DNA from: Carbonactinospora thermoautotrophica
Lineage (GTDB): Bacteria; Actinomycetota; Actinomycetes; Streptomycetales; Carbonactinosporaceae
Reading direction: 5' to 3'
Assembly: GCF_001543895.1 (NCBI RefSeq)
Contig: NZ_JYIJ01000014.1
Location: 248,001-312,000, forward strand
Length of the DNA: 64,000 nucleotides
In this document: positions 1-64,000 of the stretch, piece by piece
Layout: each line of letters begins with the position of its first letter
Position numbering within the stretch: the stretch's first letter is position 1
Program-made: the position numbers and the translations under genes
The notes under the pieces: model-generated
What the model saw: the letters and a program-made list of their open reading frames with translations, nothing else
Told to the model about the DNA's origin: nothing
Database searches by the model: none

Positions 1-95
1 ATCGCGTTCCACTGGTCCTCGCGCAGGCGCGCCTGCTCCCCGGCGAGGCGCCGCAGCACGGCCTCGGCCTCGGCGCGGTCCACGGTTTGGGGCAT
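1..95 (-). CDS. RecQ-like DEAD/DEAH-box helicase, N-terminal fragment
   Basis: Only the first ~31 codons are inside the window; the gene runs off the left edge on the minus strand. The start is ATG at 95-93. The fragment is rich in Ala/Glu/Arg and ends in LREDQWNA, which resembles the Q-motif region (FREGQ-like) that precedes Walker A in RecQ-type ATP-dependent DNA helicases of actinobacteria. No ATPase motif can be seen in this piece, so the family call rests on that short match. The gene would be transcribed away from the secreted-protein gene that ends just to its right. Confidence 0.5.
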   Translation of the reverse strand, partial: MPQTVDRAEAEAVLRRLAGEQARLREDQWNA

Positions 96-122
96 GCGTC
101 CTGTTCTACCCGGGGCAGGGGC

Positions 123-1766
123 TCACCGCTCGCCCGCCACCGCCTGGGCCAGCCCGGCCAACCGGGGCAGGCCCAACGTTCCCGCCCGCCAGGCCAGCGC
201 CGCCGCCGCGTCCCGCGCCCCCGGCTCCCAGCCGCGCTCGTCCGCGCGCACCACATCCCCGGCCAGGACGGCCAATGCCTTCCACTTCTCGGACACGTCC
301 GCGAGGTGCGCCGCGAGCAACAGCAGCCGGTACCCGCCGTAGACGTCCTGCACCTGCTGGTACGCCTGGATCGCCCGGTCGGGGTGGTAGATGTCGAAGT
401 CGACCAGGAACCCCCGCCCGCTGGCGCTCGCCGACCAGGAGCCAGGGGTCTCGAAGCTGGGGTCGTCCACCGTGAACCCGACGGCCTTGACGTCGTCGAC
501 CCACACGTCGACCCAGAAGCTGCGCACGCCCCGCTTGTCGTACAGCCGGAACGTGAGCGTGGCCTCCTCCTCGCCCCGCAGATGCTTGGTGAGGTCGACG
601 GTCACCTGCCGGTACCCGAGGGGGTCGGCGGCGACGTCCTGTTCCCACACCACCTTGCCGTCGACGAGGAGCTGTTTGAAGTGGTACCCGGTGATCCGGT
701 TGCCCTCGCAGCAGGTGTCGTTGTGCCAGAACGAGATCCGGTACTTCGACGCGCCCGGGTCCACCGTGACCGTCTGGCTGGCCGCGCCGTAGCCGCCGGC
801 TGAGGTGGGCACGCCTGCCGGCACGAAGAGGCTGAGCCGGCCGACGCCGGCGTGCGCGCGGTTCTTGTTGTACCAGTCGGTGGTCGGATCGAGCAGCAGG
901 TTGTAGGTGATGGTGCCGCCCAGCTTGCCCTGTGCCACGTTGCGCGCGCCGCCGGCCGTGGTCTTGCGCACGTACTGCGGCGTGGGCGGCATCGGGGTGC
1001 GGGAAAGGGTGCTGGTGTAGTTCATGAGGAACAGCGGCTTGCCGTGTCGGGCCAGCTTGGCGCTGGCCGTGTCGATCTGCCGCTGCAGCGTGTCGGTGCG
1101 CTGGGTGTTGCGGTACGGATCGTCCCGGTAGGCCATGATCAGCCCGTCGATCAGTGGGCCGTACGCGTCGGCGAACTGGTCGGTGATCGCTGGGTGGTAC
1201 ACCTGCGGCACGAAGACCAGACCGGGGTTGATGCCCTTGCCGATCTTCTGCATCCGCCGCACGTAGTCCGGGGTGAAGTAGCGCAGGTTGTGGCTGAAGT
1301 CGTCGATCGCGTACCCCCTGAGCGCCGGGTACCGCAACGACAGCTTCGCGATCTCCTCGGCCCACTTCAGGTAGTCGGTCTTGTACGGGTGCGAACAGCG
1401 CTGCGGGGTGCACTCGGAGGGCGGCACCAGGTACACCCACACGTTTAGGCCCTGCGCCTGCGCCTGCGGCAGGAACTCCCGCCGCAGGTCGTCCCAGTCG
1501 CTCGGGAAGTCCCAGATCAGGTACAGGAAGGTGTCGACGTGCAGGCCGGCCAGCCGCTCCAGCGTGGCGGGGGTGTCCACGTGCCGGTACCCGTCCGCCC
1601 GAGGTGTCTTCTCGCGGATCTCACCCCCGTAGGAGGCCAGGATGTTCCACAGGCCGGCGCGCGGGGGGACCACCGGCGCCCCCGGGGCGGCCTCGGCCAC
1701 CGTGGTCGCGGGAACAGCGAGCAGCATGGCGACCGTCCCGGACAGCAAGGCGATCCGTAGACGCAA
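123..1766 (-). CDS. Secreted protein, TIM-barrel-like N-terminal part plus C-terminal beta-sandwich-like part
   Basis: A 547-residue exported protein of unknown activity. I take TTG at 1766 as the start because AAGGAGG lies 5 nt upstream; a GTG five codons earlier would put that site inside the gene. Residues 1-26 form a signal peptide (basic start, hydrophobic core, cut near AEA-APG). Residues ~30-270 look like a glycoside-hydrolase-like barrel: LWNILASYGG, the YLIWDFPSDW strand, the GYAIDDFSHNL strand with paired Asp, and PLIDGLIMAYRDD. Residues ~310-430 look like a carbohydrate-binding or jelly-roll domain (WHNDTCCEGN, WVDVWVDDV). A helical tail follows. The Asp pair on a barrel strand suggests a hydrolase, but I cannot assign a GH family. 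It is monocistronic on the minus strand. Confidence 0.75.
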   Translation of the reverse strand: MRLRIALLSGTVAMLLAVPATTVAEAAPGAPVVPPRAGLWNILASYGGEIREKTPRADGYRHVDTPATLERLAGLHVDTFLYLIWDFPSDWDDLRREFLPQAQAQGLNVWVYLVPPSECTPQRCSHPYKTDYLKWAEEIAKLSLRYPALRGYAIDDFSHNLRYFTPDYVRRMQKIGKGINPGLVFVPQVYHPAITDQFADAYGPLIDGLIMAYRDDPYRNTQRTDTLQRQIDTASAKLARHGKPLFLMNYTSTLSRTPMPPTPQYVRKTTAGGARNVAQGKLGGTITYNLLLDPTTDWYNKNRAHAGVGRLSLFVPAGVPTSAGGYGAASQTVTVDPGASKYRISFWHNDTCCEGNRITGYHFKQLLVDGKVVWEQDVAADPLGYRQVTVDLTKHLRGEEEATLTFRLYDKRGVRSFWVDVWVDDVKAVGFTVDDPSFETPGSWSASASGRGFLVDFDIYHPDRAIQAYQQVQDVYGGYRLLLLAAHLADVSEKWKALAVLAGDVVRADERGWEPGARDAAAALAWRAGTLGLPRLAGLAQAVAGER

Positions 1767-1904
1767 GGCGTCCTCCTTCACGATGACGAGCGCACGCCCG
1801 GGCGGGCATGCGAGGCAGCGCCGATCGCTCCCCCAGGGGCCGAGGCGAGCTGACGCGGGTCCACGGGGGCCACCCGCGGCTGCGGCGCCGCGGGTGCACG
1901 GCAG

Positions 1905-2012
1905 GTGGCCGAGGAGGACAAGGGCGGCCTCGCGAAGATCGAGTCCTGGACGATCGGCTGGGGAAACTTCAAGAAGAATTTCGGCAGCTACGTCCAAGGC
2001 TTGATCGAAGCT
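1905..2012 (+). other. Coding-like orphan fragment, ~35 residues, unrecognised
   Basis: Read from GTG 1905 to TGA 2010-2012, this gives a peptide with the composition of real protein (IESWTIGWGNF, then NFGSYVQGLIEA). It also has actinobacterial third-position GC, unlike the neighbouring frames. There is no ribosome-binding site in front of GTG 1905; a GAGGAGG lies inside the frame with no start codon after it. It therefore looks like the 3' end of a lost gene, not a functional small ORF. The stop falls inside a perfect 11-bp tandem duplication. I do not recognise the family. Confidence 0.3.
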
Positions 2013-2282
2013 TGATCGAAGGCTGCCGCGCGCGGCACTCGCGGAACCTCGGCGGGAGCGGCGGAAACAGGGCCGCCGCACGGCGGACGCCGCGGGCGCC
2101 GAACGGGTGACTACCGGGTGGTAGCCGCCGGCGGGACGGGGGAGAAGACCGGTAGCCGGCCTCGGCGTGACCTTCGAACCCGCGCCGAGACGGTCCCGGT
2201 CGCCTACGCCGGTGGCCTGTTCGGCGGGGATGGCGTAGGCTGGTTGTGTTGCAGTCGTAGTTCCTCGTACCTTCGTATGAAG

Positions 2283-2308
2283 CGCCCGCGGAAGTGTGAC
2301 AGCGGGCG
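2283..2308 (+). promoter_or_regulatory. Hairpin in the leader of the cold-shock gene
   Basis: CGCCCGC (2283-2289) pairs perfectly with GCGGGCG (2302-2308) around a 12-nt loop and is followed by TCTTTC. It lies ~100 nt upstream of the csp start, inside an unusually long leader. It starts right after TTCGTATGAAG, a stretch I recall as shared by actinomycete csp leaders (not checked here). This fits a structured 5' leader controlling csp translation or transcript stability. A TAGGCT at 2236-2241 could be the -10 element. Confidence 0.5.
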
Positions 2309-2410
2309 TCTTTCGCTTCTCCGGGATTTCCCCGACCAGCGGAACCCGCTCGCGGCAACCCCGACCCACCACGAGGTGGGCTCGGTCAGCCCCGACTGAT
2401 GGAGAAGTCG

Positions 2411-2614
2411 ATGGTTCAGGGAACCGTGAAGTGGTTCAACGCTGAGAAGGGTTATGGGTTCATCACCCCTGACGACCCCGGCCCTGACGTGTTCGTCCAC
2501 TACTCGGCGATCACCACGCAGGGCTACCGCAGCCTGGCCGACGGCCAGCGGGTGGAATACCAGGTCACCGCGGGCCGCAAGGGCCCGCAGGCCGAACAGG
2601 TCACCCCGCTCTGA
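2411..2614 (+). CDS. Cold-shock domain protein (CspA family)
   Basis: A complete 67-residue single-domain cold-shock protein, an RNA/ssDNA chaperone. Both RNA-binding motifs are intact: RNP1 KGYGFIT (residues ~15-21) and RNP2 VFVHYSAI (~29-36). The family-typical N-terminus [16 protein letters not shown] fixes the start at ATG 2411, with GGAG 9-10 nt upstream; an ATG at 2399 would precede that site. The gene is monocistronic between a hairpin leader and a strong terminator, as usual for actinobacterial csp genes. It is likely post-transcriptionally controlled through the leader. Confidence 0.95.
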
Positions 2615-2632
2615 AGCCCGCGTCCACTGGGA

Positions 2633-2670
2633 CTGGGCCCCGTGCCCTCCCCCCCCGACGCGGGGCCCAG
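2633..2670 (+). terminator. Terminator hairpin after the cold-shock gene
   Basis: CTGGGCCCCG (2633-2642) and CGGGGCCCAG (2661-2670) form a perfect 10-bp stem with an 18-nt C-rich loop, starting 18 nt after the csp stop. There is no U-tract, which is common in high-GC actinobacteria. Confidence 0.7.
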
Positions 2671-2767
2671 ACCCCCTGGCATCCCAGGGTTCCCCCCGCT
2701 CCCGGCCGCCGAGCGGCTGCCGTCGGCCTGAGCCGGGGAGCCGACGCCACCCGACGAGGAGGCAGTG

Positions 2768-3637
2768 ATGACCACGGCTCACGGCGGCGAGCTGCTCACG
2801 GCTCGCCCCTACCGGAGCGGGGACGAGGCCGCGGTGCTGGAGCTGATCAACCATGATCGGGTCCCGGGCCAGCCGCGGTGTACCAAGGGTATGCTCACCG
2901 AGGCGCTCGCCGGCCGTGCGGCCGTGGACGCCGGCTGGTGGACCAGGCAGCCGAGTACCGACGTACTCGTCGACGAGACGGGCCGCCCGGCTGGGGTGGT
3001 GTCCTACGTGATCACACGGTACGACGACACCGGCCTGCTGCTGTGGCTGCACGGACGCGAACGACCCCACGTGGTCCGCGCCCTGGTCGATCGTGCCTTC
3101 GACAGGTTCGGCAGGCGGTCCCGGTTGGCCGCCTTCACGGTCCGCTCTCCCCTCGTCCTCGGGCTGGAGGGCCTGCCGGTGCGGCACCGCGCCGCCACCC
3201 ACCACGCGCTGATCCGATCCGGGTTCACCGGCCAGGACCTGTGGCGTTACATGCGTCGTGGCCTCACCGACATCAGCCCCGCGGCGTATCCGGTCGCCAC
3301 CATCACCCCCAGTCCGGACATCCCGGGGTGGCGGCTGAGGATCCGCGACCACAACGGCACCACGGCCGCGGAGGCCGCCGTCGGCGCGCCGATCGACGGC
3401 ATCGCGGTCTTGTGGTGGATCGCCGTGCATCCCGCCGACAGCAGCGACACGCTGGGCCGTACCCTGCTGGACCAAGCGCTGGCCCACCTCGCGGCTCAGG
3501 GCGCCCGCGAGGTGATCCTGTTCGTCGATGACAACGCCCCAGGCGGTGACCGCGACCGTGCCGTGGCGAACCGCCTGTACGACACGGCCGGGTTCGTCGA
3601 AGTCGATCGGCTGTACTCCTATATGCGCACCTTCTGA
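2768..3637 (+). CDS. GNAT-family N-acetyltransferase, two-domain
   Basis: A 289-residue protein with two GNAT-like halves. The N-terminal half (~8-150) keeps the fold but has a weak acetyl-CoA loop. The C-terminal half (~170-289) has the WWIAVHPADSSDTLGRTLLDQAL stretch, the V-HP-x-x-x-x-G-x-G/R-x-L-L region that binds acetyl-CoA, followed by a typical ANRLYDTAGFVEVDR end motif. ATG 2768 is preferred to the adjacent GTG 2765 because GAGGAGG is then 5 nt away. The acceptor substrate cannot be predicted. It stands alone, with an AT-richer gap downstream. Confidence 0.85.
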   Translation: MTTAHGGELLTARPYRSGDEAAVLELINHDRVPGQPRCTKGMLTEALAGRAAVDAGWWTRQPSTDVLVDETGRPAGVVSYVITRYDDTGLLLWLHGRERPHVVRALVDRAFDRFGRRSRLAAFTVRSPLVLGLEGLPVRHRAATHHALIRSGFTGQDLWRYMRRGLTDISPAAYPVATITPSPDIPGWRLRIRDHNGTTAAEAAVGAPIDGIAVLWWIAVHPADSSDTLGRTLLDQALAHLAAQGAREVILFVDDNAPGGDRDRAVANRLYDTAGFVEVDRLYSYMRTF

Positions 3638-3802
3638 TCCCGACCTGATCCCGCAGGACGGGTCGCGGGAACCGTCGATGATCGCCCCGAACAGGGCACG
3701 CCGCATGGTTGAGACATGTTCTTCGTAAAAGAAGTGAAGTATGTTATTCCCCGATAGAGCATGTTTTCCTGAATCGCGAATTTGTGGACGGCGGCGGATG
3801 AG

Positions 3803-4150
3803 ATGCCGAACCTCGCGGAGTGCCTGGAGGATCTGATCGGGTTGCGGCTGCCCTTCACGCGACTGGTGGAGGAACTCGGCGAGTTCCCCCTGGAAAGCGA
3901 CAGGCCGCTGGTCGTCCTCGATCCGTTCCAGGTCTCCTACGTCCTATGGCGTTTCATGTCCGGTGAGCTGAACGACGTGGAGGTGCGACGCTGGGCCCAT
4001 CTCGTCATGGACCGCCGGGAGGAGATCGCGTTCGTGCCCGAGGCCGAGCTGGAGAGCCTGGTGAGCAGCCTGGCCGACGGCCTGGTGATAGGTGAAGCGC
4101 TGGACGATCACCTGGCCCGGTACTTGATCGAGGAGCTGCGGCGGATGTGA
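3803..4150 (+). CDS. Hypothetical protein, small acidic
   Basis: A 115-residue acidic soluble protein (start ATG 3803; TTG 3782 in frame is an alternative, and neither has a strong ribosome-binding site). It begins MPNLAECLEDLIG and is largely predicted helix, with a VSYVLWRFMSGELND segment at ~45-60. No catalytic motif, membrane segment or recognised domain is visible. Small proteins of this style in Streptomyces are often immunity- or contact-type proteins, but no toxin gene is next to it here, so I give no function. The 145 bp upstream are clearly more AT-rich than the window average. Confidence 0.7.
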   Translation: MPNLAECLEDLIGLRLPFTRLVEELGEFPLESDRPLVVLDPFQVSYVLWRFMSGELNDVEVRRWAHLVMDRREEIAFVPEAELESLVSSLADGLVIGEALDDHLARYLIEELRRM

Positions 4151-4315
4151 GCCGCACGGCCCGTTCGACCGCGCCCCGACGGACGACCTTGGCCACGGCG
4201 TCTCCCGCGAGCCGCCCGGCCGGCGAGCCGACACCCTGCCGCCGACCAGAGGTGTCGTCCGACCGGTCCGGGGTAAGCCGCGTGCTGAGCCTCGCCGATC
4301 CGAGGAGGTCCGACC

Positions 4316-4936
4316 ATGGCTCGCGATGCGATCAGTCTCATCACCCAGGACCACCGGCGTATCGAGCAGTTGCTCCAGCGCCTTGAGTCCGAGCGCGGCG
4401 ACCGCGGCACGCCGCTGGCGGAGCTGGCCGCCAGGCTCGTGGCGCACAGCCATGCCGAGGAGGAGATCGTGTACCCGGCGGTGGCCCAGAGCGGGGCACG
4501 CGATCCCGCCGAGGTGCGGCAGGCGGAGAACGAGCACCATCACGCCGAGGACCTGCTGCACCGGCTGCAGGGCATGAGGCCGGACGACGCGGAGTTCGAC
4601 CGGATGCTCCAGCGGCTGGCTGACGCGGTCGGACGGCACGTCGAAGAAGAGGAGAAGACGGTCCTGCCGGCGCTGAAGGGCGCGGTGGACCGCAAGCGGC
4701 TGGAGGAGTTGGGCCGGGCGTTCGCCGAACGCCGCGACGAGGAGATGCGCCGCGCCGGCGTGGGCGCCGGCAAGGGCCCCGGCGAACTGGTCGGCAGCGA
4801 CGAGGCCGAGCTCATGGACAAAAGCCGGGACGAGCTGTACGAGGAGGCCCGGCGGGTCGGGGTGAAGGGCCGCTCCCGGATGAGCAAGGACCAGCTCGCG
4901 CACGCCCTCGCCCAACAGCGCCAGGGCCGGCACTGA
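4316..4936 (+). CDS. Hemerythrin-domain protein with C-terminal Rho-N/SAP-like motif
   Basis: A 206-residue protein starting at ATG 4316, 7 nt after GAGGAGG. Residues ~5-130 form a hemerythrin HHE four-helix bundle: TQDHRRIE, AHSHAEEEIVYP, ENEHHHAED and RHVEEEEKTVLP supply the expected His/Glu ligands for a diiron site that binds oxygen or senses NO or redox state. Residues ~165-206 (KSRDELYEEARRVGVKGRSRMSKDQL) form a short helix-extended-loop-helix module of the kind seen in Rho N-terminal and SAP-like nucleic-acid-binding domains. The fusion suggests oxidative-stress sensing or protection near nucleic acid; the domains are seen and the role is inferred. Confidence 0.88.
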   Translation: MARDAISLITQDHRRIEQLLQRLESERGDRGTPLAELAARLVAHSHAEEEIVYPAVAQSGARDPAEVRQAENEHHHAEDLLHRLQGMRPDDAEFDRMLQRLADAVGRHVEEEEKTVLPALKGAVDRKRLEELGRAFAERRDEEMRRAGVGAGKGPGELVGSDEAELMDKSRDELYEEARRVGVKGRSRMSKDQLAHALAQQRQGRH

Positions 4937-5080
4937 AAGGATGGGGTGATCACGGGCCTCGCCGGCCGCTTGCTTCCCCGGCCGCGCGGTGGCCGCGGGT
5001 CTTCCCCCGCCGGGGCTCGGCGGGCACCCTGACGCAGGCGTCGCTCGCGGGCCCGTGATCGCCCTGTCCCAGGGCTGAGG

Positions 5081-6046
5081 TCACAGTCGGCGCAGCGCCG
5101 GCAGCAGCTCGGCGTCCGCCCACGCGATGAAGTCCTCTTGGCGGTCGCCGCCCACCTGGACGAGCGCGACGCGCGTGAAGCCCGCGTCGAGGTACCGCCG
5201 GACCGCCCGCACGTGGACGTTCACATCCGGGCCGCAGGAGACCAGCCGGGTGATGTCCTCCTCGCGTACGAACCGGGAGTACGCCTCGAAGGCCGACGGT
5301 CCCGGCAGCTCCGCCGTCACCTTCCAGCCGGCCGTTTCCCAGCGCCACAGGTCGCGTGCGATCGCCCGGGCCTTGCTCTCGTCCGCGTCGTGGGAGAGCA
5401 CGATCCGCCCGTACCGGGGCTTGTCCGTGCCGCCTGCCTGCTCGAACCAGCGGATCAGGTCCGCGCGTGGCTCGACCGCGATCACAGCGTCCCCGTACTC
5501 GCCGGCGATCTGGCAGGACTGCGCCCCGGACACGGCGACACCCAGTTCCGGCGGCGTGTCCGGCAGGTCGTACACCCTGGCCGACTCCACGTCGAAGTAC
5601 TCGCCGTGGTAGGTGAGGTAGTCGCCGCCCCAGAGCACCTGGATGATCTCGATCGCCTCGATGAGCATCTCATGGCGCACGTCCACCGCTGGCCAGCCTC
5701 CGCCGACCACGTGCTCGTTCAGGTTCTCCCCGGATCCCAGCCCGAGGCGGAACCGCCCGTCGGACAGCAGCGCCGTGGTCGCCGCCTTCTGCGCCACGAC
5801 CGCCGGGTGGTAGCGCCGGATCGGGCAGGTGACGAGCGTCATGAGCCCGATCCGTTCGGTCGCCTGCGCGACCGCGCCCAGCACCGACCACGCGTACGGG
5901 GAGTGGCCGTGGTCCTCGATCCAGGGGGAGTAGTGGTCGGAGATCGCCACGAAGTCGAAGCCCGCCTGCTCCGCCAGCAAGGCGTGCCGCACCAGGTCCT
6001 TCGGGCCGGACTGCTCGCACAGCAGCGTGTAGCCGAACTCGAGCAT
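5081..6046 (-). CDS. LLM-class F420-dependent oxidoreductase
   Basis: A 321-residue bacterial-luciferase-like TIM-barrel flavin/F420 enzyme. The features are the N-terminal GYTLLCEQ strand, the AISDHYSPW segment near residue 35-43, the LVTCPIRRYHPAVVAQ motif, and the GRFRLGLGSGENLNEHVVG motif (~95-115) that shapes the cofactor pocket. The GSGENLNEH signature is typical of the actinobacterial F420-dependent (TIGR03557-like) subfamily related to glucose-6-phosphate dehydrogenase Fgd. GAGGAGAAG lies 6 nt before ATG 6046. It follows the amidohydrolase gene on the same strand by ~110 bp, so the two may be co-transcribed. The substrate is unknown. Confidence 0.88.
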   Translation of the reverse strand: MLEFGYTLLCEQSGPKDLVRHALLAEQAGFDFVAISDHYSPWIEDHGHSPYAWSVLGAVAQATERIGLMTLVTCPIRRYHPAVVAQKAATTALLSDGRFRLGLGSGENLNEHVVGGGWPAVDVRHEMLIEAIEIIQVLWGGDYLTYHGEYFDVESARVYDLPDTPPELGVAVSGAQSCQIAGEYGDAVIAVEPRADLIRWFEQAGGTDKPRYGRIVLSHDADESKARAIARDLWRWETAGWKVTAELPGPSAFEAYSRFVREEDITRLVSCGPDVNVHVRAVRRYLDAGFTRVALVQVGGDRQEDFIAWADAELLPALRRL

Positions 6047-6156
6047 GCGTCTTCTCCTCGCCCCGGTCCCTGTTGCCGCCTACCCGGACAGCGGCACGAC
6101 ACACCGGCCACGTGCCGTGGGGTGAGGCGGCCTGCCGATCGGCCCGGGTGCTGCGG

Positions 6157-7041
6157 TCAGGACAACCCGAAGAGCGTGGCCGCGTTGTTCCACAGGACCG
6201 CGCGCAGCCAGTCGTCGCCCAGCTCCAGGCGGGTGAGCGCCTCCACCTGGTGCGCGTACGGGTAGGGGATGTTGGGGAAGTCGCTGCCGAACAGGATCCG
6301 GTCGCCGAGGTCGGCGAGCCGGGGCAGCTCCGCGCGCGGGAAGGGCGAGTCCTGCTCGGTGAAGTCGGTGAACACCATGGTCGTGTCCAGGTACACCCCG
6401 GGGTAGCGCTCGACCAGGTCGAGGAACTCGGTGTACTCGGGCAGCCCGAAATGCGCGATGATCGCGATCAGGCGCGGATGACGGGCCAGCACCTCGGCGA
6501 ACGGCCCGGGCCCGGTCCAGGCGCCGGGCGCAGGCCCGCTTCCGCAGTGCACGACCACGGGCACGCCCGTCTCGGCGAGCAGGCCCCACACCGGGTCGAG
6601 CAGCTCCTCGCGCGGGTCGTACCCGCCCACCTGCACGTGCGCTTTGAACACGCGCGCCCCGGTGGCGATCGCCTCCTTGACGTAGGCGGCGGCGCCTGGC
6701 TCGGGGAAGAAGGTCGCCGTGTGCAGGCAGTCCGGAGTGCGCGCGGCGAACTCGGCGGCCCAGCCGTTCAACCAGGCCGCCATGTCGGGCTTGTGCGGGT
6801 ACAGCAGGGAGGTGAACCAGCGCACGCCGAGGTCACGCAGCTGGCGCAGCCGCTCCTGCTCGTCGTCCTCCCGGTACCAGATCGGCCAGGGCCGCCCGAC
6901 CAGCGGGCCCGCCGCGTCGAAGTACGCCCACACCTTCCGCAGCACCCGGTGCGGCATGAAGTGGGTGTGCACGTCGATCACGCCGGGCAGGCCGAGGTTC
7001 CGCCACAGGTCCGGCAGGTCTTCGTCGCGCAGCGCGGGCAT
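6157..7041 (-). CDS. Amidohydrolase-family metal-dependent hydrolase
   Basis: A 294-residue protein of the amidohydrolase-2 (ACMSD-like) family. The metal ligands are in place: DVHTHF (HxH, ~22-27), the conserved VVVHCG and IIAHFG histidines, and a C-terminal LFGSDFP Asp near residue 258. The start is ATG 7041 with GGAGG 9 nt upstream; extending to 7164 adds a non-family N-terminus. Such proteins hydrolyse or decarboxylate small cyclic or aromatic substrates. The pairing with an F420-type oxidoreductase hints at a two-step catabolic or detoxifying route, which is an inference from position only. Confidence 0.88.
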   Translation of the reverse strand: MPALRDEDLPDLWRNLGLPGVIDVHTHFMPHRVLRKVWAYFDAAGPLVGRPWPIWYREDDEQERLRQLRDLGVRWFTSLLYPHKPDMAAWLNGWAAEFAARTPDCLHTATFFPEPGAAAYVKEAIATGARVFKAHVQVGGYDPREELLDPVWGLLAETGVPVVVHCGSGPAPGAWTGPGPFAEVLARHPRLIAIIAHFGLPEYTEFLDLVERYPGVYLDTTMVFTDFTEQDSPFPRAELPRLADLGDRILFGSDFPNIPYPYAHQVEALTRLELGDDWLRAVLWNNAATLFGLS

Positions 7042-7297
7042 GCTTTTTCCTCCTGATCGGGAACGGACGCGTACCCAGAAAGCTACCCTCAGGTAGCACC
7101 TGTGCGGCGCCGGCCGCCGCCCCGGCCAGCCGGCGGTCCCGCTGCGCATCAGGTGCTCGGGCACGATCGGCGGTCCGCTCGCAGAGGTTCTCGCCTGGTC
7201 GAGGACGTCAGCAACGGTGCGCGGCGAAGTGAGTGTTCCGCAGGGACACGGTGGGCCAGAGGATCACCCAGCGGGTGCGCCATTTCCCGCCGATCCC

Positions 7298-7577
7298 CTA
7301 CCGGGGCCGGAAGTCGACCTCCCTGATCACCCGGGCCGGGGCCCGACGGCCACCACGCCCGGCGGGGTGTCGGTCGTCACTACGCTGTCGGCGCCGATCA
7401 CGCACCGGTCGCCGATCTCGACCAGCTCCAGCGCGGCGACCATCACACCCAGGTTCAAGAACGTGCCCTCCCCGAGGTGGATCCGGGCGTCCCCCGGAGC
7501 CACACGTTCGGCTCCAGCAGCGTGTCGCGGCCGATCTTCAGCCGGCCCTCGCGCAGCACCTCCAGCACGTTGCCGGT
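7298..7577 (-). pseudogene. Remnant of a left-handed beta-helix (hexapeptide) acyltransferase
   Basis: Read on the minus strand, this region encodes the C-terminal part of a hexapeptide-repeat acetyltransferase, but only with two frame changes. The first frame gives LKIGRDTLLEPNVWLRG. A shift near 7492 gives ARIHLGEGTFLNLGVMVAA, then VEIGDRCVIGADSVVTTD and PPGVVAVG. A second shift near 7325 restores a family-like ending (ARVIREVDFRPR, stop at 7298-7300). The N-terminal half is absent. It is a decayed relative of the maltose/galactoside O-acetyltransferase superfamily, lying between the amidohydrolase and the DUF397 gene in a stretch with other remnants. Confidence 0.75.
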
Positions 7578-7603
7578 AGGCGGGTGCCGCGGAGCCGAAG
7601 CGG

Positions 7604-7834
7604 TCAGGGCAGGTCGAACTCCCCGTCCTTGGCGCCGGCGACGAACGCGTCCCACTCGCTGAGAGTGAAGATCAGCTTTGGTCCTTCGGGGTCCTTGCCG
7701 TCACGGACGGCGATGTAGTCGCCCACGCGCGCGACCTCGATACAGTTCTCCGCGGAGTCGTCGGTGGAGCTGCGCCGCCACTCGGCGGTCGAGAAGTCCA
7801 GCTCCGACGGGGTGGGCTTCTTATCGACGGTCAC
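7604..7834 (-). CDS. DUF397-domain protein
   Basis: A 76-residue protein with the DUF397 signature: STAEWRRSSTDDSAENCIEVA, then YIAVRDGKDPEGPKLIFTLSEWDAFVAGAKDGEFD. GTG 7834 is preceded by AAGGA at 5 nt. In Streptomyces and relatives these small proteins are encoded beside an XRE-type regulator and often a HATPase (abaA/whiJ-like modules), where they are thought to modulate the regulator. Here the expected upstream regulator survives only as a fragment (7821-7987). A HATPase gene lies 270 bp away on the other strand. Confidence 0.9.
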   Translation of the reverse strand: MTVDKKPTPSELDFSTAEWRRSSTDDSAENCIEVARVGDYIAVRDGKDPEGPKLIFTLSEWDAFVAGAKDGEFDLP

Positions 7835-7987
7835 TCGGTTCCTTCCTCGGAAGGTCGTCTGCAGCTCCTTCGCCGGCCTGGGTGCTGAGGGCCGCCGACG
7901 CCTTGACAGGCAGCGCTCTCGACAGGCGGCGCTGCTGCCCGGGTCGAACGCCAGCGTATACCGGCGGATCTCCCCGTCCCGCTCCAC
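7821..7987 (-). pseudogene. C-terminal remnant of an XRE-family regulator
   Basis: Upstream of the DUF397 gene the minus strand reads ERDGEIRRYTLAFD, which matches the very end of actinobacterial XRE/DUF5753 regulators (usually followed by LRAAALSP). The next residues only make sense after a frame change: ALPVKASAALSTQAGEGA, stopping at 7821 inside the DUF397 start region. The helix-turn-helix and central domain are gone. The remnant shows that the usual regulator-DUF397 pair was present and then lost by deletion. Confidence 0.55.
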
Positions 7988-8106
7988 ACGCAGGCCTGAT
8001 CACCGTGGCGCGCTCAGCGGGCGTACCCTGGGAGTTGCTGATCTGTGGCTTTGCACGCCAAGATCCACTGGATCAACCTCCGAGTCGTGGTAGTGGTGGA
8101 GGCCCG

Positions 8107-8586
8107 GTGGTCACGGCGCGCGCATCGGTCGTGCTGCTCAGGCAGGATTTCCCCGCCAAGCCTGAGTCGGTGCCGTCAGCCCGCCGGGCCGCCTACTCCG
8201 CGGTGGCGGGGCTCTGCGACGAAGAGACGGCCCAGGTGATCGTGCACCTTGTCTCCGAGCTGGTCACGAACGCGATCCAGGCCATCACCCAACGACTCGC
8301 CCGCACCCCGCCAGGCGCGCAGGCGACCGCCGCCCCGCCGGTGGTGACGCTCGCCCTCGGCCACGCCGACGGGGTGGTACGCATCGAGGTCGCCGATCCG
8401 ATCCTGCGCGCGCCTGCCGTCCGGGTCGCGCACGAGTTCGACGAGGGCGGCCGTGGGCTGTACCTCGTCGCGCTCCAGTCCCGCTGCTGGGGATGGGAGG
8501 TGCGCGCGCACCGCAAGATCGTGTGGTGCGAGGTGGCTCTCCGAGCGGGCTGCCCGGCTCATGGCGACCGGTCCGGCCCTGCTTGA
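8107..8586 (+). CDS. GHKL ATP-binding protein (anti-sigma-factor/kinase-like HATPase)
   Basis: A 159-residue single-domain HATPase of the RsbW/SpoIIAB-like superfamily, abundant in Streptomyces. The N-box is at residues ~45-53 (SELVTNAIQA). It is followed by VVRIEVADPIL (G1-like Asp) and a G-box, DEGGRGLYLVAL (~118-129). GTG 8107 has GGAGG 4-5 nt upstream. It probably binds ATP and a protein partner in a regulatory switch. The DUF397 gene and the decayed XRE gene next to it suggest that it belonged to a three-part regulator module. Confidence 0.85.
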   Translation: MVTARASVVLLRQDFPAKPESVPSARRAAYSAVAGLCDEETAQVIVHLVSELVTNAIQAITQRLARTPPGAQATAAPPVVTLALGHADGVVRIEVADPILRAPAVRVAHEFDEGGRGLYLVALQSRCWGWEVRAHRKIVWCEVALRAGCPAHGDRSGPA

Positions 8587-8681
8587 CGTGGGGTGCTTGA
8601 CGTGGGGTGTGCGGCCGGGTCAGGGCAGTGCTCGCACCCGGCGCTTCCAGCGATCGAGCACGGGTGTCGACCGCTGACAAC

Positions 8682-8712
8682 ATACCCCAGGAGGGTATTT
8701 TCCGGTACGGAA
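8682..8712 (+). promoter_or_regulatory. Two adjacent palindromes upstream of the 8779 gene
   Basis: ATACCC (8682-8687) and GGGTAT (8693-8698) form an inverted repeat closely resembling CsoR/CstR operators, like those at 37711 and 38124 in this window. Immediately after it, TTCCG-GTA-CGGAA (8700-8712) is a second perfect palindrome. Both lie 70-100 bp upstream of the next gene, in a locally AT-richer stretch that looks like a promoter region. They are operator candidates only. Confidence 0.4.
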
Positions 8713-8778
8713 GAAATGAAATGGCTTCGGGATTCCCAGGGTAAGGATCTGGTAGGTCTGCAAGAAGGAGTGGTCGCT

Positions 8779-9255
8779 GTGGCGGATGTTCTCGGGGTCG
8801 ATCAGGCCACCGCGGTCAAGGTGTTGGCAGGCGCCGCGTTCCTAGGTGTCTCGATGGGAGCGTTCACCGCGTTCACCCGGGGCGGTCCCTCGGGTGCCGC
8901 GCCCACGCCGACGGTCACGGTCACCGTGTCGACGCCGGTCCAGGCGCCGACACAGCGGCCCCTGGGCCCCGCCGAGCCCGCCTCAGGACCGGGCGAGCGG
9001 TCCTGGTCCGAGGAGGACGTCGGCCAACGCGACACGAGGGACCAGGGCAGCCAGTACCGCGACCACGCCCGCTTCCCGGACGTGGACGAGGACCGTGGCC
9101 ACGGCGACGTGGAGCAGGACAAGGGCGACGGCGACGACCGGCCGGAGTCCGGCTCCTCCACCTCTGCCCCTGAGTCCACGCCGACCACCGGTCCGAGGGA
9201 ACCGGAGCCGGAGCCGGCTCCGGAGAAGCGGGAGCGCTCGGGCTCGGCGGCCTGA
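8779..9255 (+). CDS. Hypothetical protein with one membrane segment and an acidic low-complexity tail
   Basis: A 158-residue protein. GTG 8779 is chosen because AAGGAG is 8 nt upstream; an ATG at 8716 lacks a site. The N-terminus is followed by one hydrophobic helix (VLAGAAFLGVSMGAFTAF, ~17-34). A long, charged, Pro/Glu/Asp-rich region rich in repeats such as PEPEPAPE follows, and is probably disordered. I recognise no domain. A single-pass protein with a disordered acidic domain would fit a cell-surface or envelope-tethered role, but that is speculation. Confidence 0.6.
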   Translation: MADVLGVDQATAVKVLAGAAFLGVSMGAFTAFTRGGPSGAAPTPTVTVTVSTPVQAPTQRPLGPAEPASGPGERSWSEEDVGQRDTRDQGSQYRDHARFPDVDEDRGHGDVEQDKGDGDDRPESGSSTSAPESTPTTGPREPEPEPAPEKRERSGSAA

Positions 9256-9562
9256 TCAGCCGGCGGGTTCGCACCCGGTAGCTGCGGAGTCACCCTGGTC
9301 CCGCCACCCGGGTTGACCGGGGAGCCCGAACGGGGTGTCGGGGCGGTGCGGCCCGCAGGCGGCGCAGGGATCTTCCCGTACCGGTACGCGATGACGGGCG
9401 CGCCGAAGACGGCAGCTGGCGACGACCGCGTCGCTGGATTCTGGCCAGGACGCGGAGCGGTCAGACTGGTACCGGGAAAGGCCGCGGACCGGTGCCGGCG
9501 CGGTCCTGTCGAGAAGAGGGTTTCACGCGGCTAGCCTTACCGCCGGTAAGACCCAACCTGGA
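9256..9562. other. Intergenic, hutH upstream region
   Basis: 307 bp with no gene that I can support; a possible 73-codon frame at 9313-9534 has no homology-like features. The only clear element is the palindrome at 9536-9550. Confidence 0.5.
9536..9550 (+). promoter_or_regulatory. 15-bp palindrome just upstream of hutH
   Basis: CTTACC-GCC-GGTAAG is a perfect inverted repeat ending 12 bp before the first hutH ATG. No Shine-Dalgarno sequence lies between it and the gene, so it probably overlaps the promoter or transcript start and could be a repressor operator. Confidence 0.45.
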
Positions 9563-11122
9563 ATGGTGCCTATGACATCGACAACCGGACCGGTCCTGGT
9601 CGGCCCGAAGCCGCTCACCGAGGACGAGATCCTCGCCGTCGCCCGACGCGACGCCCCGGTGCGCCTCACCGAGGAGGCGCTCGCGGCCATGGCCGCCTCC
9701 CGCGCCCAGGTCGAGGCGCTCGCCGCCTCGCCGACCCCCGCCTACGGGGTCTCGACCGGCTTCGGCGCACTCGCCACCCGGCACATCCCGGCCGAGCTGC
9801 GCGCCCAACTCCAGCGCAGCCTCATCCGCTCCCACGCCGCCGGCTCCGGTCCGGAGGTCGAGCGCGAGGTCGTGCGCGCGCTCATGCTGTTGCGGCTGCG
9901 CACGCTCGCGACCGGCCGCACCGGCGTGCGGCCGCGCACCGCGCAGGCGCTCGCCGCGCTGCTCAACGCCGGGATCACGCCGGTCGTCCGCGAGTACGGG
10001 TCGCTCGGGTGCTCCGGCGACCTCGCCCCGCTCGCGCACGTCGCGCTCGCGCTCATGGGCGAAGGCGAGGTGCGCGACGCTGCCGGGGCGCTGCGGCCGG
10101 CCGCCGAGGCGCTGGCCGAGGCCGGGGTGGCGCCGGTCGAGCTCGCCGCCAAGGAAGGGCTCGCCCTCATCAACGGCACCGACGGCATGCTCGGCCAGCT
10201 CGTGCTCGCCTGCCACGACCTGGCCCGCCTGCTCCGCGTCGCCGATGTCGCCGCCGCGATGAGCGTGGAGGCGCTGCTCGGCACCGACCGGGTGTTCGCC
10301 GCCGACCTGCAGGCGCTGCGCCCCCACCCCGGCCAGGCCGCCTCCGCGGCCAACCTCACCGCGCTGCTCGCCGGGTCGGCCATCGTCGCCTCGCACCGCG
10401 GCCCGGAGTGCACGCGCGTGCAGGACGCGTACTCGCTGCGTTGCGCGCCGCAGGTCACCGGCGCCGCGCGCGACACGCTCGAGCACGCGCGGCTGGTCGC
10501 CGCCCGCGAGCTGGCCAGCGCCGTCGACAATCCGGTGGTGACCCCGGACGGTCGGGTCGAGTCCAACGGCAACTTCCACGGCGCGCCCGTCGCGTACGTG
10601 CTCGACTTCCTCGCGATCCCGGTGGCCGACGTCGCCTCCATGTCCGAGCGGCGCACCGACCGGATGCTCGACGTGGCCCGCTCCCATGGGCTGCCCGCGT
10701 TCCTCGCCGACGACCCGGGCGTGGACTCCGGCCACATGATCGCCCAGTACACGCAGGCCGCGATCGTGTCCGAGCTCAAGCGGCTGGCCGTACCCGCCTC
10801 GGTCGACTCGATCCCCAGCTCCGCTATGCAGGAGGACCACGTGTCCATGGGCTGGTCGGCCGCGCGCAAGCTGCGCCGGGCGATCGACGGGCTGGCCCGG
10901 GTGCTGGCGATCGAGATCCTGACCGCGGCCCGGGCGCTGGACCTGCGCGCCCCGCTCACGCCCGCCCCGGCGACCGCCGCGGTCGTCGCCGCGCTGCGCG
11001 CCCACGTCGGCGGTCCCGGCCCTGACCGGTACCTCTCCCCGGAGATCGAGACCACCGTCACCCTGGTCCGCGACGGCACCCTGCTCGCCGCCGCGGAGTC
11101 GGTCACCGGCCCGCTGTCCTGA
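9563..11122 (+). CDS. hutH: Histidine ammonia-lyase
   Basis: Catalyses L-histidine to trans-urocanate plus ammonia, the first step of histidine degradation. It is full length (519 aa; an ATG at 9572 gives 516). The catalytic cofactor is made autocatalytically from GSLGCSGDLAPLAH (~150-163): it is Cys-Ser-Gly, as in Streptomyces HutH, where most others have Ala-Ser-Gly. Also present are the family motifs YGVSTGFGALA (N-terminal Tyr loop), INGTDGMLG, RCAPQVTGA, DNPVV and SSAMQEDHVSMGW. No other hut gene is adjacent, which is normal in Streptomyces. Neither start has a clear ribosome-binding site. Confidence 0.95.
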   Translation: MVPMTSTTGPVLVGPKPLTEDEILAVARRDAPVRLTEEALAAMAASRAQVEALAASPTPAYGVSTGFGALATRHIPAELRAQLQRSLIRSHAAGSGPEVEREVVRALMLLRLRTLATGRTGVRPRTAQALAALLNAGITPVVREYGSLGCSGDLAPLAHVALALMGEGEVRDAAGALRPAAEALAEAGVAPVELAAKEGLALINGTDGMLGQLVLACHDLARLLRVADVAAAMSVEALLGTDRVFAADLQALRPHPGQAASAANLTALLAGSAIVASHRGPECTRVQDAYSLRCAPQVTGAARDTLEHARLVAARELASAVDNPVVTPDGRVESNGNFHGAPVAYVLDFLAIPVADVASMSERRTDRMLDVARSHGLPAFLADDPGVDSGHMIAQYTQAAIVSELKRLAVPASVDSIPSSAMQEDHVSMGWSAARKLRRAIDGLARVLAIEILTAARALDLRAPLTPAPATAAVVAALRAHVGGPGPDRYLSPEIETTVTLVRDGTLLAAAESVTGPLS

Positions 11123-11173
11123 TTGCCGAGGCCGGACGCGCGACGGCGCTGGCGATCGCTTCGCGGCGCCCGG

Positions 11174-11956
11174 TCAGCTTGAGGTCGCGTAGGAGAACTC
11201 AGCGGCGAGGTCCTGGGCGGTGCGCTTCAGCAGGGGGATGGCGCGCTCGAACAGTTGGTCGGTCATGCGGCCCTCAGGGCCGGAGATCGAGACGGCGGTG
11301 AGGGTGGGCGCGTTGGGGACGGCCACGGCGACGCAGCGGACGCCGATCTCCTGCTCGCCGTTGTCGACCGCGTACCCCCGCTCGCGGATCCGCTCCAGCT
11401 CGGCGAGCAGCACGTCGGGGTCGGTGATGGTGTGCTCGGTCTGCCGGGGCATGCCGATGCGGGCGAGGATGTCGCGGACCGTGGCGGGCGGGAGCAAGGC
11501 GAGCAACGCCTTGCCCACGGCGGTGCAGTGCGGGCTCACCCTCCGCCCGACCTCGGTGAACATGCGCATCGAGTAATGCCGGGAGGGGGCCTGCGCGACG
11601 TACACGACCTCGTCGCCGTCGAGCATGGCCATGTTCGCCGTCTCGCCGATCTCCTCGACGAGCTTGACCAGGTACGGGCGGGCCCAGCTGCCGACCTGGC
11701 GACTGGCGTTCTCGCCGAGCCGGATCAGGCGCGGGCCGAGCGCGTACCGCCGGGAGGGCTGCTGGCGGACGTACCCCTGGTTGACGAGGGTACGCAGCAG
11801 TCGGTGGATGGTGGGCAGCGGGAGGCCGGAGTCCCGGGCGAGCTGGCTCAGCCCGACCTCGCCCCCGGCGTCGGCTATGCATTCGAGCAGGGTGAACGCC
11901 CGCTCCAGCGACTGGACCCCACCGGTGCCGCTGCCCTTCGCGCTGGTTTCTGCCAC
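11174..11956 (-). CDS. IclR-family transcriptional regulator of the glyoxylate/malate synthase module
   Basis: A 260-residue IclR-type regulator: a winged-helix N-terminus (~14-75, SLERAFTLLECIADAGGEVGLSQLA, PTIHRLLRTLVNQGYV) and a C-terminal effector-binding domain (HCTAVGKALLALLP, ~145-158; EQEIGVRCVAVAVPN, ~200-214). It is divergent from malate synthase across a 164-bp gap with a TTCCGC/GCGGAA palindrome. In Streptomyces an IclR protein (AllR) next to malate synthase controls allantoin and glyoxylate use, and this is the most likely equivalent. Glyoxylate-type ligands are inferred, not shown. Confidence 0.88.
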   Translation of the reverse strand: MAETSAKGSGTGGVQSLERAFTLLECIADAGGEVGLSQLARDSGLPLPTIHRLLRTLVNQGYVRQQPSRRYALGPRLIRLGENASRQVGSWARPYLVKLVEEIGETANMAMLDGDEVVYVAQAPSRHYSMRMFTEVGRRVSPHCTAVGKALLALLPPATVRDILARIGMPRQTEHTITDPDVLLAELERIRERGYAVDNGEQEIGVRCVAVAVPNAPTLTAVSISGPEGRMTDQLFERAIPLLKRTAQDLAAEFSYATSS

Positions 11957-12000
11957 GGTGATCGTCTTCTCCCCGGACGTTTCGTGAGGCGGTGCCCGAT

Positions 12001-12015
12001 TTCCGCTTCGCGGAA
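12001..12015. promoter_or_regulatory. Palindromic operator candidate between the IclR and malate synthase genes
   Basis: TTCCGC-TTC-GCGGAA is a perfect 6-bp-arm palindrome, 45 bp upstream of the IclR start and 106 bp upstream of malate synthase. A weaker relative, TTTC-N9-GAAA, lies at 12051-12067. The position between divergent genes and the TTCCG/CGGAA arms fit an IclR-type autoregulated operator. Confidence 0.55.
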
Positions 12016-12120
12016 AGAATAGCGCGCCTTCGGATGTCGGGGATGGTTGTTTTCCGTATCGTAGAAATTACTATCCGAGATACAGAAGAAAATTCGTGCT
12101 GACGTCGAGGTGTGACACCA

Positions 12121-13713
<1,593 letters not shown>

Positions 13714-13810
13714 GCGAGGGGACCGGCGGCCGATGTCGGAGCGGATGGCCGGGAGCCCGCGTGGCCATGGTATGAGTGGTTATGACTAGCGCGATGACCG
13801 GCCACACCCT

Positions 13811-14080
13811 CCGTACCACCTGGCCCGCAACGGCGAGGACCTGGACGAGGTGATCGACCGGTACGCCGGCCGCGTCGGGCACGTGCAGGTCGCCGACGTA
13901 GCCTGCCGCCACCAGCCGGGCACCGGCGAGCTGGACGTCGACCGGTACCTGGCCCGGCTGGAGCGGGCGGGCTACCCCGGCTGGGTCGGCCTGGAGTACC
14001 AGCCGCTCGGTCCGAGCGCGGACAGCTTCGCCTGGCTACCCCGCGAGCGGCGCGGCGCCGGGCCGGCGCCCGGCACCTGA
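13811..14080 (+). pseudogene. hyi: Hydroxypyruvate isomerase, C-terminal fragment
   Basis: The frame ending at 14080 encodes the last ~89 residues of a hydroxypyruvate isomerase: YHLARNGEDLDEV, RVGHVQVADVACRHQPGTGELD, then YPGWVGLEYQPLGPSADSFAWL. Homology-like sequence begins abruptly near 13811. The preceding 100 bp after the malate synthase stop do not encode the missing ~170 N-terminal residues, so an internal deletion has removed most of the gene. The order malate synthase - hyi - glxR is the usual actinobacterial glyoxylate carboligase-pathway arrangement, which supports the identification. Confidence 0.8.
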
Positions 14081-14115
14081 GCCAGTCCCGGCACCTGAGC
14101 CAACGAGGAGAACGC

Positions 14116-15000
14116 ATGACCACCGTCGGATTCATCGGCCTGGGGATCATGGGCGGCCCCATGGCGGCCAACCTGGTCAAGGCCGGCTTCGACGTCGTCG
14201 GGTACAACCGCAGCCCGGAGAAGACCGCGAAGCTCGTGGCCCAGGGCGGCCGGGCCGCGGCCAGCGTCGCCGAGGCCGTCCGCGGCGCGGACGTCGTGAT
14301 CACCATGCTGCCGGACTCCCCCGACGTGCAGGCCGTCGCGCTGGGGGAGGACGGGATCCTGGCCAACGCCCGGGAGGGCCTGCTCTACCTCGACATGAGC
14401 ACCATCCGCCCGGACACGGCCAGGGCCGTCGCCGAGGCGGGCCGGGCCCGCGGCGTGCGGGTGCTGGACGCGCCGGTCAGCGGCGGGGAGCAGGGCGCGA
14501 TCGAAGGCAGCCTCTCGATCATGGTCGGCGGCGAGGCCGCGGACTTCGAGGCGGCCAGGCCCGTCCTGGCGGCGATGGGGTCGACGATCGTGCACGTCGG
14601 CCCGGCCGGGGCCGGCCAGACCGTGAAGGCCGCCAACCAGCTCATCGTCGCCGGCACCCTCGAGCTGATCGCCGAGGCGCTGGTGTTCCTCGAGACGCAC
14701 GGCGTGGACACCGAGGCGGCCGTCAAGGTGCTCGCCGGCGGGCTGGCCGGCAGCCGGATCCTGGAGCGCAAGGCCACCGGCATGATCGCACGGCGGTTCC
14801 AGCCCGGCTTCCGGGTCGAGCTGCACCACAAGGACCTCGGCATCGTCACCGCGGCGGCCCGCGAGGCCGGCGTGGCCATCCCGCTCGGCGCGGTCGTGGC
14901 CCAGCTCATGGGCGCGCTTAAGGCCCAGGGGTACGGCGACCTCGACCACAGTGCCCTGCTCAAGCTCGTCGAGCAGCTGTCCGGCCGAAACGCCGGCTGA
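14116..15000 (+). CDS. glxR: 2-hydroxy-3-oxopropionate (tartronate semialdehyde) reductase
   Basis: Reduces tartronate semialdehyde to D-glycerate with NAD(P)H in the glyoxylate-to-glycerate route. A 294-residue beta-hydroxyacid dehydrogenase: GFIGLGIMGGPMAANL (~5-20) is the Rossmann GxGxxG, DAPVSGGEQGA (~119-129) the substrate-binding motif, and GQTVKAANQL (~172) carries the catalytic Lys. GAGGAG lies 6 nt before ATG 14116. It is 35 bp downstream of the truncated hydroxypyruvate isomerase. It may remain useful as a general semialdehyde reductase although the isomerase step is broken. Confidence 0.93.
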   Translation: MTTVGFIGLGIMGGPMAANLVKAGFDVVGYNRSPEKTAKLVAQGGRAAASVAEAVRGADVVITMLPDSPDVQAVALGEDGILANAREGLLYLDMSTIRPDTARAVAEAGRARGVRVLDAPVSGGEQGAIEGSLSIMVGGEAADFEAARPVLAAMGSTIVHVGPAGAGQTVKAANQLIVAGTLELIAEALVFLETHGVDTEAAVKVLAGGLAGSRILERKATGMIARRFQPGFRVELHHKDLGIVTAAAREAGVAIPLGAVVAQLMGALKAQGYGDLDHSALLKLVEQLSGRNAG

Positions 15001-15294
15001 CCCCGGACCCGCACGGGCGGCCACCCACCCCCAGCACGGCGCGGGCGGCCACCCGGACCCGGCGGGAAACGCGAGCGCCGCAGCGCCCGCCAGGTGCCCC
15101 GTACCTCCGGGAGCCTTGGCACGACCGGATCTCGTGCGGGTGGTCACGCCCGAGGACGAGCAGCCCGCCGTCGAGCTCGCCACGTCCGGCGCCGCGTGCG
15201 TCGTCCACCCGTACGCCCTGCGCCACTGCCGCGGCTGCACCCTGCCACCCGGCCCGCCTGGACAGCTGGTTGCCGGCATCGGACAATCCCCGTC
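15001..15294. other. Intergenic, no recognised gene
   Basis: 294 bp, GC-rich, between glxR and the FHA gene. A plus-strand frame around 15110-15290 (DLVRVVTPEDEQPAVELA, then CRGCTLPPG) has a protein-like composition and could be the tail of a lost gene, but I cannot name it. Confidence 0.4.
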
Positions 15295-15840
15295 ATGGGG
15301 ATCTTGGAGCCAGGCGCGCACCCGGTGCGTCCCTCAGACCTGGAGCGGGAGCGGACCATCCGGGCGCTCCAGGGCCTCTCCGCCGAAGGGCGGCTGTCGT
15401 ACGACACCTTCGTGGGCCGGGTGGAGCGCGCGCTCACCACGCGCAGCCGTGACGAACTGGTCGAGCTGGTCCGTGACGCGCCGCCGAGGAGTCGCCTCGC
15501 GCAGCGGCTGATCGACTCCGTCGCGGCGCTCTCAGGGTTCCTCGCGCAGCTGCGCGCCGCCTGGCACCGGCCGCGGCTGCCCGGGCTGGCGCTGCCCGCC
15601 ACGGGCGTCGACCGGTTCCGCGTCGGCCGGGAGCCCCACTGCGACTTTCGGCTTTCCGACTCCACGGTGTCGCGGGTCCACGCCGAGCTGCGCCGCGAGG
15701 GCGACCGGTGGGTGATCATCGACCTCGGCTCCACCAACGGCACCCGGGTCAACGGATGGCGGGTGACCGGGCCGACCACGGTCCATCCCGGTGATGAGAT
15801 CACCTTCGGCCGGGTGAGCTTCCGCCTCACCGTCCGCTGA
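15295..15840 (+). CDS. DUF1707 + FHA domain protein
   Basis: A 181-residue signalling adaptor. Residues ~10-62 match DUF1707 (RPSDLERERTIRALQGLSAEGRLSYDTFVGRV), a small helical domain common in actinobacteria. Residues ~105-181 form a forkhead-associated domain with all phosphothreonine-binding residues: RVGREPHCDF, LSDSTVSRVHAEL and DLGSTNGTRVNG. It should bind Thr-phosphorylated partners of Ser/Thr kinases. ATG 15295 has no Shine-Dalgarno sequence but sits ~9 nt after GACAAT, so the mRNA may be leaderless. No kinase gene is adjacent. Confidence 0.88.
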   Translation: MGILEPGAHPVRPSDLERERTIRALQGLSAEGRLSYDTFVGRVERALTTRSRDELVELVRDAPPRSRLAQRLIDSVAALSGFLAQLRAAWHRPRLPGLALPATGVDRFRVGREPHCDFRLSDSTVSRVHAELRREGDRWVIIDLGSTNGTRVNGWRVTGPTTVHPGDEITFGRVSFRLTVR

Positions 15841-15949
15841 GCCCGCCGCGCGACCGTGCTTCCAGACACCGCACCCCGGGGGGGCGGTGGTGAGGACGCC
15901 ACACCGACTGGTTATCCTGTCTCGGCTCTGGAAACGAGGAGGCGACGCG

Positions 15950-16087
15950 ATGAATCCGGTCGAGCCGAGCGGCAAGGAGATGGCATTCCTCTTCCTTGGC
16001 ATCACTGCGGTGCTGTTGTTCGCGGCGCTCTTGGTGACGCTCACCGGTGAGCCGCTGCCGCAGACCACTCACGGCTACCACCTGTGA
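15950..16087 (+). CDS. Small single-pass membrane protein (45 aa)
   Basis: Starts at ATG 15950, 8 nt after a perfect GAGGAGG. The 45-residue product has a short acidic N-terminus (MNPVEPSGKEM), one hydrophobic helix (~12-33, FLFLGITAVLLFAALLVTL) and a short polar tail ending in HGYHL. The strong ribosome-binding site and following terminator argue that it is expressed. The function is unknown; such small envelope proteins often bind larger membrane partners. Confidence 0.75.
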   Translation: MNPVEPSGKEMAFLFLGITAVLLFAALLVTLTGEPLPQTTHGYHL

Positions 16088-16089
16088 CC

Positions 16090-16129
16090 CAGGGCCCCGG
16101 CTCCGGACACTCATCCGGCCCGGGGCCTG
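16090..16129 (+). terminator. Terminator hairpin after the small membrane protein
   Basis: CAGGGCCCCGG (16090-16100) pairs with CCGGGGCCTG (16120-16129) with one bulged G, starting 3 nt after the stop codon. Confidence 0.6.
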
Positions 16130-16378
16130 CGTTTGGTGAAGATCCGCCGAAACCCGGGAGAACCCGAACCGGCCCCGGTGCTCCGGATTCGGAGCGGCAA
16201 AGGCCCGACCGGGCTTCTCCTACCTGCGACCGGTAAGCGACTCAGCACAGGCCGATGGCTGCGGCGGCCACCACCACCGTGCCGAGCACGCGCCCTGGTC
16301 GCATTCTCACCGCCGAGGAACAACCTCGGTAGGGGTCGTGGCGGGAGCCGGGCGTTCCCGGGACCGGCGGCACGATGG

Positions 16379-17026
16379 CTACGCCGCCTGGTCGTCACGC
16401 GCCGTGACCAGGGCGTCCCCGCCGGCCAGCGGCCGGCGGCGGGCCCGCCGCCACTCGACGACCACGTACCCGATCGTGGCCGTGATGAAGACGCCCGCCA
16501 CGACCAGCGACAGCGTGCGCAGCCAGGGGGTGGCGTACGAGAAGTAGCCGAGCAGGACCAGGCCGACCGCCCAGCACAGGGCGCCGAGCACGTTCGCGGA
16601 GAGGAACCGGTGGTACGGCATCCGGCCTATACCTGCGATGACCGGCGTGAACGTGCGCACCCAGGGGATCCAGCGGGCCACCACCACCGCGAACCAGCCG
16701 TACCGGGCGTAGAACCGCTCCGCCCGCTCCACGTGCCGCGCGCCGAGCCGGCCGGAGCGACGCAGCAGGTACGGGCGGCCCAGCCGGTGCCCGCAGGCGT
16801 ACCCGACGGCGTCCCCCAGCACGGCGGCGGCGAACACGCCGAGGACGAGCACCGGGAGCGACACCCCCGAACCCGGGGTCGCGGCGAGGATCCCGGCGGC
16901 GAAGAGCACCGAGTCCCCGGGCAGGAAAAAGCCGAAGAGCAGGCCCGACTCGACGAAGACGAAGCCGAGGACGACCAGGTAGAAAGCCGTCGTGGTCAGC
17001 TCCGCGAGTTGCGGCTCCAAGGTCAT
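16379..17026 (-). CDS. DedA-family membrane protein
   Basis: A 215-residue polytopic inner-membrane protein of the DedA/SNARE-associated family, implicated in lipid (undecaprenyl phosphate or phospholipid) transport and proton-motive-force homeostasis. Visible family motifs are FVESGLLFGFFLPGDSVLF (~20-40, the re-entrant loop with conserved Glu and Asp), GDAVGYACGHRLGRP, and the basic ARWIPWVRTFTPVIAGIGRMPYHRF (~110-135) with its essential arginines. Four to five hydrophobic helices follow. ATG 17026 is preferred to GTG 17038; the GAGG upstream fits neither perfectly. The gene is monocistronic. Confidence 0.9.
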   Translation of the reverse strand: MTLEPQLAELTTTAFYLVVLGFVFVESGLLFGFFLPGDSVLFAAGILAATPGSGVSLPVLVLGVFAAAVLGDAVGYACGHRLGRPYLLRRSGRLGARHVERAERFYARYGWFAVVVARWIPWVRTFTPVIAGIGRMPYHRFLSANVLGALCWAVGLVLLGYFSYATPWLRTLSLVVAGVFITATIGYVVVEWRRARRRPLAGGDALVTARDDQAA

Positions 17027-17336
17027 GGCTGCGAGCACACCTCGAGCTTAGGACCTGCCCTGCCCCCGGCGCCGGCTGATCCGGGGGTTCGGCCCGGGAG
17101 CCACGTCCCGGGCCGAACCGGTGATCGGCTTGGATGGGCACCGAGGAGGGTCGGTACCGGATCCTCCGCTGAGGGTGTCCGTCAGGGGATCGTCCAGCAG
17201 ACCCCCACGCTGGGTTCCTGGCTGCGCGTGGAGTTGCCGGGTCAAGCCTCGTACGTCCGGTACGAAACGCCAAGATCCTAAGCAGGCTCCGGGACGACGC
17301 GGCTGGACGTGGCCTGCGCGAGCGGCCCGGCCAGGC

Positions 17337-17557
17337 TCAACCCTGACGCGCTGATTCGGGAAGTTTGAACAGCGTCAGGAAACGCTTGACCGACGTCTCG
17401 CCGCCCTCGGTGGTCACGTCGCCGGCGCTGATCGCCTCGGCGGGGTCGCGGCCGCCGTAGATGACTGCGGCGCGCGTGCCCGGGCCGGCCTCGATGGTGG
17501 CGTCGGGCTGCTCGACCGTGCCGCGGGTGATCTGGAAACGGTCCTCCTCGACCCTAG
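17337..17557 (-). pseudogene. C-terminal SCP2-like fragment of an HxlR-type regulator
   Basis: The minus strand reads EDRFQITRGTVEQPDATIEA, then TRAAVIYGGRDPAEAISAGD and VKRFLTLFKLPE, with a stop at 17337. This is the sterol-carrier-like C-terminal domain that follows the winged helix in actinobacterial HxlR regulators (end motif RFLTLFPLP). No winged-helix domain precedes it; instead it abuts the 3' end of the peptidase gene, overlapping its stop by 4 bp. It is therefore a truncated remnant with about 70 residues left. Confidence 0.7.
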
Positions 17558-18327
17558 ATACCGCAGCTCGGCGCGGTCCAGTAGTAGGCGTTGGCGATGC
17601 CGTCGTCGTCGTTCTCCGCCCGGCTGTCCACGTGCACGTGGTCGTCGTGGCCGGCCGCGCCCGGGCCGATCAGGCCGCTGAAGCCGGTGTAGCGGGCCTC
17701 CTTGGCGATCGTGCACAGCGAGTCGTAGGTCGAGACGAGGTCGGCGGCCATGCCGTACAGGTGCTGGCTGTTGGACGCCCCGCCGACCCGATTGTTGCAC
17801 TCGACGCTGCGAAAGCCCGTGGTGACGATCAACGGCTGGTCACCGAGCCGGTGCCGCAGCGCCTCCAGCTTCCACATCACGCGCAGCGCGTTGGCCTGGG
17901 CGGTGGCTGCCGGGACCTTGCCGCCGGACCAGCCGCCGAAGCAGTCGTCATCCATCTCGGCGTAGGAGAAGTGGATCGGGGTGCAGTCGGGGTCCTGCAG
18001 CGAGTAGATCTTGCTGTACGTGGCCGGGCCGGCGATCCCGTCGGCCGCCAGGCCGTACGCGGCCTGGAAACGCTTCAGCGCCGCCTCGGTCTCGTCGCCG
18101 AAGACGCCGTCGATCGCCACGTAGTCGTGGTAGGCGGCCCACCCGGCGATCCGGATCTGCAACTGAGTGACGTCGCTGCCGCTCATCCCCTTCTGCAGGG
18201 TGCGGGTCCAGGTGTAGCACTCGTCCGCGTGCGCCGGGGTGGCGCTGCCCACGACCAGGGCGCCGGTCACCGGGACGGCCAGCGCCAGGGCGAGGACGAG
18301 ACTGAGCAGGAGACGGTACGGCCTCAT
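17554..18327 (-). CDS. Secreted peptidoglycan-binding M15-type D,D-carboxypeptidase-like protein
   Basis: A 257-residue exported protein. The start is ATG 18327, 5 nt after GGGAGG. The signal peptide is ~1-36 (LLLSLVLALALAVPVTGAL, cut near AHA-DE). A PG_binding_1 domain lies at ~40-105 (DVTQLQIRIAGW, DGVFGDETEAALKRFQ). The C-terminal domain (~130-257) has a zinc-peptidase M15-like pattern: TTGFRSVECN, SQHLYGMAADLV (His...Asp) and DDHVHVDSR. It probably trims muropeptides in the wall. Its 3' end abuts an unrelated HxlR remnant. Confidence 0.85.
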   Translation of the reverse strand: MRPYRLLLSLVLALALAVPVTGALVVGSATPAHADECYTWTRTLQKGMSGSDVTQLQIRIAGWAAYHDYVAIDGVFGDETEAALKRFQAAYGLAADGIAGPATYSKIYSLQDPDCTPIHFSYAEMDDDCFGGWSGGKVPAATAQANALRVMWKLEALRHRLGDQPLIVTTGFRSVECNNRVGGASNSQHLYGMAADLVSTYDSLCTIAKEARYTGFSGLIGPGAAGHDDHVHVDSRAENDDDGIANAYYWTAPSCGI

Positions 18328-18763
18328 GCGTCCTCCCGAGAGCCAGGGTTCTGGGATGCGGTGACACCGACCGGCAAGATCGCCGGCTACCCGAGGATCG
18401 GGGCGATTTCTTTTCGGAGTCAACAACGCGGGGGGAAATTTCTGTCGAACGCGCCTTCTGCTGAACGCGGTCCATCCCAGCGACGAGCAGGCCGGCGTCG
18501 CCTGCTCCTTGGTCCTCAAGCGCCGGCTGGGGAACACCGCGGCGAGTTGCTCTAGATCGAATACTTGCCGTAGCATGCTGATCGCGATCAGTGCGCAGCT
18601 CGTTCGCAGTTCCCCACGGGTATTCGTCGCACGTTCCACGCTTCCCCTGAACTCCGTCCGGCGTTACGGGATGGTGCATCGCGCGAACGGTTATCGTGCG
18701 CCGGTCGGCGGAGTGGCTCACCCCTGCTGGCTTCTATCTGGTTTCCGTGTCCGGAGGTGTCGC
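18328..18763. other. Divergent intergenic region, peptidase / STAS
   Basis: 436 bp between divergent genes and no gene that I can support. It contains CTGATCGCGATCAG (18578-18591), a perfect 14-bp palindrome, and a TTGACT element on the minus strand that could be a -35 box for the peptidase. A GGGTAT near 18618 resembles a SigB-type -10 box for the STAS gene, but the matching -35 spacing is not convincing. Confidence 0.5.
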
Positions 18764-19168
18764 GTGCCCAGTTTCGTCTCGCCCGGTCGTACCAGGCGGG
18801 CCCCGCGGCACGTGTCGATCAACCGCACCGAGCAGGCCGTCCTTGTCCGCGTCCACGACGAGCTCGACATGTGCTCGGCAGCCAAGGTGCGTGTTGGCCT
18901 GGGGCAGGCCCTCCTGCTCGCCCTCCGCGAGGGGCCGCCCTGCCTGGAAATCGACCTCGGTGCGGTCCCCTTCGCCGACTCGACCGGGCTCGCCGTCCTC
19001 GCCGGGCTAGCCTCCGCGGCACGCAGCTGCCGGGTCCAGGTCCGGCTGACCGGGGTGCGGCCTTCGGTCCGCCGCGTGCTGGACCTCACCGGCCTGGCGG
19101 CGCTCTTCCCACCCGCCGTCGCGGTCACCCCGGTCCCATCCCGGCGCGCCGCCACCGGCCACCCCTGA
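18764..19168 (+). CDS. STAS-domain anti-sigma factor antagonist
   Basis: A 134-residue SpoIIAA/RsbV-like protein. The STAS core spans ~20-115: VLVRVHDELDMCSAAKVR at the N-terminus and the phosphorylatable loop PFADSTGLAVLAGL (~68-81), with the Ser of DSTG as the expected kinase target. Basic extensions flank it. GTG 18764 has GGAGG 6 nt upstream. It should act in a partner-switching pathway with HATPase kinases such as those at 8107 or 62940, although no partner is adjacent. Confidence 0.88.
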   Translation: MPSFVSPGRTRRAPRHVSINRTEQAVLVRVHDELDMCSAAKVRVGLGQALLLALREGPPCLEIDLGAVPFADSTGLAVLAGLASAARSCRVQVRLTGVRPSVRRVLDLTGLAALFPPAVAVTPVPSRRAATGHP

Positions 19169-19385
19169 AGCCGGCCCGCACCGTGCCGAACCCCGGCCAC
19201 GGACTCGTCGGCGGGCACCATCCGCCGCACGACGACGGCCATCGCGACGCGCTCATGCCCTCAATGCCTCGACCTCGACCTGGTTCCCCTGTGCGGCCCT
19301 GTCTGGTCACCCTATGGGTGAGAATCCGGTCACCAGGAGGACCAGGTGGAGGACGAAGCGGTCGGCCGGGAGCGTCCCGGCCGCG

Positions 19386-20765
19386 TCATGCCCCGGTGGC
19401 CGCGGGCAGGCGGCCGGCCTTCACGGCGGCGGCCAACTCGGCGTGATCGCGTTCGGTCCGGTCCGCGTACCGGACGGCGTACCGGCCGATCGCCTCGGCC
19501 AGCTCGCCGTCCTCACCGCAGTACCCGGCCAGCAGGCGCGGGTCGACCGACCGGGTGTGCGCCCGGGCCAGCAGCGCCCCCGCCAGCCGGCCGTAGTCGT
19601 CCAGGTGGTTGCCGTTCAGCCGGGTGGGGTCGATGTCGCCCTTCATGTTCCGGAACTGGCGCACCAGGAACGGCCGGCCCGCCACCGTGGTCCAGCCGAG
19701 CAGGATGTCGGTCTCGGCCTGGACCAGCCGCGTCCCGTCCACGATCCGGCGGCCCTCGTGGTCGGCGGGCGGCAGGTTGAGGTACGGCGCGAGCGCCGGG
19801 GGCCGCGCCTCCTTGAGTTGGAGGACCAGCGCCTCCTCGCCGTTGCCGTGCAACAACGCCACGTACGTGCGCAGGCCCACGCTGCCGGTGCCCACGACGC
19901 GGAACGCCACGTCCGAGACGCTGTACCGGGTGATCAGGACACGTCGTGACTCGCGCAGCGTGTCCACGTACGCGGTCAGGCCGCGGACCACCTCCGCTGC
20001 CGTCTCCTCGTCCACGCGGGTCAGCACCGGCGGGTCCTCGACGAACCGCCACCTGGCGTGATCCACCCGCCGGGTCCACTTGGCCGCGACCTTGGCGCTG
20101 GTGTTCTTGCGTGCCTTGGCCGACGCCTTCTCGAAGTCGTCGAGCAGCTCGTCCGCCTGCGCACGGGTGATCACCGAGGCGTCGGTCAGCGCGTTCCACG
20201 AGTCGAGGAACGGCTGCCTGGCCAGGTCGGCGATCGTCCGCTGGTAGGCCCGCACCGCGTCCTCGGCCGCCTCGCGGCAGCGGCCCTCCGCCACGCCGCC
20301 CTCCCGGCCGGCCAGCACCAGGCTCGCCGCCAGCCGCTTCAGGTCGTACTCCCACGGGCCGGGTACGGTCTCGTCGAAGTCGTTGATGTCCATGACGATC
20401 CGCCGCTCCGGCGTGCCGTACAGCCCGAAGTTCGCGGCGTGCGCGTCGCCGCACAGCTGCGCGGTCAGCCCGCTGACCGGCCGCCCGGCGAGGTCTGCGG
20501 CCATGAGCCCCGCCGTGCCGCGGAAGAACGCGAACGGCGAGGCGATCATCCGCCCGACCCACAACGGCACCAGGTGCGCCAGCCGGTCCCGGTTCGTCGC
20601 CGCCACGTACTCGACCGCGTCCGGCCGGCCCACGCCCTCGGCCGGGTGGTCATGCAGCCGGTGCGGCACCTCCTCGCGCAGTGCCCGCCCGCGCGCGTAC
20701 ACCTCGCGCGGGTCCTGCCATGTCGCGAACCCGGCGACCGTCACCAGCCCCGCGCCGTCTGGCAT
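19386..20765 (-). CDS. DUF2252-family protein
   Basis: A 459-residue DUF2252 protein, a kinase-like-fold family common in actinobacteria and of unknown reaction. Diagnostic motifs are MIASPFAFFRGTAGLMAADL (~68-90), QLCGDAHAANFGLYGTPE (~103-120), DINDFDETVPGPWEYDLKRLA (~126-146) and VGTGSVGLRTYVALLHG (~290). The GDAH-N and D-ND motifs resemble the catalytic and metal-binding loops of aminoglycoside-phosphotransferase-like kinases. The start at 20765 gives a family-like length. It stands alone. Confidence 0.9.
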   Translation of the reverse strand: MPDGAGLVTVAGFATWQDPREVYARGRALREEVPHRLHDHPAEGVGRPDAVEYVAATNRDRLAHLVPLWVGRMIASPFAFFRGTAGLMAADLAGRPVSGLTAQLCGDAHAANFGLYGTPERRIVMDINDFDETVPGPWEYDLKRLAASLVLAGREGGVAEGRCREAAEDAVRAYQRTIADLARQPFLDSWNALTDASVITRAQADELLDDFEKASAKARKNTSAKVAAKWTRRVDHARWRFVEDPPVLTRVDEETAAEVVRGLTAYVDTLRESRRVLITRYSVSDVAFRVVGTGSVGLRTYVALLHGNGEEALVLQLKEARPPALAPYLNLPPADHEGRRIVDGTRLVQAETDILLGWTTVAGRPFLVRQFRNMKGDIDPTRLNGNHLDDYGRLAGALLARAHTRSVDPRLLAGYCGEDGELAEAIGRYAVRYADRTERDHAELAAAVKAGRLPAATGA

Positions 20766-20968
20766 CGCCCCTCCCTCCCGCGCCCATGATCAGGGCGTAC
20801 CCGGGGAGCCTACCGTCGTTCCGCCCGGGGGAGAGCCGGGACGACAGGTCCGGACACCCTCACCCGAGACCAATCACCGGACAGCCTTCACGGTGATCAA
20901 GCGGTCGGCGGCCCCGACTCCGGCGAGGCGTCGCTCGCGCGGGCATCGGGATTGTTCCTTTGCGCGGT

Positions 20969-21337
20969 TCACGCCCGGTCGGCTGGAGGGATGCGGGGGC
21001 AGCAGGTAAGGGCGGTGGCGTTGTCGGCGGCCAGGGCACGGGCGAGCATGACCAGGTCGGCGACCCGAGGGTCGCCCACGGAGTACCGCAGCTTGCGTCC
21101 GTCCCGGCGGGCGACCACGTAGCCGCAGTCGACCAGGCAGGACAGGTGGACCGACACCCGCGGCTGGGAGATCCCGACGTGCGCCACGCACTCGGCGGAG
21201 GTGCGCTCGCCGGCCAGGATGAATTCCAGCAGCCTCAGCCGGGTGGGGTCGGCCAGGGCGCGGAAGAACCGGGCCACGGTGTCGGTGTGCGAGCACCCGG
21301 CGGCCGGCGCGCGGGCCGAGGCAGCGGTGGGGTTCAC
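20969..21337 (-). CDS. ArsR-family Hg(II)-responsive repressor (Streptomyces-type MerR)
   Basis: A 122-residue ArsR/SmtB winged-helix repressor divergent from merA. The recognition region is ECVAHVGISQPRVSVHLSCLVDCGYVVARRDGRKLRY (~50-87). Cysteines at CSH, ECV, SCLVDCG and the C-terminal TCC are candidates for Hg(II) ligands. Streptomyces mer operons are controlled by this ArsR-type repressor and not by the MerR family, and the CVDCGY/ALTCCP pattern fits that subgroup. A 20-bp inverted repeat lies 20 bp upstream of its start, between it and merA, as expected of a shared operator. Confidence 0.9.
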   Translation of the reverse strand: MNPTAASARAPAAGCSHTDTVARFFRALADPTRLRLLEFILAGERTSAECVAHVGISQPRVSVHLSCLVDCGYVVARRDGRKLRYSVGDPRVADLVMLARALAADNATALTCCPRIPPADRA

Positions 21338-21356
21338 GGGGAGAGCCTTTCCGTCG

Positions 21357-21398
21357 CTATTCGCCTATCCGAATAGTATGGTGGCATTCCGCTATTCG
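21357..21398. promoter_or_regulatory. Mer operator: CTATTCG inverted repeat plus extra half-site
   Basis: CTATTCG (21357-21363) and CGAATAG (21370-21376) form a perfect 7-bp-arm palindrome with a 6-bp spacer, and a third CTATTCG half-site lies at 21392-21398. They sit in the 122-bp gap between the repressor and merA, in an AT-rich promoter stretch. An imperfect AT-rich dyad of this type is the usual ArsR/SmtB-family binding site. Confidence 0.7.
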
Positions 21399-21459
21399 GC
21401 CAGGCGCATAGAAAACTGGTCCGGCCCCGCGCCGGGCCCCGAACTAAGGAGGCAGGGCG

Positions 21460-22887
21460 GTGACCAAGACGGCATCCGGCTACGACCTGGCCGTCATCGG
21501 CTCGGGCGGGGCGGCCTTCGCCGCCGCGATAGCTGCTCAGCGCGCCGGCAAGCGCGTGCTCATGGTCGAGCGCCACACGATCGGCGGCACGTGCGTGAAC
21601 ACCGGCTGCGTGCCGTCCAAGGCGCTGCTGGCCGCGGCCGAGGCCCGCCACGTTGCTCTCGATCAGCGCTTCCCCGGCATCACCACCTCCGCCGGCCCGG
21701 TTGACTTCCCCGCCCTGATCGCCGGCAAGCGGGGGCTGGTGGAGGCGCTGCGGGCGGAGAAGTACACCGATTTGGCCGAGGAGTACGGCTGGCAGATCCT
21801 GCGCGGTGAGGCCCGCTTCGTCGAGGGTCCCGCCTTGGAGGTCACCCTGGCCGAGGGCGGGATCCGCCGGGTCGAGGCGGCGCACTACCTCGTGGCCACC
21901 GGTTCGGCGCCTTGGACACCGCCGATCGACGGCTTGGCGGAGGTCGGTTACCTCACCAGCACCACCGCGATGGAGCTGGACGCGCTGCCTGAGAGCCTGC
22001 TGGTGGTCGGCGGCAACGCCATCGGCCTGGAACAGGCCCAACTCTTCGCCCGGCTCGGCACGAGCGTGACCGTGGTCGAGGCGCTGGACCGGCTCGCCCC
22101 GTTCGAGGAACCGGAGATCAGCCAGACGATCGAGGGCGTCTTCGCCGACGAGGGCGTCACCGTCCACACCGGCGCCGAACTGGCGCGGGTACGCCGCCGA
22201 GACGGCCAGGTGGTCGCCACCGTGCGTCACCAGGACGGAGGCGAGATCGAGCTGAGCGCCGAGCAGCTGCTGGTGGCCACCGGCCGCCGCCCGGCCACCG
22301 CCGGGCTGAACCTGGAAGCGGTCCAGGTCAAGGTCGGCTCGCATGGGGAGGTGGTGGTCGACGAATACCTGCGCACCACCAACCCGCGGATCTGGGCTGT
22401 CGGCGATGTCACCGGCCACCCCCAGTACGTCTACGTCGCCGCTGCCCACGGCACGTTGGCGGCCGACAACGCCCTCAACGACGCCCGGCGCGTCCTGGAC
22501 TACACCGCCCTGCCCCGGGTCACCTTCACCTCCCCGGCGATCGCCTCGGTCGGCATGACCGAAGCCCAGGCGCTCGAAGCCGGCCTCCGCTGCGAGTGCC
22601 GGGTGCTGCCGTTGGAGTACGTGCCCCGCGCGCTGGTCAACCGCGACACCCGCGGCCTGGTCAAACTCGTCGCCGACGCCGAAAGCGGCCGCCTGCTCGG
22701 CGCCCACGTCATCGCCGAGAGCGCCGGGGAGGTCATCGCCGTGGCCGGCTACGCGCTGGCCAACCGGATGAGCGTGGCGCAGGTCGCCGAGATGTGGTGC
22801 CCCTACCTGACCATGGCCGAAGGGCTGAAGCTGGCCGCCCAGACCTTCACCCGCGACGTCACCAAGCTCTCCTGCTGCGCCTCTTGA
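21460..22887 (+). CDS. merA: Mercuric reductase
   Basis: NADPH- and FAD-dependent cytosolic reductase of Hg(II) to volatile Hg(0). It has 475 residues and lacks the N-terminal heavy-metal-associated (NmerA) domain, as in Streptomyces. The FAD motif AVIGSGGAAFAAAI (~11-24), the redox-active GGTCVNTGCVPSK (~44-56), the NAD(P)H motif LLVVGGNAIGLEQAQ (~182-196), GDVTGHPQYVYVAA and the C-terminal SCCAS cysteine pair that passes Hg(II) to the active site are all present. AAGGAGG lies 7 nt before GTG 21460. It is under the divergent ArsR-type repressor. Confidence 0.97.
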   Translation: MTKTASGYDLAVIGSGGAAFAAAIAAQRAGKRVLMVERHTIGGTCVNTGCVPSKALLAAAEARHVALDQRFPGITTSAGPVDFPALIAGKRGLVEALRAEKYTDLAEEYGWQILRGEARFVEGPALEVTLAEGGIRRVEAAHYLVATGSAPWTPPIDGLAEVGYLTSTTAMELDALPESLLVVGGNAIGLEQAQLFARLGTSVTVVEALDRLAPFEEPEISQTIEGVFADEGVTVHTGAELARVRRRDGQVVATVRHQDGGEIELSAEQLLVATGRRPATAGLNLEAVQVKVGSHGEVVVDEYLRTTNPRIWAVGDVTGHPQYVYVAAAHGTLAADNALNDARRVLDYTALPRVTFTSPAIASVGMTEAQALEAGLRCECRVLPLEYVPRALVNRDTRGLVKLVADAESGRLLGAHVIAESAGEVIAVAGYALANRMSVAQVAEMWCPYLTMAEGLKLAAQTFTRDVTKLSCCAS

Positions 22888-23136
22888 CCAGGGATCGGCC
22901 AGGAGACCCTGCTGACCCGCCCGCCGCCGCAGTGGGCTGCCGCCCTGCCGGCCGCGCTACGCTGCCTGCACCAGGCGATCCTCACCGGCTCCCCCACCAC
23001 TGGGCCGAAACCACTTTCAGGCGCAGGCCCGCCGCTCGGTCTCGACCCGGCCGAGGTCTTGGCCGAACTGGCCGCCGCCGGCCTCATCGTCGTGGACCCG
23101 GCCAGCCGCGCTGGCCGGGCGGGTCTCAGACCTGAG
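22888..23136 (+). pseudogene. Probable organomercurial lyase (merB) N-terminal remnant
   Basis: Directly after the merA stop, in the same frame, ~80 codons read LLTRPPPQWAAALPAALRCLH, then GPPLGLDPAEVLAELAAAGL and IVVDPASRAGRAG. This resembles the N-terminal winged-helix part of actinobacterial MerB proteins (LHRAVL...LD..ALAALAEADLV.LD). The catalytic C-terminal cysteines are missing: the sequence runs into a terminator and the neighbouring helD gene. There is no clear start codon. Position after merA is where Streptomyces merB lies. I read it as a truncated, inactive merB, with moderate confidence. Confidence 0.5.
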
Positions 23137-23185
23137 TCGCCGCCGCGCGGCGCGTCCCGCAGCCGGGGTGCCGCGCGGCGGCGAC
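23136..23185. terminator. Strong bidirectional terminator between mer and helD
   Basis: GTCGCCGCCGCGCGGC (23136-23151) and its exact 16-bp complement (23170-23185) enclose an 18-nt loop. It lies between the converging mer and helD transcription units and ends 8 bp before the helD stop. Confidence 0.8.
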
Positions 23186-23192
23186 GTCATGC

Positions 23193-25502
23193 TCAGCGGG
23201 CCGGTACGGCGTCGTCCCGCGGCCGTAGCCGGGTGAGCGCAGCGGGCAGCTCGCCGGTGTGCACGACGCCCAAGCGTTGCGTGGCCCTGGTCAGCGCGAC
23301 GTAGAGATCGTTTCGGCCGCGCGGCGACTCGGCCAGGATCCGCTCCGGCTCGACAACGAGCACCGAGTCGAACTCCAGCCCCTTGGCCTGCCGGACGCTC
23401 AACACCACCACCGGGTTCTCCAGCTCCGGGTCCTCCCCGACCGCGGCGTCCGGCAGGGTGGCGGTGAACGCGCGACCCAGCTCGTCGAGCCGCGTGGCGG
23501 GCACGATCACGGCCAGCCGCCCGTCACCCACCTCGGCGGCCTCGCGGGCCACGATCACGGCCAGGCGGTCGGCCAGCTCGGCAGGCGGGACCTCCAGCCG
23601 CCACGGCTCGACGCCGGACTCCCGCACCGACCGCGGCGGATCGAGCGGCGGGTTGAGCCCGGCCAGCACGTCCGCGGCGACGGCCATGATCTCGGCCGGC
23701 GTGCGATAGTTGACGGTCAGCCGTTCCAACCGCCACCGGTCGCCGACGTATGGCTTGAGTACCCGCTGCCAGGACGACGTGCCCGCCAGGTCGCCGGTCT
23801 GCGCGACGTCGCCGACGAGCGTCATCCACCGGCAGCGCCGCATCAGCATCCGCCACGCCATCTCGGACAGCTCCTGTGCCTCGTCCACGATGACCTGCCC
23901 GAACGTCCACGTCCGGTCAGCCGCCGCGCGCTCCGCCGTCGTCCGGTCGTCCACGTCCTCGTGGCGATCGGCCAGCTGGTCGGCGTCCAGCAGGTCGTAG
24001 GCCCCCAAGATCTTGGGCTCTGCGTCGTCCTCCAGGTCGATGGAACGGGAGCCGAACGCGATGTCGAGCACGCCCTGCGCGTAGGCGATCCGCTCGCGGC
24101 GCTTGCGCTCCGCGAGCGCCTTCGCTGGCCGGTCGTCCTCACCAAGCAGCTCGGCCGCCTCGTCAAGCAGCGGGACATCCGCCGGCGTCCAGCCGCCCTC
24201 CGGGTCGCGCAGCAGCAGCTTCCGCTCCGCCTCGGTGAGCCCCGGCGCGGCGGAGGCGAGCAGCTCGGCGGAGGAGAAGAGGTCGGCCAGCAGCCGCTGC
24301 GGGGTCAGGACCGGCCACAGCTCCTCGAGCGCGGCCTGCACCCCGGCGTCCTCGCGCAGCTCCCGGCGGATCTCGGCGACGTCAGCCTCGTCGAGCAGGT
24401 TGTCACCGCCGAACACGTCGGCGCCGAGCCGATCGGCGACCTGCCGGGCGAGCGCATCGATGACCTCCCGGACGAAGATCGGCCGAGCCTGGTTGTGCGG
24501 CATGCGGGAACGCCGGGCCCGTTCTCGTGCCCGCACGCAGGTCTCCCGGTCCAGCCGCAGGATCTCGTACTCGAAGACGATCTCCATTGCGTCGTCGGGC
24601 ACCCGCTGCCGGTCGCGTACGGCGGCGGCCACGATGTCCGCCATAGCCAGCCTGCCCTTGATCTCCGCGACCTCGGGCGGCTCGGCGCGTCGCGCGCTGA
24701 TTCCGGGGTACAGCTCGCCGATGGTGGACAGCAGCACACCGGTCTCGCCGAGCGAGGGCAGCACCTGCTCGATGTAGCGCAAGAAGGTCGCGTTCGGGCC
24801 GACGATCAGCACGCCGCGCCTCGACAGCTGCTGTCGGTACGTATAAAGCAGGAAGGCGGCCCGGTGCAGAGCGACGGCGGTCTTGCCGGTGCCGGGGCCG
24901 CCCTCGACGACGAGCACGCCCTTGTGCTCTGAGCGGATGATCCGGTCCTGCTCAGCTTGGATGGTCTCGACGATGTCGTTCATCCGGCCGGTCCGGCTGG
25001 CGTTCAACGCGGCCAGCAACGCGGCCTCGCCGACCAGCCCCTCGCGCCCGGCGCGGTCGGCAGCGGCGAGGTCGAGCACCTCATCGTCGAGGCCGACCAC
25101 CTTCCGGTGTCTTGTCCTGATGTGCCGGCGTCGCCTGACACCGCCGGGTGAGGCCACAGTGGCGAGGTAGAACGGACGCGCGGCCGGCGCGCGCCAGTCC
25201 ACCAGCAGCGGCTCGTAGTCAGCGGATTCGTCGAGAATGCCGATCCGGCCGATATAGCGACGCTCGCCGTCGTGGAAATCGAGCCTGCCGAAACACAGCC
25301 CGTTCTCCGCGGCGTCGAATCGGGCGAGCTGCTCGGCGTATATGGCGGCGGCGGCGTCACGTTCGAGCAGGGCCTGAGGGGTTCCACCGGCTTCCCGCAG
25401 CACCAGCGCCAGCCGATTCGAGGCCCGTTCGCGCAGGTCGTCGAGCCGCCCGTAGAGCATCGAAACGTACTCCTGCTCGCGGTCGATTTCCTCGTTTGAC
25501 AA
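23193..25502 (-). CDS. helD: HelD-type RNA polymerase recycling ATPase (UvrD/Rep-like superfamily 1)
   Basis: A 769-residue HelD-family motor that removes stalled RNA polymerase from DNA; class II members (HelR) protect against rifamycins in some actinobacteria. An N-terminal coiled-coil (EQEYVSMLYGRLDDLRERA, ~8-28) would enter the polymerase secondary channel. Walker A is GGPGTGKTAVALH (~203-215). The DEAQELSEMAWRML Walker B (~545) and the C-terminal helicase motifs VNYRTPAEI, VRQAKGLEFDSV and LYVALTRATQRL are intact. The start is TTG 25502 with GGAGG just upstream. The promoter region is markedly AT-rich. Confidence 0.9.
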   Translation of the reverse strand: MSNEEIDREQEYVSMLYGRLDDLRERASNRLALVLREAGGTPQALLERDAAAAIYAEQLARFDAAENGLCFGRLDFHDGERRYIGRIGILDESADYEPLLVDWRAPAARPFYLATVASPGGVRRRRHIRTRHRKVVGLDDEVLDLAAADRAGREGLVGEAALLAALNASRTGRMNDIVETIQAEQDRIIRSEHKGVLVVEGGPGTGKTAVALHRAAFLLYTYRQQLSRRGVLIVGPNATFLRYIEQVLPSLGETGVLLSTIGELYPGISARRAEPPEVAEIKGRLAMADIVAAAVRDRQRVPDDAMEIVFEYEILRLDRETCVRARERARRSRMPHNQARPIFVREVIDALARQVADRLGADVFGGDNLLDEADVAEIRRELREDAGVQAALEELWPVLTPQRLLADLFSSAELLASAAPGLTEAERKLLLRDPEGGWTPADVPLLDEAAELLGEDDRPAKALAERKRRERIAYAQGVLDIAFGSRSIDLEDDAEPKILGAYDLLDADQLADRHEDVDDRTTAERAAADRTWTFGQVIVDEAQELSEMAWRMLMRRCRWMTLVGDVAQTGDLAGTSSWQRVLKPYVGDRWRLERLTVNYRTPAEIMAVAADVLAGLNPPLDPPRSVRESGVEPWRLEVPPAELADRLAVIVAREAAEVGDGRLAVIVPATRLDELGRAFTATLPDAAVGEDPELENPVVVLSVRQAKGLEFDSVLVVEPERILAESPRGRNDLYVALTRATQRLGVVHTGELPAALTRLRPRDDAVPAR

Positions 25503-26038
25503 TCTGCCTCCATTTCCGCTAGAACAAATAATGAGGGCTTGTCCATTTTCAAAAGCCAGAGTAATAAAATATAGGCGAACCGTTCCTCGTGCGCCAACGA
25601 ATTCATGCGCACCCGTGTGTTTCGCCCTGACCGGCCAGGCCGGTTCTGCGAATCGCGTCCACGCTCAGTACTCGTCCCTGGCGTCATATAGCCGCAAGGA
25701 ACCCGCGCCGTCTTCATCGCGGGGGAACACCGCCGCTGGGCGGGGGTCGACTTCCCGCCGCAGTGGACGGTTGTCGGCCCGCGCGGGTGTATCTGGCGTG
25801 GTGTCGAGCCACCCCCACCACCCGCGTCACCGAACAGCCAGTTTTCCGTGTCCGCCGACAGGCGGGAGCCCTTCTTGGTCGTATCCCCAGTACCGTCATC
25901 GTTGACCGCCGAGGCCGGGTCGCCGCGTGAGCACCCGGTGGGTTGACCGGGGAGAAACTCCGGCCGATGGGCGAGACGATCGCCGCCGTGAGCTGAGGCT
26001 GCGGTCTGGCCGCGGGGCGCACGGGAAAAGGGAGTGCC
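25503..26038. other. AT-rich helD promoter region and methyltransferase upstream region
   Basis: 536 bp and no gene that I can support. The first ~120 bp are AT-rich for this genome. On the minus strand they hold TATATT (25568-25573) and TTGGCG (25592-25597) 18 bp apart, a plausible -10/-35 pair for helD. A leader stem, GGCTT...AAGCC, lies at 25536-25557. The rest is GC-rich with small inverted repeats. Confidence 0.5.
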
Positions 26039-26698
26039 ATGACCGGATGCGTGGGTGAACGTGAGCACCGGTACTTCGCGAGGTACTACGACCGGATCAC
26101 CCAGGTGGCTGAGCGGCGGTGGCTCGGGGCGGTGCGCGACCGCTTGGTCGGGGAGCTGGGCGGGCAGGTCTTGGAGATCGGCGCCGGCACCGGCGCCAAC
26201 CTTGCCCACTACCGGGGCGCGGCGCGGGTGGTCGCGGCCGAACCGGACCGGGCCATGCGCCACTACCTGCGACAGCGGCTGGATCAGGCCCACGTGCCGG
26301 TGGAGGTCAGCGCCGCGCGTGGTGAGGATCTGCCCTTCCCCGACGCCAGCTTCGACGCGGTGGTGAGCACGCTGGTGCTGTGCTCGGTCAGTGATCTGGA
26401 CCGGACGCTGGCCGAGGTCCGGCGTGTGCTCAAGCCGACCGGACGGTTCGTGTTCTGCGAGCACGTGCGCGCCCCCGGGGTGCGCGGCCGGATCCAGGAC
26501 CTGCTCACCCCGGTGTGGAGGCGCCTGGGTGCGGGCTGTCACCCCAACCGGCGGATCCGGGCCGCGATCGAGCGGGCCGGCCTGGTCATCCGCGACATCG
26601 AGACGTTTTACCCCCGCCCGAATCTCCCGGTCACCGTGCCGATGATCCAGGGGGTGGCGGTACCGGCGGATCGCCGGCACGCGAACCCGGGCCGCTGA
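26039..26698 (+). CDS. Class I SAM-dependent methyltransferase (UbiE-like)
   Basis: A 219-residue methyltransferase. Motif I is VLEIGAGTGANLAHY (~44-58), the acidic loop is VVAAEPDRAM (~64-73), motif II/III is LPFPDASFDAVVSTLVLCSV (~99-118), and LKPTGRFVFCEHVRAPG (~131-147) closes the Rossmann fold. The C-terminal part is as in lipid/quinone C-methyltransferases and tellurite- or arsenite-type enzymes. GGGAG lies 5 nt before ATG 26039. The acceptor is unknown, and no partner gene is adjacent. Confidence 0.9.
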   Translation: MTGCVGEREHRYFARYYDRITQVAERRWLGAVRDRLVGELGGQVLEIGAGTGANLAHYRGAARVVAAEPDRAMRHYLRQRLDQAHVPVEVSAARGEDLPFPDASFDAVVSTLVLCSVSDLDRTLAEVRRVLKPTGRFVFCEHVRAPGVRGRIQDLLTPVWRRLGAGCHPNRRIRAAIERAGLVIRDIETFYPRPNLPVTVPMIQGVAVPADRRHANPGR

Positions 26699-27384
26699 GG
26701 GAGCACCGCGCGTCCACCCGCATGCGGCTCTCGACAGGCGCCGCCCAGGCCGACCTGGACCCAGCCCAGGACAAGATCACACCCCACGTTTCCCGAGCAC
26801 TGAACCCTGCCAACCTCTTGACGCGGAACAGCGATCGCCGAGCGGCGCGATTGCCGGACTGGGTGCGTGGCGGTCGGCTGCTCCCACGGTCAGCTCCGCG
26901 CCCCGTCGCGGGCGCGGGAGCGGCGCGGCCGACCAGTCCGCGGTGTGGGGGGGCCGTCTTCACCGCCTCACCGGGCTGGCGGTCCCGACCCTGGTTACGT
27001 AGGTGCCCGGTGCCGTCTTTGTGATCGGGAGGCACGCCGATCGTCGTACAGCCCCTCGGCGGCGCCGGTAAGTCCTGGCAGGCAGCAGGCCCCGCTGTGA
27101 TGCCGCGTTACGGCGGTACCGAGGGGTGGGCGGGCCGCGCAGGCTTCTACAAGCGGGGGGCGAGTGCGAGGAGGAAGATCACGGTCAGAGTCATCGCGGC
27201 GCAGGCGACTACAACCGTGAGGTGTTGTGGCTGGCGGTGTGGGAGGAGCTGACGACTCGTGGCGTCCTCGGGTGCAGCGCGGTGACGCGCATCGTACGCC
27301 TGCACTGGGTCCACCGTCGGCTGTTAGCTAGATAACAGGCCTAAGCTTCACCACCACCCCAACCCCAACAACCAAATCAAACAA
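26699..27384. other. Intergenic upstream of the insertion sequence
   Basis: 686 bp with no intact gene. A minus-strand frame near 27150-27225 gives one hydrophobic stretch (LTVVVACAAMTLTVIFLLAL) ending at a stop, perhaps the tail of a lost membrane protein. The last ~40 bp (27344-27384) contain no G except at the very end and so give a G-rich minus strand. Confidence 0.4.
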
Positions 27385-27388
27385 GTGC
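27385..27388. repeat. Target-site duplication GTGC, left copy
   Basis: GTGC immediately precedes the left terminal inverted repeat; the same 4 bp follow the right end at 28287-28290. This indicates a fairly recent transposition. Confidence 0.75.
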
Positions 27389-28286
27389 GGCTAAAGGCTG
27401 TCACGTAACTGGTCTTCTGGGTTGCGTGCGATGCTGGCCGGCGCCTGCTCCGATCAACCAGTGAGGGCGAGGTTGTGCAGGAAGGCGATGCCGGCGGCGG
27501 TGTCGCGCAGGGTATGGGCCTTGCGCCGGTAATCGCGCAGGATCTTCCAACACTTCATCCTCGCCAGGGTGTGCTCGATCCGAGCCCGGACGCTGCGATG
27601 GACCGCGTTGAGCTCCTCCTGCCACTCCGGCAGGGGCGTGCCGTCCCGGGGCCTACGGTAGGGGATGATCACGCCCGGGTTGCCCTGATAGCCCCCGTCG
27701 GCCATGACAGGCCTGCCAGCCAGGACCTGGTCAATGCCGGACTCGCGGTAGGCCCGGCAGTCGTTGCGGTTGCCCGGCTGGGGGTCCCCGACGGCGACGA
27801 CCAGGCGGGTGTCGGCGTCGATCGCGACCTGGAGGTTGGTCGAGTACCGGTAGTTCTTGCTGCGCTCCGCCAGGCGGCGATCCCGGGTGGGCACCAGGGT
27901 GCCGTCCACGATGCACACCTGATCGACGCTGCGGCGCCGGGCCGGGGCCAGGGCCAGCAGCGGCCCCACCGTCTCCACGACCCGGTGCGCCGCGGCATGG
28001 GAGATCCCGAACAGCGGGCCGACCTGCCGCAACGTCAGGTTCGTGCGCCAGTACACCGCGACCAGCAACACCCGATCCGCCAGACACAATCGCCACGGCC
28101 GGCAGGCGCGACCGTCGGCGATCCTGTCCCCGCCCCGCTCGGCCACGGTACGCACCAGCTTGCGGAACTGCCGGGGTGTCAACCCGGTGAACGGAGTGAT
28201 CCACCCCGCCTGAGCAGCAGAGATCACCTGACCCATACCCCGACCAACGGCCGACACCGCCCCGAGTTACGAGACAACCTTTAGTC
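27389..28286 (-). mobile_element. Insertion sequence, IS5 family, 898 bp
   Basis: A complete element of 898 bp bounded by 24-bp terminal inverted repeats (27389-27412 and 28263-28286, 20 of 24 matching, sharing CTAAAGG and CGTAACT) and flanked by GTGC direct repeats. It encodes one intact transposase on the minus strand. It lies 36 bp beyond the 3' end of the glpD gene and interrupts no recognisable gene. The intact ORF and perfect target duplication suggest recent insertion. Confidence 0.9.
27454..28236 (-). CDS. IS5-family transposase (DDE_Tnp_4 type)
   Basis: A 260-residue transposase (ATG 28236; a GTG at 28257 would add 7 residues). The N-terminal helix-turn-helix region (LADRVLLVAVYWRTNLTLRQVGPLFGIS, ~50-80) precedes the catalytic DDE core: VCIVDGTLVPT holds the first Asp, GDPQPGNRNDCRAYRES the second region, and MADGGYQGNPG with RARIEHTLARMKCW completes the catalytic Asp/Glu set. 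The length and motifs match IS5-group transposases of actinobacteria. It appears functional. Confidence 0.93.
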   Translation of the reverse strand: MGQVISAAQAGWITPFTGLTPRQFRKLVRTVAERGGDRIADGRACRPWRLCLADRVLLVAVYWRTNLTLRQVGPLFGISHAAAHRVVETVGPLLALAPARRRSVDQVCIVDGTLVPTRDRRLAERSKNYRYSTNLQVAIDADTRLVVAVGDPQPGNRNDCRAYRESGIDQVLAGRPVMADGGYQGNPGVIIPYRRPRDGTPLPEWQEELNAVHRSVRARIEHTLARMKCWKILRDYRRKAHTLRDTAAGIAFLHNLALTG

Positions 28287-28290
28287 GTGC
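28287..28290. repeat. Target-site duplication GTGC, right copy
   Basis: Matches GTGC at 27385-27388 and abuts the right inverted repeat of the insertion sequence. Confidence 0.75.
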
Positions 28291-28322
28291 CGACACATTC
28301 CCACAGCTTCTGGATCAGCCGG

Positions 28323-29861
28323 TCAGGAGGCGCGGGCCTGCGCGGCGAGCAGGGCGCGGGCCATGGGGAGGGCGGCCTCGCGGTGGGCGGGGACCAGGCC
28401 GAGGCGGGTGCGGCGGTCGAGCAGGTCGTCCTCGGTCAGCGCGCCCTCGTGGCGGATCGCCCAGAGCAGCTCGGCGCCGGTCACCGGGACGCCCGGCGCG
28501 ACGGGTGCGAGCAGGTCAGGGTCGTCGCCGGCCTCGGCCGCGACCATCGGGGCTTCCAGGCCATAGCGGCGGACCAGCCGGCGCGGCGCGGGCAGCGCGG
28601 CGAGCTGGGCGGGCGGCGCGGCGCCGACCAGCGGCAGGCGGGTGGTCCGGCAGGGGCCGGCGGCCAGGCCGCGCTCCCGGATGGCGGTGTCGACCGCGTC
28701 TTCGGCCATGCGGCGGTACGTGGTGAGCTTGCCGCCCACGACCGTGACGACGCCGTCGGGGGAGGTGAGCACGGCGTGGCGGCGGGACAGGTCGGCGGTC
28801 CGGCCGCCGCCGGGGAGCAGCGGGCGCAGGCCGGCGAACGCGCCGAGCACGTCGGCGCGGCTCAGCCCGGTGTCGAGCACCAGGTTGAGCACGTCGAGCA
28901 GGAACCCGATCTCGGCCTCGGTGGGCCGCGGCACGTCCGGCACCGGGCCGTCGACCGGCTCGTCGGTGAGGCCCGCGTACACCAGCCCGTCCGGTTGGGG
29001 CAGCGCGAACACGAAACGGTCATGCTCCCCGGGGACGGGCGCGGTGAGCGCGGCGGCGGGCCCGCCCAGCGCGGTCGCCGGCAGCACCACGTGGGTGCCC
29101 TGGGACGGGCGCAGCGTCACCCCGGGCACGAGTTGCCCGGCCCACACGCCGGTGGCGTTGATCACGGCCCGCGCGCGGATGGTGAACCGCTCGCCGGTGA
29201 GCGTGTCGGTGACGAGCGCGCCGTCCCCGGCCAGCTCCTCGGCCCGGCAGCGGGGGAGGATCCGGGCGCCGTGCGCGGCGGCGGTGCGGGCGAGGGCGAT
29301 CACGAGGCGGGCGTCGTCTTCGAGCTGCCCGTCCCAGTGCAGCAGCCCGCCCCGCAGCCCGCCGGCCCGCACGCCTGGTACCAGGTGCCGGGTCTCGGCC
29401 GGGGTGAGCCGGCGCGGGCTGGGGAGGGTTTGGCGGGGGGTGCCGGCGGTGAGCCGCAGCAGGTCGCCGGCGCGCGAGCCGGCGGCGGCGAGGGCCGCCT
29501 GCCGGGGCGGTACCGCGGGGGTCAGCGGCAGCACGAACGGCAGCGGGCGGGTCAGGTGGGGCGCGGTGCGGGTCAGGAGGATGCCGCGTTCCCGGGCGCT
29601 CTCGTACGCGATGCCCACCTCGCCCCGGGCCAGGTAGCGCAGGCCGCCGTGGACCAGCTTGGAGCTCCACCGCGAGGTGCCGAAAGCGAGGTCGTGGGCG
29701 TCCAGCGCGGCGACCGAGAGTCCTCGGCTGGCCGCGTCCAGCGCCACCCCGGCGCCGGTCACCCCGAGGCCCACGACGAGCACGTCCACGACCTCGCCGG
29801 CGGCGAGCGCGGCCAGTTCGCGGGCCCGGCGGGCGGCGTTGAGCGAGGCGTCCCCGGTCAT
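28323..29861 (-). CDS. glpD: FAD-dependent glycerol-3-phosphate dehydrogenase
   Basis: Oxidises sn-glycerol-3-phosphate to dihydroxyacetone phosphate at the membrane, passing electrons to quinone. It has 512 residues. The FAD motif VDVLVVGLGVTGAGVALDAASRG (~26-48), the substrate loop GTSRWSSKLVHGGLRYL (~63-79), RARAVINATGVWA (~215) and VVTVVGGKLTTYRRMAEDAV (~370) are intact. A longer frame reaching 30245 would run through the TetR gene and is not real. ATG 29861 overlaps the TetR stop (ATGA), so the two are translationally coupled. The minus-strand pair faces an ADPS-like gene. Confidence 0.93.
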   Translation of the reverse strand: MTGDASLNAARRARELAALAAGEVVDVLVVGLGVTGAGVALDAASRGLSVAALDAHDLAFGTSRWSSKLVHGGLRYLARGEVGIAYESARERGILLTRTAPHLTRPLPFVLPLTPAVPPRQAALAAAGSRAGDLLRLTAGTPRQTLPSPRRLTPAETRHLVPGVRAGGLRGGLLHWDGQLEDDARLVIALARTAAAHGARILPRCRAEELAGDGALVTDTLTGERFTIRARAVINATGVWAGQLVPGVTLRPSQGTHVVLPATALGGPAAALTAPVPGEHDRFVFALPQPDGLVYAGLTDEPVDGPVPDVPRPTEAEIGFLLDVLNLVLDTGLSRADVLGAFAGLRPLLPGGGRTADLSRRHAVLTSPDGVVTVVGGKLTTYRRMAEDAVDTAIRERGLAAGPCRTTRLPLVGAAPPAQLAALPAPRRLVRRYGLEAPMVAAEAGDDPDLLAPVAPGVPVTGAELLWAIRHEGALTEDDLLDRRTRLGLVPAHREAALPMARALLAAQARAS

Positions 29862-30436
29862 GGCGCCAGGTACCGGTCGAGGAGGGCGCGCAGTTCCGTG
29901 TCGAGCGCGTCCTCGGTGCAGGCGTCGGTCACGGTCCGGCCGGACAGGACGAACGACTGGGCGGTGAGCAGCACCGCGCGCGCCTGCAGGCCGGGGTCGC
30001 CGGCGCGGACCGAGCCGTCCGCGTGTCCGTCCCGCAGTGCCTTCTCGATCATGGCGAGCAGGGCTTCCTGGCTGGTGCCGCGGCGGTCGAGGACGTAGGG
30101 GAGCAGCAGTTCGGGGTCGACGTCGACGATCTTGCGGAACAGCGGGTGGTCGCGCAGTGCGCGGGTGCCCGCGGTGAGCCACCCGACGACCCGTTGCCGG
30201 GCGGTGCCGGCGTCCACCCGCGTGGCCTCGGCGATCGCCAGCCACTCCCGTGTCATCAGGTCGGCGACGAGGCTGCGGACGTCCGGCCAGCGCCGGTACA
30301 GCGACATCCGTGACACCCCGGCGCGGCGGGCCACGTCGGTGAGGGTGGTGCGGCGCACGCCGACGGCGAGCACGCAGGCGCGGGCCGCGTCCAGCACCTG
30401 GTCTTCGTCCAGCCTCTTGTTACGAACAGCCGTCAT
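29858..30436 (-). CDS. TetR-family regulator
   Basis: A 192-residue TetR-type repressor. The helix-turn-helix is at ~14-60 (VLDAARACVLAVGVRRTTLTDVARRAGVSRMSLYRRW). The C-terminal ligand domain has an acyl/aromatic-type hydrophobic helix pattern but no diagnostic motif. It is the first gene of a two-gene unit with glpD and is divergent from the ADPS-like gene, only 17 bp away. The inverted repeat at 30449-30463 is a natural operator, so it probably represses both units. A lipid or glycerol-phosphate-derived ligand is inferred. Confidence 0.9.
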   Translation of the reverse strand: MTAVRNKRLDEDQVLDAARACVLAVGVRRTTLTDVARRAGVSRMSLYRRWPDVRSLVADLMTREWLAIAEATRVDAGTARQRVVGWLTAGTRALRDHPLFRKIVDVDPELLLPYVLDRRGTSQEALLAMIEKALRDGHADGSVRAGDPGLQARAVLLTAQSFVLSGRTVTDACTEDALDTELRALLDRYLAP

Positions 30437-30448
30437 CCGTCACAGTGT

Positions 30449-30463
30449 AACTCGTGACGAGTT
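30449..30463. promoter_or_regulatory. Operator candidate between the TetR and ADPS-like genes
   Basis: AACTCG-TGA-CGAGTT is a perfect 15-bp palindrome covering the GTG start codon (30454) of the ADPS-like gene, 13 bp upstream of the TetR start. A further GTCAC/GTGAC pair lies at 30439-30457. The 17-bp divergent gap leaves little room for two ordinary promoters, so at least one transcript may be leaderless. Confidence 0.55.
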
Positions 30464-32055
30464 CGACGACCCCCGTCCCCGAGATGCGGTGGGCCGGCTG
30501 GGGTGACCCGGCCCACGCGGTCGAACTGCCCGACGCGGTGACCGCCCTGCTCGAACAGGCCCTCGGCGTACGGCGCCCGCAGCGCGCCCCGGCTCGGCCC
30601 GGCGACATCGAGCTCCCCCCGCCCGCCCTGTCGCCGCGGATCCTGGACGCGCTCACCGCCGCCGTGGGCGCCGACCACGTCCACACCGACCGGGACGCGC
30701 GCCTGCGGCACACCCGTGGCCGGTCCACCCCCGACCTGCTCAAGCTGCGTGCCGACGACGCGACCGACGCGCCCGACGCCGTGGTGCTCCCCGGCGGCCA
30801 CGAGGAGGTCCTGGCGGTGCTGCGCGCCTGCACCGAGCACCGGGTCGCGGTCGTGCCGTTCGGCGGCGGCACCTCCGTGGTCGGCGGCCTGGCCCCCCGC
30901 CGTACCGGCTTCGCCGGCGTGGTCGCGCTCGACCTGCGCCGGCTCGACCGGCTGGTGGCCGTCGATCCTGAGTCGCGCACCGCGACCCTGGAACCCGGCC
31001 TGCGCGCCCCGCGGGCGGAGGAGCTGCTGGGCGCGCACGGCCTCACCCTCGGCCATTACCCGCAGTCGTACGAGTACGCCAGCATCGGCGGTTTCGCGGC
31101 CACCCGGTCCAGCGGCCAGGCGTCCGCCGGCTACGGCCGGTTCGACAGCCTCGTGGTGGGCCTGCGCGTCGCCACCCCGCGCGGCACCCTGGATCTGGGC
31201 CGGGCTCCCGCTTCCGCCGCCGGTCCGGACCTGCGCCAGCTCTTCCTCGGCTCCGAAGGCGCGTTGGGCGTGATCACCGCCGTGACCGTGCGGGTCCGGC
31301 CCGCGCCGACGCGGCGCGAGTACGAGGGGTGGCGGTTCGCCTCCTTCGCCGAGGGCCTGGCCGCGCTGCGCCGGCTCGCCCAGGACGGCCCGCTGCCGAC
31401 CGTGCTGCGGCTGTCCGATGAGGCCGAGACCGCCGCCGGCCTGGCCCGCCCCACCGAGCTGGGCGAGCTCGGCCAGGCCGACGGCTGCCTGATGATCACC
31501 GGGTACGAGGGCCCGGTCACGGCCCGGCGCGCCGAGGCCGCGGCCGTGCTCCGCGACCTGGGCGGGGAACCGCTCGGCACCGAACCCGGCGAGGACTGGG
31601 CGCGCGGCCGGTTCCACGCCCCCTACCTGCGCGACGCGCTGCTGGATGCCGGCGCCCTGGTGGAGACCCTGGAGACCGCCACGTACTGGTCGGCGCTGCC
31701 GAAGCTGTACGAGGCGGTGCGCGGCACCCTGACCCGCACGCTTACCGAGCAGGGCACGCCCCCGCTGGTGCTCTGCCACGTGTCGCACGTGTATCCGGCG
31801 GGCGCGTCGTTGTACTTCACGGTCGTCGCCGCGCAGGCCGCCGACCCGGTCGAGCAGTGGTGGCGCGCCAAGGCCGCGGCCAGCGACGCGATCGTGGCGG
31901 CGGGCGGCACGATCACCCACCACCACGCCGTCGGCACCGACCACCGCGCCTGGCTGGCCGCCGAGATCGGCGACCTCGGCGTGGAGGTGCTGCGCGCGGT
32001 CAAGGCCAGCCTCGACCCCGCCGGGGTGCTCAACCCCGGCGTGCTCATCCCCTGA
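30454..32055 (+). CDS. FAD-binding oxidase, alkyldihydroxyacetonephosphate synthase-like
   Basis: A 533-residue flavoprotein of the vanillyl-alcohol-oxidase superfamily. The FAD-binding PCMH domain is at ~90-270 (AVVPFGGGTSVVGGL, GHYPQSYEYASIGGFAATRSSGQASAGYGRF). The C-terminal domain carries LCHVSHVYPAGASLYFTV and GTITHHHAVGTDH, the His-rich active site of ADPS. Eukaryotic ADPS replaces the acyl chain of acyl-DHAP by a fatty alcohol, giving ether lipids. Bacterial relatives have the same motifs but mostly unknown substrates. GTG 30454 lacks a ribosome-binding site; ATG 30484 (MRWAGWGDP) is an alternative. A lipid kinase follows 1 bp downstream. Confidence 0.88.
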   Translation: MTSSTTPVPEMRWAGWGDPAHAVELPDAVTALLEQALGVRRPQRAPARPGDIELPPPALSPRILDALTAAVGADHVHTDRDARLRHTRGRSTPDLLKLRADDATDAPDAVVLPGGHEEVLAVLRACTEHRVAVVPFGGGTSVVGGLAPRRTGFAGVVALDLRRLDRLVAVDPESRTATLEPGLRAPRAEELLGAHGLTLGHYPQSYEYASIGGFAATRSSGQASAGYGRFDSLVVGLRVATPRGTLDLGRAPASAAGPDLRQLFLGSEGALGVITAVTVRVRPAPTRREYEGWRFASFAEGLAALRRLAQDGPLPTVLRLSDEAETAAGLARPTELGELGQADGCLMITGYEGPVTARRAEAAAVLRDLGGEPLGTEPGEDWARGRFHAPYLRDALLDAGALVETLETATYWSALPKLYEAVRGTLTRTLTEQGTPPLVLCHVSHVYPAGASLYFTVVAAQAADPVEQWWRAKAAASDAIVAAGGTITHHHAVGTDHRAWLAAEIGDLGVEVLRAVKASLDPAGVLNPGVLIP

Positions 32056-32056
32056 C

Positions 32057-32986
32057 ATGCGCGCCTACACGGCGGTGGTGAACCCCGCAGCCGGCGGCGG
32101 GCGGGCCGCCGCCGCACTGGTGCCCGTGGCGTGGCGGCTCCGCGCGGCCGGCTCGCCGGTCACGGTCGCCTACAGCCGGAGCCTGGACGACGCGTGCCAG
32201 CTCGCCCGGGAGGCCGCCGGCCACGGTGAGGTGGTCGTCGCGGTCGGCGGGGACGGGATGGTGGGCGCGGTCGCCGGGGCGGTCGTGGACGCGGGGGGCG
32301 TGCTCGGCATCGTCCCGGCCGGCCGCGGCAACGACTTCGCCCGCCAGGTCGGGCTGCCTCACGACCCGGACGCGCTCGCACGGGTGTTGCTGGAGGGCGA
32401 GCCGCGCCTGGTGGACGTGGCCGAGGCCGACGGGCGGGTGGTGGTCGGCAGCGTGTACGCGGGCGTGGACTCCGCGGCGAGCCGGATCGTCAACCGGGCC
32501 CGCCTGGTGCCCCGGCGGATCGTGTACCCCTACGCGGCCGTGCGCGCGCTCGCCACCTTCCGCCCGGCCACCTACCGGATCAGCGTGGATGGGGAGGAGC
32601 TGACCGAGCGCGCCTACACCGTGGTGGCCGCCAACTCCGGGTACTACGGCGCAGGCATGCACATCGCACCCGACGCCCGCGTCGATGACGGGGTGCTCGA
32701 CGTGGTCGTGATCCGCGCGGTGTCCCGGCTGCGCCTGGCGGCGGCGTTGCGCGAGCTGTACCCGGGCACGCACACGCGCCGGCCGGAGGTGCTGGTGCTG
32801 CGCGGGCGTGAGGTGCGCGTGGCGGCCGAGCGGCCGATCCCGGTGTACGGCGACGGTGACCCGATCGGGGTGCTGCCGGTGACCGTGCGGGTGCGGCCCG
32901 GGGCGCTGCGCCTGCTCTCGCCACCCGATCCCACCCCGGCGGGGCACGGCCCGGGACTCCCGAGGTTACGGCGAGCCGCGAAGTGA
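32057..32986 (+). CDS. Diacylglycerol/sphingosine-type lipid kinase
   Basis: A 309-residue DAGK-catalytic-domain protein. The nucleotide and phosphate motifs are VVNPAAGGGRA (~7-17), VVVAVGGDGMVGAV (~58-71) and GIVPAGRGNDFARQVGLP (~82-99), with a later AANSGYYGAGMHIAPDARVDDGVLDVVVI (~193-221). It should phosphorylate diacylglycerol or a related lipid or ether-lipid alcohol. It starts 1 bp after the ADPS-like stop and is surely co-translated with it. The pairing suggests a short lipid pathway fed by DHAP from GlpD. Confidence 0.92.
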   Translation: MRAYTAVVNPAAGGGRAAAALVPVAWRLRAAGSPVTVAYSRSLDDACQLAREAAGHGEVVVAVGGDGMVGAVAGAVVDAGGVLGIVPAGRGNDFARQVGLPHDPDALARVLLEGEPRLVDVAEADGRVVVGSVYAGVDSAASRIVNRARLVPRRIVYPYAAVRALATFRPATYRISVDGEELTERAYTVVAANSGYYGAGMHIAPDARVDDGVLDVVVIRAVSRLRLAAALRELYPGTHTRRPEVLVLRGREVRVAAERPIPVYGDGDPIGVLPVTVRVRPGALRLLSPPDPTPAGHGPGLPRLRRAAK

Positions 32987-33003
32987 CTCTCAACCGAAGG
33001 CGC

Positions 33004-33028
33004 GAGGGGCCGCTCCAGGCGGCCCCTC
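33004..33028. terminator. Bidirectional terminator between the lipid kinase and DUF2690 genes
   Basis: GAGGGGCCGC-TCCAG-GCGGCCCCTC: a perfect 10-bp stem with a 5-nt loop, followed by CTTTT on the plus strand. It sits between converging transcription units. Confidence 0.8.
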
Positions 33029-33067
33029 ACCGCTGACCTTTTGGCGGGTCAGCCGATGTGGCGGGTG

Positions 33068-33538
33068 TCAGTACCAGCCGGTGCAGGCGGAGGAGTTGAT
33101 CCAGCTGTACTCCCAGCCGCAGGCGCGGGCGGTGTAGCCGGCGTCGTTGACCATCGGGGTGTAGGCGTCGTGGCCGCTGGTGATCGCGGTGCGCGGGAAG
33201 GACGCCCCGTCTGAGCGCTGGATCTGGACCTCGTCCTCGACGGCTCCGTTGCTGATCCGCCCCCACGCGGCCTGGCAGGTCGGGCTGTAACGCAGCTCGA
33301 TCTTCAGGTCGTCGGCGTAGGCGGTCTTGACGGTGCGCGCGTCCCTGGCGCAGCCGGTCAGGTTGGGGTCCTTGCCGTGGCAACTGGCAGCGTGGCAGGT
33401 GGCGGTGGTGCCCGCCTGGGCTGCCGGGCTCACCAGGACACTGCCGGTGAGCGGCAGGGTGAGCGCGGCCAGGATCGCGACGGTTCCGGTCCACAAGGTC
33501 CGGCGGCTACGCCGCGTGCCGGTGTTGGGTGTGGGCAT
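33068..33538 (-). CDS. Secreted DUF2690-family protein
   Basis: A 156-residue exported protein. ATG 33538 is chosen because GGAGGT lies 7 nt upstream. The signal peptide is ~1-43 (RRSRRTLWTGTVAILAALTL, cut near AQA-G). The mature part is a DUF2690 domain: TCHAASCHGKDPNLTGCARDARTV, then ELRYSPTCQAAWGRISN, DAYTPMV and ARACGWE, with regularly placed cysteines that probably form disulfides. It is divergent from the XRE gene at 34023, whose outer domain is homologous. A role as a secreted effector or competitor of that sensor is conceivable but inferred. Confidence 0.85.
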   Translation of the reverse strand: MPTPNTGTRRSRRTLWTGTVAILAALTLPLTGSVLVSPAAQAGTTATCHAASCHGKDPNLTGCARDARTVKTAYADDLKIELRYSPTCQAAWGRISNGAVEDEVQIQRSDGASFPRTAITSGHDAYTPMVNDAGYTARACGWEYSWINSSACTGWY

Positions 33539-34022
33539 GTTTCTCACCTCCGGTGGATGGGGGAGGGGAGGCCGGAGGCTCCCCCGTGATCGGTGTGGGG
33601 TGCTGGCGCAACGTCGTGGCCAGGCGCTGTGGGTGTGACGGCTGTGGCCCTTGCGGCCGGGGCCGAGGGCCTCGGTGGCGGGGCCACGCCGGTGACGATC
33701 CCGGTGGTGGGAACACCGCCGGCCACTACCGGCACGAGCCCACGCTTGGGTACTCGCACGAAATCCTCCTGCGGTTCATCTTGGGAAATCCCGAAGAATT
33801 CCGAAAGGAATTCGTGTTATCTCGCGTCGTGGTGAGCCGGCGGCAGCCACGGATTTCGTCGAAGTCCGCGCTTTTCGCGCTCGGCGTGACCACAGGTTCG
33901 CCGGGCAGTGCGCCCGTCCGCTACTCGTTCCTCCCGACTTTGCCTCATCCCGGGAGAGGAACAGGCCCGTGACCTGTAACAATGCGTTCCGAACAGATCA
34001 TGTGCGGGATAGGAGAACCGGG
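33539..34022. other. Divergent regulatory region of the DUF2690 pair
   Basis: 484 bp without a gene. Around 33783-33813 there are two adjacent dyads: GGGAAATCCC (33783-33792) and GAATTCC-GAAA-GGAATTC (33796-33813, perfect). Both lie in a locally AT-rich stretch typical of a promoter and are good operator candidates for the XRE regulator to the right. Confidence 0.55.
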
Positions 34023-34979
34023 ATGAGCACCACCGGGCAACGCGGGCCCGATCCGGAAAGCCACATCGGGAGGTTCGCCGCCTATCTGCGTGAGCGGTTC
34101 CAGCGGTCCGGAATGACCCTGGCGCAGTTGGAGAAGCTGACCGGGATCAGCGACTCCTCGCTGTCAAGGTATTTCACCGGGCAGGCTTTACCCCAGGACG
34201 AGAAAACCGCGTCAAGGCTCGGCCGGGTGCTTCGGGCTGACCGATTCGTGGTGTGCGACCTGTACCGGGCGGCCCGGGCGGAGGATCAGGCCCGCAAGCG
34301 GGCCGCCCGCCAGCAAGCCAGGGGCCGCCCGGTACAGCCCGCGCCCACCGGACCACCGCCACCGGCCGGGTCCTCCCCCGAACCGGGGCCCCAGGGCCTG
34401 CCCGACGACACCCCGCTGCCGCAGCCGCCTCCCCCGACCGAACCCCAACCCGGCGCGCTGGACCAACGCGACCGGCGCCGGTGGCTCACACCGGTACTCG
34501 TCGGCAGCCCGGCGGTGATCATCACAGGCGTCGTCACCCTGGCCCTCGCCAACCTGCCGACAGAACCCGCCCCTGCCGGCCCCCGGACGTCGGGGACCCC
34601 CACCGCTGTCGAGCCCTTGTGCCGGGGCCGTGACTGCCGCGGTAAGGACGCCGAGGCGACACGCTGCGCCGCCAGCGCGCAGACCGTCCAGGACACCTGG
34701 CTTCGTGGCCTGCACGTCGAACTGCGCTACAGCCGCCCTTGCGCCGCCGTCTGGGCGAGGATCACCGGGGCGCTGGTCGGCGACATCGCCGAGGTCGTCA
34801 ACCGTCACGGCGTCTCCCAGCGAGCCCCGGTGCGCTGGGGCAAGGACGTCTACTCGCCGATGGTCGAAACCGACGACCCGCGCACTGCCTGGGCCTGCGG
34901 GATCACCCCGACGGAGGAGACGTGTACCCCGAGGCCCGCCGCGGGTCAGGGCGGTCGCGGATCCGGCGGCGGTGCGTGA
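34023..34979 (+). CDS. Membrane-anchored XRE regulator with extracytoplasmic DUF2690 domain
   Basis: A 318-residue one-component regulator. Residues ~12-80 form an XRE-type helix-turn-helix (LRERFQRSGMTLAQLEKLTGISDSSLSRYFTGQALPQ). A Pro-rich linker follows (~100-155), then one membrane helix (~160-182, PVLVGSPAVIITGVVTLALA) and a DUF2690 domain outside the cell (~203-300: CRGRDCRGKDAEATRCAASA, ELRYSRPCAAVWARI, DVYSPMV). AGGAG lies 7 nt before ATG 34023. The cytoplasmic DNA-binding domain and outer sensor in one chain suggest direct signalling from outside the cell to DNA. It is paired with a secreted DUF2690 protein on the other strand. Confidence 0.85.
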   Translation: MSTTGQRGPDPESHIGRFAAYLRERFQRSGMTLAQLEKLTGISDSSLSRYFTGQALPQDEKTASRLGRVLRADRFVVCDLYRAARAEDQARKRAARQQARGRPVQPAPTGPPPPAGSSPEPGPQGLPDDTPLPQPPPPTEPQPGALDQRDRRRWLTPVLVGSPAVIITGVVTLALANLPTEPAPAGPRTSGTPTAVEPLCRGRDCRGKDAEATRCAASAQTVQDTWLRGLHVELRYSRPCAAVWARITGALVGDIAEVVNRHGVSQRAPVRWGKDVYSPMVETDDPRTAWACGITPTEETCTPRPAAGQGGRGSGGGA

Positions 34980-35167
34980 CGGCGGCACGGCCACGGCGAG
35001 CCTGGTCCGTGTAGACGATGCGGGTGTGGACGATTCGGGGCCTTGCACGGGGCGGGCAGGCTGTCGGCGCGTACGGCATGCAAGCCCAGGCCGGCGAGGT
35101 CGGTGAGCACGTCGGCGGGGTGAACGGCGGGGGCGGCCCAGGTCAGCGGGCTGGCGGCCAGGGTGTG

Positions 35168-35554
35168 TCAGACGCCGGCGGGTAGCTGCTGGGCCAGGAC
35201 GAAGCCGCCCATGACGATGCCGAGCCAGCCGAAGCCCTTGCACAGCAGCTGTTCGGGGATGCGCCCGGCCAGCCGCCCGCCGGCGAGGCTGCCGGTGATC
35301 GCGGCGGCGGTGACGGCCATGCCGGCCGTACCGAAGATCAGCCCGGTGCGCCAGCGCACTCGCCCGGTCCGGGCGTGGATGATCGCCCCGGCGGCGCTGG
35401 TGACCCCGATGGCGAACAGCGACGTGGCGATGGCCTGCTTGGCGTCGAGCCCGGCCAGGTGGACCAGGATCGGCACGGTCAGGATCGACCCGCCGCCGAG
35501 CACACCGAGCGCCAGCCCGATGAACACGGCGGCGGCGAGGGTGAGCGCGAGCAT
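35168..35554 (-). pseudogene. TauE/SafE-family sulfite exporter, internally deleted
   Basis: Encodes 128 residues where the family has ~250. The N-terminal half is normal (LALTLAAAVFIGLALGVLGGGSIL, LAGLDAKQAIATSLFAIGVTSAAGAI, GRVRWRTGLIFG). After AGGRLAGRIPEQLL, residue ~88, it jumps directly to a family C-terminus, GFGWLGIVMGGFVLAQQLPAG. About 110 residues (three to four membrane helices) are missing in frame. It is probably non-functional as an exporter. It is the last gene of the persulfide locus and overlaps the end of the broken rhodanese reading frame. Confidence 0.75.
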
Positions 35555-36140
35555 GTCGCCCACCTGCGGCCATCGGTGAGGGCGGCCACGACGCTGCCGA
35601 GGTCGGCGCGGGGGCCGCGGTTGTAGGGCAGCTTGGCCAGCAGCATCCCCATCGCGCAGGTGTTGGTGAGTGCGGCGAAAGTCAGCCCGGCGCCGACGAA
35701 CCCGGTGATCCACTTCGCCGCCGGGAACACCACGCTGGCCAGGACCGCGGCCAGCACGGTCGAGCCGGCCACCAGCCGGACCTGGCGTTCCAGGGTCCAG
35801 CGGGGGCGGCCGCGCCGAACCGGGGCGCCGGCGGCCTGCCAGGCGCTGATCCCTCCGTCGAGCACCCGCAGGTTGGGCAGGCCGGTGGCGGCCAGGGCCT
35901 TTGGGCCTGCCCGGCGCGCTGCCCGGAGACGAGTACCACCTGCTCGTCGAGGTGGGACCGCAGCTCGGCGCAGTGCTCGCGCAGCAGGTCCAGCGGCACG
36001 TGGTAGGAGCCGGGGATGTGGGCGCTGTCGAACTCCCCCGGGGCGCGCACGTCGATCAGCCGCAGGGTGTTGCCGAACTCGGCCAGCTGCCGCAACGCCG
36101 CCGCGTCGATCCTGGCTGGGGTGTTGGTGGAGGTACTCAC
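35479..36140 (-). pseudogene. Rhodanese + DUF2892 membrane protein, frameshifted and lacking the active-site Cys
   Basis: A YgaP-like sulfurtransferase gene broken in two ways. Residues 1-74 read as a normal rhodanese (LIDVRAPGEFDSAHIPGSYHVPLDLL) to EQVVLVSGQRAGQAQ. The expected active-site VLVCRSGQRAGQA has lost the Cys-Arg codons (6 bp), and a 1-bp deletion near 35901 then shifts the frame. The second frame continues LDGGISAWQAAG and the DUF2892 two-helix part (LVAGSTVLAAVLASVVFPAAKWITGFVGAGLTF, NTCAMGMLLAKLPYN). The loss of the persulfide-carrying Cys alone would abolish activity. It lies between the MBL-rhodanese and truncated TauE genes. Confidence 0.8.
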
Positions 36141-36171
36141 ATGTTCGCGTTCTCCTTACTTCTCTTCTCTT

Positions 36172-37575
36172 TTACTTCTCCTGGTTTCCGGGGACGATGG
36201 GCAGGCCGGCGTCGGCGGCCTTGGCGTAGTCGTCGTCGATGTGCACCACCTGCCGCCTGGCGCGGGCGAGCAGGCTGGCGGCGGCCGCAGCGCGGTAGCC
36301 GGAGCCGCAGTGCACCCACACCACCCCGGCCGGTACCTCCTCCAGGCGGCCGGGCAGCTCGGGCAGCGGGATGTGCACCGCGCCGTCGATGTGGCTCTCG
36401 CGCCACTCGTTACCCATCCGCACGTCCAGCACCACGTCGGGGGCCGGCAGCCTGTGCGGCGGGCGGCCGGCGCGGGCGGCGGCCAGCTCCGTGAACGTGG
36501 CGGTGGTCAGCTCACCCAGCCGCGCGGCGTCACCGCCGGCCCACTGCTCCGGGTCGCCGGTGGCCGCGGCGGCGGGGCGGTCGATGCCGATGCGGGCCAG
36601 TTCCCGCTGGGCGGCGGTGACCTGCTCGGCCGACTCCCCCAGCAGGGTGATCGGCGCGCCCCACGGGACCATCCACCCAAGCCAGGTCGACATCGGCCCG
36701 TCCAGGCCGAAGCTCAGCGTGCCGGTCAGGTGCCGGCGGGCGAACGCCTTACGCGAGCGCAGGTCCACCACCCACTCCCCGGCCTCGATCCGCTCGCGCA
36801 GTTCCCGCGGCTCGGCACGGCGCACCGGGGTGAGGTCGATCAGCTCGGCGCCGGCGGCGTTACGCACCCCCATGTGGGCGTAGTAGGCGGGGTAGGCGTC
36901 CAACCCGGCCAGGATGGTGGCGACGAAGTCGTCGGCCTCCAGCCGCAGCGCCGGGTTCACAGTCTTCTCCTGCCCGATGGTCGACGCCTGGGCATCGAAC
37001 TGCGTCGCCGAGCAGAAACTGCCGAAGCCGTGCGTCGGCCACACCTGCGCCCCATCCGGCAGCAGGTCGGCCAGCCGCCGCGCCGACGCGTGCTGGGCGC
37101 GGGCCAGGGTCTCGGCGTGCTCCTTGCCCAGCAGGTCGGGGCGGCCGGTGGTGCCGAACAGCAGCGACCCGCCGGTGAACACCCCCACCGGCCCGTCCGG
37201 GCCGTGCAGCACGTACGACACGTGGTGGAAGGTGTGCCCCGGGGTGGCCACCACACCCAGCCGGATCCGCTCTGACACCGTGATCTCGTCGCCGTCGGCC
37301 ACCGGCACCCGGTCGAAGGCCACCTTCTCGGCCGCGGCCACCAGGTAGGCCGCCCCGGTCAGCTTGGCCAGGGCCAGCCCGCCGGAGACGTAGTCGTTGT
37401 GCAGGTGGGTTTCGGCCACGTGGGTGATGCGCACCCCCAGCCGGCCGGCCAGCGCCAGCACCCGGTCGATGTCACGCTGCGGGTCGACCACCACCGCGAC
37501 CTGCCCGTCGTGGGCCAGATAGCTGCGATCCCCCAGGGATGAGGTCTCCACCACCTCGACATGGATCGTCGTCAT
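36172..37575 (-). CDS. MBL-fold persulfide dioxygenase fused to rhodanese domains (CstB-like)
   Basis: A 467-residue sulfide-detoxification enzyme. The metallo-beta-lactamase domain (1-~245) has the ethylmalonic-ETHE1/persulfide dioxygenase motif VAETHLHNDYVSGG (~53-66), GHTFHHVSY, FTGGSLLFGTTGRPDLLG and VWPTHGFGSFC. A degenerate rhodanese-like domain (~255-345) lacks Cys, and a C-terminal rhodanese (~365-460) has the intact VHCGSGYRA loop with catalytic Cys near residue 432. It should oxidise persulfide to sulfite and transfer sulfur to thiosulfate. Two CstR-type operators lie upstream at 37711-37767. Confidence 0.92.
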   Translation of the reverse strand: MTTIHVEVVETSSLGDRSYLAHDGQVAVVVDPQRDIDRVLALAGRLGVRITHVAETHLHNDYVSGGLALAKLTGAAYLVAAAEKVAFDRVPVADGDEITVSERIRLGVVATPGHTFHHVSYVLHGPDGPVGVFTGGSLLFGTTGRPDLLGKEHAETLARAQHASARRLADLLPDGAQVWPTHGFGSFCSATQFDAQASTIGQEKTVNPALRLEADDFVATILAGLDAYPAYYAHMGVRNAAGAELIDLTPVRRAEPRELRERIEAGEWVVDLRSRKAFARRHLTGTLSFGLDGPMSTWLGWMVPWGAPITLLGESAEQVTAAQRELARIGIDRPAAAATGDPEQWAGGDAARLGELTTATFTELAAARAGRPPHRLPAPDVVLDVRMGNEWRESHIDGAVHIPLPELPGRLEEVPAGVVWVHCGSGYRAAAAASLLARARRQVVHIDDDYAKAADAGLPIVPGNQEK

Positions 37576-37623
37576 CGTCGTCTGCCTTTCGCTTGATCGT
37601 TGTCGTTCGGTGATCGCCAGCGG

Positions 37624-37695
37624 TCAGCGGCCGCTGCCCCGCTCCAGCGGGAGACCAGCGCCCTGCCAGGCCTGGGTGCCGCCGGCCAGCGACCA
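37624..37695 (-). pseudogene. C-terminal scrap of a rhodanese gene
   Basis: The minus strand reads WSLAGGTQAWQGAGLPLERG, then stop (37624-37626), the typical end of a rhodanese domain (V.LEGGTQAWQAAGLPV..G). Nothing upstream continues it: the operators at 37711 follow within ~20 bp. It indicates that another rhodanese gene once stood between the MBL-rhodanese gene and its promoter. Confidence 0.55.
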
Positions 37696-37710
37696 TGCCG
37701 TCGCTCCGGC

Positions 37711-37767
37711 ATACCCCCGGGGGTATATCTGGGGCAGGCTGCCCAATTCTTATGCCCCCGGGGGTAT
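37711..37767. promoter_or_regulatory. Two CstR/CsoR-type operators in front of the persulfide operon
   Basis: ATACCCCCGGGGGTAT (37711-37726) is a perfect 16-bp palindrome. A second copy, ATGCCCCCGGGGGTAT (37752-37767), differs by one base. Their centres are 41 bp apart, about four helical turns, so two repressor tetramers could bind the same face. They are the classical CsoR-family operator form and lie between the cstR gene and the genes it should control. Confidence 0.85.
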
Positions 37768-37836
37768 TCACGAGGTGGACTGGTGGTCGCGCCGTGGCTG
37801 ACAGGCCCGCCCCGCCAGGCAGGACGAACCGTCAGC

Positions 37837-38106
<270 letters not shown>

Positions 38107-38113
38107 TCACCTC

Positions 38114-38149
38114 CGCACCCAATATACCCCCAGGGGTATATTGGGTGCG
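38114..38149. promoter_or_regulatory. 36-bp near-perfect palindrome holding the cstR operator
   Basis: Positions 38114-38130 and 38133-38149 are exact complements, leaving a 2-bp centre (CA). The core ATACCCCCAGGGGTAT (38124-38139) is a CsoR-type operator. The flanking AATATA/TATATT could serve as a -10 element in either direction. It lies 13 bp upstream of the cstR start. Confidence 0.8.
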
Positions 38150-38346
38150 TGAAGCCCCTCACACCTGATGAGCAGGCGCACCCGCATGACGAGACGAACA
38201 AAGCCGGCATGCCCAAGTCTGGGTGCTCTCGGTGTCCCTCATGCTGCGTCCCTCATGCTGCGCTGTTCCTGGACGTCTGGTCACCCGGAGTTGCTTTGCC
38301 CCTGGCCGGAGCTTCGAGAGCATCGGGTCGGCGCGTGAGGCGGTAG
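38149..38346 (+). CDS. Possible small Cys-rich protein divergent from cstR
   Basis: A 65-codon frame beginning with GTG 38149 at the edge of the palindrome, with no ribosome-binding site (it would be leaderless). It reads VKPLTPDEQAHPHDETNK, then GCSRCPSCC, a dense Cys cluster. A 14-bp tandem duplication (TCCCTCATGCTGCG at 38235-38248 and 38249-38262) lies just after the cluster. The Cys cluster next to a persulfide-sensing operator is suggestive, but coding quality is weak after residue 40. Treat it as a candidate only. Confidence 0.25.
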   Translation: MKPLTPDEQAHPHDETNKAGMPKSGCSRCPSCCVPHAALFLDVWSPGVALPLAGASRASGRRVRR

Positions 38347-38347
38347 G

Positions 38348-38905
38348 GTGCCCGGCATGGCGCAGGGCACCCACGGAACCGACGCCGACCTGGTAGAGCT
38401 GGTCGACGATCAGGGCAGCCCTGCCGGTGAGATCCCCAAGCTGGCCGCGCACCAGCCCCCGGGCGCGCTGCACCGCGCCTTCTCGGTGTTCCTCTTCGAC
38501 CTGTCCGGCCGCCTGCTGCTGCAGAAGCGGGCCGCCGGCAAGTACCACTCGCCGGGGTTGTGGAGCAACACCTGCTGCGGCCACCCGTGGCCGGGGGAGG
38601 ATCCGGCGGTCGCCGCCGCGCGGCGCCTCCGCGAGGAGCTGGGTGTGGATGCCGGGCCGCTCATGGCCGCAGGACTGGTCAGCTACCAGGTCACCGACCC
38701 GGTGTCGGGCCTGGTCGAGCACGAGTGGAACCACCTGTTCGTGGGTCGTGTGGTCCAGGAACCGGAACCAGACCCCGCGGAGGTCGCCGAGTACGCGTTC
38801 GTGCCCCTCGACGGCCTTGCGCGGTTCGTCGAGACCCACCGCGTGAGCGCCTGGTTCCCGGTCGTGTGGCAGGCTGTCACCCCCGCCCTGGAGTACCTGC
38901 CCTGA
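38348..38905 (+). CDS. idi: Isopentenyl-diphosphate delta-isomerase, type I
   Basis: Interconverts IPP and DMAPP for isoprenoid synthesis (cytosolic, Mg/Mn/Zn-dependent Nudix-type fold). A 185-residue protein with the type I motifs: HRAFSVFLFD, the catalytic Cys in NTCCGHPWPGE (~73-83), AARRLREELGV (Nudix-like Glu box, ~89-99) and the second metal-binding Glu in EHEWNHLFVG (~120-129). GTG 38348 has GAGG 7 nt upstream; ATG 38357 is possible. No other isoprenoid gene is adjacent. A terminator follows. Confidence 0.95.
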   Translation: MPGMAQGTHGTDADLVELVDDQGSPAGEIPKLAAHQPPGALHRAFSVFLFDLSGRLLLQKRAAGKYHSPGLWSNTCCGHPWPGEDPAVAAARRLREELGVDAGPLMAAGLVSYQVTDPVSGLVEHEWNHLFVGRVVQEPEPDPAEVAEYAFVPLDGLARFVETHRVSAWFPVVWQAVTPALEYLP

Positions 38906-38933
38906 GCGTGGGCCGGGAGGTGACCCGGAAGAG

Positions 38934-38967
38934 CGGATCCCGCTGACAGGCCGTCCGCCGGGATCCG
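38934..38967 (+). terminator. Terminator hairpin after idi
   Basis: CGGATCCCG (38934-38942) and CGGGATCCG (38959-38967): a perfect 9-bp stem with a 16-nt loop, 29 bp after the idi stop and upstream of the hydrogenase promoter region. Confidence 0.65.
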
Positions 38968-39182
38968 AAGCGGGCGGGGACGCCGGTCTTCCCCGGTTCA
39001 CACCACCTGGCGGTGAGGCGTCGCCCCGCCGCCACCGCACCACACGGTCGGCGACCCACCAGGAAACGGGCCCTATGTGTCGCTCACACTTACCTGCCGA
39101 GCCCGGGGGTGATACACCCGAAAAGTCAAAGTTTGTCGATAGCGCGGTCGCGTGTGCCGCCCGCCGGGTGGAGGTGGTCCTC
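38968..39182 (+). promoter_or_regulatory. Hydrogenase operon promoter region
   Basis: About 215 bp between the idi terminator and the hydrogenase small subunit. It contains GGGTG-ATA-CACCC (39105-39117) followed by an A-rich stretch (CGAAAAGTCAAAG), the most promoter-like part of the gap. No sigma-54 type (GG-N10-GC with TGGCA) element is evident. Confidence 0.35.
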
Positions 39183-40250
39183 ATGGCGATGACGGAACCG
39201 CAAACGCAGGCCGCCGAGGAAACCGAACGCACCATTCACATCCTGTGGATCAACGCCGGGCTGAGCTGCGACGGCGACTCGGTCGCGCTCACGGCGGCGA
39301 CGCAACCGACGATCGAGGAGATCGCGCTGGGCGGCCTACCGGGACTGCCCAAGGTCGCGATGCACTGGCCGCTCATCGACTTCGAGAGCGGCCCTTCGCA
39401 GGGCGCGGACACCTTCATCGAGTGGTTCTTCAAGGCCGACCGCGGCGAGCTGGAGCCGTTCGTCCTGGTGATCGAGGGGTCGGTCCCGAACGAGTCGATC
39501 AAGCGTGAGGGCTACTGGTGCGGGTTCGGCAACAACCCCGAGACCGGGCAGCCGATGACCACCAGCGAGTGGATCGACCGGCTCGCGCCCAAGGCACTGG
39601 CCGTGCTCGCGGCCGGTACCTGCGCCACCTACGGCGGCATCCACGCGATGGCGGGCAACCCGACGGGCGCGATGGGTGTCCCGGACTACCTGGGCTGGAA
39701 CTGGAGGTCCAAGGCGGGCATCCCGATCGTGTGCGTGCCGGGCTGCCCGATCCAGCCGGACAACCTGTCCGAGACGATCCTGTACCTGCTGTACCAGGCG
39801 AGCGGCCAGGCCCCGATGATCCCGCTGGACGAGCGGCTGCGCCCGACCTGGCTGTTCAGCCAGACGGTGCACGAGGGGTGCGACCGGGGGGGCTACTACG
39901 AGCAGGGCCAGTTCGCCACCGAGTACGGCTCCCCCAAGTGCCTGGTCAAGCTGGGCTGCTGGGGCCCGGTGGTGAAGTGCAACGTGCCCAAGCGCGGCTG
40001 GATGAACGGCATCGGCGGGTGCCCGAACGTGGGCGGCATCTGCATCGCCTGCACGATGCCGGGCTTCCCCGACAAGTTCATGCCGTTCATGGACGAGCCG
40101 CCGGGCGGGCGCGTGTCGACGACGGCGAGCGGGCTGTACGGCGGCCTGATCCGGTCGCTGCGGCGCGTCACCGCGAAGACCGTGGACACCGAGCCGAAGT
40201 GGCGGAAGAAGGGGCGCGAGCTCGTCACCGGCTACCGCCCGACCTGGTGA
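39183..40250 (+). CDS. hhyS: [NiFe]-hydrogenase small subunit, group 1h (high-affinity, oxygen-insensitive type)
   Basis: The electron-transferring Fe-S subunit of an atmospheric-H2-oxidising hydrogenase, 355 residues. ATG 39183 has GGAGGT 6 nt upstream. The proximal-cluster motif reads GLSCDGDSVAL (Cys29, Asp32): an Asp replaces one of the usual Cys, giving the 3Cys-1Asp ligation known for this group from Cupriavidus. The remaining ligands are in GTCATYGGIHAM (~141), CVPGCPIQPDN (~183), CDRGG, CLVKLGCWGPVVKCNV and CPNVGGICIACTMPGFPDK. There is no Tat signal and no C-terminal membrane anchor, as in group 1h. It is the first gene of a 14-gene array. Confidence 0.96.
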   Translation: MAMTEPQTQAAEETERTIHILWINAGLSCDGDSVALTAATQPTIEEIALGGLPGLPKVAMHWPLIDFESGPSQGADTFIEWFFKADRGELEPFVLVIEGSVPNESIKREGYWCGFGNNPETGQPMTTSEWIDRLAPKALAVLAAGTCATYGGIHAMAGNPTGAMGVPDYLGWNWRSKAGIPIVCVPGCPIQPDNLSETILYLLYQASGQAPMIPLDERLRPTWLFSQTVHEGCDRGGYYEQGQFATEYGSPKCLVKLGCWGPVVKCNVPKRGWMNGIGGCPNVGGICIACTMPGFPDKFMPFMDEPPGGRVSTTASGLYGGLIRSLRRVTAKTVDTEPKWRKKGRELVTGYRPTW

Positions 40251-40269
40251 CGAAGGAGGCAGGACACGA

Positions 40270-42066
40270 ATGGTCGAGATCAGGGAGCCGGCGGCCGAGC
40301 CTGGTCAGCTCGTCGAGATGGCCTGGGACCCGATCACCCGGATCGTGGGCAGCCTGGGCATCTACGCGAAGGTCGACTTCAAGAACAAGCGGGTCGCGGA
40401 GTGCTACAGCACCTCCTCGATCTTCCGCGGCTACAGCATCTTCATGAAGGGCAAGGACCCCCGGGACGCGCACTTCATCACCAGCCGGATTTGCGGCATC
40501 TGCGGCGACAACCACGCGACCTGCTCGGTCTACGCCCAGAACATGGCCTACGGGGTGCGCCCACCCCACCTGGGGGAGTGGATCATCAACCTCGGCGAGG
40601 CCGCCGAGTACATGTTCGACCACAACATCTACCAGGAGAACCTGGTCGGGGTGGACTACTGCGAGAAGATGGTCCGCGAGACCAACCCCGGGGTGCTGGC
40701 GCAGGCCGAGCGGACCGAGGCCCCGCACGCCGCCGAGCACGGGTACCGGACGATCGCGGACATCATGCGGTCGCTGAACCCGCTGGAGGGGGAGTTCTAC
40801 CGCGAGGCGCTGCAGATGAGCCGCACCACGCGGGAGATGTTCTGCCTGATGGAGGGGCGGCACGTCCACCCGTCCACCCTGTACCCGGGCGGTGTCGGCA
40901 CGGTCGCGACCGTGCAGCTGTTCACCGACTACCTGACCCGCCTGATGCGGTACGTGGAGTTCCTGAAACGGGTCGTGCCGATGCACGACGACCTGTTCGA
41001 CTTCTTCTACCAGGCACTGCCCGGGTATGAGCAGGTCGGCCAGCGGCGGGTGCTGCTGGGCTGCTGGGGCAGCTTCAACGACCCCGACCACTGCGACTTC
41101 ACCTACGAGCACATGTCCGACTGGGGCCGGCGCATGTTCGTGACGCCGGGGATCATCGTCGACGGCAACCTGCTCACCAATGACCTGGTCGACATCAACC
41201 TGGGCATCCGCATCCTGCTCGGCAGCTCCTACTACGAGGACTGGGAGGACGAGGAGCTGTTCGTCACCGAGGACCCGCTCGGCAACCCCGTCGACCGGCG
41301 CCACCCGTGGAACCAGCACACGATCCCCAAGCCGCAGAAACGGGACTTCACCGGCAAGTACAGCTGGGTGATGTCGCCCCGCTGGTACGACGGGGAGAAG
41401 TACCTGCCGCTGGACACCGGCGGCGGCCCGTTCGCCCGGCTGTGGTCCACCGCGCTGTCGGGCCTGGTGGACATCGGCTACGTGAAAGCGACCGGCGACA
41501 GCGTGGTGATCAACCTGCCGAAGACCGCCACCAAGCCGGAGAAGACCTTCGAGTGGAAGATCCCCCGCCGCGACGGCCAACTGATGAGCAACACGCTGGA
41601 ACGCAACCGCGCCCGCACCTACTTCCAGGCGTACGCGGCGGCCTGCGCGCTGTACTTCGTCGACCAGGCCCTCGCGGAGGTCCGGGCCGGGCACACCAAG
41701 ACCTGGACGCCGTTCACGGTCCCGGACGAGGCGATCAGCTGCGGCTTCACCGAAGCGGTGCGCGGCCTGCTGTCCCACCACATGGTGATCCGCAACGGCA
41801 AGATCGCCAACTACCACCCGTACCCGCCCACCCCGTGGAACGCCAGCGTGCGCGACGTGTACGGCACCCCCGGGCCGTATGAGGACGCGGTGCAGAACAC
41901 CCCGATCTTCGAGGAGAACCCGCCGGAGAACTTCAAAGGCATCGACATCATGCGCACGGTGCGCAGCTTCGACCCGTGCCTGCCGTGCGGGGTGCACATG
42001 TACCTGGGCGGGGGCACGGTGCTGCGCAAGATCCACTCCCCGACCATGTTCCAGACGGGAGGCTAG
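40270..42066 (+). CDS. hhyL: [NiFe]-hydrogenase large subunit, group 1h
   Basis: The catalytic H2-splitting subunit, 598 residues, binding the Ni-Fe(CN)2CO centre through RICGICGDNH (L1, ~74-83) and DPCLPCGVHMYL (L2, ~570-581). The L1 and L2 forms and the short region after the last Cys-x2-Cys-x2-His are typical of the high-affinity actinobacterial enzyme that scavenges atmospheric H2. About 21 residues follow HMYL, a plausible peptide for the protease at 45540. AAGGAGG precedes ATG 40270, 19 bp after hhyS. The long antisense frame over this gene is not real. Confidence 0.97.
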   Translation: MVEIREPAAEPGQLVEMAWDPITRIVGSLGIYAKVDFKNKRVAECYSTSSIFRGYSIFMKGKDPRDAHFITSRICGICGDNHATCSVYAQNMAYGVRPPHLGEWIINLGEAAEYMFDHNIYQENLVGVDYCEKMVRETNPGVLAQAERTEAPHAAEHGYRTIADIMRSLNPLEGEFYREALQMSRTTREMFCLMEGRHVHPSTLYPGGVGTVATVQLFTDYLTRLMRYVEFLKRVVPMHDDLFDFFYQALPGYEQVGQRRVLLGCWGSFNDPDHCDFTYEHMSDWGRRMFVTPGIIVDGNLLTNDLVDINLGIRILLGSSYYEDWEDEELFVTEDPLGNPVDRRHPWNQHTIPKPQKRDFTGKYSWVMSPRWYDGEKYLPLDTGGGPFARLWSTALSGLVDIGYVKATGDSVVINLPKTATKPEKTFEWKIPRRDGQLMSNTLERNRARTYFQAYAAACALYFVDQALAEVRAGHTKTWTPFTVPDEAISCGFTEAVRGLLSHHMVIRNGKIANYHPYPPTPWNASVRDVYGTPGPYEDAVQNTPIFEENPPENFKGIDIMRTVRSFDPCLPCGVHMYLGGGTVLRKIHSPTMFQTGG

Positions 42067-42072
42067 CCCGGC

Positions 42073-42939
42073 ATGGCCGCACGGGACCCCCGGACGGTCG
42101 GAGCCCGGATCGAAGCCCTCCTGGAGGAGCTGGGCGGGATCGCCGACCCGACGGTGCGGGACAAGGCCGAGGAGGTCGCCCGGCTGCTGGTCGAGCTGTA
42201 CGGCACCGGCCTGGAGCGGGTCGTCGCCGCGCTCCACGCGGCCGGCCCCCCGGGGGAGGAGATCCTAGGCGCGCTCACCGGGGACGAGCTGGTGGGCAGC
42301 CTGCTCATGCTGCACGGGCTGCACCCGCGGGATGTGGAGACCCGGGTCCGCCAAGCCCTGGACCAGGTACGGCCCTACCTCGGGTCGCATTCGGGGGGTG
42401 TCGAACTGCTGGGCGTCGACGCGCAGGGGGTGGTGCGCCTGCGCCTGGAGGGCTCCTGCTCGGGATGCCCGTCTTCCACCCTCACCGTCCGGCTGGCGAT
42501 CGAGCAGGCCATCGAGGAGGCCGCACCCGAGGTCACCCGGGTCGAGGTGGAGGGGGTGACCGCCGAGCCGGCCCCCGCACTGCTGCAGATCCAACCCGGC
42601 CCCCCCGACCGGTCCTGGACCCCGCTCGACCTGCCGGACCTGCCCGCCGGCACGGTCACCGCCCGCGAGATCGGGAACGTGCCGCTGGTGCTGTGCCGGC
42701 TGGCCACCGGCTGGTACGCCTACCGGAACGGCTGCCCCGGCTGTGGCTCGACCCTCGGCGAGGCCACCCTCGCCGGGGAGGTGCTCACCTGTCCCGGCTG
42801 CGGCCGCCGGTACGACACGCGGCTCGCCGGCCGGTCGGTGGACGGGCAGGACCTGCACCTGGACCCGATCCCGCTGCTGGCCGAGGGCGGCACGGCCCGG
42901 GTGGCGCTGCCCCAGACGGTCACCGGAGCGCGACCGTGA
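42073..42939 (+). CDS. NifU-domain / Rieske-like fusion protein of the hydrogenase operon
   Basis: 288 residues. The N-terminal ~95 are helical and unique. Residues ~98-165 form a NifU C-terminal-type domain (RPYLGSHSGGVELLGVDAQGVVRLRLEGSCSGCPSSTLT) with the Cys-x2-Cys cluster-binding loop. Residues ~185-280 resemble a Rieske-type domain, but with CPGCGSTL and CPGCGRRYD (four Cys) in place of the 2Cys/2His set, so it probably binds a rubredoxin-like Fe or Zn or an Fe-S cluster. It starts 6 bp after hhyL. It may deliver clusters to, or take electrons from, the small subunit; both roles are inferred. Confidence 0.85.
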   Translation: MAARDPRTVGARIEALLEELGGIADPTVRDKAEEVARLLVELYGTGLERVVAALHAAGPPGEEILGALTGDELVGSLLMLHGLHPRDVETRVRQALDQVRPYLGSHSGGVELLGVDAQGVVRLRLEGSCSGCPSSTLTVRLAIEQAIEEAAPEVTRVEVEGVTAEPAPALLQIQPGPPDRSWTPLDLPDLPAGTVTAREIGNVPLVLCRLATGWYAYRNGCPGCGSTLGEATLAGEVLTCPGCGRRYDTRLAGRSVDGQDLHLDPIPLLAEGGTARVALPQTVTGARP

Positions 42940-43562
42940 GCGACGGGCTGGACATCCTGCGCCGCTTCACCCGGCCCCCGCCCCGGGTGCGGCCGGGGGA
43001 GCGGTGCGAGATGTGCGGGGAGCCGCTCGGTGAGGAGCACCCGCACGTGGTCGACGTCGAGCAGCGCGGGCTGCTGTGCACGTGCCGCCCCTGCTACCTG
43101 CTGTTCAGCAATCCCGGGGCGAGCCGGGGCCGGTACCGGGCCGTCCCGGACCGCTACCGCTACGATGCGGCCTTCGCGCTCACCGACGCGCAGTGGGACG
43201 AGCTGCAGATCCCCGTCGGCATGGCGTTCTTCCTGATCAACTCCGCACTGGAGCGGGTCATCGCCTTCTACCCCAGCCCGGCCGGGGCGACCGAAAGCCG
43301 GCTCCCGCTCGCCACCTGGCAGGCCGTCGCCGGCGCGAACGTGCTGGCGGCCGAGCTGGAACCGGACGTGGAGGCCCTCCTCGTCCGCCGCCGCGAAGGC
43401 GGGTACGAGTCCTACCTGGTGCCGGTCGACGCCTGCTACGAGCTGGTGGGGCGCATCCGGTTGCACTGGCGCGGCTTCGACGGCGGCACGCAGGCGCACA
43501 CCGAGATCGACCGGTTCTTCGCGCGGCTACGCGAGCGCAGCCGCAAGGAGGGAGCACCATGA
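42936..43562 (+). CDS. DUF5947-type hydrogenase accessory protein
   Basis: 208 residues starting at GTG 42936 and overlapping the previous stop (GTGA). The N-terminus carries a zinc-ribbon-like set, CEMCGEPLGEEHPHVVD (~25-41) and CTCRPCYLLF (~50-59). The following ~150 residues (YDAAFALTDAQWDELQIPVGMAFFL, RVIAFYPSPAGATES) form an alpha/beta domain of unknown function. Genes of this type are, to my knowledge, found mainly beside group 1h hydrogenases. A structural or maturation role is likely, but the reaction is unknown. Confidence 0.8.
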   Translation: MSDGLDILRRFTRPPPRVRPGERCEMCGEPLGEEHPHVVDVEQRGLLCTCRPCYLLFSNPGASRGRYRAVPDRYRYDAAFALTDAQWDELQIPVGMAFFLINSALERVIAFYPSPAGATESRLPLATWQAVAGANVLAAELEPDVEALLVRRREGGYESYLVPVDACYELVGRIRLHWRGFDGGTQAHTEIDRFFARLRERSRKEGAP

Positions 43563-44200
43563 CCGGGCTGTCGTTCGCCTGCACCGGGGCCGCCCCCGAA
43601 CGGTACGCGGCCGCACCGACCCTGGTGTTCGACCTGCGCGTCACCGAAGAAAGCGGGGAGCGCGTGCACGCCCTCGCGCTGCGCTGCCAGATCCGCATCG
43701 AGCCGCAGCGCCGCACCTATGAGACGGCCGAGGCCGAGGGGCTGCTCGACCTGTTCGGCGAACCAGCCCGCTGGGGTGACACCCTCAAGCCGCTGCAGTT
43801 CACCACGGTGCCGCTGATGGTGCCCGGGTTCTCGGGCGAGACCGAGGTGGGGCTGCCGGTGCCCGTCACCTACGACCTGGAGGTCGCCGCGGGCAAGTAC
43901 TTCCAAGCGCTGCGGGACGGGGAGGTCCCTTTGCTGCTGCTGTTCTCGGGCACCGTCTTCTACCAGGGCGCCGCCGGTCTTCAAGTCGAGCAGGTGCCCT
44001 GGGACCGGGAGGCCCGCTACCGGCTGCCGGTCGCCGTGTGGCGGGAACTGATCGACCTGCGCTTCCCCAACTCCGGGTGGCTGCGGCTGTCCCGCGACAC
44101 CCTGGACGCGCTGCACCGGGTCAAAGCCCGCCGCGCCCTGCCCACCTGGGAACACGCGATCGAGTACCTGCTCAAGCAGGCGGGGGAGGAGACGCCGTGA
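43559..44200 (+). CDS. DUF6084-type hydrogenase accessory protein
   Basis: 213 residues, overlapping its neighbours at both ends by ATGA and GTGA. It is a soluble, mainly beta-strand protein: LVFDLRVTEESGERVHALALRCQIRIEPQRR, PLQFTTVPLMVPGFSGETEVGLPVPVTYDLEV, then a C-terminal helical part (LRLSRDTLDALHRVKARRALPTW). The repeated strand pattern suggests a beta-sandwich. No metal motif is visible. Strict translational coupling with its neighbours implies that it works in a complex with them. Confidence 0.8.
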   Translation: MTGLSFACTGAAPERYAAAPTLVFDLRVTEESGERVHALALRCQIRIEPQRRTYETAEAEGLLDLFGEPARWGDTLKPLQFTTVPLMVPGFSGETEVGLPVPVTYDLEVAAGKYFQALRDGEVPLLLLFSGTVFYQGAAGLQVEQVPWDREARYRLPVAVWRELIDLRFPNSGWLRLSRDTLDALHRVKARRALPTWEHAIEYLLKQAGEETP

Positions 44201-45543
44201 CGGGCGAGGTCGGGCCGGAGGTGACTGCGCTGGAGGAGACGCTGGAGGAGGCGCGCAAGGTCGCCGACGCGGTGCTGTACGAGGGGTACGTGCTGTACCC
44301 CTACCGCGCCTCGGCGCACAAGAACCAGTTGCGCTGGCAGTTCGGCGTGCTGGCCCCGCCCGCGTACGCCGAGGAGCGGTCGGCGGCCCGCACCGAGTGC
44401 CTGCTGGAGCCGGGCGGAGGCGAGCTGACCGTGTGGGTGCGCTTCCTGCAGGTGGTGCGGCGCGCGGTCGAGGAGGCGACCGGCGACGGCTTCCGCGCGG
44501 TGCCGGGACTGGAGGTGGACGGCCGGCCGCTGCTGCCCTGGGAGGAGGCACGCACGGTCGAGGTCACCGCCCGCGTCCCGGTGGCGACGCTGCTCCCCAC
44601 CGGGCAGGTCGTGCCGATCGACGTGCCCGGCGGGCAGGAGTACCAGGCCGTCACCGACGCCTCGGGCACGGTCCGGGCCCGGCTGGTCCGCACCCGCTGG
44701 CCGCTGCGCGGGGAGATCCGGGTGTCCGCGCAGCCCCTGCCAGGGCCGTACGAGGCGCTGCGGCTGCGCGTGGAGGTGGAAAACCGCACCGACACCCCGG
44801 ACGTGCCCGGCCGGGACGAGGCGCTGCGCCACGCGCTGCTCGCCCAGCACACGCTGCTGGCGGTCACCGACGGGGTGTTCCTGTCCCTGCTGGACCCGCC
44901 CGAGTGGGCCAGGCCGGCCGCCGAGGCGTGCCGCAACGACGGCACCTGGCCGGTCCTGGTGGGGCCGCCCGAGCGGCCCCGGGTGGTGCTGTCCACACCG
45001 ATCATCCTCGAGGACTTCCCGCGGGTGGCCCCTGAAAGCCCCGGCGACCTGTACGACGCCACGGAGATCGACGAGATCCTCACGCTGCGGACCATGGCGC
45101 TCACCGAGGAGGAGAAACGCGAGGCCCGCGCCACCGACGAGCGCGCCGCCCAGGTCATCGAGCAGACCGACCAGTTGCCGCCGGAGGTGCTGGAACGGCT
45201 CCACGGCGCCGTGCGGTACCTGCGCCAGGCCGGCGAGCGCCCCCGCACGCCCTGGTGGGACCCGGGCGCGGACCGCTCGGTCTCGCCGCAGACCGACAGC
45301 CTGGTGATCTCAGGTGTGCGGGTGGCCCGCGGCAGCCGGGTGCTGCTGCGCCCCGGGCGGCGCCGGGCCGACGCCCAGGACATGTTCCTGGCCGGGCGCG
45401 TCGCCGTGGTGCAGGGGGTGTTCCACGACGTGGACGACGTCACCTATCTCGCGGTGACCCTCGAGGACGACCCGGCCGCCGAACTGGAGATCGCCCAGGG
45501 TCGGTTCCGCTACTACCTGCCGGAGGAGGTGGAGCCGCTATGA
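44197..45543 (+). CDS. Hypothetical 448-residue protein of the hydrogenase operon
   Basis: 448 residues, starting at GTG 44197 (overlap GTGA) and overlapping the protease gene at its end. The N-terminal part reads DAVLYEGYVLYPYRASAHKNQLRWQFGVLAPP (~26-57), then a mixed alpha/beta body (PIDVPGGQEYQAVTDASG, LRLRVEVENRTDTP, STPIILEDFPRVAPESPGDLYDATEIDEIL). A C-terminal beta-barrel-like segment (VRVARGSRVLLRPGRRRADAQDMFLAGRVAVVQGVFHDVDD) resembles the small barrel of HypC or electron-transfer adaptor folds. I do not recognise a named domain. It is expected to be part of the same complex as the two preceding proteins. Confidence 0.8.
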   Translation: MTGEVGPEVTALEETLEEARKVADAVLYEGYVLYPYRASAHKNQLRWQFGVLAPPAYAEERSAARTECLLEPGGGELTVWVRFLQVVRRAVEEATGDGFRAVPGLEVDGRPLLPWEEARTVEVTARVPVATLLPTGQVVPIDVPGGQEYQAVTDASGTVRARLVRTRWPLRGEIRVSAQPLPGPYEALRLRVEVENRTDTPDVPGRDEALRHALLAQHTLLAVTDGVFLSLLDPPEWARPAAEACRNDGTWPVLVGPPERPRVVLSTPIILEDFPRVAPESPGDLYDATEIDEILTLRTMALTEEEKREARATDERAAQVIEQTDQLPPEVLERLHGAVRYLRQAGERPRTPWWDPGADRSVSPQTDSLVISGVRVARGSRVLLRPGRRRADAQDMFLAGRVAVVQGVFHDVDDVTYLAVTLEDDPAAELEIAQGRFRYYLPEEVEPL

Positions 45544-46046
45544 CACCGCGGCTGCTGGTGGCCGGGGTCGGCAACGTGTTCCTCAGCGACGACGCGTTCG
45601 GGGTCGAGGTGGCCCGGCGGCTGGCCGCCCGGCCGCCGCGCCCCGGGGTGGAGGTGGCCGACTACGGGATCCGGGGGGTCCACCTGGCCTACCAGCTCCT
45701 GGACGGGTACGACGCGCTGATCCTCCTCGACGCCACACCCCTGGGCGGCGCCCCCGGGACGCTGTACGTGATCGAACCCCGGGAGCAGCCCCCGCAGGCG
45801 GTGGTGCACGACGCGCACAGCATGGAGCCCGGATCGGTGCTCGCCCTCCTCGACGCGCTCGGGGCGCGGGTCGGCCGGGTGGTCGTCGTCGGCTGCGAGC
45901 CGGCGCGCCTGGAGGAGGGGATGGGGCTCAGCGACCCGGTCGCCGCCGCCGTGCCAGACGCGGTGGACCTGGTCGCCGAGCTGATCGAGGAGTGTTTGCA
46001 GACCGCGGGGCAGGAGGCCCCGCGGCCAGGACCGCGAAGGAAGTGA
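45540..46046 (+). CDS. Hydrogenase maturation protease (HyaD/HoxM family)
   Basis: A 168-residue Ni-dependent endopeptidase that trims the C-terminus of the large subunit after Ni insertion. The family motif GVGNVFLSDDAFGVEVARRL (~8-27) holds the first metal-binding Asp. The second Asp is in ALILLDATPLGG (~57-68) and the His in VVHDAHSMEPGSVLALL (~86-102). ATG 45540 overlaps the preceding stop (ATGA). Its target should be HhyL, encoded 3.5 kb upstream in the same array. Confidence 0.93.
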   Translation: MTPRLLVAGVGNVFLSDDAFGVEVARRLAARPPRPGVEVADYGIRGVHLAYQLLDGYDALILLDATPLGGAPGTLYVIEPREQPPQAVVHDAHSMEPGSVLALLDALGARVGRVVVVGCEPARLEEGMGLSDPVAAAVPDAVDLVAELIEECLQTAGQEAPRPGPRRK

Positions 46047-46156
46047 TGGCGATGGTCGTCCGGCTCGTGCTGTGGGGAGCGCTGCTGGGGATCGGCGCCG
46101 TGGTCGCCGCGACGTACCGCGACATCGCCCGCTACCTGCGCATGCGCAGGATGTGA
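46046..46156 (+). CDS. Tiny membrane protein (DUF6893-like, 36 aa)
   Basis: A 36-codon gene whose ATG (46046) shares its A with the protease stop codon (TGATG). The product is one hydrophobic helix (VVRLVLWGALLGIGAVVAA) followed by a basic tail (TYRDIARYLRMRRM). The TGATG coupling and clean membrane-helix-plus-basic-end pattern argue for a real protein, probably an inner-membrane peptide. Since the group 1h small subunit has no membrane anchor of its own, this peptide may attach the complex to the membrane. That role is an inference. Confidence 0.75.
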   Translation: MAMVVRLVLWGALLGIGAVVAATYRDIARYLRMRRM

Positions 46157-46196
46157 CCCGCCCGGGTCGGGTGGGCGGCTGGTGAGGAGGCCGGAC

Positions 46197-46553
46197 ATGC
46201 ACGAGGTAGGGCTGTGCGAGGCGATCCTCGACGCGGTCGAGCGGCGCGCCGCGGGCCGCCCGGTGCGGGCGGTCAAGGTACGCGTCGGCGCGCTGCACCG
46301 GGTCGTGGACTCGGCCATGGACAGCGCGTTCGCGATGGTGGCCACCGGCACGGTCGCCGAGCACGCGCGTATCGACCTGGTCGTCATCCCGGTGCGGTGC
46401 CGCTGCCCAGAGTGCGGGGCGCAGACCGAGGCCGAGGAGATGGTCGCGGTGTGCCCGCGGTGCGGGGCCACCGGGATGGAGCTGTTGTCCGGCGATGAGC
46501 TGCTGCTGGAGTCGATCACGCTCGCACCGGGCCGTCACGAGGAAGGGGCCTGA
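46197..46553 (+). CDS. hypA: Hydrogenase nickel incorporation protein HypA
   Basis: A 118-residue Ni metallochaperone. The N-terminal MHEVGL supplies His2, the Ni ligand. The zinc site is CRCPECGAQTEAEE...CPRCGATG (~68-90). GAGGAGG lies 6 nt before ATG 46197. No hypB (the GTPase partner) occurs in this window. It begins a second sub-cluster of the array (hypA-C-D-E), 40 bp after the tiny membrane protein. Confidence 0.95.
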   Translation: MHEVGLCEAILDAVERRAAGRPVRAVKVRVGALHRVVDSAMDSAFAMVATGTVAEHARIDLVVIPVRCRCPECGAQTEAEEMVAVCPRCGATGMELLSGDELLLESITLAPGRHEEGA

Positions 46554-46555
46554 CC

Positions 46556-46828
46556 ATGTGCCTGGGAATCCCGGGGGAAGTCATCGAGATCGTCGAGGAG
46601 ACCCCCGATCTGGCCCGGGTGAACGTCGCCGGCGTGCGGCGGGCCATCAACATCGGCCTGCTGCAGGGCCAGGAGCTGAACCCGGGCGACTGGGTGCTCA
46701 TCCACGTCGGCTTCGCGCTGTCGAAGATCGACGAGGACGAGGCCAAGGCCGCCCTCGCGTTTTTGGAGGACATCGGCCAGGCCTACGCCGAGGAGCTGAA
46801 GGCCCTCCAGCAGTCCAACATCACCTGA
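46556..46828 (+). CDS. hypC: HypC/HupF hydrogenase maturation chaperone
   Basis: A 90-residue chaperone that carries the Fe(CN)2CO unit with HypD. It has the canonical MCLGIPGEVIEI start, so Cys2 is the Fe-binding residue after Met removal. LNPGDWVLIHVGFALSKIDEDEA (~42-64) is the family-typical middle, followed by a helical tail. It starts 2 bp after hypA. A second, divergent HypC-like gene lies at 50459 on the other strand. Confidence 0.96.
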   Translation: MCLGIPGEVIEIVEETPDLARVNVAGVRRAINIGLLQGQELNPGDWVLIHVGFALSKIDEDEAKAALAFLEDIGQAYAEELKALQQSNIT

Positions 46829-46867
46829 CCGCGCCCGCGGGAAGGGACCCGCGGGAAGGGAGGAGCC

Positions 46868-47995
46868 GTGCGTTTCGTCGACGAGTTCCGCGACGCGGAC
46901 AAGGCCCGTGCGCTCGCCGCGCAGATCACCGCCTTGTGCGAGCCGGGCCGGCACTACAAGTTCATGGAGGTCTGCGGCGGCCACACGCACACGATCTACA
47001 AGCACGGGCTGGAGGACTACCTGCCGGAAAGCATCACGCTCGTCCACGGCCCAGGCTGCCCGGTCTGCGTCATCCCGATGGGCCGCGTGGACGACGCCAT
47101 CGCGATCGCCCAGACCCCTGGGGTGATCATGACCTCGTTCGGGGACATGATGCGGGTGCCCGGGGGCCGGGGATCGTTCTTCGACGCCAAGGCGGCTGGT
47201 GCGGACATCCGCATGGTGTACTCGCCGCTGGACGCCTTGAAGATCGCCCGCAAGAACCCGGACAAGCAGGTCGTCTTCATGGCGATCGGTTTTGAGACCA
47301 CCGCGCCGTCGACCGCGATGACGGTGCTGCGGGCAGCGGCTGAGGGGATCGAGAACTTCTCGATCTTCTGCAACCACGTGACGATCATCCCGGCGATCAA
47401 GGCGATCCTGGACTCTCCGGACCTGCGCCTGGACGGCTTCATCGGCCCCGGTCACGTCTCCACGGTGATCGGTTGCCGGCCGTATGAGTTCATCGCCCGC
47501 GACTACGGCAAGCCGCTGGTCGTCGCCGGGTTCGAGCCGCTGGACATCCTGCAGTCGATCTACATGATCCTCGAACAGCTCGCCGAGGGCCGGTGCGAGG
47601 TGGAAAACCAGTACACCCGCGTGGTGCCCTGGCAGGGCAACCGCAAGGCGCTGGAGGTCATCGGCGAGGTCATGGAGCTGCGGCCGTACTTCGAGTGGCG
47701 CGGGCTCGGCTTCATCTCCCACTCCGCGCTGCGGGTGCGCGAAGGCTACGCCGCCTACGACGCCGAGCGGATCTTCCCCGTGCCCGGCGTGCGGGTCGCC
47801 GACCCCAAGGCGTGCCAGTGCGGTGAGGTACTCAAAGGCGTGCTCAAGCCGTGGGAGTGCAAGGTGTTCGGGACCGCGTGCACCCCGGAGACGCCGATCG
47901 GCACCTGCATGGTGTCCGCAGAAGGCGCCTGCGCCGCGTACTACAACTTCGGCCGCTTCACCCGGGAGCGGGTCAAGGAGGCGACGCGGACATGA
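46868..47995 (+). CDS. hypD: Hydrogenase maturation protein HypD
   Basis: A 375-residue scaffold on which Fe(CN)2CO is assembled, working with HypC and HypE. The conserved motifs are KFMEVCGGHTHTIYKHGLED (~31-50), GPGCPVCVIPMGRVD (~61-75), FETTAPSTA, GFIGPGHVSTVIG, and the C-terminal 4Fe-4S cysteines in ACQCGEVLKGVLKPWECKVFG, CTPETPIGTCMVSAEGACAAYY (~318-362). GAGG lies just before GTG 46868. It overlaps hypE by 4 bp. Confidence 0.96.
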   Translation: MRFVDEFRDADKARALAAQITALCEPGRHYKFMEVCGGHTHTIYKHGLEDYLPESITLVHGPGCPVCVIPMGRVDDAIAIAQTPGVIMTSFGDMMRVPGGRGSFFDAKAAGADIRMVYSPLDALKIARKNPDKQVVFMAIGFETTAPSTAMTVLRAAAEGIENFSIFCNHVTIIPAIKAILDSPDLRLDGFIGPGHVSTVIGCRPYEFIARDYGKPLVVAGFEPLDILQSIYMILEQLAEGRCEVENQYTRVVPWQGNRKALEVIGEVMELRPYFEWRGLGFISHSALRVREGYAAYDAERIFPVPGVRVADPKACQCGEVLKGVLKPWECKVFGTACTPETPIGTCMVSAEGACAAYYNFGRFTRERVKEATRT

Positions 47996-49158
47996 CCACC
48001 TCCGACCCCTCGACGTCCGCGGAGTGGGCCGAGCGGGCGGTGCGGGAGTCGCTGCACGAGCACGGCCGCGAACCCGGACAAGAGCACCTGGGCCGGGAGG
48101 AGCAGGTGCTGCGGCGCATCGAGAAGGCGCGCCGCCGCAAGCCCCGGATCACCGAGGAGCGCATCACGCTCGCCCACGGCTCCGGCGGCAAGGCCACCCA
48201 CACCCTGATCGACGCGGTGTTCCTGGAGGCGTTCCGCAACCCGCTGCTGGAGCCCCTGGAGGACGGGGCGGTCCTGTCGGTCCACGGCTCCCGGCTGGTG
48301 TTCACAACCGACTCGTTCGTGGTCGCGCCCCTGTTCTTCCCCGGCGGCGACATCGGGGACCTGGCCGTCAACGGCACCGTGAACGACCTGGCCGTGTGCG
48401 GGGCCCGGCCGCTGTATCTTTCGGCCGGGTTCATCCTGGAGGAGGGCTTCGAAGTCGCCGCCCTGCAGCGGATCGTCGCCTCCATGGCACGCGCCGCCGA
48501 GGCGGCCGGGGTGCAGGTCGTGACCGGCGACACCAAGGTGGTGCAGCGCGGCAAGGCCGACGGCTGCTACGTGAACACCGCCGGGGTCGGCGTCCTGGAC
48601 CGCCCGGTCAGCCTGAGCGCGGCGGCTGCCCGCCCCGGGGACGCCGTGATCGTCTCCGGTCCCATCGGCGAACACGGCATCACGATCATGTTGGCCCGCG
48701 GGGAACTGGACATCGAGACCGACCTGGTGTCGGACACCGCGCCCGTGCACGAGCTGGTGCGCGGCCTGCTGGACGCCGTCCCCGGCGTCCGGGCGCTGCG
48801 TGACGCCACCCGCGGCGGGGTGGCGACGATCCTCAACGAGGTCGCCGCCGCCTCCGGGGTCGCGGTCGTCGTCGAGGAGGACGCCGTCCCGGTCCGGCCC
48901 GAGGTGGTGGGCGCCTGCGAGCTGCTCGGCATCGACCCGCTGTACGTCGCCTGCGAGGGCCGGTTCGTGGCCGTCGTCGACGGCGGGCAGGCCGACCGGG
49001 CGCTGCAGGTGCTGCGACGTCACCCGCTGGGCGAGGGCGCCGCCGTGATCGGCCGGATCAAGGACGACCCGCCCGGCCTGGTGCTGCTCAAGACCGTTTT
49101 CGGCGGCACCCGGATCGTCGACATGCTCGTCGGCGACCCGCTGCCGCGTATCTGCTGA
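47992..49158 (+). CDS. hypE: Hydrogenase maturation protein HypE, with N-terminal extension
   Basis: Dehydrates the thiocarboxamide on its C-terminal Cys to thiocyanate, the cyanide source for the active site. It has 388 residues, ~45 more than usual: residues 1-50 are a charged helical extension (EWAERAVRESLHEHGREPGQ) before the normal start ERITLAHGSGGKATH. ATP and core motifs are TTDSFVVAPLFFPGGDIGDLAVNGTVNDLAVCGA (~103-136), VTGDTKVV, RDATRGGVATILNE and EGRFVAVVDG. The C-terminus is PRIC, with the essential terminal Cys. ATGA overlap with hypD. HypF, which charges HypE, is not in this window. Confidence 0.96.
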   Translation: MTTSDPSTSAEWAERAVRESLHEHGREPGQEHLGREEQVLRRIEKARRRKPRITEERITLAHGSGGKATHTLIDAVFLEAFRNPLLEPLEDGAVLSVHGSRLVFTTDSFVVAPLFFPGGDIGDLAVNGTVNDLAVCGARPLYLSAGFILEEGFEVAALQRIVASMARAAEAAGVQVVTGDTKVVQRGKADGCYVNTAGVGVLDRPVSLSAAAARPGDAVIVSGPIGEHGITIMLARGELDIETDLVSDTAPVHELVRGLLDAVPGVRALRDATRGGVATILNEVAAASGVAVVVEEDAVPVRPEVVGACELLGIDPLYVACEGRFVAVVDGGQADRALQVLRRHPLGEGAAVIGRIKDDPPGLVLLKTVFGGTRIVDMLVGDPLPRIC

Positions 49159-49181
49159 CGTCGCGGAGGGAGGTGAACACC

Positions 49182-49607
49182 ATGACAACCGACAACCCCC
49201 GCCCCGGCGAGGAGCAGGACGCGGGCCGCTTCGAGGGCGAGGAGCAGCACGGCTGGTCCCCCGACGTCGAGGAAGGCAGCGAGGAGGCCGCCGCCGGCGG
49301 GACGAAGGCGTTCCACGCCGAGGAGGCCGGCCCGCCGGGACCGGGCCGTGAGGTCTCCGAGGCCGAGCAGGTCGGCCCCACCGAGCCCACCGGCGAGACC
49401 CCGCTCGGGGTCGGCGAGTCCATCACCCGCAGGGGCGAGGACATCGCCGAGCACGAGCACGAACCCGGCCGGGTGACCGAGGGCACCAAGGGGCCGACCG
49501 AGCGTCCGTACGGCACGTCGACCGCGGAGGACTCCACCGGGGTCGACCCGCAGGAGCCGATCGACGAGGAAAGCCCCACCCTGCCCAGCGGCGACCAGGG
49601 CGGGTGA
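49182..49607 (+). CDS. Acidic, probably disordered protein at the end of the hydrogenase array
   Basis: 141 residues, starting at ATG 49182, 7 nt after GGAGGT (an in-frame GTG at 49173 is too close). It is very rich in Glu, Gly, Pro, Asp and Thr, without hydrophobic segments (RPGEEQDAGRFEGEEQHGW, EAEQVGPTEPTGETPLGVG), and so is likely intrinsically disordered. The strong ribosome-binding site, position 23 bp after hypE and following terminator show that it belongs to the operon. The function is unknown; a hydrogenase-stabilising or scaffold role is speculative. Confidence 0.75.
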   Translation: MTTDNPRPGEEQDAGRFEGEEQHGWSPDVEEGSEEAAAGGTKAFHAEEAGPPGPGREVSEAEQVGPTEPTGETPLGVGESITRRGEDIAEHEHEPGRVTEGTKGPTERPYGTSTAEDSTGVDPQEPIDEESPTLPSGDQGG

Positions 49608-49615
49608 ACCCGGCC

Positions 49616-49651
49616 GCGCGTGACGGCCGCAGCTTCGTGATCGTCACGCGC
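49616..49651. terminator. Terminator hairpin of the hydrogenase array
   Basis: GCGCGTGACG (49616-49625) and CGTCACGCGC (49642-49651) form a perfect 10-bp stem with a 16-nt loop, beginning 8 bp after the last stop of the array and upstream of the convergent SIS operon. Confidence 0.7.
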
Positions 49652-49802
49652 GACCCGGGGCCAACCGGGTGGCACCCGGGAGTAGGCGGGTGTCCGCAGG
49701 CCACGGCCCTCCGACAGTAGCCGGCCGGGCGACCCGACGCGCGGCGGCCCTTTCGATCCGGGACCCTTTCGATCCGGCCGCGGGACCAGGTGCTGTCTAG
49801 GG

Positions 49803-50462
49803 TCAGGCCGGCGCGGCCGCGAGCGCCCGCTGGGTCAGCTCCCACAGCACGTGGTAGGCGGTGGTCTGCGCCTCCTGGATGCGGTGGACAGAAGAGGACG
49901 GCACCACGAACAGGTAGTCGATCGTGCCCGCCTCGGCCATCTTGCCGCCCTGGTAGCCGGCGAACCCGACGGTCAGCAGGCCGCGGCGGCTGGCCTCGTC
50001 GAACGCGCGCAGCACGTTCGCGGAGCCGCCGCTGGTGGACAGCCCGAGCGCGATGTCCCCTCCCCGCCCCCAGGCCGCGATCTGGCGGGCGAAGACGACC
50101 TCGAAGCCCACGTCGTTGGACAGGGCGGTGACCACGGCGATGTCGTTGGTCAGCGAGATCGCCGGCAGCGGCCGGTAGCCGGGCGCGGGACAGCAGAACA
50201 ACTGCGTCACCGCCTGGGCGTCGCTGCTGCTGCCGCCGTTGCCGAACGTGAACAGCCGCCCGCCGGCCGCGAACGACCGGGCCATCGCTTCGGCGCACTC
50301 GACCAGCAGGTCCCCGTACCGCTCAGCCATGGTCCGGCGCAGCTCGACGATCTCCTGCGCCTTCTCCTCGGTCGACCGGCGGACCTCGGCGAGCACCGCC
50401 GCCACGTCACTGTCCTTGGCGTACAAGAACGGGTACAGCGACTCGAAGCCACCCTCGCTCAT
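49803..50462 (-). CDS. SIS-domain protein (phosphoheptose isomerase GmhA-like), second copy
   Basis: A 219-residue sugar-isomerase-fold protein, last gene of a four-gene minus-strand operon. The GmhA-like phosphate loop is LFTFGNGGSSSDAQAVTQLF (~70-89), then LGLSTSGGSANVLRAFDEA (~142-160). The N-terminal helices and the EAQTTAYHVLWELTQRAL end (~198-215) are GmhA-like. The metal-binding His of true GmhA (ADAQHFAAE) is not conserved here (DAQAVTQ), so the substrate or activity may differ. ATG 50462 overlaps the HypC-like stop (ATGA). Actinobacteria lack LPS heptose, so a sedoheptulose-phosphate or other role is needed. Confidence 0.88.
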   Translation of the reverse strand: MSEGGFESLYPFLYAKDSDVAAVLAEVRRSTEEKAQEIVELRRTMAERYGDLLVECAEAMARSFAAGGRLFTFGNGGSSSDAQAVTQLFCCPAPGYRPLPAISLTNDIAVVTALSNDVGFEVVFARQIAAWGRGGDIALGLSTSGGSANVLRAFDEASRRGLLTVGFAGYQGGKMAEAGTIDYLFVVPSSSVHRIQEAQTTAYHVLWELTQRALAAAPA

Positions 50463-50704
50463 GGCGGCTCCTCCAGCACGGCGATAGCCTCCTTGGCGTG
50501 CACCAGCACCCGGTCACCGGCCTTGGCGTCCACCAAGGCGACGCTGATCTCCTCGCCGGTGTCCACCAGGGCGAGCCCGTCGTCCAGCAGTTCGGTGACG
50601 CGCACGGCCACGGCCTCGTCCGAGCAGGTCACGCACACCTCGGCGTGGCATTCGGGCGCGGCCCGGCGGCGGGGTGGGACAGCCGGGGTCGGCAAGGTGG
50701 TCAT
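50459..50704 (-). CDS. Divergent HypC-like protein of the SIS operon
   Basis: An 81-residue HypC/HupF-family protein. The core reads CVTCSDEAVAVRVTELLDDG, then ISVALVDAKAGDRVLVHAKEAIAVL, which is the HypC barrel, but preceded by a ~24-residue basic/Pro extension (LPTPAVPPRRRAAPECHAEV). There is thus no Met-Cys start, and the usual Cys2 Fe ligand is replaced by internal Cys at ~19, 24 and 27. It is coupled by 4-bp overlaps to SIS genes on both sides. It differs clearly from the canonical hypC at 46556 and is likely specialised. Confidence 0.88.
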   Translation of the reverse strand: MTTLPTPAVPPRRRAAPECHAEVCVTCSDEAVAVRVTELLDDGLALVDTGEEISVALVDAKAGDRVLVHAKEAIAVLEEPP

Positions 50705-51318
50705 CGCACGACCTCCGGATCGAGCAGGCCGGGCTGTTCGAAGAACACGTGCACCAGCTCCCACAGGATGTGGTAGATCGTGACGTGGATCTCCTTGACC
50801 ACCTGCGGCTCCTCGGAGTGGGCGACCAGCGCGTGGTCGACGGCCGGGCTGCGGGCGATCTCCCCGCCGTCGCCGCCGGTCAGCGCCACGGTGAGCAAGC
50901 CACGCCCGTGCGCCACCTCCAGCCCCCGCAGCACGTTGCGGCACTGCCCGTCCGGTGAGATGCCGAGCGCGATGTCGCGGGAGTCGGCCAACAGCTCCAG
51001 CTGGGCCGCGTACACCTCGTCGAACCCTTGTGTCCGCGCCACCCCGGTGAGCGTCGCGACGTCGTTGGTCAGCGCCATCGCCGGCAGCGCGCGCTTGCCG
51101 ACGATCACCGGGTGGATGAACTCGACCGCGACGTGGTGGCCGTCGGTGGCCGCGCCGCCGTTGCCGAACACCACCAGCTTGCCGCCGCGGTGGAACCGCA
51201 CCGCCATGTCGTAGCACGCCCGCGCCACCCGCTCGGCGTCCCCCGCGAGGGCCCGCCCGGGGCCGACGCGGCGGGTGAACGCCTCCAGCGCCGGGGCTGC
51301 CGCCGCCTGTGCACTCAT
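50701..51318 (-). CDS. SIS-domain protein (phosphoheptose isomerase GmhA-like), first copy
   Basis: 205 residues, GmhA-like SIS fold. The phosphate loop is LVVFGNGGAATDGHHVAVEFIHP (~48-70), keeping a His-His pair where GmhA has its metal His. LGISPDGQCRNVLRGLEVA (~119-137) lacks the usual SxSGxS second loop (it has SPDG), and EIHVTIYHILWELVHVFF (~175-192) ends the domain. It is only distantly similar to the second copy, so the two are not a recent tandem duplication. ATGA overlaps link it to the PadR gene upstream and the HypC-like gene downstream. Confidence 0.88.
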   Translation of the reverse strand: MSAQAAAAPALEAFTRRVGPGRALAGDAERVARACYDMAVRFHRGGKLVVFGNGGAATDGHHVAVEFIHPVIVGKRALPAMALTNDVATLTGVARTQGFDEVYAAQLELLADSRDIALGISPDGQCRNVLRGLEVAHGRGLLTVALTGGDGGEIARSPAVDHALVAHSEEPQVVKEIHVTIYHILWELVHVFFEQPGLLDPEVVR

Positions 51319-51731
51319 CCTGACTCCTCTCCTGGCGGGCTCGCGCGTGCCGTGCCCGACCCGACCGCCCGCCGGCGGACCAGGTCACCGGCGCTGGGGC
51401 CCTGCTGCAGGCCGTTCCACCGCGCGAGGTACCCCTCCAGCACGTCCCGGGCCTCCTCGGCCACGTGCGCCCAGGCGCCGAGGGTCGCGCACCCCTTGAG
51501 CGTCAGGTAGTAGATGCGGCGGGAGGGCCCGCACGTCGACGCCGTCCACTCCGACCGGACGAGATCCTCCCGCTCCAGGGAGCGCAACGCCCGGTACACG
51601 CGCCCGGGGTCCCCGTTGCCCACCCCGAGCGTCTTCAGCCGTTCGATCAGCTTGTACCCGTGGTCGGGATGCTCGCGAAGCAACAGCAAAAGGCACGGTT
51701 CCAGGAACGACCTGAGAGCGCCGCCTTCCAT
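51315..51731 (-). CDS. PadR-family transcriptional regulator
   Basis: A 138-residue PadR-type winged-helix regulator, first gene of the SIS-HypC operon. LEPCLLLLLREHPDHGYKLIERLKTLGVGNGDPGRVYRALRSLEREDLVRSEW (~10-62) is the PadR core; a helical dimerisation tail follows (HVAEEARDVLEGYLARW). The start ATG 51731 gives a family-like N-terminus. Its stop overlaps the first SIS start. It probably autoregulates the operon and may respond to the same signal as the hydrogenase genes; no operator is obvious upstream. Confidence 0.9.
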   Translation of the reverse strand: MEGGALRSFLEPCLLLLLREHPDHGYKLIERLKTLGVGNGDPGRVYRALRSLEREDLVRSEWTASTCGPSRRIYYLTLKGCATLGAWAHVAEEARDVLEGYLARWNGLQQGPSAGDLVRRRAVGSGTARASPPGEESG

Positions 51732-51962
51732 CGCGCCCCCTGACGGGATCTGCGGTACGTGACAGCCAGCGTGTAACAAAAGCCCTGATTCGGGGTTTAC
51801 CCGTACCTTCTGTGCTTGATGCGCCCGGGGCCGCAACGGGTGAGCCTCGCCCCGGCACGCCCCGTGGACGGGCGACGGGCGGCTCGCCCACGCCCTCTCC
51901 CCGCGTGCGAGGCGAACCCGCCGGACGGGCCCTGGCTCCAGGGGCCCTGTCGCCAACGGGCC

Positions 51963-52529
51963 TTATCTCCAGCCGTGCGCGTCCAGCAGCGTCCGCAACG
52001 AGACGGACGGGGCGGACGGCACGAGCAGCATCCGGGTGAGCGTGTCGGCGACCGACGTCGACTCCTCCAGCCAGACGGCGTTGCGGGAGGGCAGCAGCCC
52101 GATCACGCCGCCGCGGGCCGGGACGTCGAGGATGTGCCGGTGCCCTTCGGCCGGGAGCAGCAGCCGCACGTTCGCCGGCACCGGCTGAGTCACCCGGACC
52201 GTGAGCCGGACCAGGGCCTGCGGGCCGTCCAGGGCGGCCCACCAGCTGGCCGCGCGGAGCTGCTGGTGCAGCGCCAGCCAGTCGTCGCCGCCGTCGAGCC
52301 GCCCCAGCAGGTAGGACCACTCAGCCGACACCACCTCGGTGTGCTCGCCCACGGTGATGGCGAACACCGGATCCAGCAGGCTGGCCGACTCCCCGTCCTG
52401 GAACGGCGTGAGCACGAGCGCGCCCTCCGCCCAGTGGGCGTCGCGGCAGAACTCCTCCAGCGCCTTGTCCCAGTCCTCGCTCTCGATGTGCCGGGCCTGG
52501 TCGTGGTCCTCGTCTCCGTAGGCGGTCAT
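51963..52529 (-). CDS. Hypothetical protein
   Basis: A 188-residue soluble acidic protein (start ATG 52529, MTAYGDEDHDQARH). The middle part reads GALVLTPFQDGESASLLDPVFAITVGEHTEVVSAEWSYLLGRLDGGDDWLALHQQL, followed by a strand-rich half (LVRLTVRVTQPVPANVRLLL, GVIGLLPSRNAVWLEES). No membrane helix or catalytic motif is visible. Family unknown to me. It is separate from both neighbours (230 and 130 bp gaps). Confidence 0.7.
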   Translation of the reverse strand: MTAYGDEDHDQARHIESEDWDKALEEFCRDAHWAEGALVLTPFQDGESASLLDPVFAITVGEHTEVVSAEWSYLLGRLDGGDDWLALHQQLRAASWWAALDGPQALVRLTVRVTQPVPANVRLLLPAEGHRHILDVPARGGVIGLLPSRNAVWLEESTSVADTLTRMLLVPSAPSVSLRTLLDAHGWR

Positions 52530-52658
52530 GGCTGTCCTCGCCGTCTGGTCGCTGCCCTGCCGCCTACCCTAGTGCGCGGAACTCAATCCGAGCCCCGCGC
52601 CGCCACGGCCCGGCCGTCGCCGGGAGGGCCGCGCCTCGGCGGTGACGGCCGGGCCGGG

Positions 52659-53093
52659 TCACGCTCCGCGGGTGGCCGGCGCGCAGCATTCCCCGCCGGA
52701 CACCGCGGCGGGGGTGGTCTCGCCGGGGGCGTCGGCGAGCACGGTGTAGACCTCCCAGGGCTCACCGCCCGGGCCGCGGACCCACACCTTGTCCTGGACG
52801 GCGTAGCAGCAGGTGACGTTCTCCTCCGCACGGGTCGCCAGGCCCTCCCCGGCCAGCCGCCGGGACGCGGCGGTCACCTCCTCGCGGGACTCGACCTCGA
52901 CCCCGAGGTGGTCCAGCGCGGTGTGCCGGCCGGGGTCGCCCTCGAGCAGGACGAGCTTCAGCGGCGGGTCGGCGATGGCGAAGTTGGCGTACCCAGGGCG
53001 GCGCTTGGCCGGCTCGACGCCAAACAGCTTGGTGTAGAAGGCGACGGACGCCTCCAGGTCGGCGACCCGGAGCGCGAGCTGCACACGGGACAT
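52659..53093 (-). CDS. VOC-family dioxygenase-like protein, ArsI/CadI type
   Basis: A 144-residue vicinal-oxygen-chelate protein. SRVQLALRVADLEASVAFYTKLFGVEPAK (~2-30) is the first module. TALDHLGVEVES carries a metal-binding His (~58-69), and EENVTCCYAVQDKVWVRGPGGEPWEVYTVL (~90-119) has the Cys-Cys pair and terminal Glu that mark ArsI (C-As lyase) and CadI. The C-terminus has a further Cys pair (GGECCAP). ArsI cleaves the C-As bond of trivalent organoarsenicals. It is the only arsenic-type gene here; a partner small gene upstream is broken. Confidence 0.88.
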   Translation of the reverse strand: MSRVQLALRVADLEASVAFYTKLFGVEPAKRRPGYANFAIADPPLKLVLLEGDPGRHTALDHLGVEVESREEVTAASRRLAGEGLATRAEENVTCCYAVQDKVWVRGPGGEPWEVYTVLADAPGETTPAAVSGGECCAPATRGA

Positions 53094-53172
53094 GCCTTCA
53101 CTCCTTGTTGTTTCACTCCTTGTTGCTTTCCTTGGCTTGCTGTCGCGCGTCGGTATCTCGCGCGAGCGGCGC

Positions 53173-53314
53173 TCAGCGGCAGCCGGTGAGCAGCGTGACC
53201 TCGGCCAGCAGCTGGTCGCGCCGCGCCAGGGCCTTCGGCGTCGGTGACCTTGCCGCAGGTCTCGCAGAACTCCACCACGACTCCCGCGCGGGCCACCTCC
53301 GCCGCGACAGCCAC
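53173..53314 (-). pseudogene. Broken small Cys-motif gene upstream of the ArsI/CadI gene
   Basis: The minus strand reads EVARAGVVVEFCETCGKVTDAE, like the VVVEFC-x2-CGQVC start of a small actinobacterial protein family. After a 1-nt frame change it continues ALARRDQLLAEVTLLTGCR and a stop at 53173. It lies ~80 bp upstream of the ArsI/CadI gene on the same strand. I regard it as a frameshifted small gene; the family function is unknown. Confidence 0.4.
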
Positions 53315-53542
53315 CGCAGCAGGTGGGAGAACACCGCCGCCACCTCCCTGATTCGATGGATATCTAACAGCGGTCCAAGCTTGTACCTCTGATTAGATGT
53401 TTGTCAAGATAGGGACGTGTCTCATCAACGAACGCGGGACATGAGGCGCTGCGCTTCCGACGTGGTGATCACCCTGGGCTGCGGCGACGCCTGCGGGCCA
53501 CGGCGCCTCCCGGTCGCGGCGGGAGCGAGGACGGAAGGCTCC

Positions 53543-53944
53543 TCACACCGGTGGCGACAGGTCCGTGGCGATCTGGAGCGCGGTGAGGACCAGCGAACGG
53601 ATCCGGGTGGCTATGGCGGTGAGCAGGCCGTGGACTTCCGGATCGGCGGAGGGCAGCGCCGCGCGCAACGCGTGGAGGTCCTGGCTGAGCTGGTCGAGGA
53701 GCTGCGCAAGATGGTCGGCGTCGGGGGTGCGCAGGGCCCGGGCGATGTCGTCGAGGGCGACACCGTCGGCCTCCAGCCGTCGGATGGCGTGGATGCGTTG
53801 CACCACGTCGGGCTCATAGAGCCGGAAGTTGCCGCTGGTGCGGCCGGACGGGGTGAGCAGCCCCAGGCTGGTGTAGAAGTCCACGGTACGGGTGGAGACA
53901 CCGGCCCGGGCGGCGACCTCGCCGATCCGTAGGAGTTCGCCCAC
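53543..53944 (-). CDS. MerR-family transcriptional regulator
   Basis: 133 residues. GTG 53944 is preferred because GGAGGT lies upstream and the product then starts directly before the DNA-binding domain (LLRIGEVAARAGVSTRTVDFYTSLGLLTPSGRTSGNFRLYEPDVVQRIHAIRRLEADGVALDDI, ~4-67). A C-terminal coiled-coil follows (DADHLAQLLDQLSQDLHALRAALP). There are no Cys ligands, so it is not a metal sensor of the usual kind. It is divergent from the SpoOM-like gene and may control it. Confidence 0.9.
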   Translation of the reverse strand: MGELLRIGEVAARAGVSTRTVDFYTSLGLLTPSGRTSGNFRLYEPDVVQRIHAIRRLEADGVALDDIARALRTPDADHLAQLLDQLSQDLHALRAALPSADPEVHGLLTAIATRIRSLVLTALQIATDLSPPV

Positions 53945-54102
53945 CTTCCACCTCCTACGCGCTGGAACCGGTTGAACACCGACGTCGGGAAAGCCAGGAA
54001 ACACCGCCAACCGTACAGTGCTACGTGTTAGTGTCGCGTGGTGATCACACCTGCGAGCATCGCGGTGATCCAAGGACGCACACACGCCTCGGAGAGAACG
54101 CA

Positions 54103-55074
54103 ATGGTCTTCAAGAAGATGTTGGCCGCTTTCGGAGTCGGGGGACCGTCGGTCGACACCGTGCTGGACAGCCCTGTCTGCCAGCCGGGCGGCCAGCTGAC
54201 GGGCAAGGTGTACCTCAAGGGGGGCGAGACGCCGGTCGACATCGAGCACGTCGCGCTGGGGCTGGTCACCCGCGTCGAAGTGGAGGGCGGGGACTACGAG
54301 CACGACGCGCACGTGGAGTTCCACCGGATCCCGGTGGCCGGCGCGTTCCGGCTGGAGGCGGGTGAACAGCGGGCCGTCCCGTTCCAGTTCCCGGTGCCGT
54401 GGGAGACGCCCATCACCGACCTTTACGGCCAGCACCTGCACGGCATGACCATGGGGCTGCGCACCGAGCTGGCGGTGGCCCGCGCGGTGGACAAAGGTGA
54501 CCTGGACCCGGTGTCGGTGCAGCCGCTGCCGGCCCAGGAACGGATTCTGGAGGCCTTCGCCCGGTTGGGCTTCCGGTTCAAGCGCGCGGACCTGGAGCAC
54601 GGCCACATCCACGGCGTCGCCCAGACCCTGCCGTTCTACCAGGAGATCGAGTTCTTCGCCGCGCCCCAGTACGCCCACCGGGTCAACGAGGTCGAGCTCA
54701 CCTTCGTGGCCAACCCGAACTTCATGGACGTGATCCTGGAGGCGGACAAGCGCAGCGGGCTGTTCACGCCGGGCGGCGACAACTTCGGGCACCTGCGGGT
54801 GGAGTACGCTACCGCCCACGCCACCGACTGGGCGGCCGAGATCGACGCCTGGATGCGGGCGGTGATCGAGCGGTACCCCGCCGGGCACGCGCCGTACGGC
54901 CACGAGTACCACCACGGCCACGAGTACCACCACGGCCACGAGTACCACCACGGCCACGGCGGCGGGCTCGGGGCCGGCGGCGCGATCGCCGGCGCCGCCG
55001 CGGGCTTCATCGGCGGCATGGTCGCCGGCGAGGTGATCGACGAGATCGGCGACTTCTTCGAAGGCGAGGAGTAG
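54103..55074 (+). CDS. SpoOM-like protein with His-rich repeat tail
   Basis: 323 residues of the Spo0M/arrestin-like family: the N-terminus FKKMLAAFGVGGPSVDTVLD (~3-22), GQLTGKVYLKGGETPVDIEHVALGL (~32-56), ITDLYGQHLHGMTMGLRTELAVARAVDKGDLDPVSVQPLP (~106-145) and VTFxxN-type strands match. Spo0M affects sporulation and cell morphology in Bacillus. Residues ~266-287 contain GHEYHH three times (coded by three 18-bp repeats, 54898-54957), probably a metal-binding or flexible spacer. The C-terminal GAIAGAAAGFIGGMVAGEVIDEI is a glycine-zipper-like helix that could insert into membrane. GGAGAG precedes ATG 54103. Confidence 0.88.
   Translation: MVFKKMLAAFGVGGPSVDTVLDSPVCQPGGQLTGKVYLKGGETPVDIEHVALGLVTRVEVEGGDYEHDAHVEFHRIPVAGAFRLEAGEQRAVPFQFPVPWETPITDLYGQHLHGMTMGLRTELAVARAVDKGDLDPVSVQPLPAQERILEAFARLGFRFKRADLEHGHIHGVAQTLPFYQEIEFFAAPQYAHRVNEVELTFVANPNFMDVILEADKRSGLFTPGGDNFGHLRVEYATAHATDWAAEIDAWMRAVIERYPAGHAPYGHEYHHGHEYHHGHEYHHGHGGGLGAGGAIAGAAAGFIGGMVAGEVIDEIGDFFEGEE
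54898..54957 (+). repeat. Three tandem 18-bp coding repeats (GHEYHH)
   Basis: GGCCACGAGTACCACCAC is repeated in tandem and followed by a partial fourth copy (GGCCACGG). The copies are identical at the DNA level, so the expansion is recent or maintained by slippage. Copy number may vary between strains. Confidence 0.9.
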
Positions 55075-55293
55075 GACGCATCCGCCCAACGGCACCCGGC
55101 CGTCCCTCGCGGGCGGCCGGCCACGCCCGGGGCCGTGGCGCGCGCCGGGAGAACCCGGCAAGAACCCCAGCCCCGGCGTGCCCGCCGGGGACAGGTGAAA
55201 GGAGTTCTCGCAGGAAGTGTCAGCGGAACCTGGGGATACCGAGCCCTGCCATAGGGCCTTCTGGCGCGGTTCTCCAGCTCCGGGCGGTGCGCG
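55075..55293 (+). other. Leader region of the CNNM/CorC pair
   Basis: 219 bp without a gene, containing several short inverted repeats (GCCCGCCGGGG at 55180-55190; GCCCTGCCATAGGGC at 55243-55257) ahead of a gene that has no clear Shine-Dalgarno sequence. It could form a structured leader; I do not recognise a known riboswitch class. Confidence 0.3.
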
Positions 55294-56634
55294 GTGAGCG
55301 CGGCTCTCGGAGTGCTGGCGGTGCTGCTGCTCACCGCCGCGACCGGCTATTTCGTCGCCCAGGAGTTCTCCTACGTCGCGGTGGACCGCGCCCGGCTCGC
55401 CGCCGCCGCCCAACAAGGCGATCGGAGGGCGGCGCGGGCGCTGGGAGTCACGGAACGGTTGTCGTTCACGTTGTCCGGCGCCCAGTTGGGCATCACCGCG
55501 ACCGCCCTGCTGGTGGGGTTCATCGCCGAGCCCGCGCTGGCGGACCTGATCCGGCCGCTGCTCCGGGCCGGCGGCCTGCCGGGCCAGGCCGGTGTGGCGC
55601 TCACGCTGGCGCTGGTCCTCGCGACCGTGATCCAGATGGTGCTAGGTGAGCTGGCACCGAAGAACCTCGCCATCGCGCGTCCGGAGGCCGTGGCGCGCGC
55701 CCTCGCCTCCTCCACCCTGGCCTACCTGACGGTCGCCGGCCCGATCGTGCGCTTCTTCAACGGCGCGGCGAACCGGTTGCTGCGCCTGCTGGGCATCGAG
55801 CCGATGGAGGAGCCGCACCAGGGGGCGACCGGGGAGGAGCTGGCCCGGATCATCGAGGAGTCCGGCAAGCACGGGCACCTGTCCCCGGAGGTGTCGCAGC
55901 TGCTGCAGCGGGCCCTGGCCTTCGGCGACCGGACGGCCGGGGACGTGATGGTGCCCCGCCCGGACGTGGCCGCGGTACGCGCCAGCGAACCCGTGGCCCG
56001 GGTGGTGGAGCTGCTGCGGACGAAGGGTTTTTCCCGCTACCCGGTCGTCGGCGAGAACATGGACGACATCGTCGGCCTCGTCGGGGTCCACCAGCTGCTG
56101 GACGCCCCCGACGGCGCGACGGTCGGGCAGGTGGCCCACCCGGCGCTGCTCGTGCCCGCGACCCTGCCGCTGCCGGACCTGCTGGGACGGATGCGCGAGC
56201 GGGGGGAGACCTTCGCCTGCGTCCTGGACGAGTACGGCGGCCTCGCCGGGGTGGTCACGCTGGAGGACGTGGCCGAGGAGCTGGTCGGCGACATCCGCGA
56301 CGAGAACGACCCCGACCAGCCCACCGCCACCCGCGAGCCGGACGGCTCCTGGGTGATCCCCGGCCAGTGGCGGCTCGACGAGGTGCAGCGCGCCACGGGC
56401 GTGGAGCTCCCGGACGGGGACTACGAGACGATCGGCGGCCTGGTCATCGCCGGCCTCGGCCGCCTGCCCCAGGTCGGTGACCAGATCACCAGCCCGGCGC
56501 TGGACCGCGACCAGCCCGAGCAGCCGGTACGCGCCGACCTGGTCGTCGAGGCCGTCCAACGCCGCGTACCCGCCCTGGTGCGGCTGGTCCTGGTCCGGTC
56601 CGCCGCGCCACCCCAGGCGGTGGAGCGGGCATGA
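55294..56634 (+). CDS. CNNM/CorC-family transporter-like protein (hemolysin C type), first
   Basis: 446 residues. The N-terminal CNNM membrane domain (~1-170, three to four helices) has GAQLGITATALLVGFIAEPAL and the conserved MVLGELAPKNLAIARPE motif (~113-129). A CBS pair follows (~205-330: MVPRPDVAAV, GFSRYPVVGENMDDIVGLVGVHQLL, VLDEYGGLAGVVTLEDVAEELVGDI). A CorC_HlyC domain closes it (~345-420, LPDGDYETIGGLVIAGLGRLPQVGD). The family exports Mg2+ or Co2+ or regulates their transport. GTG 55294. It overlaps the second CNNM gene by 4 bp, so the two probably form a heteromer. Confidence 0.92.
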   Translation: MSAALGVLAVLLLTAATGYFVAQEFSYVAVDRARLAAAAQQGDRRAARALGVTERLSFTLSGAQLGITATALLVGFIAEPALADLIRPLLRAGGLPGQAGVALTLALVLATVIQMVLGELAPKNLAIARPEAVARALASSTLAYLTVAGPIVRFFNGAANRLLRLLGIEPMEEPHQGATGEELARIIEESGKHGHLSPEVSQLLQRALAFGDRTAGDVMVPRPDVAAVRASEPVARVVELLRTKGFSRYPVVGENMDDIVGLVGVHQLLDAPDGATVGQVAHPALLVPATLPLPDLLGRMRERGETFACVLDEYGGLAGVVTLEDVAEELVGDIRDENDPDQPTATREPDGSWVIPGQWRLDEVQRATGVELPDGDYETIGGLVIAGLGRLPQVGDQITSPALDRDQPEQPVRADLVVEAVQRRVPALVRLVLVRSAAPPQAVERA

Positions 56635-57671
56635 GCCTGACAACCGCCTTCGTCCTCAGCGTCCTGCTGCTCTGCGGCAACGCCTTCTTCGTCGCCGCGG
56701 AGTTCGCGCTCGTGGCATCCCGCCAGCACCGCCTGGAACGGGCCGCCGCCCGGGGTAGCCGCACCGCCCGCGCGGCCCTTGCCGGCGTGCGGGAGCTGTC
56801 GCTGATGCTCGCCGGCGCGCAACTGGGGATCACCGTCTGCTCCCTCGGCCTGGGCATGATCACCGAACCCGCACTCGCGGGGGTCCTCCACGCCGCGCTC
56901 CACCACCTCGGGGTGCCGCTCGTGGTCAGCCACTCGACCGCCTTCGTGACCGCCCTGGCCGTCGTCGTGTTCGCGCACATGGTCGTGGGGGAGATGGCGC
57001 CGAAATCGTGGGCCATCGCACACCCGGAAGCCGCCGCCACCGCGCTGGCGGTCCCGTTCCGCGCCTTCACCCACGCCTCCCGCCCCCTGCTGCGGGCCTT
57101 GAACAGCGTCACCAACGCGCTGCTGCGGCCCGTCGGCGTACAACCCCGGGACGCACTCCCCAACCACGCCGGTCCCGCGGAGCTACGCGTGCTGGTCAAC
57201 GAGTCCCGCCGCATGGGACTGCTCGAACCGGACGAGCACGAGCTGCTGATCCGCGGCCTGGACATCCAAACGACCCCGGTCCGGCGGGTGATGACACCCC
57301 GCGAGCGGATCACCGCCGTTCCCGCCGACGCCACCCCGGCGCAAGCGCGGCAGGTCGCCCGCGCCAGCCGGCACACCCGGCTGGTGGTCCACGCCGGCAC
57401 ACTCGACCACCCGCTCGGCACCGTGCACGTGCGCGACGTGCTGATCGCCCACGCCACGGGCGAGGGGAGGAGGGTCGCCGACCTGGCGCAGCCGGCCGTC
57501 ACCGTCGCACCGGACACGCCGATCCACGCCGTGCTCGCCGCCCTGCGCCGCCACCGCACCCCGATCGCCCTGGTGGCCGAGAACCGGCGGGTGCTCGGCC
57601 TGGTCAGCCTGGACGACCTGCTCCGGGAGCTGTGCCGCCCGGGCGAGCGGCGAAGTACCCGGGGGCGATGA
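56631..57671 (+). CDS. CNNM-family protein, second, lacking the CorC_HlyC domain
   Basis: 346 residues, ATG 56631 overlapping the first CNNM stop. CNNM domain: FVLSVLLLCGNAFFVAAEFALVASRQHRLE (~5-34), GAQLGITVCSLGLGMITEPAL, HMVVGEMAPKSWAIAHPE. The CBS pair (~210-335) ends in IALVAENRRVLGLVSLDDLLREL. The C-terminal CorC_HlyC domain of the partner is missing, a common arrangement of paired actinobacterial CNNM genes. Joint function in divalent-cation homeostasis is expected. Confidence 0.92.
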   Translation: MSLTTAFVLSVLLLCGNAFFVAAEFALVASRQHRLERAAARGSRTARAALAGVRELSLMLAGAQLGITVCSLGLGMITEPALAGVLHAALHHLGVPLVVSHSTAFVTALAVVVFAHMVVGEMAPKSWAIAHPEAAATALAVPFRAFTHASRPLLRALNSVTNALLRPVGVQPRDALPNHAGPAELRVLVNESRRMGLLEPDEHELLIRGLDIQTTPVRRVMTPRERITAVPADATPAQARQVARASRHTRLVVHAGTLDHPLGTVHVRDVLIAHATGEGRRVADLAQPAVTVAPDTPIHAVLAALRRHRTPIALVAENRRVLGLVSLDDLLRELCRPGERRSTRGR

Positions 57672-57964
57672 GCCGACACGGTGAGTTCGGGGGAGGACCC
57701 GGCGACCCGGTAAGCCCCCCTGGGGGGACTAGCCCGCCGGCAGCGGGCAGCAGGGGGAGGCCTGGGCCGCCCGCGGCGGCACCGATGCCGGCACCGATGA
57801 CAGCGCCGGTGACCGCGCGCCCTCGCGCGGGGACCGGCGAGCCCGCCCGGCGCTGTCCCGCATCGTGGGATCGATCCCTCCCGCTCCGCGGACATGCCTT
57901 ACCCTCGCCACCGGCGAATCCGGCCATGGCGCCGCCGTCGTCCGCCCGTCCACGAGGAGACCTG

Positions 57965-60900
57965 ATGATCCGCAAGCTGCTGGTGGCAAACCGCGGTGAG
58001 ATCGCCATCCGGGCCTTCCGGGCCGCCCACGAGCTGGGCATCGCCACCGTGGCCGTGTACGCGTACGAGGACCGGCACTCGCTGCACCGCCAGAAGGCGG
58101 ACGAAAGCTATGAGATCGGCGAGCGCGGCCACCCGCTGCGCGCCTACCTGGACGTGGACACGATCGTGCGGACCGCGCTGCGCGCCGGCGCGGACGCGAT
58201 CTACCCGGGATACGGGTTCCTGGCCGAGAACCCCAGGCTGGCCGAGGCGTGCGCCGCGCACGGCATCACGTTCGTCGGCCCGCCCGCCGAGGTGCTGAGC
58301 CTGGCCGGCAACAAGGTCCGCGCCCTGGAGGTCGCCCGCGCCGCGGGCCTGCCGGTGCTGCGCACGGCCGCGCCGCGGCGGGACCCCGAAGCGCTGGCCG
58401 CCGCGGCCGAAGAGGTGGGCTTCCCGCTGTTCGTCAAGGCGGCGGCCGGCGGCGGCGGGCGGGGACTGCGGCGGGTCGAGCGCGCCGAGGACCTGCTCCC
58501 GGCGATCGAGACCGCGATGCGGGAGGCCGAATCGGCGTTCGGCGACCCGACCGTGTTCCTCGAGGAGGCCGTGGTCCGGCCCCGGCACATCGAAGTGCAG
58601 CTGCTCGCCGACGCCGAGGGCCGCGTGATCCACCTGTACGAGCGGGACTGCTCGGTGCAGCGCCGGCACCAGAAGGTCGTCGAGATCGCGCCCGCCCCGC
58701 ACCTGGACCCCGAGCTGCGCGAGCGGATCTGCGCGGACGCCGTGCGGTTCGGCGAGGCCGTCGGGTACCGCAACGCGGGCACCGTGGAGTTCCTGCTCGA
58801 CGCGCGCGGCCGGTACGTGTTCATCGAGATGAACCCGCGCATCCAGGTCGAGCACACCGTGACCGAGGAGGTCACCGACGTCGACCTGGTGCAGGCGCAG
58901 CTGCGCATCGCCTCCGGCGAGACCCTGGCCGACCTGGGGCTGTCCCAGGAGTCGATCCAGGTGCGGGGCGCGGCGCTGCAGTGCCGGATCACCACCGAGG
59001 ACCCGGCCCAGGACTTCCGCCCCGACACCGGCACCATCTCCGCCTACCGCTCACCGGGCGGCGCGGGGGTGCGCCTGGACGGCGGCACCTACACGGGCGC
59101 GGAGGTGCTGCCGTACTTCGACTCGATGCTGGTCAAGCTCACCTGCCGGGGGAGGACCTTCGACGAGGCGGTCGCCCGGGCGCGGCGCGCGGTGGCCGAG
59201 TTCCGCATCCGGGGCGTGGCCACCAACATCCCGTTCCTGCAGGCCGTGCTGGACGACCCGGACTTCCGGGAGGGCCGGGTCACCACCTCCTTCATCGACG
59301 AGCGCCCCGACCTGCTGCGCGCCCGCACCAGCGCCGACCGGGGCACCCGGCTGCTCGCCTACCTGGCCGACGTCACCGTCAACCGGCCGCACGGGGCCGC
59401 GCCCGCCACGGTCGAGCCGCGCGCGAAGCTGCCGGAGCTGGACCTCACCACACCACCCCCGCCCGGCAGCCGGCAGGTGCTGGCCGAGCGGGGACCGGCC
59501 GGGTTCGCCCGCTGGCTGCGGGACCGCGCAGCCGTCGCCGTGACCGACACCACCTTCCGCGACGCCCACCAGTCGCTGCTCGCCACCCGGGTGCGCACCT
59601 TCGACCTCGTCGAGGTCGCCCCGTACGTGGCGCGGATGACACCCGAACTGCTCAGCGTCGAGGCGTGGGGCGGGGCCACCTACGACGTGGCGCTGCGGTT
59701 CCTCAAGGAGGACCCCTGGCAGCGGCTCGCCGCGCTACGCGAGGCCGTCCCGAACATCTGCCTGCAGATGCTGCTGCGCGGCCGCAACACCGTCGGCTAC
59801 ACGCCCTACCCCGACAAGGTCGCGCGCGCCTTCGTGCACGAGGCGGCCCGCACCGGCGTCGACATCTTCCGGGTGTTCGACGCGCTCAACGACGTCGCCC
59901 AGATGCGCCCGGCCATCGACGCCGTCCTGGAAGCCGGCGCGGTCGTGGAGGGCACGCTCTGCTACACCGGCGACCTGTCTGACCCGGGCGAGCGGCTGTA
60001 CACCCTGGACTACTACCTGCGGCTGGCCGAGCAGCTGGTCGAGGCCGGCGCGCACGTGCTGTGCGTCAAGGACATGGCCGGGCTGCTGCGCGCCCCGGCC
60101 GCCCGGACCCTGGTGTCCGCGCTGCGCGCGGAGTTCGACCTGCCGGTCCACCTGCACACCCACGACACCGCCGGCGGGCAGCTCGCCACGTACCTGGCCG
60201 CGATCGAGGCGGGCGTGGACGCGATCGACGGCGCCTCGGCCGCGATGGCCGGCACCACCAGCCAGCCGCCGCTGTCGGCGATCGTCGCCGCGACCGACCA
60301 CACCGAGCGGGCCACCGGGCTGTCCCTGGACGCCGTGTGCGACCTGGAACCGTACTGGGCGGCGGTCCGCGCCCTGTACGCGCCGTTCGAAAGCGGGCTG
60401 CCCGCGCCGACCGGCCGGGTGTACCGGCACGAGATCCCCGGCGGGCAACTGTCCAACCTCCGCCAGCAGGCGATCGCGCTCGGCCTTGGTGACCGGTTTG
60501 AGGACATCGAGGAGATGTACGCGGCCGCCAACCGCATCCTGGGCAACATCGTCAAGGTCACCCCGTCCAGCAAGGTCGTCGGCGACCTGGCGCTCCACCT
60601 GGTCGCGGTCGGCGCCGACCCGGAGAAGTTCGAAGCCGACCCTGCCGCGTTCGACCTGCCGGACAGCGTGATCGGCTTCCTCGCCGGGGAACTGGGCACC
60701 CCGCCCGGGGGCTGGCCCGAGCCGTTCCGCACCAAGGCGCTGGCCGGCCGGCAGGTCCTCGCGCCCCGCGTCGTCGACCTCACCCCTGAACAGGAGGCCG
60801 GCCTGGCCGACCCGGACACGGTCCGGGACACGCTCAACCACCTGCTGTTCCCCGGCCCGGCCCGCGACCACGACGAGGCGGTCCGCTGCTACGGCGACCT

Positions 60901-61348
60901 GTCCGTCCTGCCCACCCGCGCGTTCCTGTACGGGCTCGCGCCCGGGGAGGAGATCACCGTAGCCCTCGGGCCGGGCGTGTCCCTGTACCTCACGCTCGAC
61001 GCGATCGGCGAGGCGGACGAGCGCGGGTACCGTACCGTGTACTGCCGGATGAACGGCCAGCCGCGCGTCCTGTCGGTCCGCGACCGCGCCGTCAAGCCGG
61101 CCCGCCCCGACAGCGAGCGCGCCGACCCGAACAACCCGCGTCACGTCGCCGCCCCGTTCAGCGGCGTGGTCACCCTCAAGGTCCGCCCCGGTGACGTGGT
61201 CGAGCCCGGCCAGGTGGTCGCGACGATCGAGGCGATGAAGATGGAGGCCGCCATCACCGCCCCGGTCGGCGGCACCGTGGAGCGCGCCGCGATCGGCGAG
61301 GTCGGCCAGGTCGAGGCCGGCGACCTGCTGGTGGTGCTGTCCGGCTAG
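57965..61348 (+). CDS. pyc: Pyruvate carboxylase
   Basis: A biotin- and ATP-dependent anaplerotic enzyme, pyruvate + HCO3- to oxaloacetate. It has 1127 residues, a full single-chain form. Biotin carboxylase domain ~1-450 (KLLVANRGEIAIRAFRA, AAAGGGGRGLRRV, EMNPRIQVEHTVTEEVTDVDLVQ). Carboxyltransferase ~515-1040 (TDTTFRDAHQSLLATRVRT, ICLQMLLRGRNTVGYTPYP, CVKDMAGLL, HTHDTAGGQLATYLAAIEAG). Biotin carrier domain ~1060-1127 with the biotinylated Lys in EAMKMEAAI (~1096). GAGGAG lies ~6 nt before ATG 57965. A longer in-frame extension upstream overlaps the CNNM gene and is spurious. Confidence 0.97.
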   Translation: MIRKLLVANRGEIAIRAFRAAHELGIATVAVYAYEDRHSLHRQKADESYEIGERGHPLRAYLDVDTIVRTALRAGADAIYPGYGFLAENPRLAEACAAHGITFVGPPAEVLSLAGNKVRALEVARAAGLPVLRTAAPRRDPEALAAAAEEVGFPLFVKAAAGGGGRGLRRVERAEDLLPAIETAMREAESAFGDPTVFLEEAVVRPRHIEVQLLADAEGRVIHLYERDCSVQRRHQKVVEIAPAPHLDPELRERICADAVRFGEAVGYRNAGTVEFLLDARGRYVFIEMNPRIQVEHTVTEEVTDVDLVQAQLRIASGETLADLGLSQESIQVRGAALQCRITTEDPAQDFRPDTGTISAYRSPGGAGVRLDGGTYTGAEVLPYFDSMLVKLTCRGRTFDEAVARARRAVAEFRIRGVATNIPFLQAVLDDPDFREGRVTTSFIDERPDLLRARTSADRGTRLLAYLADVTVNRPHGAAPATVEPRAKLPELDLTTPPPPGSRQVLAERGPAGFARWLRDRAAVAVTDTTFRDAHQSLLATRVRTFDLVEVAPYVARMTPELLSVEAWGGATYDVALRFLKEDPWQRLAALREAVPNICLQMLLRGRNTVGYTPYPDKVARAFVHEAARTGVDIFRVFDALNDVAQMRPAIDAVLEAGAVVEGTLCYTGDLSDPGERLYTLDYYLRLAEQLVEAGAHVLCVKDMAGLLRAPAARTLVSALRAEFDLPVHLHTHDTAGGQLATYLAAIEAGVDAIDGASAAMAGTTSQPPLSAIVAATDHTERATGLSLDAVCDLEPYWAAVRALYAPFESGLPAPTGRVYRHEIPGGQLSNLRQQAIALGLGDRFEDIEEMYAAANRILGNIVKVTPSSKVVGDLALHLVAVGADPEKFEADPAAFDLPDSVIGFLAGELGTPPGGWPEPFRTKALAGRQVLAPRVVDLTPEQEAGLADPDTVRDTLNHLLFPGPARDHDEAVRCYGDLSVLPTRAFLYGLAPGEEITVALGPGVSLYLTLDAIGEADERGYRTVYCRMNGQPRVLSVRDRAVKPARPDSERADPNNPRHVAAPFSGVVTLKVRPGDVVEPGQVVATIEAMKMEAAITAPVGGTVERAAIGEVGQVEAGDLLVVLSG

Positions 61349-61449
61349 GCCTCGATCCGCGGCCGAGGCACCCTAGGCCGCTTTGCCGCAGCCGGTCACC
61401 CCTCGCGAATCACGATCCCGGCATCCGGGCGGGGCGAGGCCGCCGGGGG

Positions 61450-62427
61450 TCAGGTCGAGTCGAGCAGGCGCTCCAGTGTGCGGTACGTGCGGTTGGCGCG
61501 TACCGCCTCGCGCTGCTCCCGCGCGGTCGCGTCGATGTAGTTCTGGCTGGTGGTGATCGAGGCGTGGCCGAGCAGGGCCATGATCTCGCTCGCGGTCGCG
61601 CCGTCCTCGGCGAGCCGGGTGGCGAACGTGTGGCGCAGCGCGTGCACCAGCGCGCCCTTGGGGACCCGGTCGTGGATGCCGGCGTGGCGGTAACACTGGC
61701 GGACGAGGTACTGCAGGCCACCGCGGCGTAGGGCCTCGCCGCGGTTGTTCACCAGCAGCGGGGCGTCGCGGGGCAGGGTACGCTGCCCGAACCGGGCCAG
61801 GCGGGTCCGCAGGTAGACGTCGATGAGGCGCTCCAGGGCGGGCTCGATCGGGACCGAGCGGGTCTTGCCACCCTTGCCGAGCACCTGCAGGCGGCGCTCC
61901 CCGGGCCGGCCGGCAAGTGATCCCACGGTGAGCCCGAGCATCTCCGACAGCCGCAGCCCCGCCAGCAGGCCGAGGGCGAGCGCCACCAGGTCCCGTTCCG
62001 GCCAGGGGTCCCGCGCCTTGCGCGCCCCGGCCAGCACCGCGGCCAGCAGCCGCTCCGGGGTGTCCTCGCCTTGTAGCGGCTTCGGGGTCCGCCTAGGCAG
62101 CTTGGGCCGCTGCACCGCCGGCATCGGATTGCCGGCCACGGTGCCCTCCGCGACCAGGAACGTGAAGAACTGGTTCCAGGTGGACCAGGCGCGGGCCACC
62201 GACGCGGCCGACCGCGGGCCGGCGAACTCGGCGAACGCCACCCGCAGCAGCGACCCGGTGAGCTGCTCCACCGACAGCCCGCCCAGCTCCGAGCCGGCCG
62301 CCGCGGCGGCCAGCCGGGCCACCTCCAGCAGGTCCCGCCGGTAGGCGGCCAGCGTGTGCGGGGACTCCTTGCGGGGGGCACGTGCCACGAAGAACGCCTC
62401 GATCGCAGCCAGGACCGTCGTAGTCAT
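61450..62427 (-). CDS. Tyrosine-family site-specific recombinase (XerC/D-like)
   Basis: 325 residues. The SAM-like N-terminal domain is at ~5-105 (FVARAPRKESPHTLAAYRRDLLEV; WSTWNQFFTFLVAEG). The catalytic domain has the R-H-R-H-Y set: Arg in LLAGLRLSEMLGL (~173), the conserved Lys in VLGKGGKTRSVPI, HALRHTFATRLAEDG (~267-281), LLGHASITTSQNYID (~289-303) with Tyr ~301. The length and intact motifs indicate an active recombinase. No att site or other phage gene is nearby, so it may be a chromosomal or relic integrase. Confidence 0.93.
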   Translation of the reverse strand: MTTTVLAAIEAFFVARAPRKESPHTLAAYRRDLLEVARLAAAAAGSELGGLSVEQLTGSLLRVAFAEFAGPRSAASVARAWSTWNQFFTFLVAEGTVAGNPMPAVQRPKLPRRTPKPLQGEDTPERLLAAVLAGARKARDPWPERDLVALALGLLAGLRLSEMLGLTVGSLAGRPGERRLQVLGKGGKTRSVPIEPALERLIDVYLRTRLARFGQRTLPRDAPLLVNNRGEALRRGGLQYLVRQCYRHAGIHDRVPKGALVHALRHTFATRLAEDGATASEIMALLGHASITTSQNYIDATAREQREAVRANRTYRTLERLLDST

Positions 62428-62939
62428 CGTCCATCCAGCATGACCCGGACGCCCGGCGCGCCACGCCGCGCCACGCCCGGGAGACGGGGCGGGGAGCGCA
62501 TGTCATCACAAGGGCTCACCAGGCCGTGGGCGTCCGGTCGCCCTCGCGCTCCGGCGGCGAAGGTTCACCGGCGCCGTCTCGGCGAATTCCCGCCGGTGCG
62601 AGCGGCGCGCAGCCCTCCGGCTCCCTACAGACAGGCCTTACAGACAAAGACAGGGCAGGCACAGGCACGCCGGGAACACGTGAGGGCCGCCGCCCGGAGT
62701 GGGGGGCTGCTCCGGGCGGCGGCCAGTGGTCGCGGCTGTCGACCCCCACGGGGGGTGGCCGTCTCGCGACCTGGCGGCGGTAGCGGTAGGGGAAACGCGA
62801 CCGCCGCACTGCCCACCGGCACGGCTCGCGGGCCAGGTGGGCAGCAGACGGGGAAGATCAGGGGCGGCCGTCCGGTCGCTCCGGCGTCGCGGCCCGCCGC
62901 GGCCGCCGCCCCGGCGGGCCGCGCGCGGCGTGATCCCGT
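62428..62939. other. Intergenic with two terminator-like hairpins
   Basis: 512 bp without a gene that I can support. CTGCCCACC (62809-62817) pairs with GGTGGGCAG (62836-62844), and GCGGCCCGCC (62889-62898) pairs with GGCGGGCCGC (62913-62922). The second is the likely terminator of the HATPase gene on the minus strand. The remainder is GC-rich and featureless. Confidence 0.55.
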
Positions 62940-63470
62940 TCACCGCGTTCCCCCGCTGTCGGCGGCGCTGGGCGGTGCGGCGAGGGCGAACCACACGGCT
63001 TTCGCGGGCAGGGCCATCGGGGTGGTGCAGGTGTTGGTGAAGCGGGCGCCGCAGCGACCCTGGGACAGCCGGTACACCACGTCCAGCCCCCGGCCGCCCT
63101 CGAGCTGCTGCATGTCGTCCACGCCGTCGATGTCCTCCAAGGTCAGTTCCGCCACCTGCCCGGTGGGCATGGGAGGCAGCGCGGTGAGCCCGTCGACCAC
63201 CTCGACCACGACGGCGTCGTCGACGAGGTGCAGCCGCAGCTCGTAGGGGGGACAGGCGTGGCAGATGGCGTTGGTGACCAGTTCGGAGACGGCCAACGCC
63301 GCGTCGCTGGCCAAGGCCGTCATGCCCCAGGCCTGGAGTGTCGTCTTGGCGAGTTCCCGAGCTGTCTTGACCGCCTGCGCCTGCGGGCGCAGCGCCCAGA
63401 CGAACACGTCGGGGCTGTGACGGGCAGGCGCCCCCGTGCGGGGCGGGTCACTGATCGCCGTGTTCGTCAC
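62940..63470 (-). CDS. GHKL ATP-binding regulatory protein
   Basis: A 176-residue HATPase of the Streptomyces anti-sigma/kinase-like family. The N-box is LAVSELVTNAICHACPP (~61-77), the G1-like segment VVVEVVDGLTALPP (~90-103), and the G-box EGGRGLDVVYRLSQGRCGARF (~124-144). GTG 63470 has AGGAG ~9 nt upstream. It is divergent from an XRE regulator whose start lies 218 bp away; the gap holds two perfect palindromes. With the XRE gene it forms the whiJ/abaA-like pairing common in Streptomyces. Confidence 0.88.
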   Translation of the reverse strand: MTNTAISDPPRTGAPARHSPDVFVWALRPQAQAVKTARELAKTTLQAWGMTALASDAALAVSELVTNAICHACPPYELRLHLVDDAVVVEVVDGLTALPPMPTGQVAELTLEDIDGVDDMQQLEGGRGLDVVYRLSQGRCGARFTNTCTTPMALPAKAVWFALAAPPSAADSGGTR

Positions 63471-63529
63471 GCTTTCTATCTCCTGGCAGCGGGGCGGTCA
63501 GACGAGAAGGGGAAGATCGGGGCCGCTAG

Positions 63530-63590
63530 ACGCACGTGCGTTATCATGCGCAAAGTATCATGCGGATGCAAGAGAAGATGCACGTGCATC
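63530..63590. promoter_or_regulatory. Palindromes and direct repeats between the HATPase and XRE genes
   Basis: ACGCACGTGCGT (63530-63541) and GATGCACGTGCATC (63577-63590) are perfect palindromes sharing the GCACGTGC core, with centres ~48 bp apart. Between them TATCATGCG occurs twice with a 14-bp period (63542-63550, 63556-63564). The arrangement suggests cooperative binding of the XRE regulator. Confidence 0.65.
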
Positions 63591-63688
63591 AGCACGATGC
63601 ACGATCGAAGCGAGCATGATCAAATCCAGGTGAGGCGACCGAAGGGGGTGGCACACTATGCGCTGATTCCTGCTCCGGGAGGTAGGGA

Positions 63689-64000
63689 GTGGCCACAGTG
63701 GAGTCTCAGACCGGCCCGACCGTCCTGCGCATCCTGCTCGGCGCCCAGCTGCGTCGGCTCCGGGAAGCCAAAGGCATCTCGCGCGAGGACGCCGGATACG
63801 CGATCCGGGCCTCCGGGTCCAAGATCAGCCGGATGGAGCTGGGACGGGTCTCCTTCAAGTCCCGTGACGTGGCCGACCTCCTCACCCTGTACGGCGTCAC
63901 GGACGAGGACGAACGGGCAGCACTGCTGTCACTGGCCGACCAGGCCAACACACCAGGCTGGTGGCATCGGTACAACGATGTCCTACCCAGCTGGTTCGAG
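63689..64000 (+). CDS. XRE-family regulator (DUF5753 type), N-terminal part
   Basis: The gene runs off the right edge; 104 codons are visible. GTG 63689 has GGGAGG 6 nt upstream. The helix-turn-helix is at ~12-70: LGAQLRRLREAKGISREDAGYAIRASGSKISRMELGRVSFKSRDVADLLTLYG, followed by the start of the DUF5753 effector domain (ANTPGWWHRYNDVLPSWFE), where the WWxxY...WF pattern is family-typical. It should bind the palindromes at 63530-63590 and regulate itself and the divergent HATPase gene. Confidence 0.9.
   Translation, partial: MATVESQTGPTVLRILLGAQLRRLREAKGISREDAGYAIRASGSKISRMELGRVSFKSRDVADLLTLYGVTDEDERAALLSLADQANTPGWWHRYNDVLPSWFE

Follow-up and report, generated by a model that had tools for sequence, protein, structure and literature searches.

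How [NiFe]-hydrogenases without HypX obtain their CO ligand has been ranked as the most pressing question still open in the field, and mutants that fail specifically in CO synthesis have yet to be described (PMC12134894). Several known systems bear on the locus studied here. HypX, a formyl-THF decarbonylase and source of the CO ligand, is an accessory gene of aerobic hyp/hydrogenase clusters. The chaperones HypC, HybG and HupF are small β-barrels (PF01455) with a Met-Cys start, whose Cys2 binds the iron group. GmhA, a D-sedoheptulose 7-phosphate isomerase, and DiaA have the SIS fold.

A connection between such SIS proteins and hydrogenases is already in print. A 2018 study draws gmhA beside group 1h loci without explanation (PMC5900883), and a GmhA-HypD-HypE association, listed in 2011 by DENSE, is called unexplained there (PMC3231954). 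A 2025 neighbourhood study likewise found a SIS cluster among hydrogenase neighbours. The original view for the present locus, that HypC proteins have no link to sugar isomerases, is therefore not supported, given the reports of 2011 and 2018. In their available parts those two reports describe the genomic linkage treated below but neither a HypC-like partner nor a split site, a HypD clade, an exclusion of HypX or a mechanism; no description of the first four was found in the openly readable literature.

The window is a stretch of 64,000 nucleotides from Carbonactinospora thermoautotrophica (contig NZ_JYIJ01000014.1). Its relevant features are:

39075..42066, plus strand: hhyS-hhyL, small and large subunits of a group 1h hydrogenase, assigned by homology to annotated group 1h genes
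46556..46828, plus strand: canonical HypC with Met-Cys start (PF01455, 1.7e-25)
46868..47995, plus strand: HypD of the SIS-type clade (HypD trees), the putative docking partner
47834..47836, plus strand: codon of HypD Lys323, between the [4Fe-4S] ligands C318 and C331
47992..49158, plus strand: HypE (ORF and homology)
49803..50462, minus strand: SIS-B (SIS2; PF13580, SIS_2, 1.1e-14)
50459..50704, minus strand: HypCL, HypC-like (PF01455, 7.6e-07)
50624..50635, minus strand: CVTC motif of HypCL, residues 24-27, invariant in the family
50701..51318, minus strand: SIS-A (SIS1; PF13580, SIS_2, 1e-13)
51315..51731, minus strand: PadR-family regulator (PF03551, 1.9e-16, 60.2 bits against a gathering score of 27)

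As originally predicted, the PadR, SIS-A, HypCL and SIS-B genes (49803-51731) overlap one another by 4 bp at three junctions (51315-51318, 50701-50704 and 50459-50462), and the block runs towards the convergent hypA-C-D-E genes (46182-49158, plus strand), which lie behind hhyS/hhyL. A promoter/terminator scan found nothing. The regulator, which had been taken as a member of the unit, did not hold its place. The window hhyS-hhyL was compared with 80 group 1h loci of named actinobacteria (81-91% identity), of which 26 carry SIS-A and SIS-B, mostly directly upstream of hhyS. None of these 26 carries PadR; a PadR of the window kind was found at one of the 80, a locus from which the SIS genes are absent. 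PadR is thus a local neighbour, translationally coupled here, and the conserved unit is SIS-A, HypCL and SIS-B. The PadR protein resembles the polyhydroxybutyrate-responsive repressor PhaQ (TIGR02719, 3e-23, under the cut-off).

The same genome holds a second copy. Another contig (positions 158000-177000) carries a group 2a (Huc) [NiFe] hydrogenase, which shares 85% identity with Huc from a M. intracellulare plasmid. Its separate hyp operon has the order hypF, hypC, SIS-A fused to HypCL, SIS-B, hypE, hypC, hypD. Here the module is embedded in the maturation operon itself, and PadR is excluded from it.

HypCL narrowly passes PF01455 (29.6 bits, gathering score 28.5) and fails the NCBI HypC profile TIGR00074 (14.5 bits, cut-off 48). 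A search of PDB sequences with HypCL gave nothing useful. Its AlphaFold model, with pLDDT above 90 for most of the barrel, is that of a HypC fold: the four best PDB matches are all HypC (3vyt_A, 2z1c and 3vyr among them), with a TM score of 0.82 (target-normalised) against 3vyt_A, at Foldseek E values that are modest (at least 0.004; 4e-03 for 3vyt_A). The original description of HypCL as a HypC paralogue without the Met-Cys start was borne out, as none of 21 diverse aligned members has one. The nearest cysteines are those of an internal C-x-T-C, invariant in the alignment and C-V-T-C in the window protein. HypCL therefore shares with the HypC/HybG/HupF chaperones the small β-barrel, the PF01455 match and the best structural matches; unlike them it lacks Cys2, stands beside a canonical HypC and is found fused to SIS domains. 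The gene order hypC-HypCL-hypD only suggests that HypCL may bind HypD and the large-subunit precursor.

The two SIS proteins had been described as distantly related, with only one of them GmhA-like. In fact they are 42% identical over 153 residues and the label fits both about equally. The AlphaFold model of SIS-A has its best PDB matches in GmhA and DiaA (1tk9, 5i01, 2xbl, 2yva; TM about 0.8), and SIS-fold sensors such as RccR with KDPG (8k3b) are also among the fold matches. Against the GmhA equivalog TIGR00441 the two proteins score 115.3 and 127.6 bits and fail the cut-off of 209. The active-site residues were compared in E. coli GmhA numbering, and GmhA chains from the PDB show these motifs in the same alignment positions. 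SIS-A keeps the catalytic/metal residues H61 (60/60), E65 (59/60) and H180 (59/59), which are H62, E66 and H183 in the window protein, and has lost the phosphate loop, with T120, S121, S124 and R170 missing. SIS-B keeps the phosphate-binding residues S55, D94, T120, S121, S124, R170 and Q172, each in 61 of 61 sequences, as an STSGGS loop with R/Q/E, and has H61 and E65 in none of the 61. The complete site (S55, H61, E65, S119-S124, Q172, H180) is thus found in neither, while in the six single SIS proteins of Proteobacteria it is essentially intact. This complementary loss is the pattern expected from a duplication after which one site was divided between two partners. In GmhA the active sites are formed where subunits meet, which would allow two such partners to complete each other's site. 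GmhA and DiaA are the closest PDB relatives and the site is intact in the proteobacterial homologue, whereas in Actinomycetota, Thermus and Sulfobacillus it is split over two paralogues within a hyp operon context.

The distribution of the module was surveyed in 297 actinobacterial genomes drawn across the phylum. HypD was present in 154, HypCL in 44 and SIS-B in 38, 36 of the latter also having HypCL (Fisher tests of co-occurrence ignored the relatedness of the genomes). The block was not common in genomes without a [NiFe]-hydrogenase: 43 of the 44 HypCL genomes have hypD, and in the exception (G043) hhyS/hhyL lie on the same contig, which then ends. Gene orders vary. SIS-A, HypCL and SIS-B follow hypC at two loci (L012, L013); SIS-A is fused to HypCL at three (L018, L022, L033), as in the second copy described above; HypCL is fused to SIS-B in Nonomuraea sediminis (L046); and at some loci a SIS-A-SIS-B fusion lies downstream of hypC-HypCL-hypD-hypE. 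Outside Actinomycetota the data come from plasmid records rather than a survey. Those of Thermus and Sulfobacillus have hypC, HypCL, hypD, hypE and a SIS-A-SIS-B fusion. Those of Cupriavidus, Afipia, Bradyrhizobium, Mesorhizobium and Sphingopyxis have hypC, a single SIS gene and hypD, and that of Methylocystis hypF, SIS and hypD, all without HypCL. After the fusion in the Thermus/Sulfobacillus hyp operons there is a glutaredoxin-like gene (L201 12617-12877, L202 12619-12846; Uxx-star type by the Thermus annotation), and a putative glutaredoxin is drawn beside acidobacterial group 1h loci (PMC5900883).

The hydrogenases served by the module belong to groups 1h and 2a, with a group 1d-type cluster in Afipia, which disposes of the restriction to group 1h made in the original prediction. 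The strict coupling of HypC and SIS proteins claimed there also fails, as Proteobacteria have one SIS protein and no HypCL and several actinobacteria have HypCL without SIS. In five of these (G429, G453, G393, G407, G463; loci L264, L265 and L267-L269) HypCL lies directly upstream of hhyS in a genome that lacks both SIS and HypX, so the role of HypCL is not confined to the SIS pair. In another genome (G289; L185 10083-10718) a degenerate SIS-A-HypCL fusion has lost the SIS-A core motif and SIS-B is gone, possibly a decaying copy. The module is linked to the hyp genes both phylogenetically and by operon, as is characteristic of a maturation accessory factor, and the phylum-wide co-occurrence, the position in hyp operons, the gene fusions and the single HypD clade described next point to one functional unit tied to maturation. 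That much of the first proposal stands, for SIS-A, HypCL and SIS-B; the PadR component and the strict coupling do not.

In trees of 79 and 95 HypDs, all 54 SIS-linked HypDs tested, from four phyla, fell in one clade (SH-aLRT 92), which spans Actinomycetota, Pseudomonadota, Thermus and Sulfobacillus; HypX-linked HypDs lie outside it. Similarly, the 19 records of the plasmid collection with a HypD 60-80% identical to that of the window are the SIS records. The Huc cluster of Octadecabacter is syntenic with that of Sphingopyxis but has no SIS gene, and its HypD is divergent. One residue bears on the association: Lys323, at E. coli position 328, between ligands that correspond to E. coli C323 and C336 (PMC9900092). 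In a first set it was Lys in 54/54 SIS-linked, 0/17 HypX-linked and 0/21 other HypDs, and the HypDs of the clade without SIS all had Thr on unusually long branches, including one (G176) whose residue was read after the absence of SIS was known. In a fresh class-level sample Lys was found in 11/11 SIS-linked HypDs, for a total of 65/65, and the three HypDs with Thr were all without SIS (3/3), so that within the clade Thr323 occurs only in SIS-less HypDs (8/8). As a perfect predictor of SIS, however, Lys323 failed, since 5 of the 16 Lys-bearing HypDs in the fresh sample had no SIS. The rule is therefore one-way: SIS implies Lys323 and, in the clade, Lys323 is lost only without SIS. Relatedness is only partly controlled for; independent contrasts were concordant but gave just 3-4 pairs, too few for significance.

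The clade also includes HypDs from 13 genomes with no detectable SIS gene, several of them with group 1h or 2a hydrogenases; none of those searched had HypX. Three are at group 3b/3d loci (G173, G166, G176). At group 1h/2a loci, the five HypCL-only genomes listed above and G289 keep HypCL and lack HypX.

A relationship between the module and HypX was seen at the operon level. At the 80 hhyL loci HypX was found in 37 and SIS in 26, and both together in none; HypX in Streptomyces sits upstream of hhyS, where the triad sits elsewhere. HypX was never found inside a SIS-type operon, and in both Cupriavidus (pHG1) and Bradyrhizobium guangxiense, which possess the two systems, HypX belongs to one hyp operon and SIS to a different one. 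A strict exclusion between genomes is ruled out: HypX was also present in 2 of 30 SIS/HypCL genomes, with neither in 8 genomes, and the two were found together in G299, G304, G087 and G452, two Nonomuraea genomes included. As the exclusion tracks HypD phylogeny it may reflect few events. In the sampled actinobacteria HypX is largely absent outside Streptomycetaceae for the aerobic, atmosphere-scavenging Huc/Hhy hydrogenases; the window genome has no HypX above 24 bits, and the formyltransferase and enoyl-CoA hydratase-like domains of HypX are absent from the block (Pfam). In Acaryochloris (pREC3) and Mycetohabitans (L205, L206) HypX homologues are found by themselves, away from any hydrogenase or hyp genes, and others occur in two actinobacterial genomes without hypD (G051, G236), hinting at a role for HypX outside hydrogenase. 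HypX and the SIS module differ in fold and in HypD clade, and CO synthesis is proven for the former and not for the latter.

Taken together, SIS-A, HypCL and SIS-B are probably partners in a single accessory complex, which would belong to the [NiFe]-cofactor machinery and serve HypD scaffolds of one clade. SIS-A and SIS-B would have arisen by duplication of an ancestral GmhA-like enzyme, each now representing half of it, with the single, intact protein retained in Proteobacteria. They would combine into composite sites, the phosphorylated sugar-like ligand being held by SIS-B and the acid/base or metal residues coming from SIS-A. HypCL probably bridges the SIS pair and HypC-HypD, with the HypD residues around Lys323, beside the [4Fe-4S] cluster, as the likely contact region, and the complex would act while Fe(CN)2CO is being built on HypC-HypD. 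In M. smegmatis, MSMEG_2706 ('gmhA') rises with the hyp genes in stationary phase, which counts for a role in maturation (PMC5445863), and Huc from this organism shows CO and CN infrared bands (PMC10017518).

The most likely single task for such a complex, suggested here tentatively, would be to provide CO, or the carbon precursor of this ligand, in the absence of HypX. More speculatively, the split SIS pair and HypCL may be a non-HypX CO supply, in which a phosphorylated ketose or aldose would give CO by enediol chemistry in the composite site, and CO or a CO precursor would then pass to the HypC-HypD iron near the [4Fe-4S] lobe. Ketose-aldose isomerases form an enediol intermediate, and an analogy with Ni-acireductone dioxygenase suggests a possible chemical path from it to CO. 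CO supply, which the original prediction gave as an example, gains circumstantial support from the HypX exclusion and meets counter-examples in the genomes with neither SIS nor HypX. Eight Streptomycetaceae with a group 1h hhyL are of this kind, so neither is indispensable. A dedicated CO source may itself be dispensable, as HypX, the proven source, is missing in those Streptomycetaceae and about 10 nM CO outcompetes the endogenous CO precursor (PMC12134894). The present data neither demand CO supply by the SIS module nor speak decisively against it.

A fairly unlikely alternative is that the pair performs no ligand chemistry but senses a phosphorylated sugar, as RpiR-type SIS regulators do, and uses HypCL to retain HypC-HypD or let it go, which would limit hydrogenase maturation to a certain carbon state. 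SIS-B, with its whole phosphate-binding set and no catalytic residues, looks like such a sensor, the fold matches include sensors, and group 1h hydrogenases respond to starvation (PMC6883350; PMC5445863). A pure sensor, however, need not keep the equivalents of H61, E65 and H180, which are retained in essentially all SIS-A members, and the proteobacterial homologues keep a complete GmhA site. It is unlikely that HypCL is instead a dedicated carrier of the HypC type, serving the large subunits of groups 1h/2a in the manner of HybG, HoxL or HupF, with the SIS pair as a structural or oxygen-protective partner that has lost the use of sugars. Other paralogues of HypC do act in this way (PMC9002611, PMC3534401), HypCL has the predicted HypC fold, and the five loci with HypCL upstream of hhyS and no SIS would fit; but HypCL is without Cys2, the iron-group carrier in HypC, both half-sites are strictly conserved, contrary to a purely structural pair, and Proteobacteria have SIS without HypCL. 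That the SIS proteins are ordinary phosphoheptose isomerases for cell-surface sugars, adjoining hydrogenase genes by chance or hitchhiking, is highly improbable in spite of the fold and family match to GmhA, and a plain GmhA identity was rejected, given scores of about 115 and 128 against 209 bits, the half-sites, the hyp linkage in four phyla, the fusion to a HypC paralogue and the coupling to a single HypD clade.

On the best reading, then, SIS-A/HypCL/SIS-B is an undescribed accessory module that would dock on HypC-HypD. That gmhA can lie close to hydrogenase genes was already in print. No mutant of the module was found reported in the openly readable literature. In C. necator a maturation set was assembled with hypC2/hypD2 and the intervening SIS gene omitted; it gave about a tenth of the activity, for which the cause is not known (PMC3702609). 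Should its role prove regulatory or structural, the SIS module would still be a component lacking from the maturation set used in heterologous production. A compact, conserved set of proteins tied to one type of HypD and bearing half-sites of a sugar-phosphate enzyme provides named genes and residues for the question of CO origin, and the module may supply, or control the making of, the iron-carbon monoxide centre of these hydrogenases.
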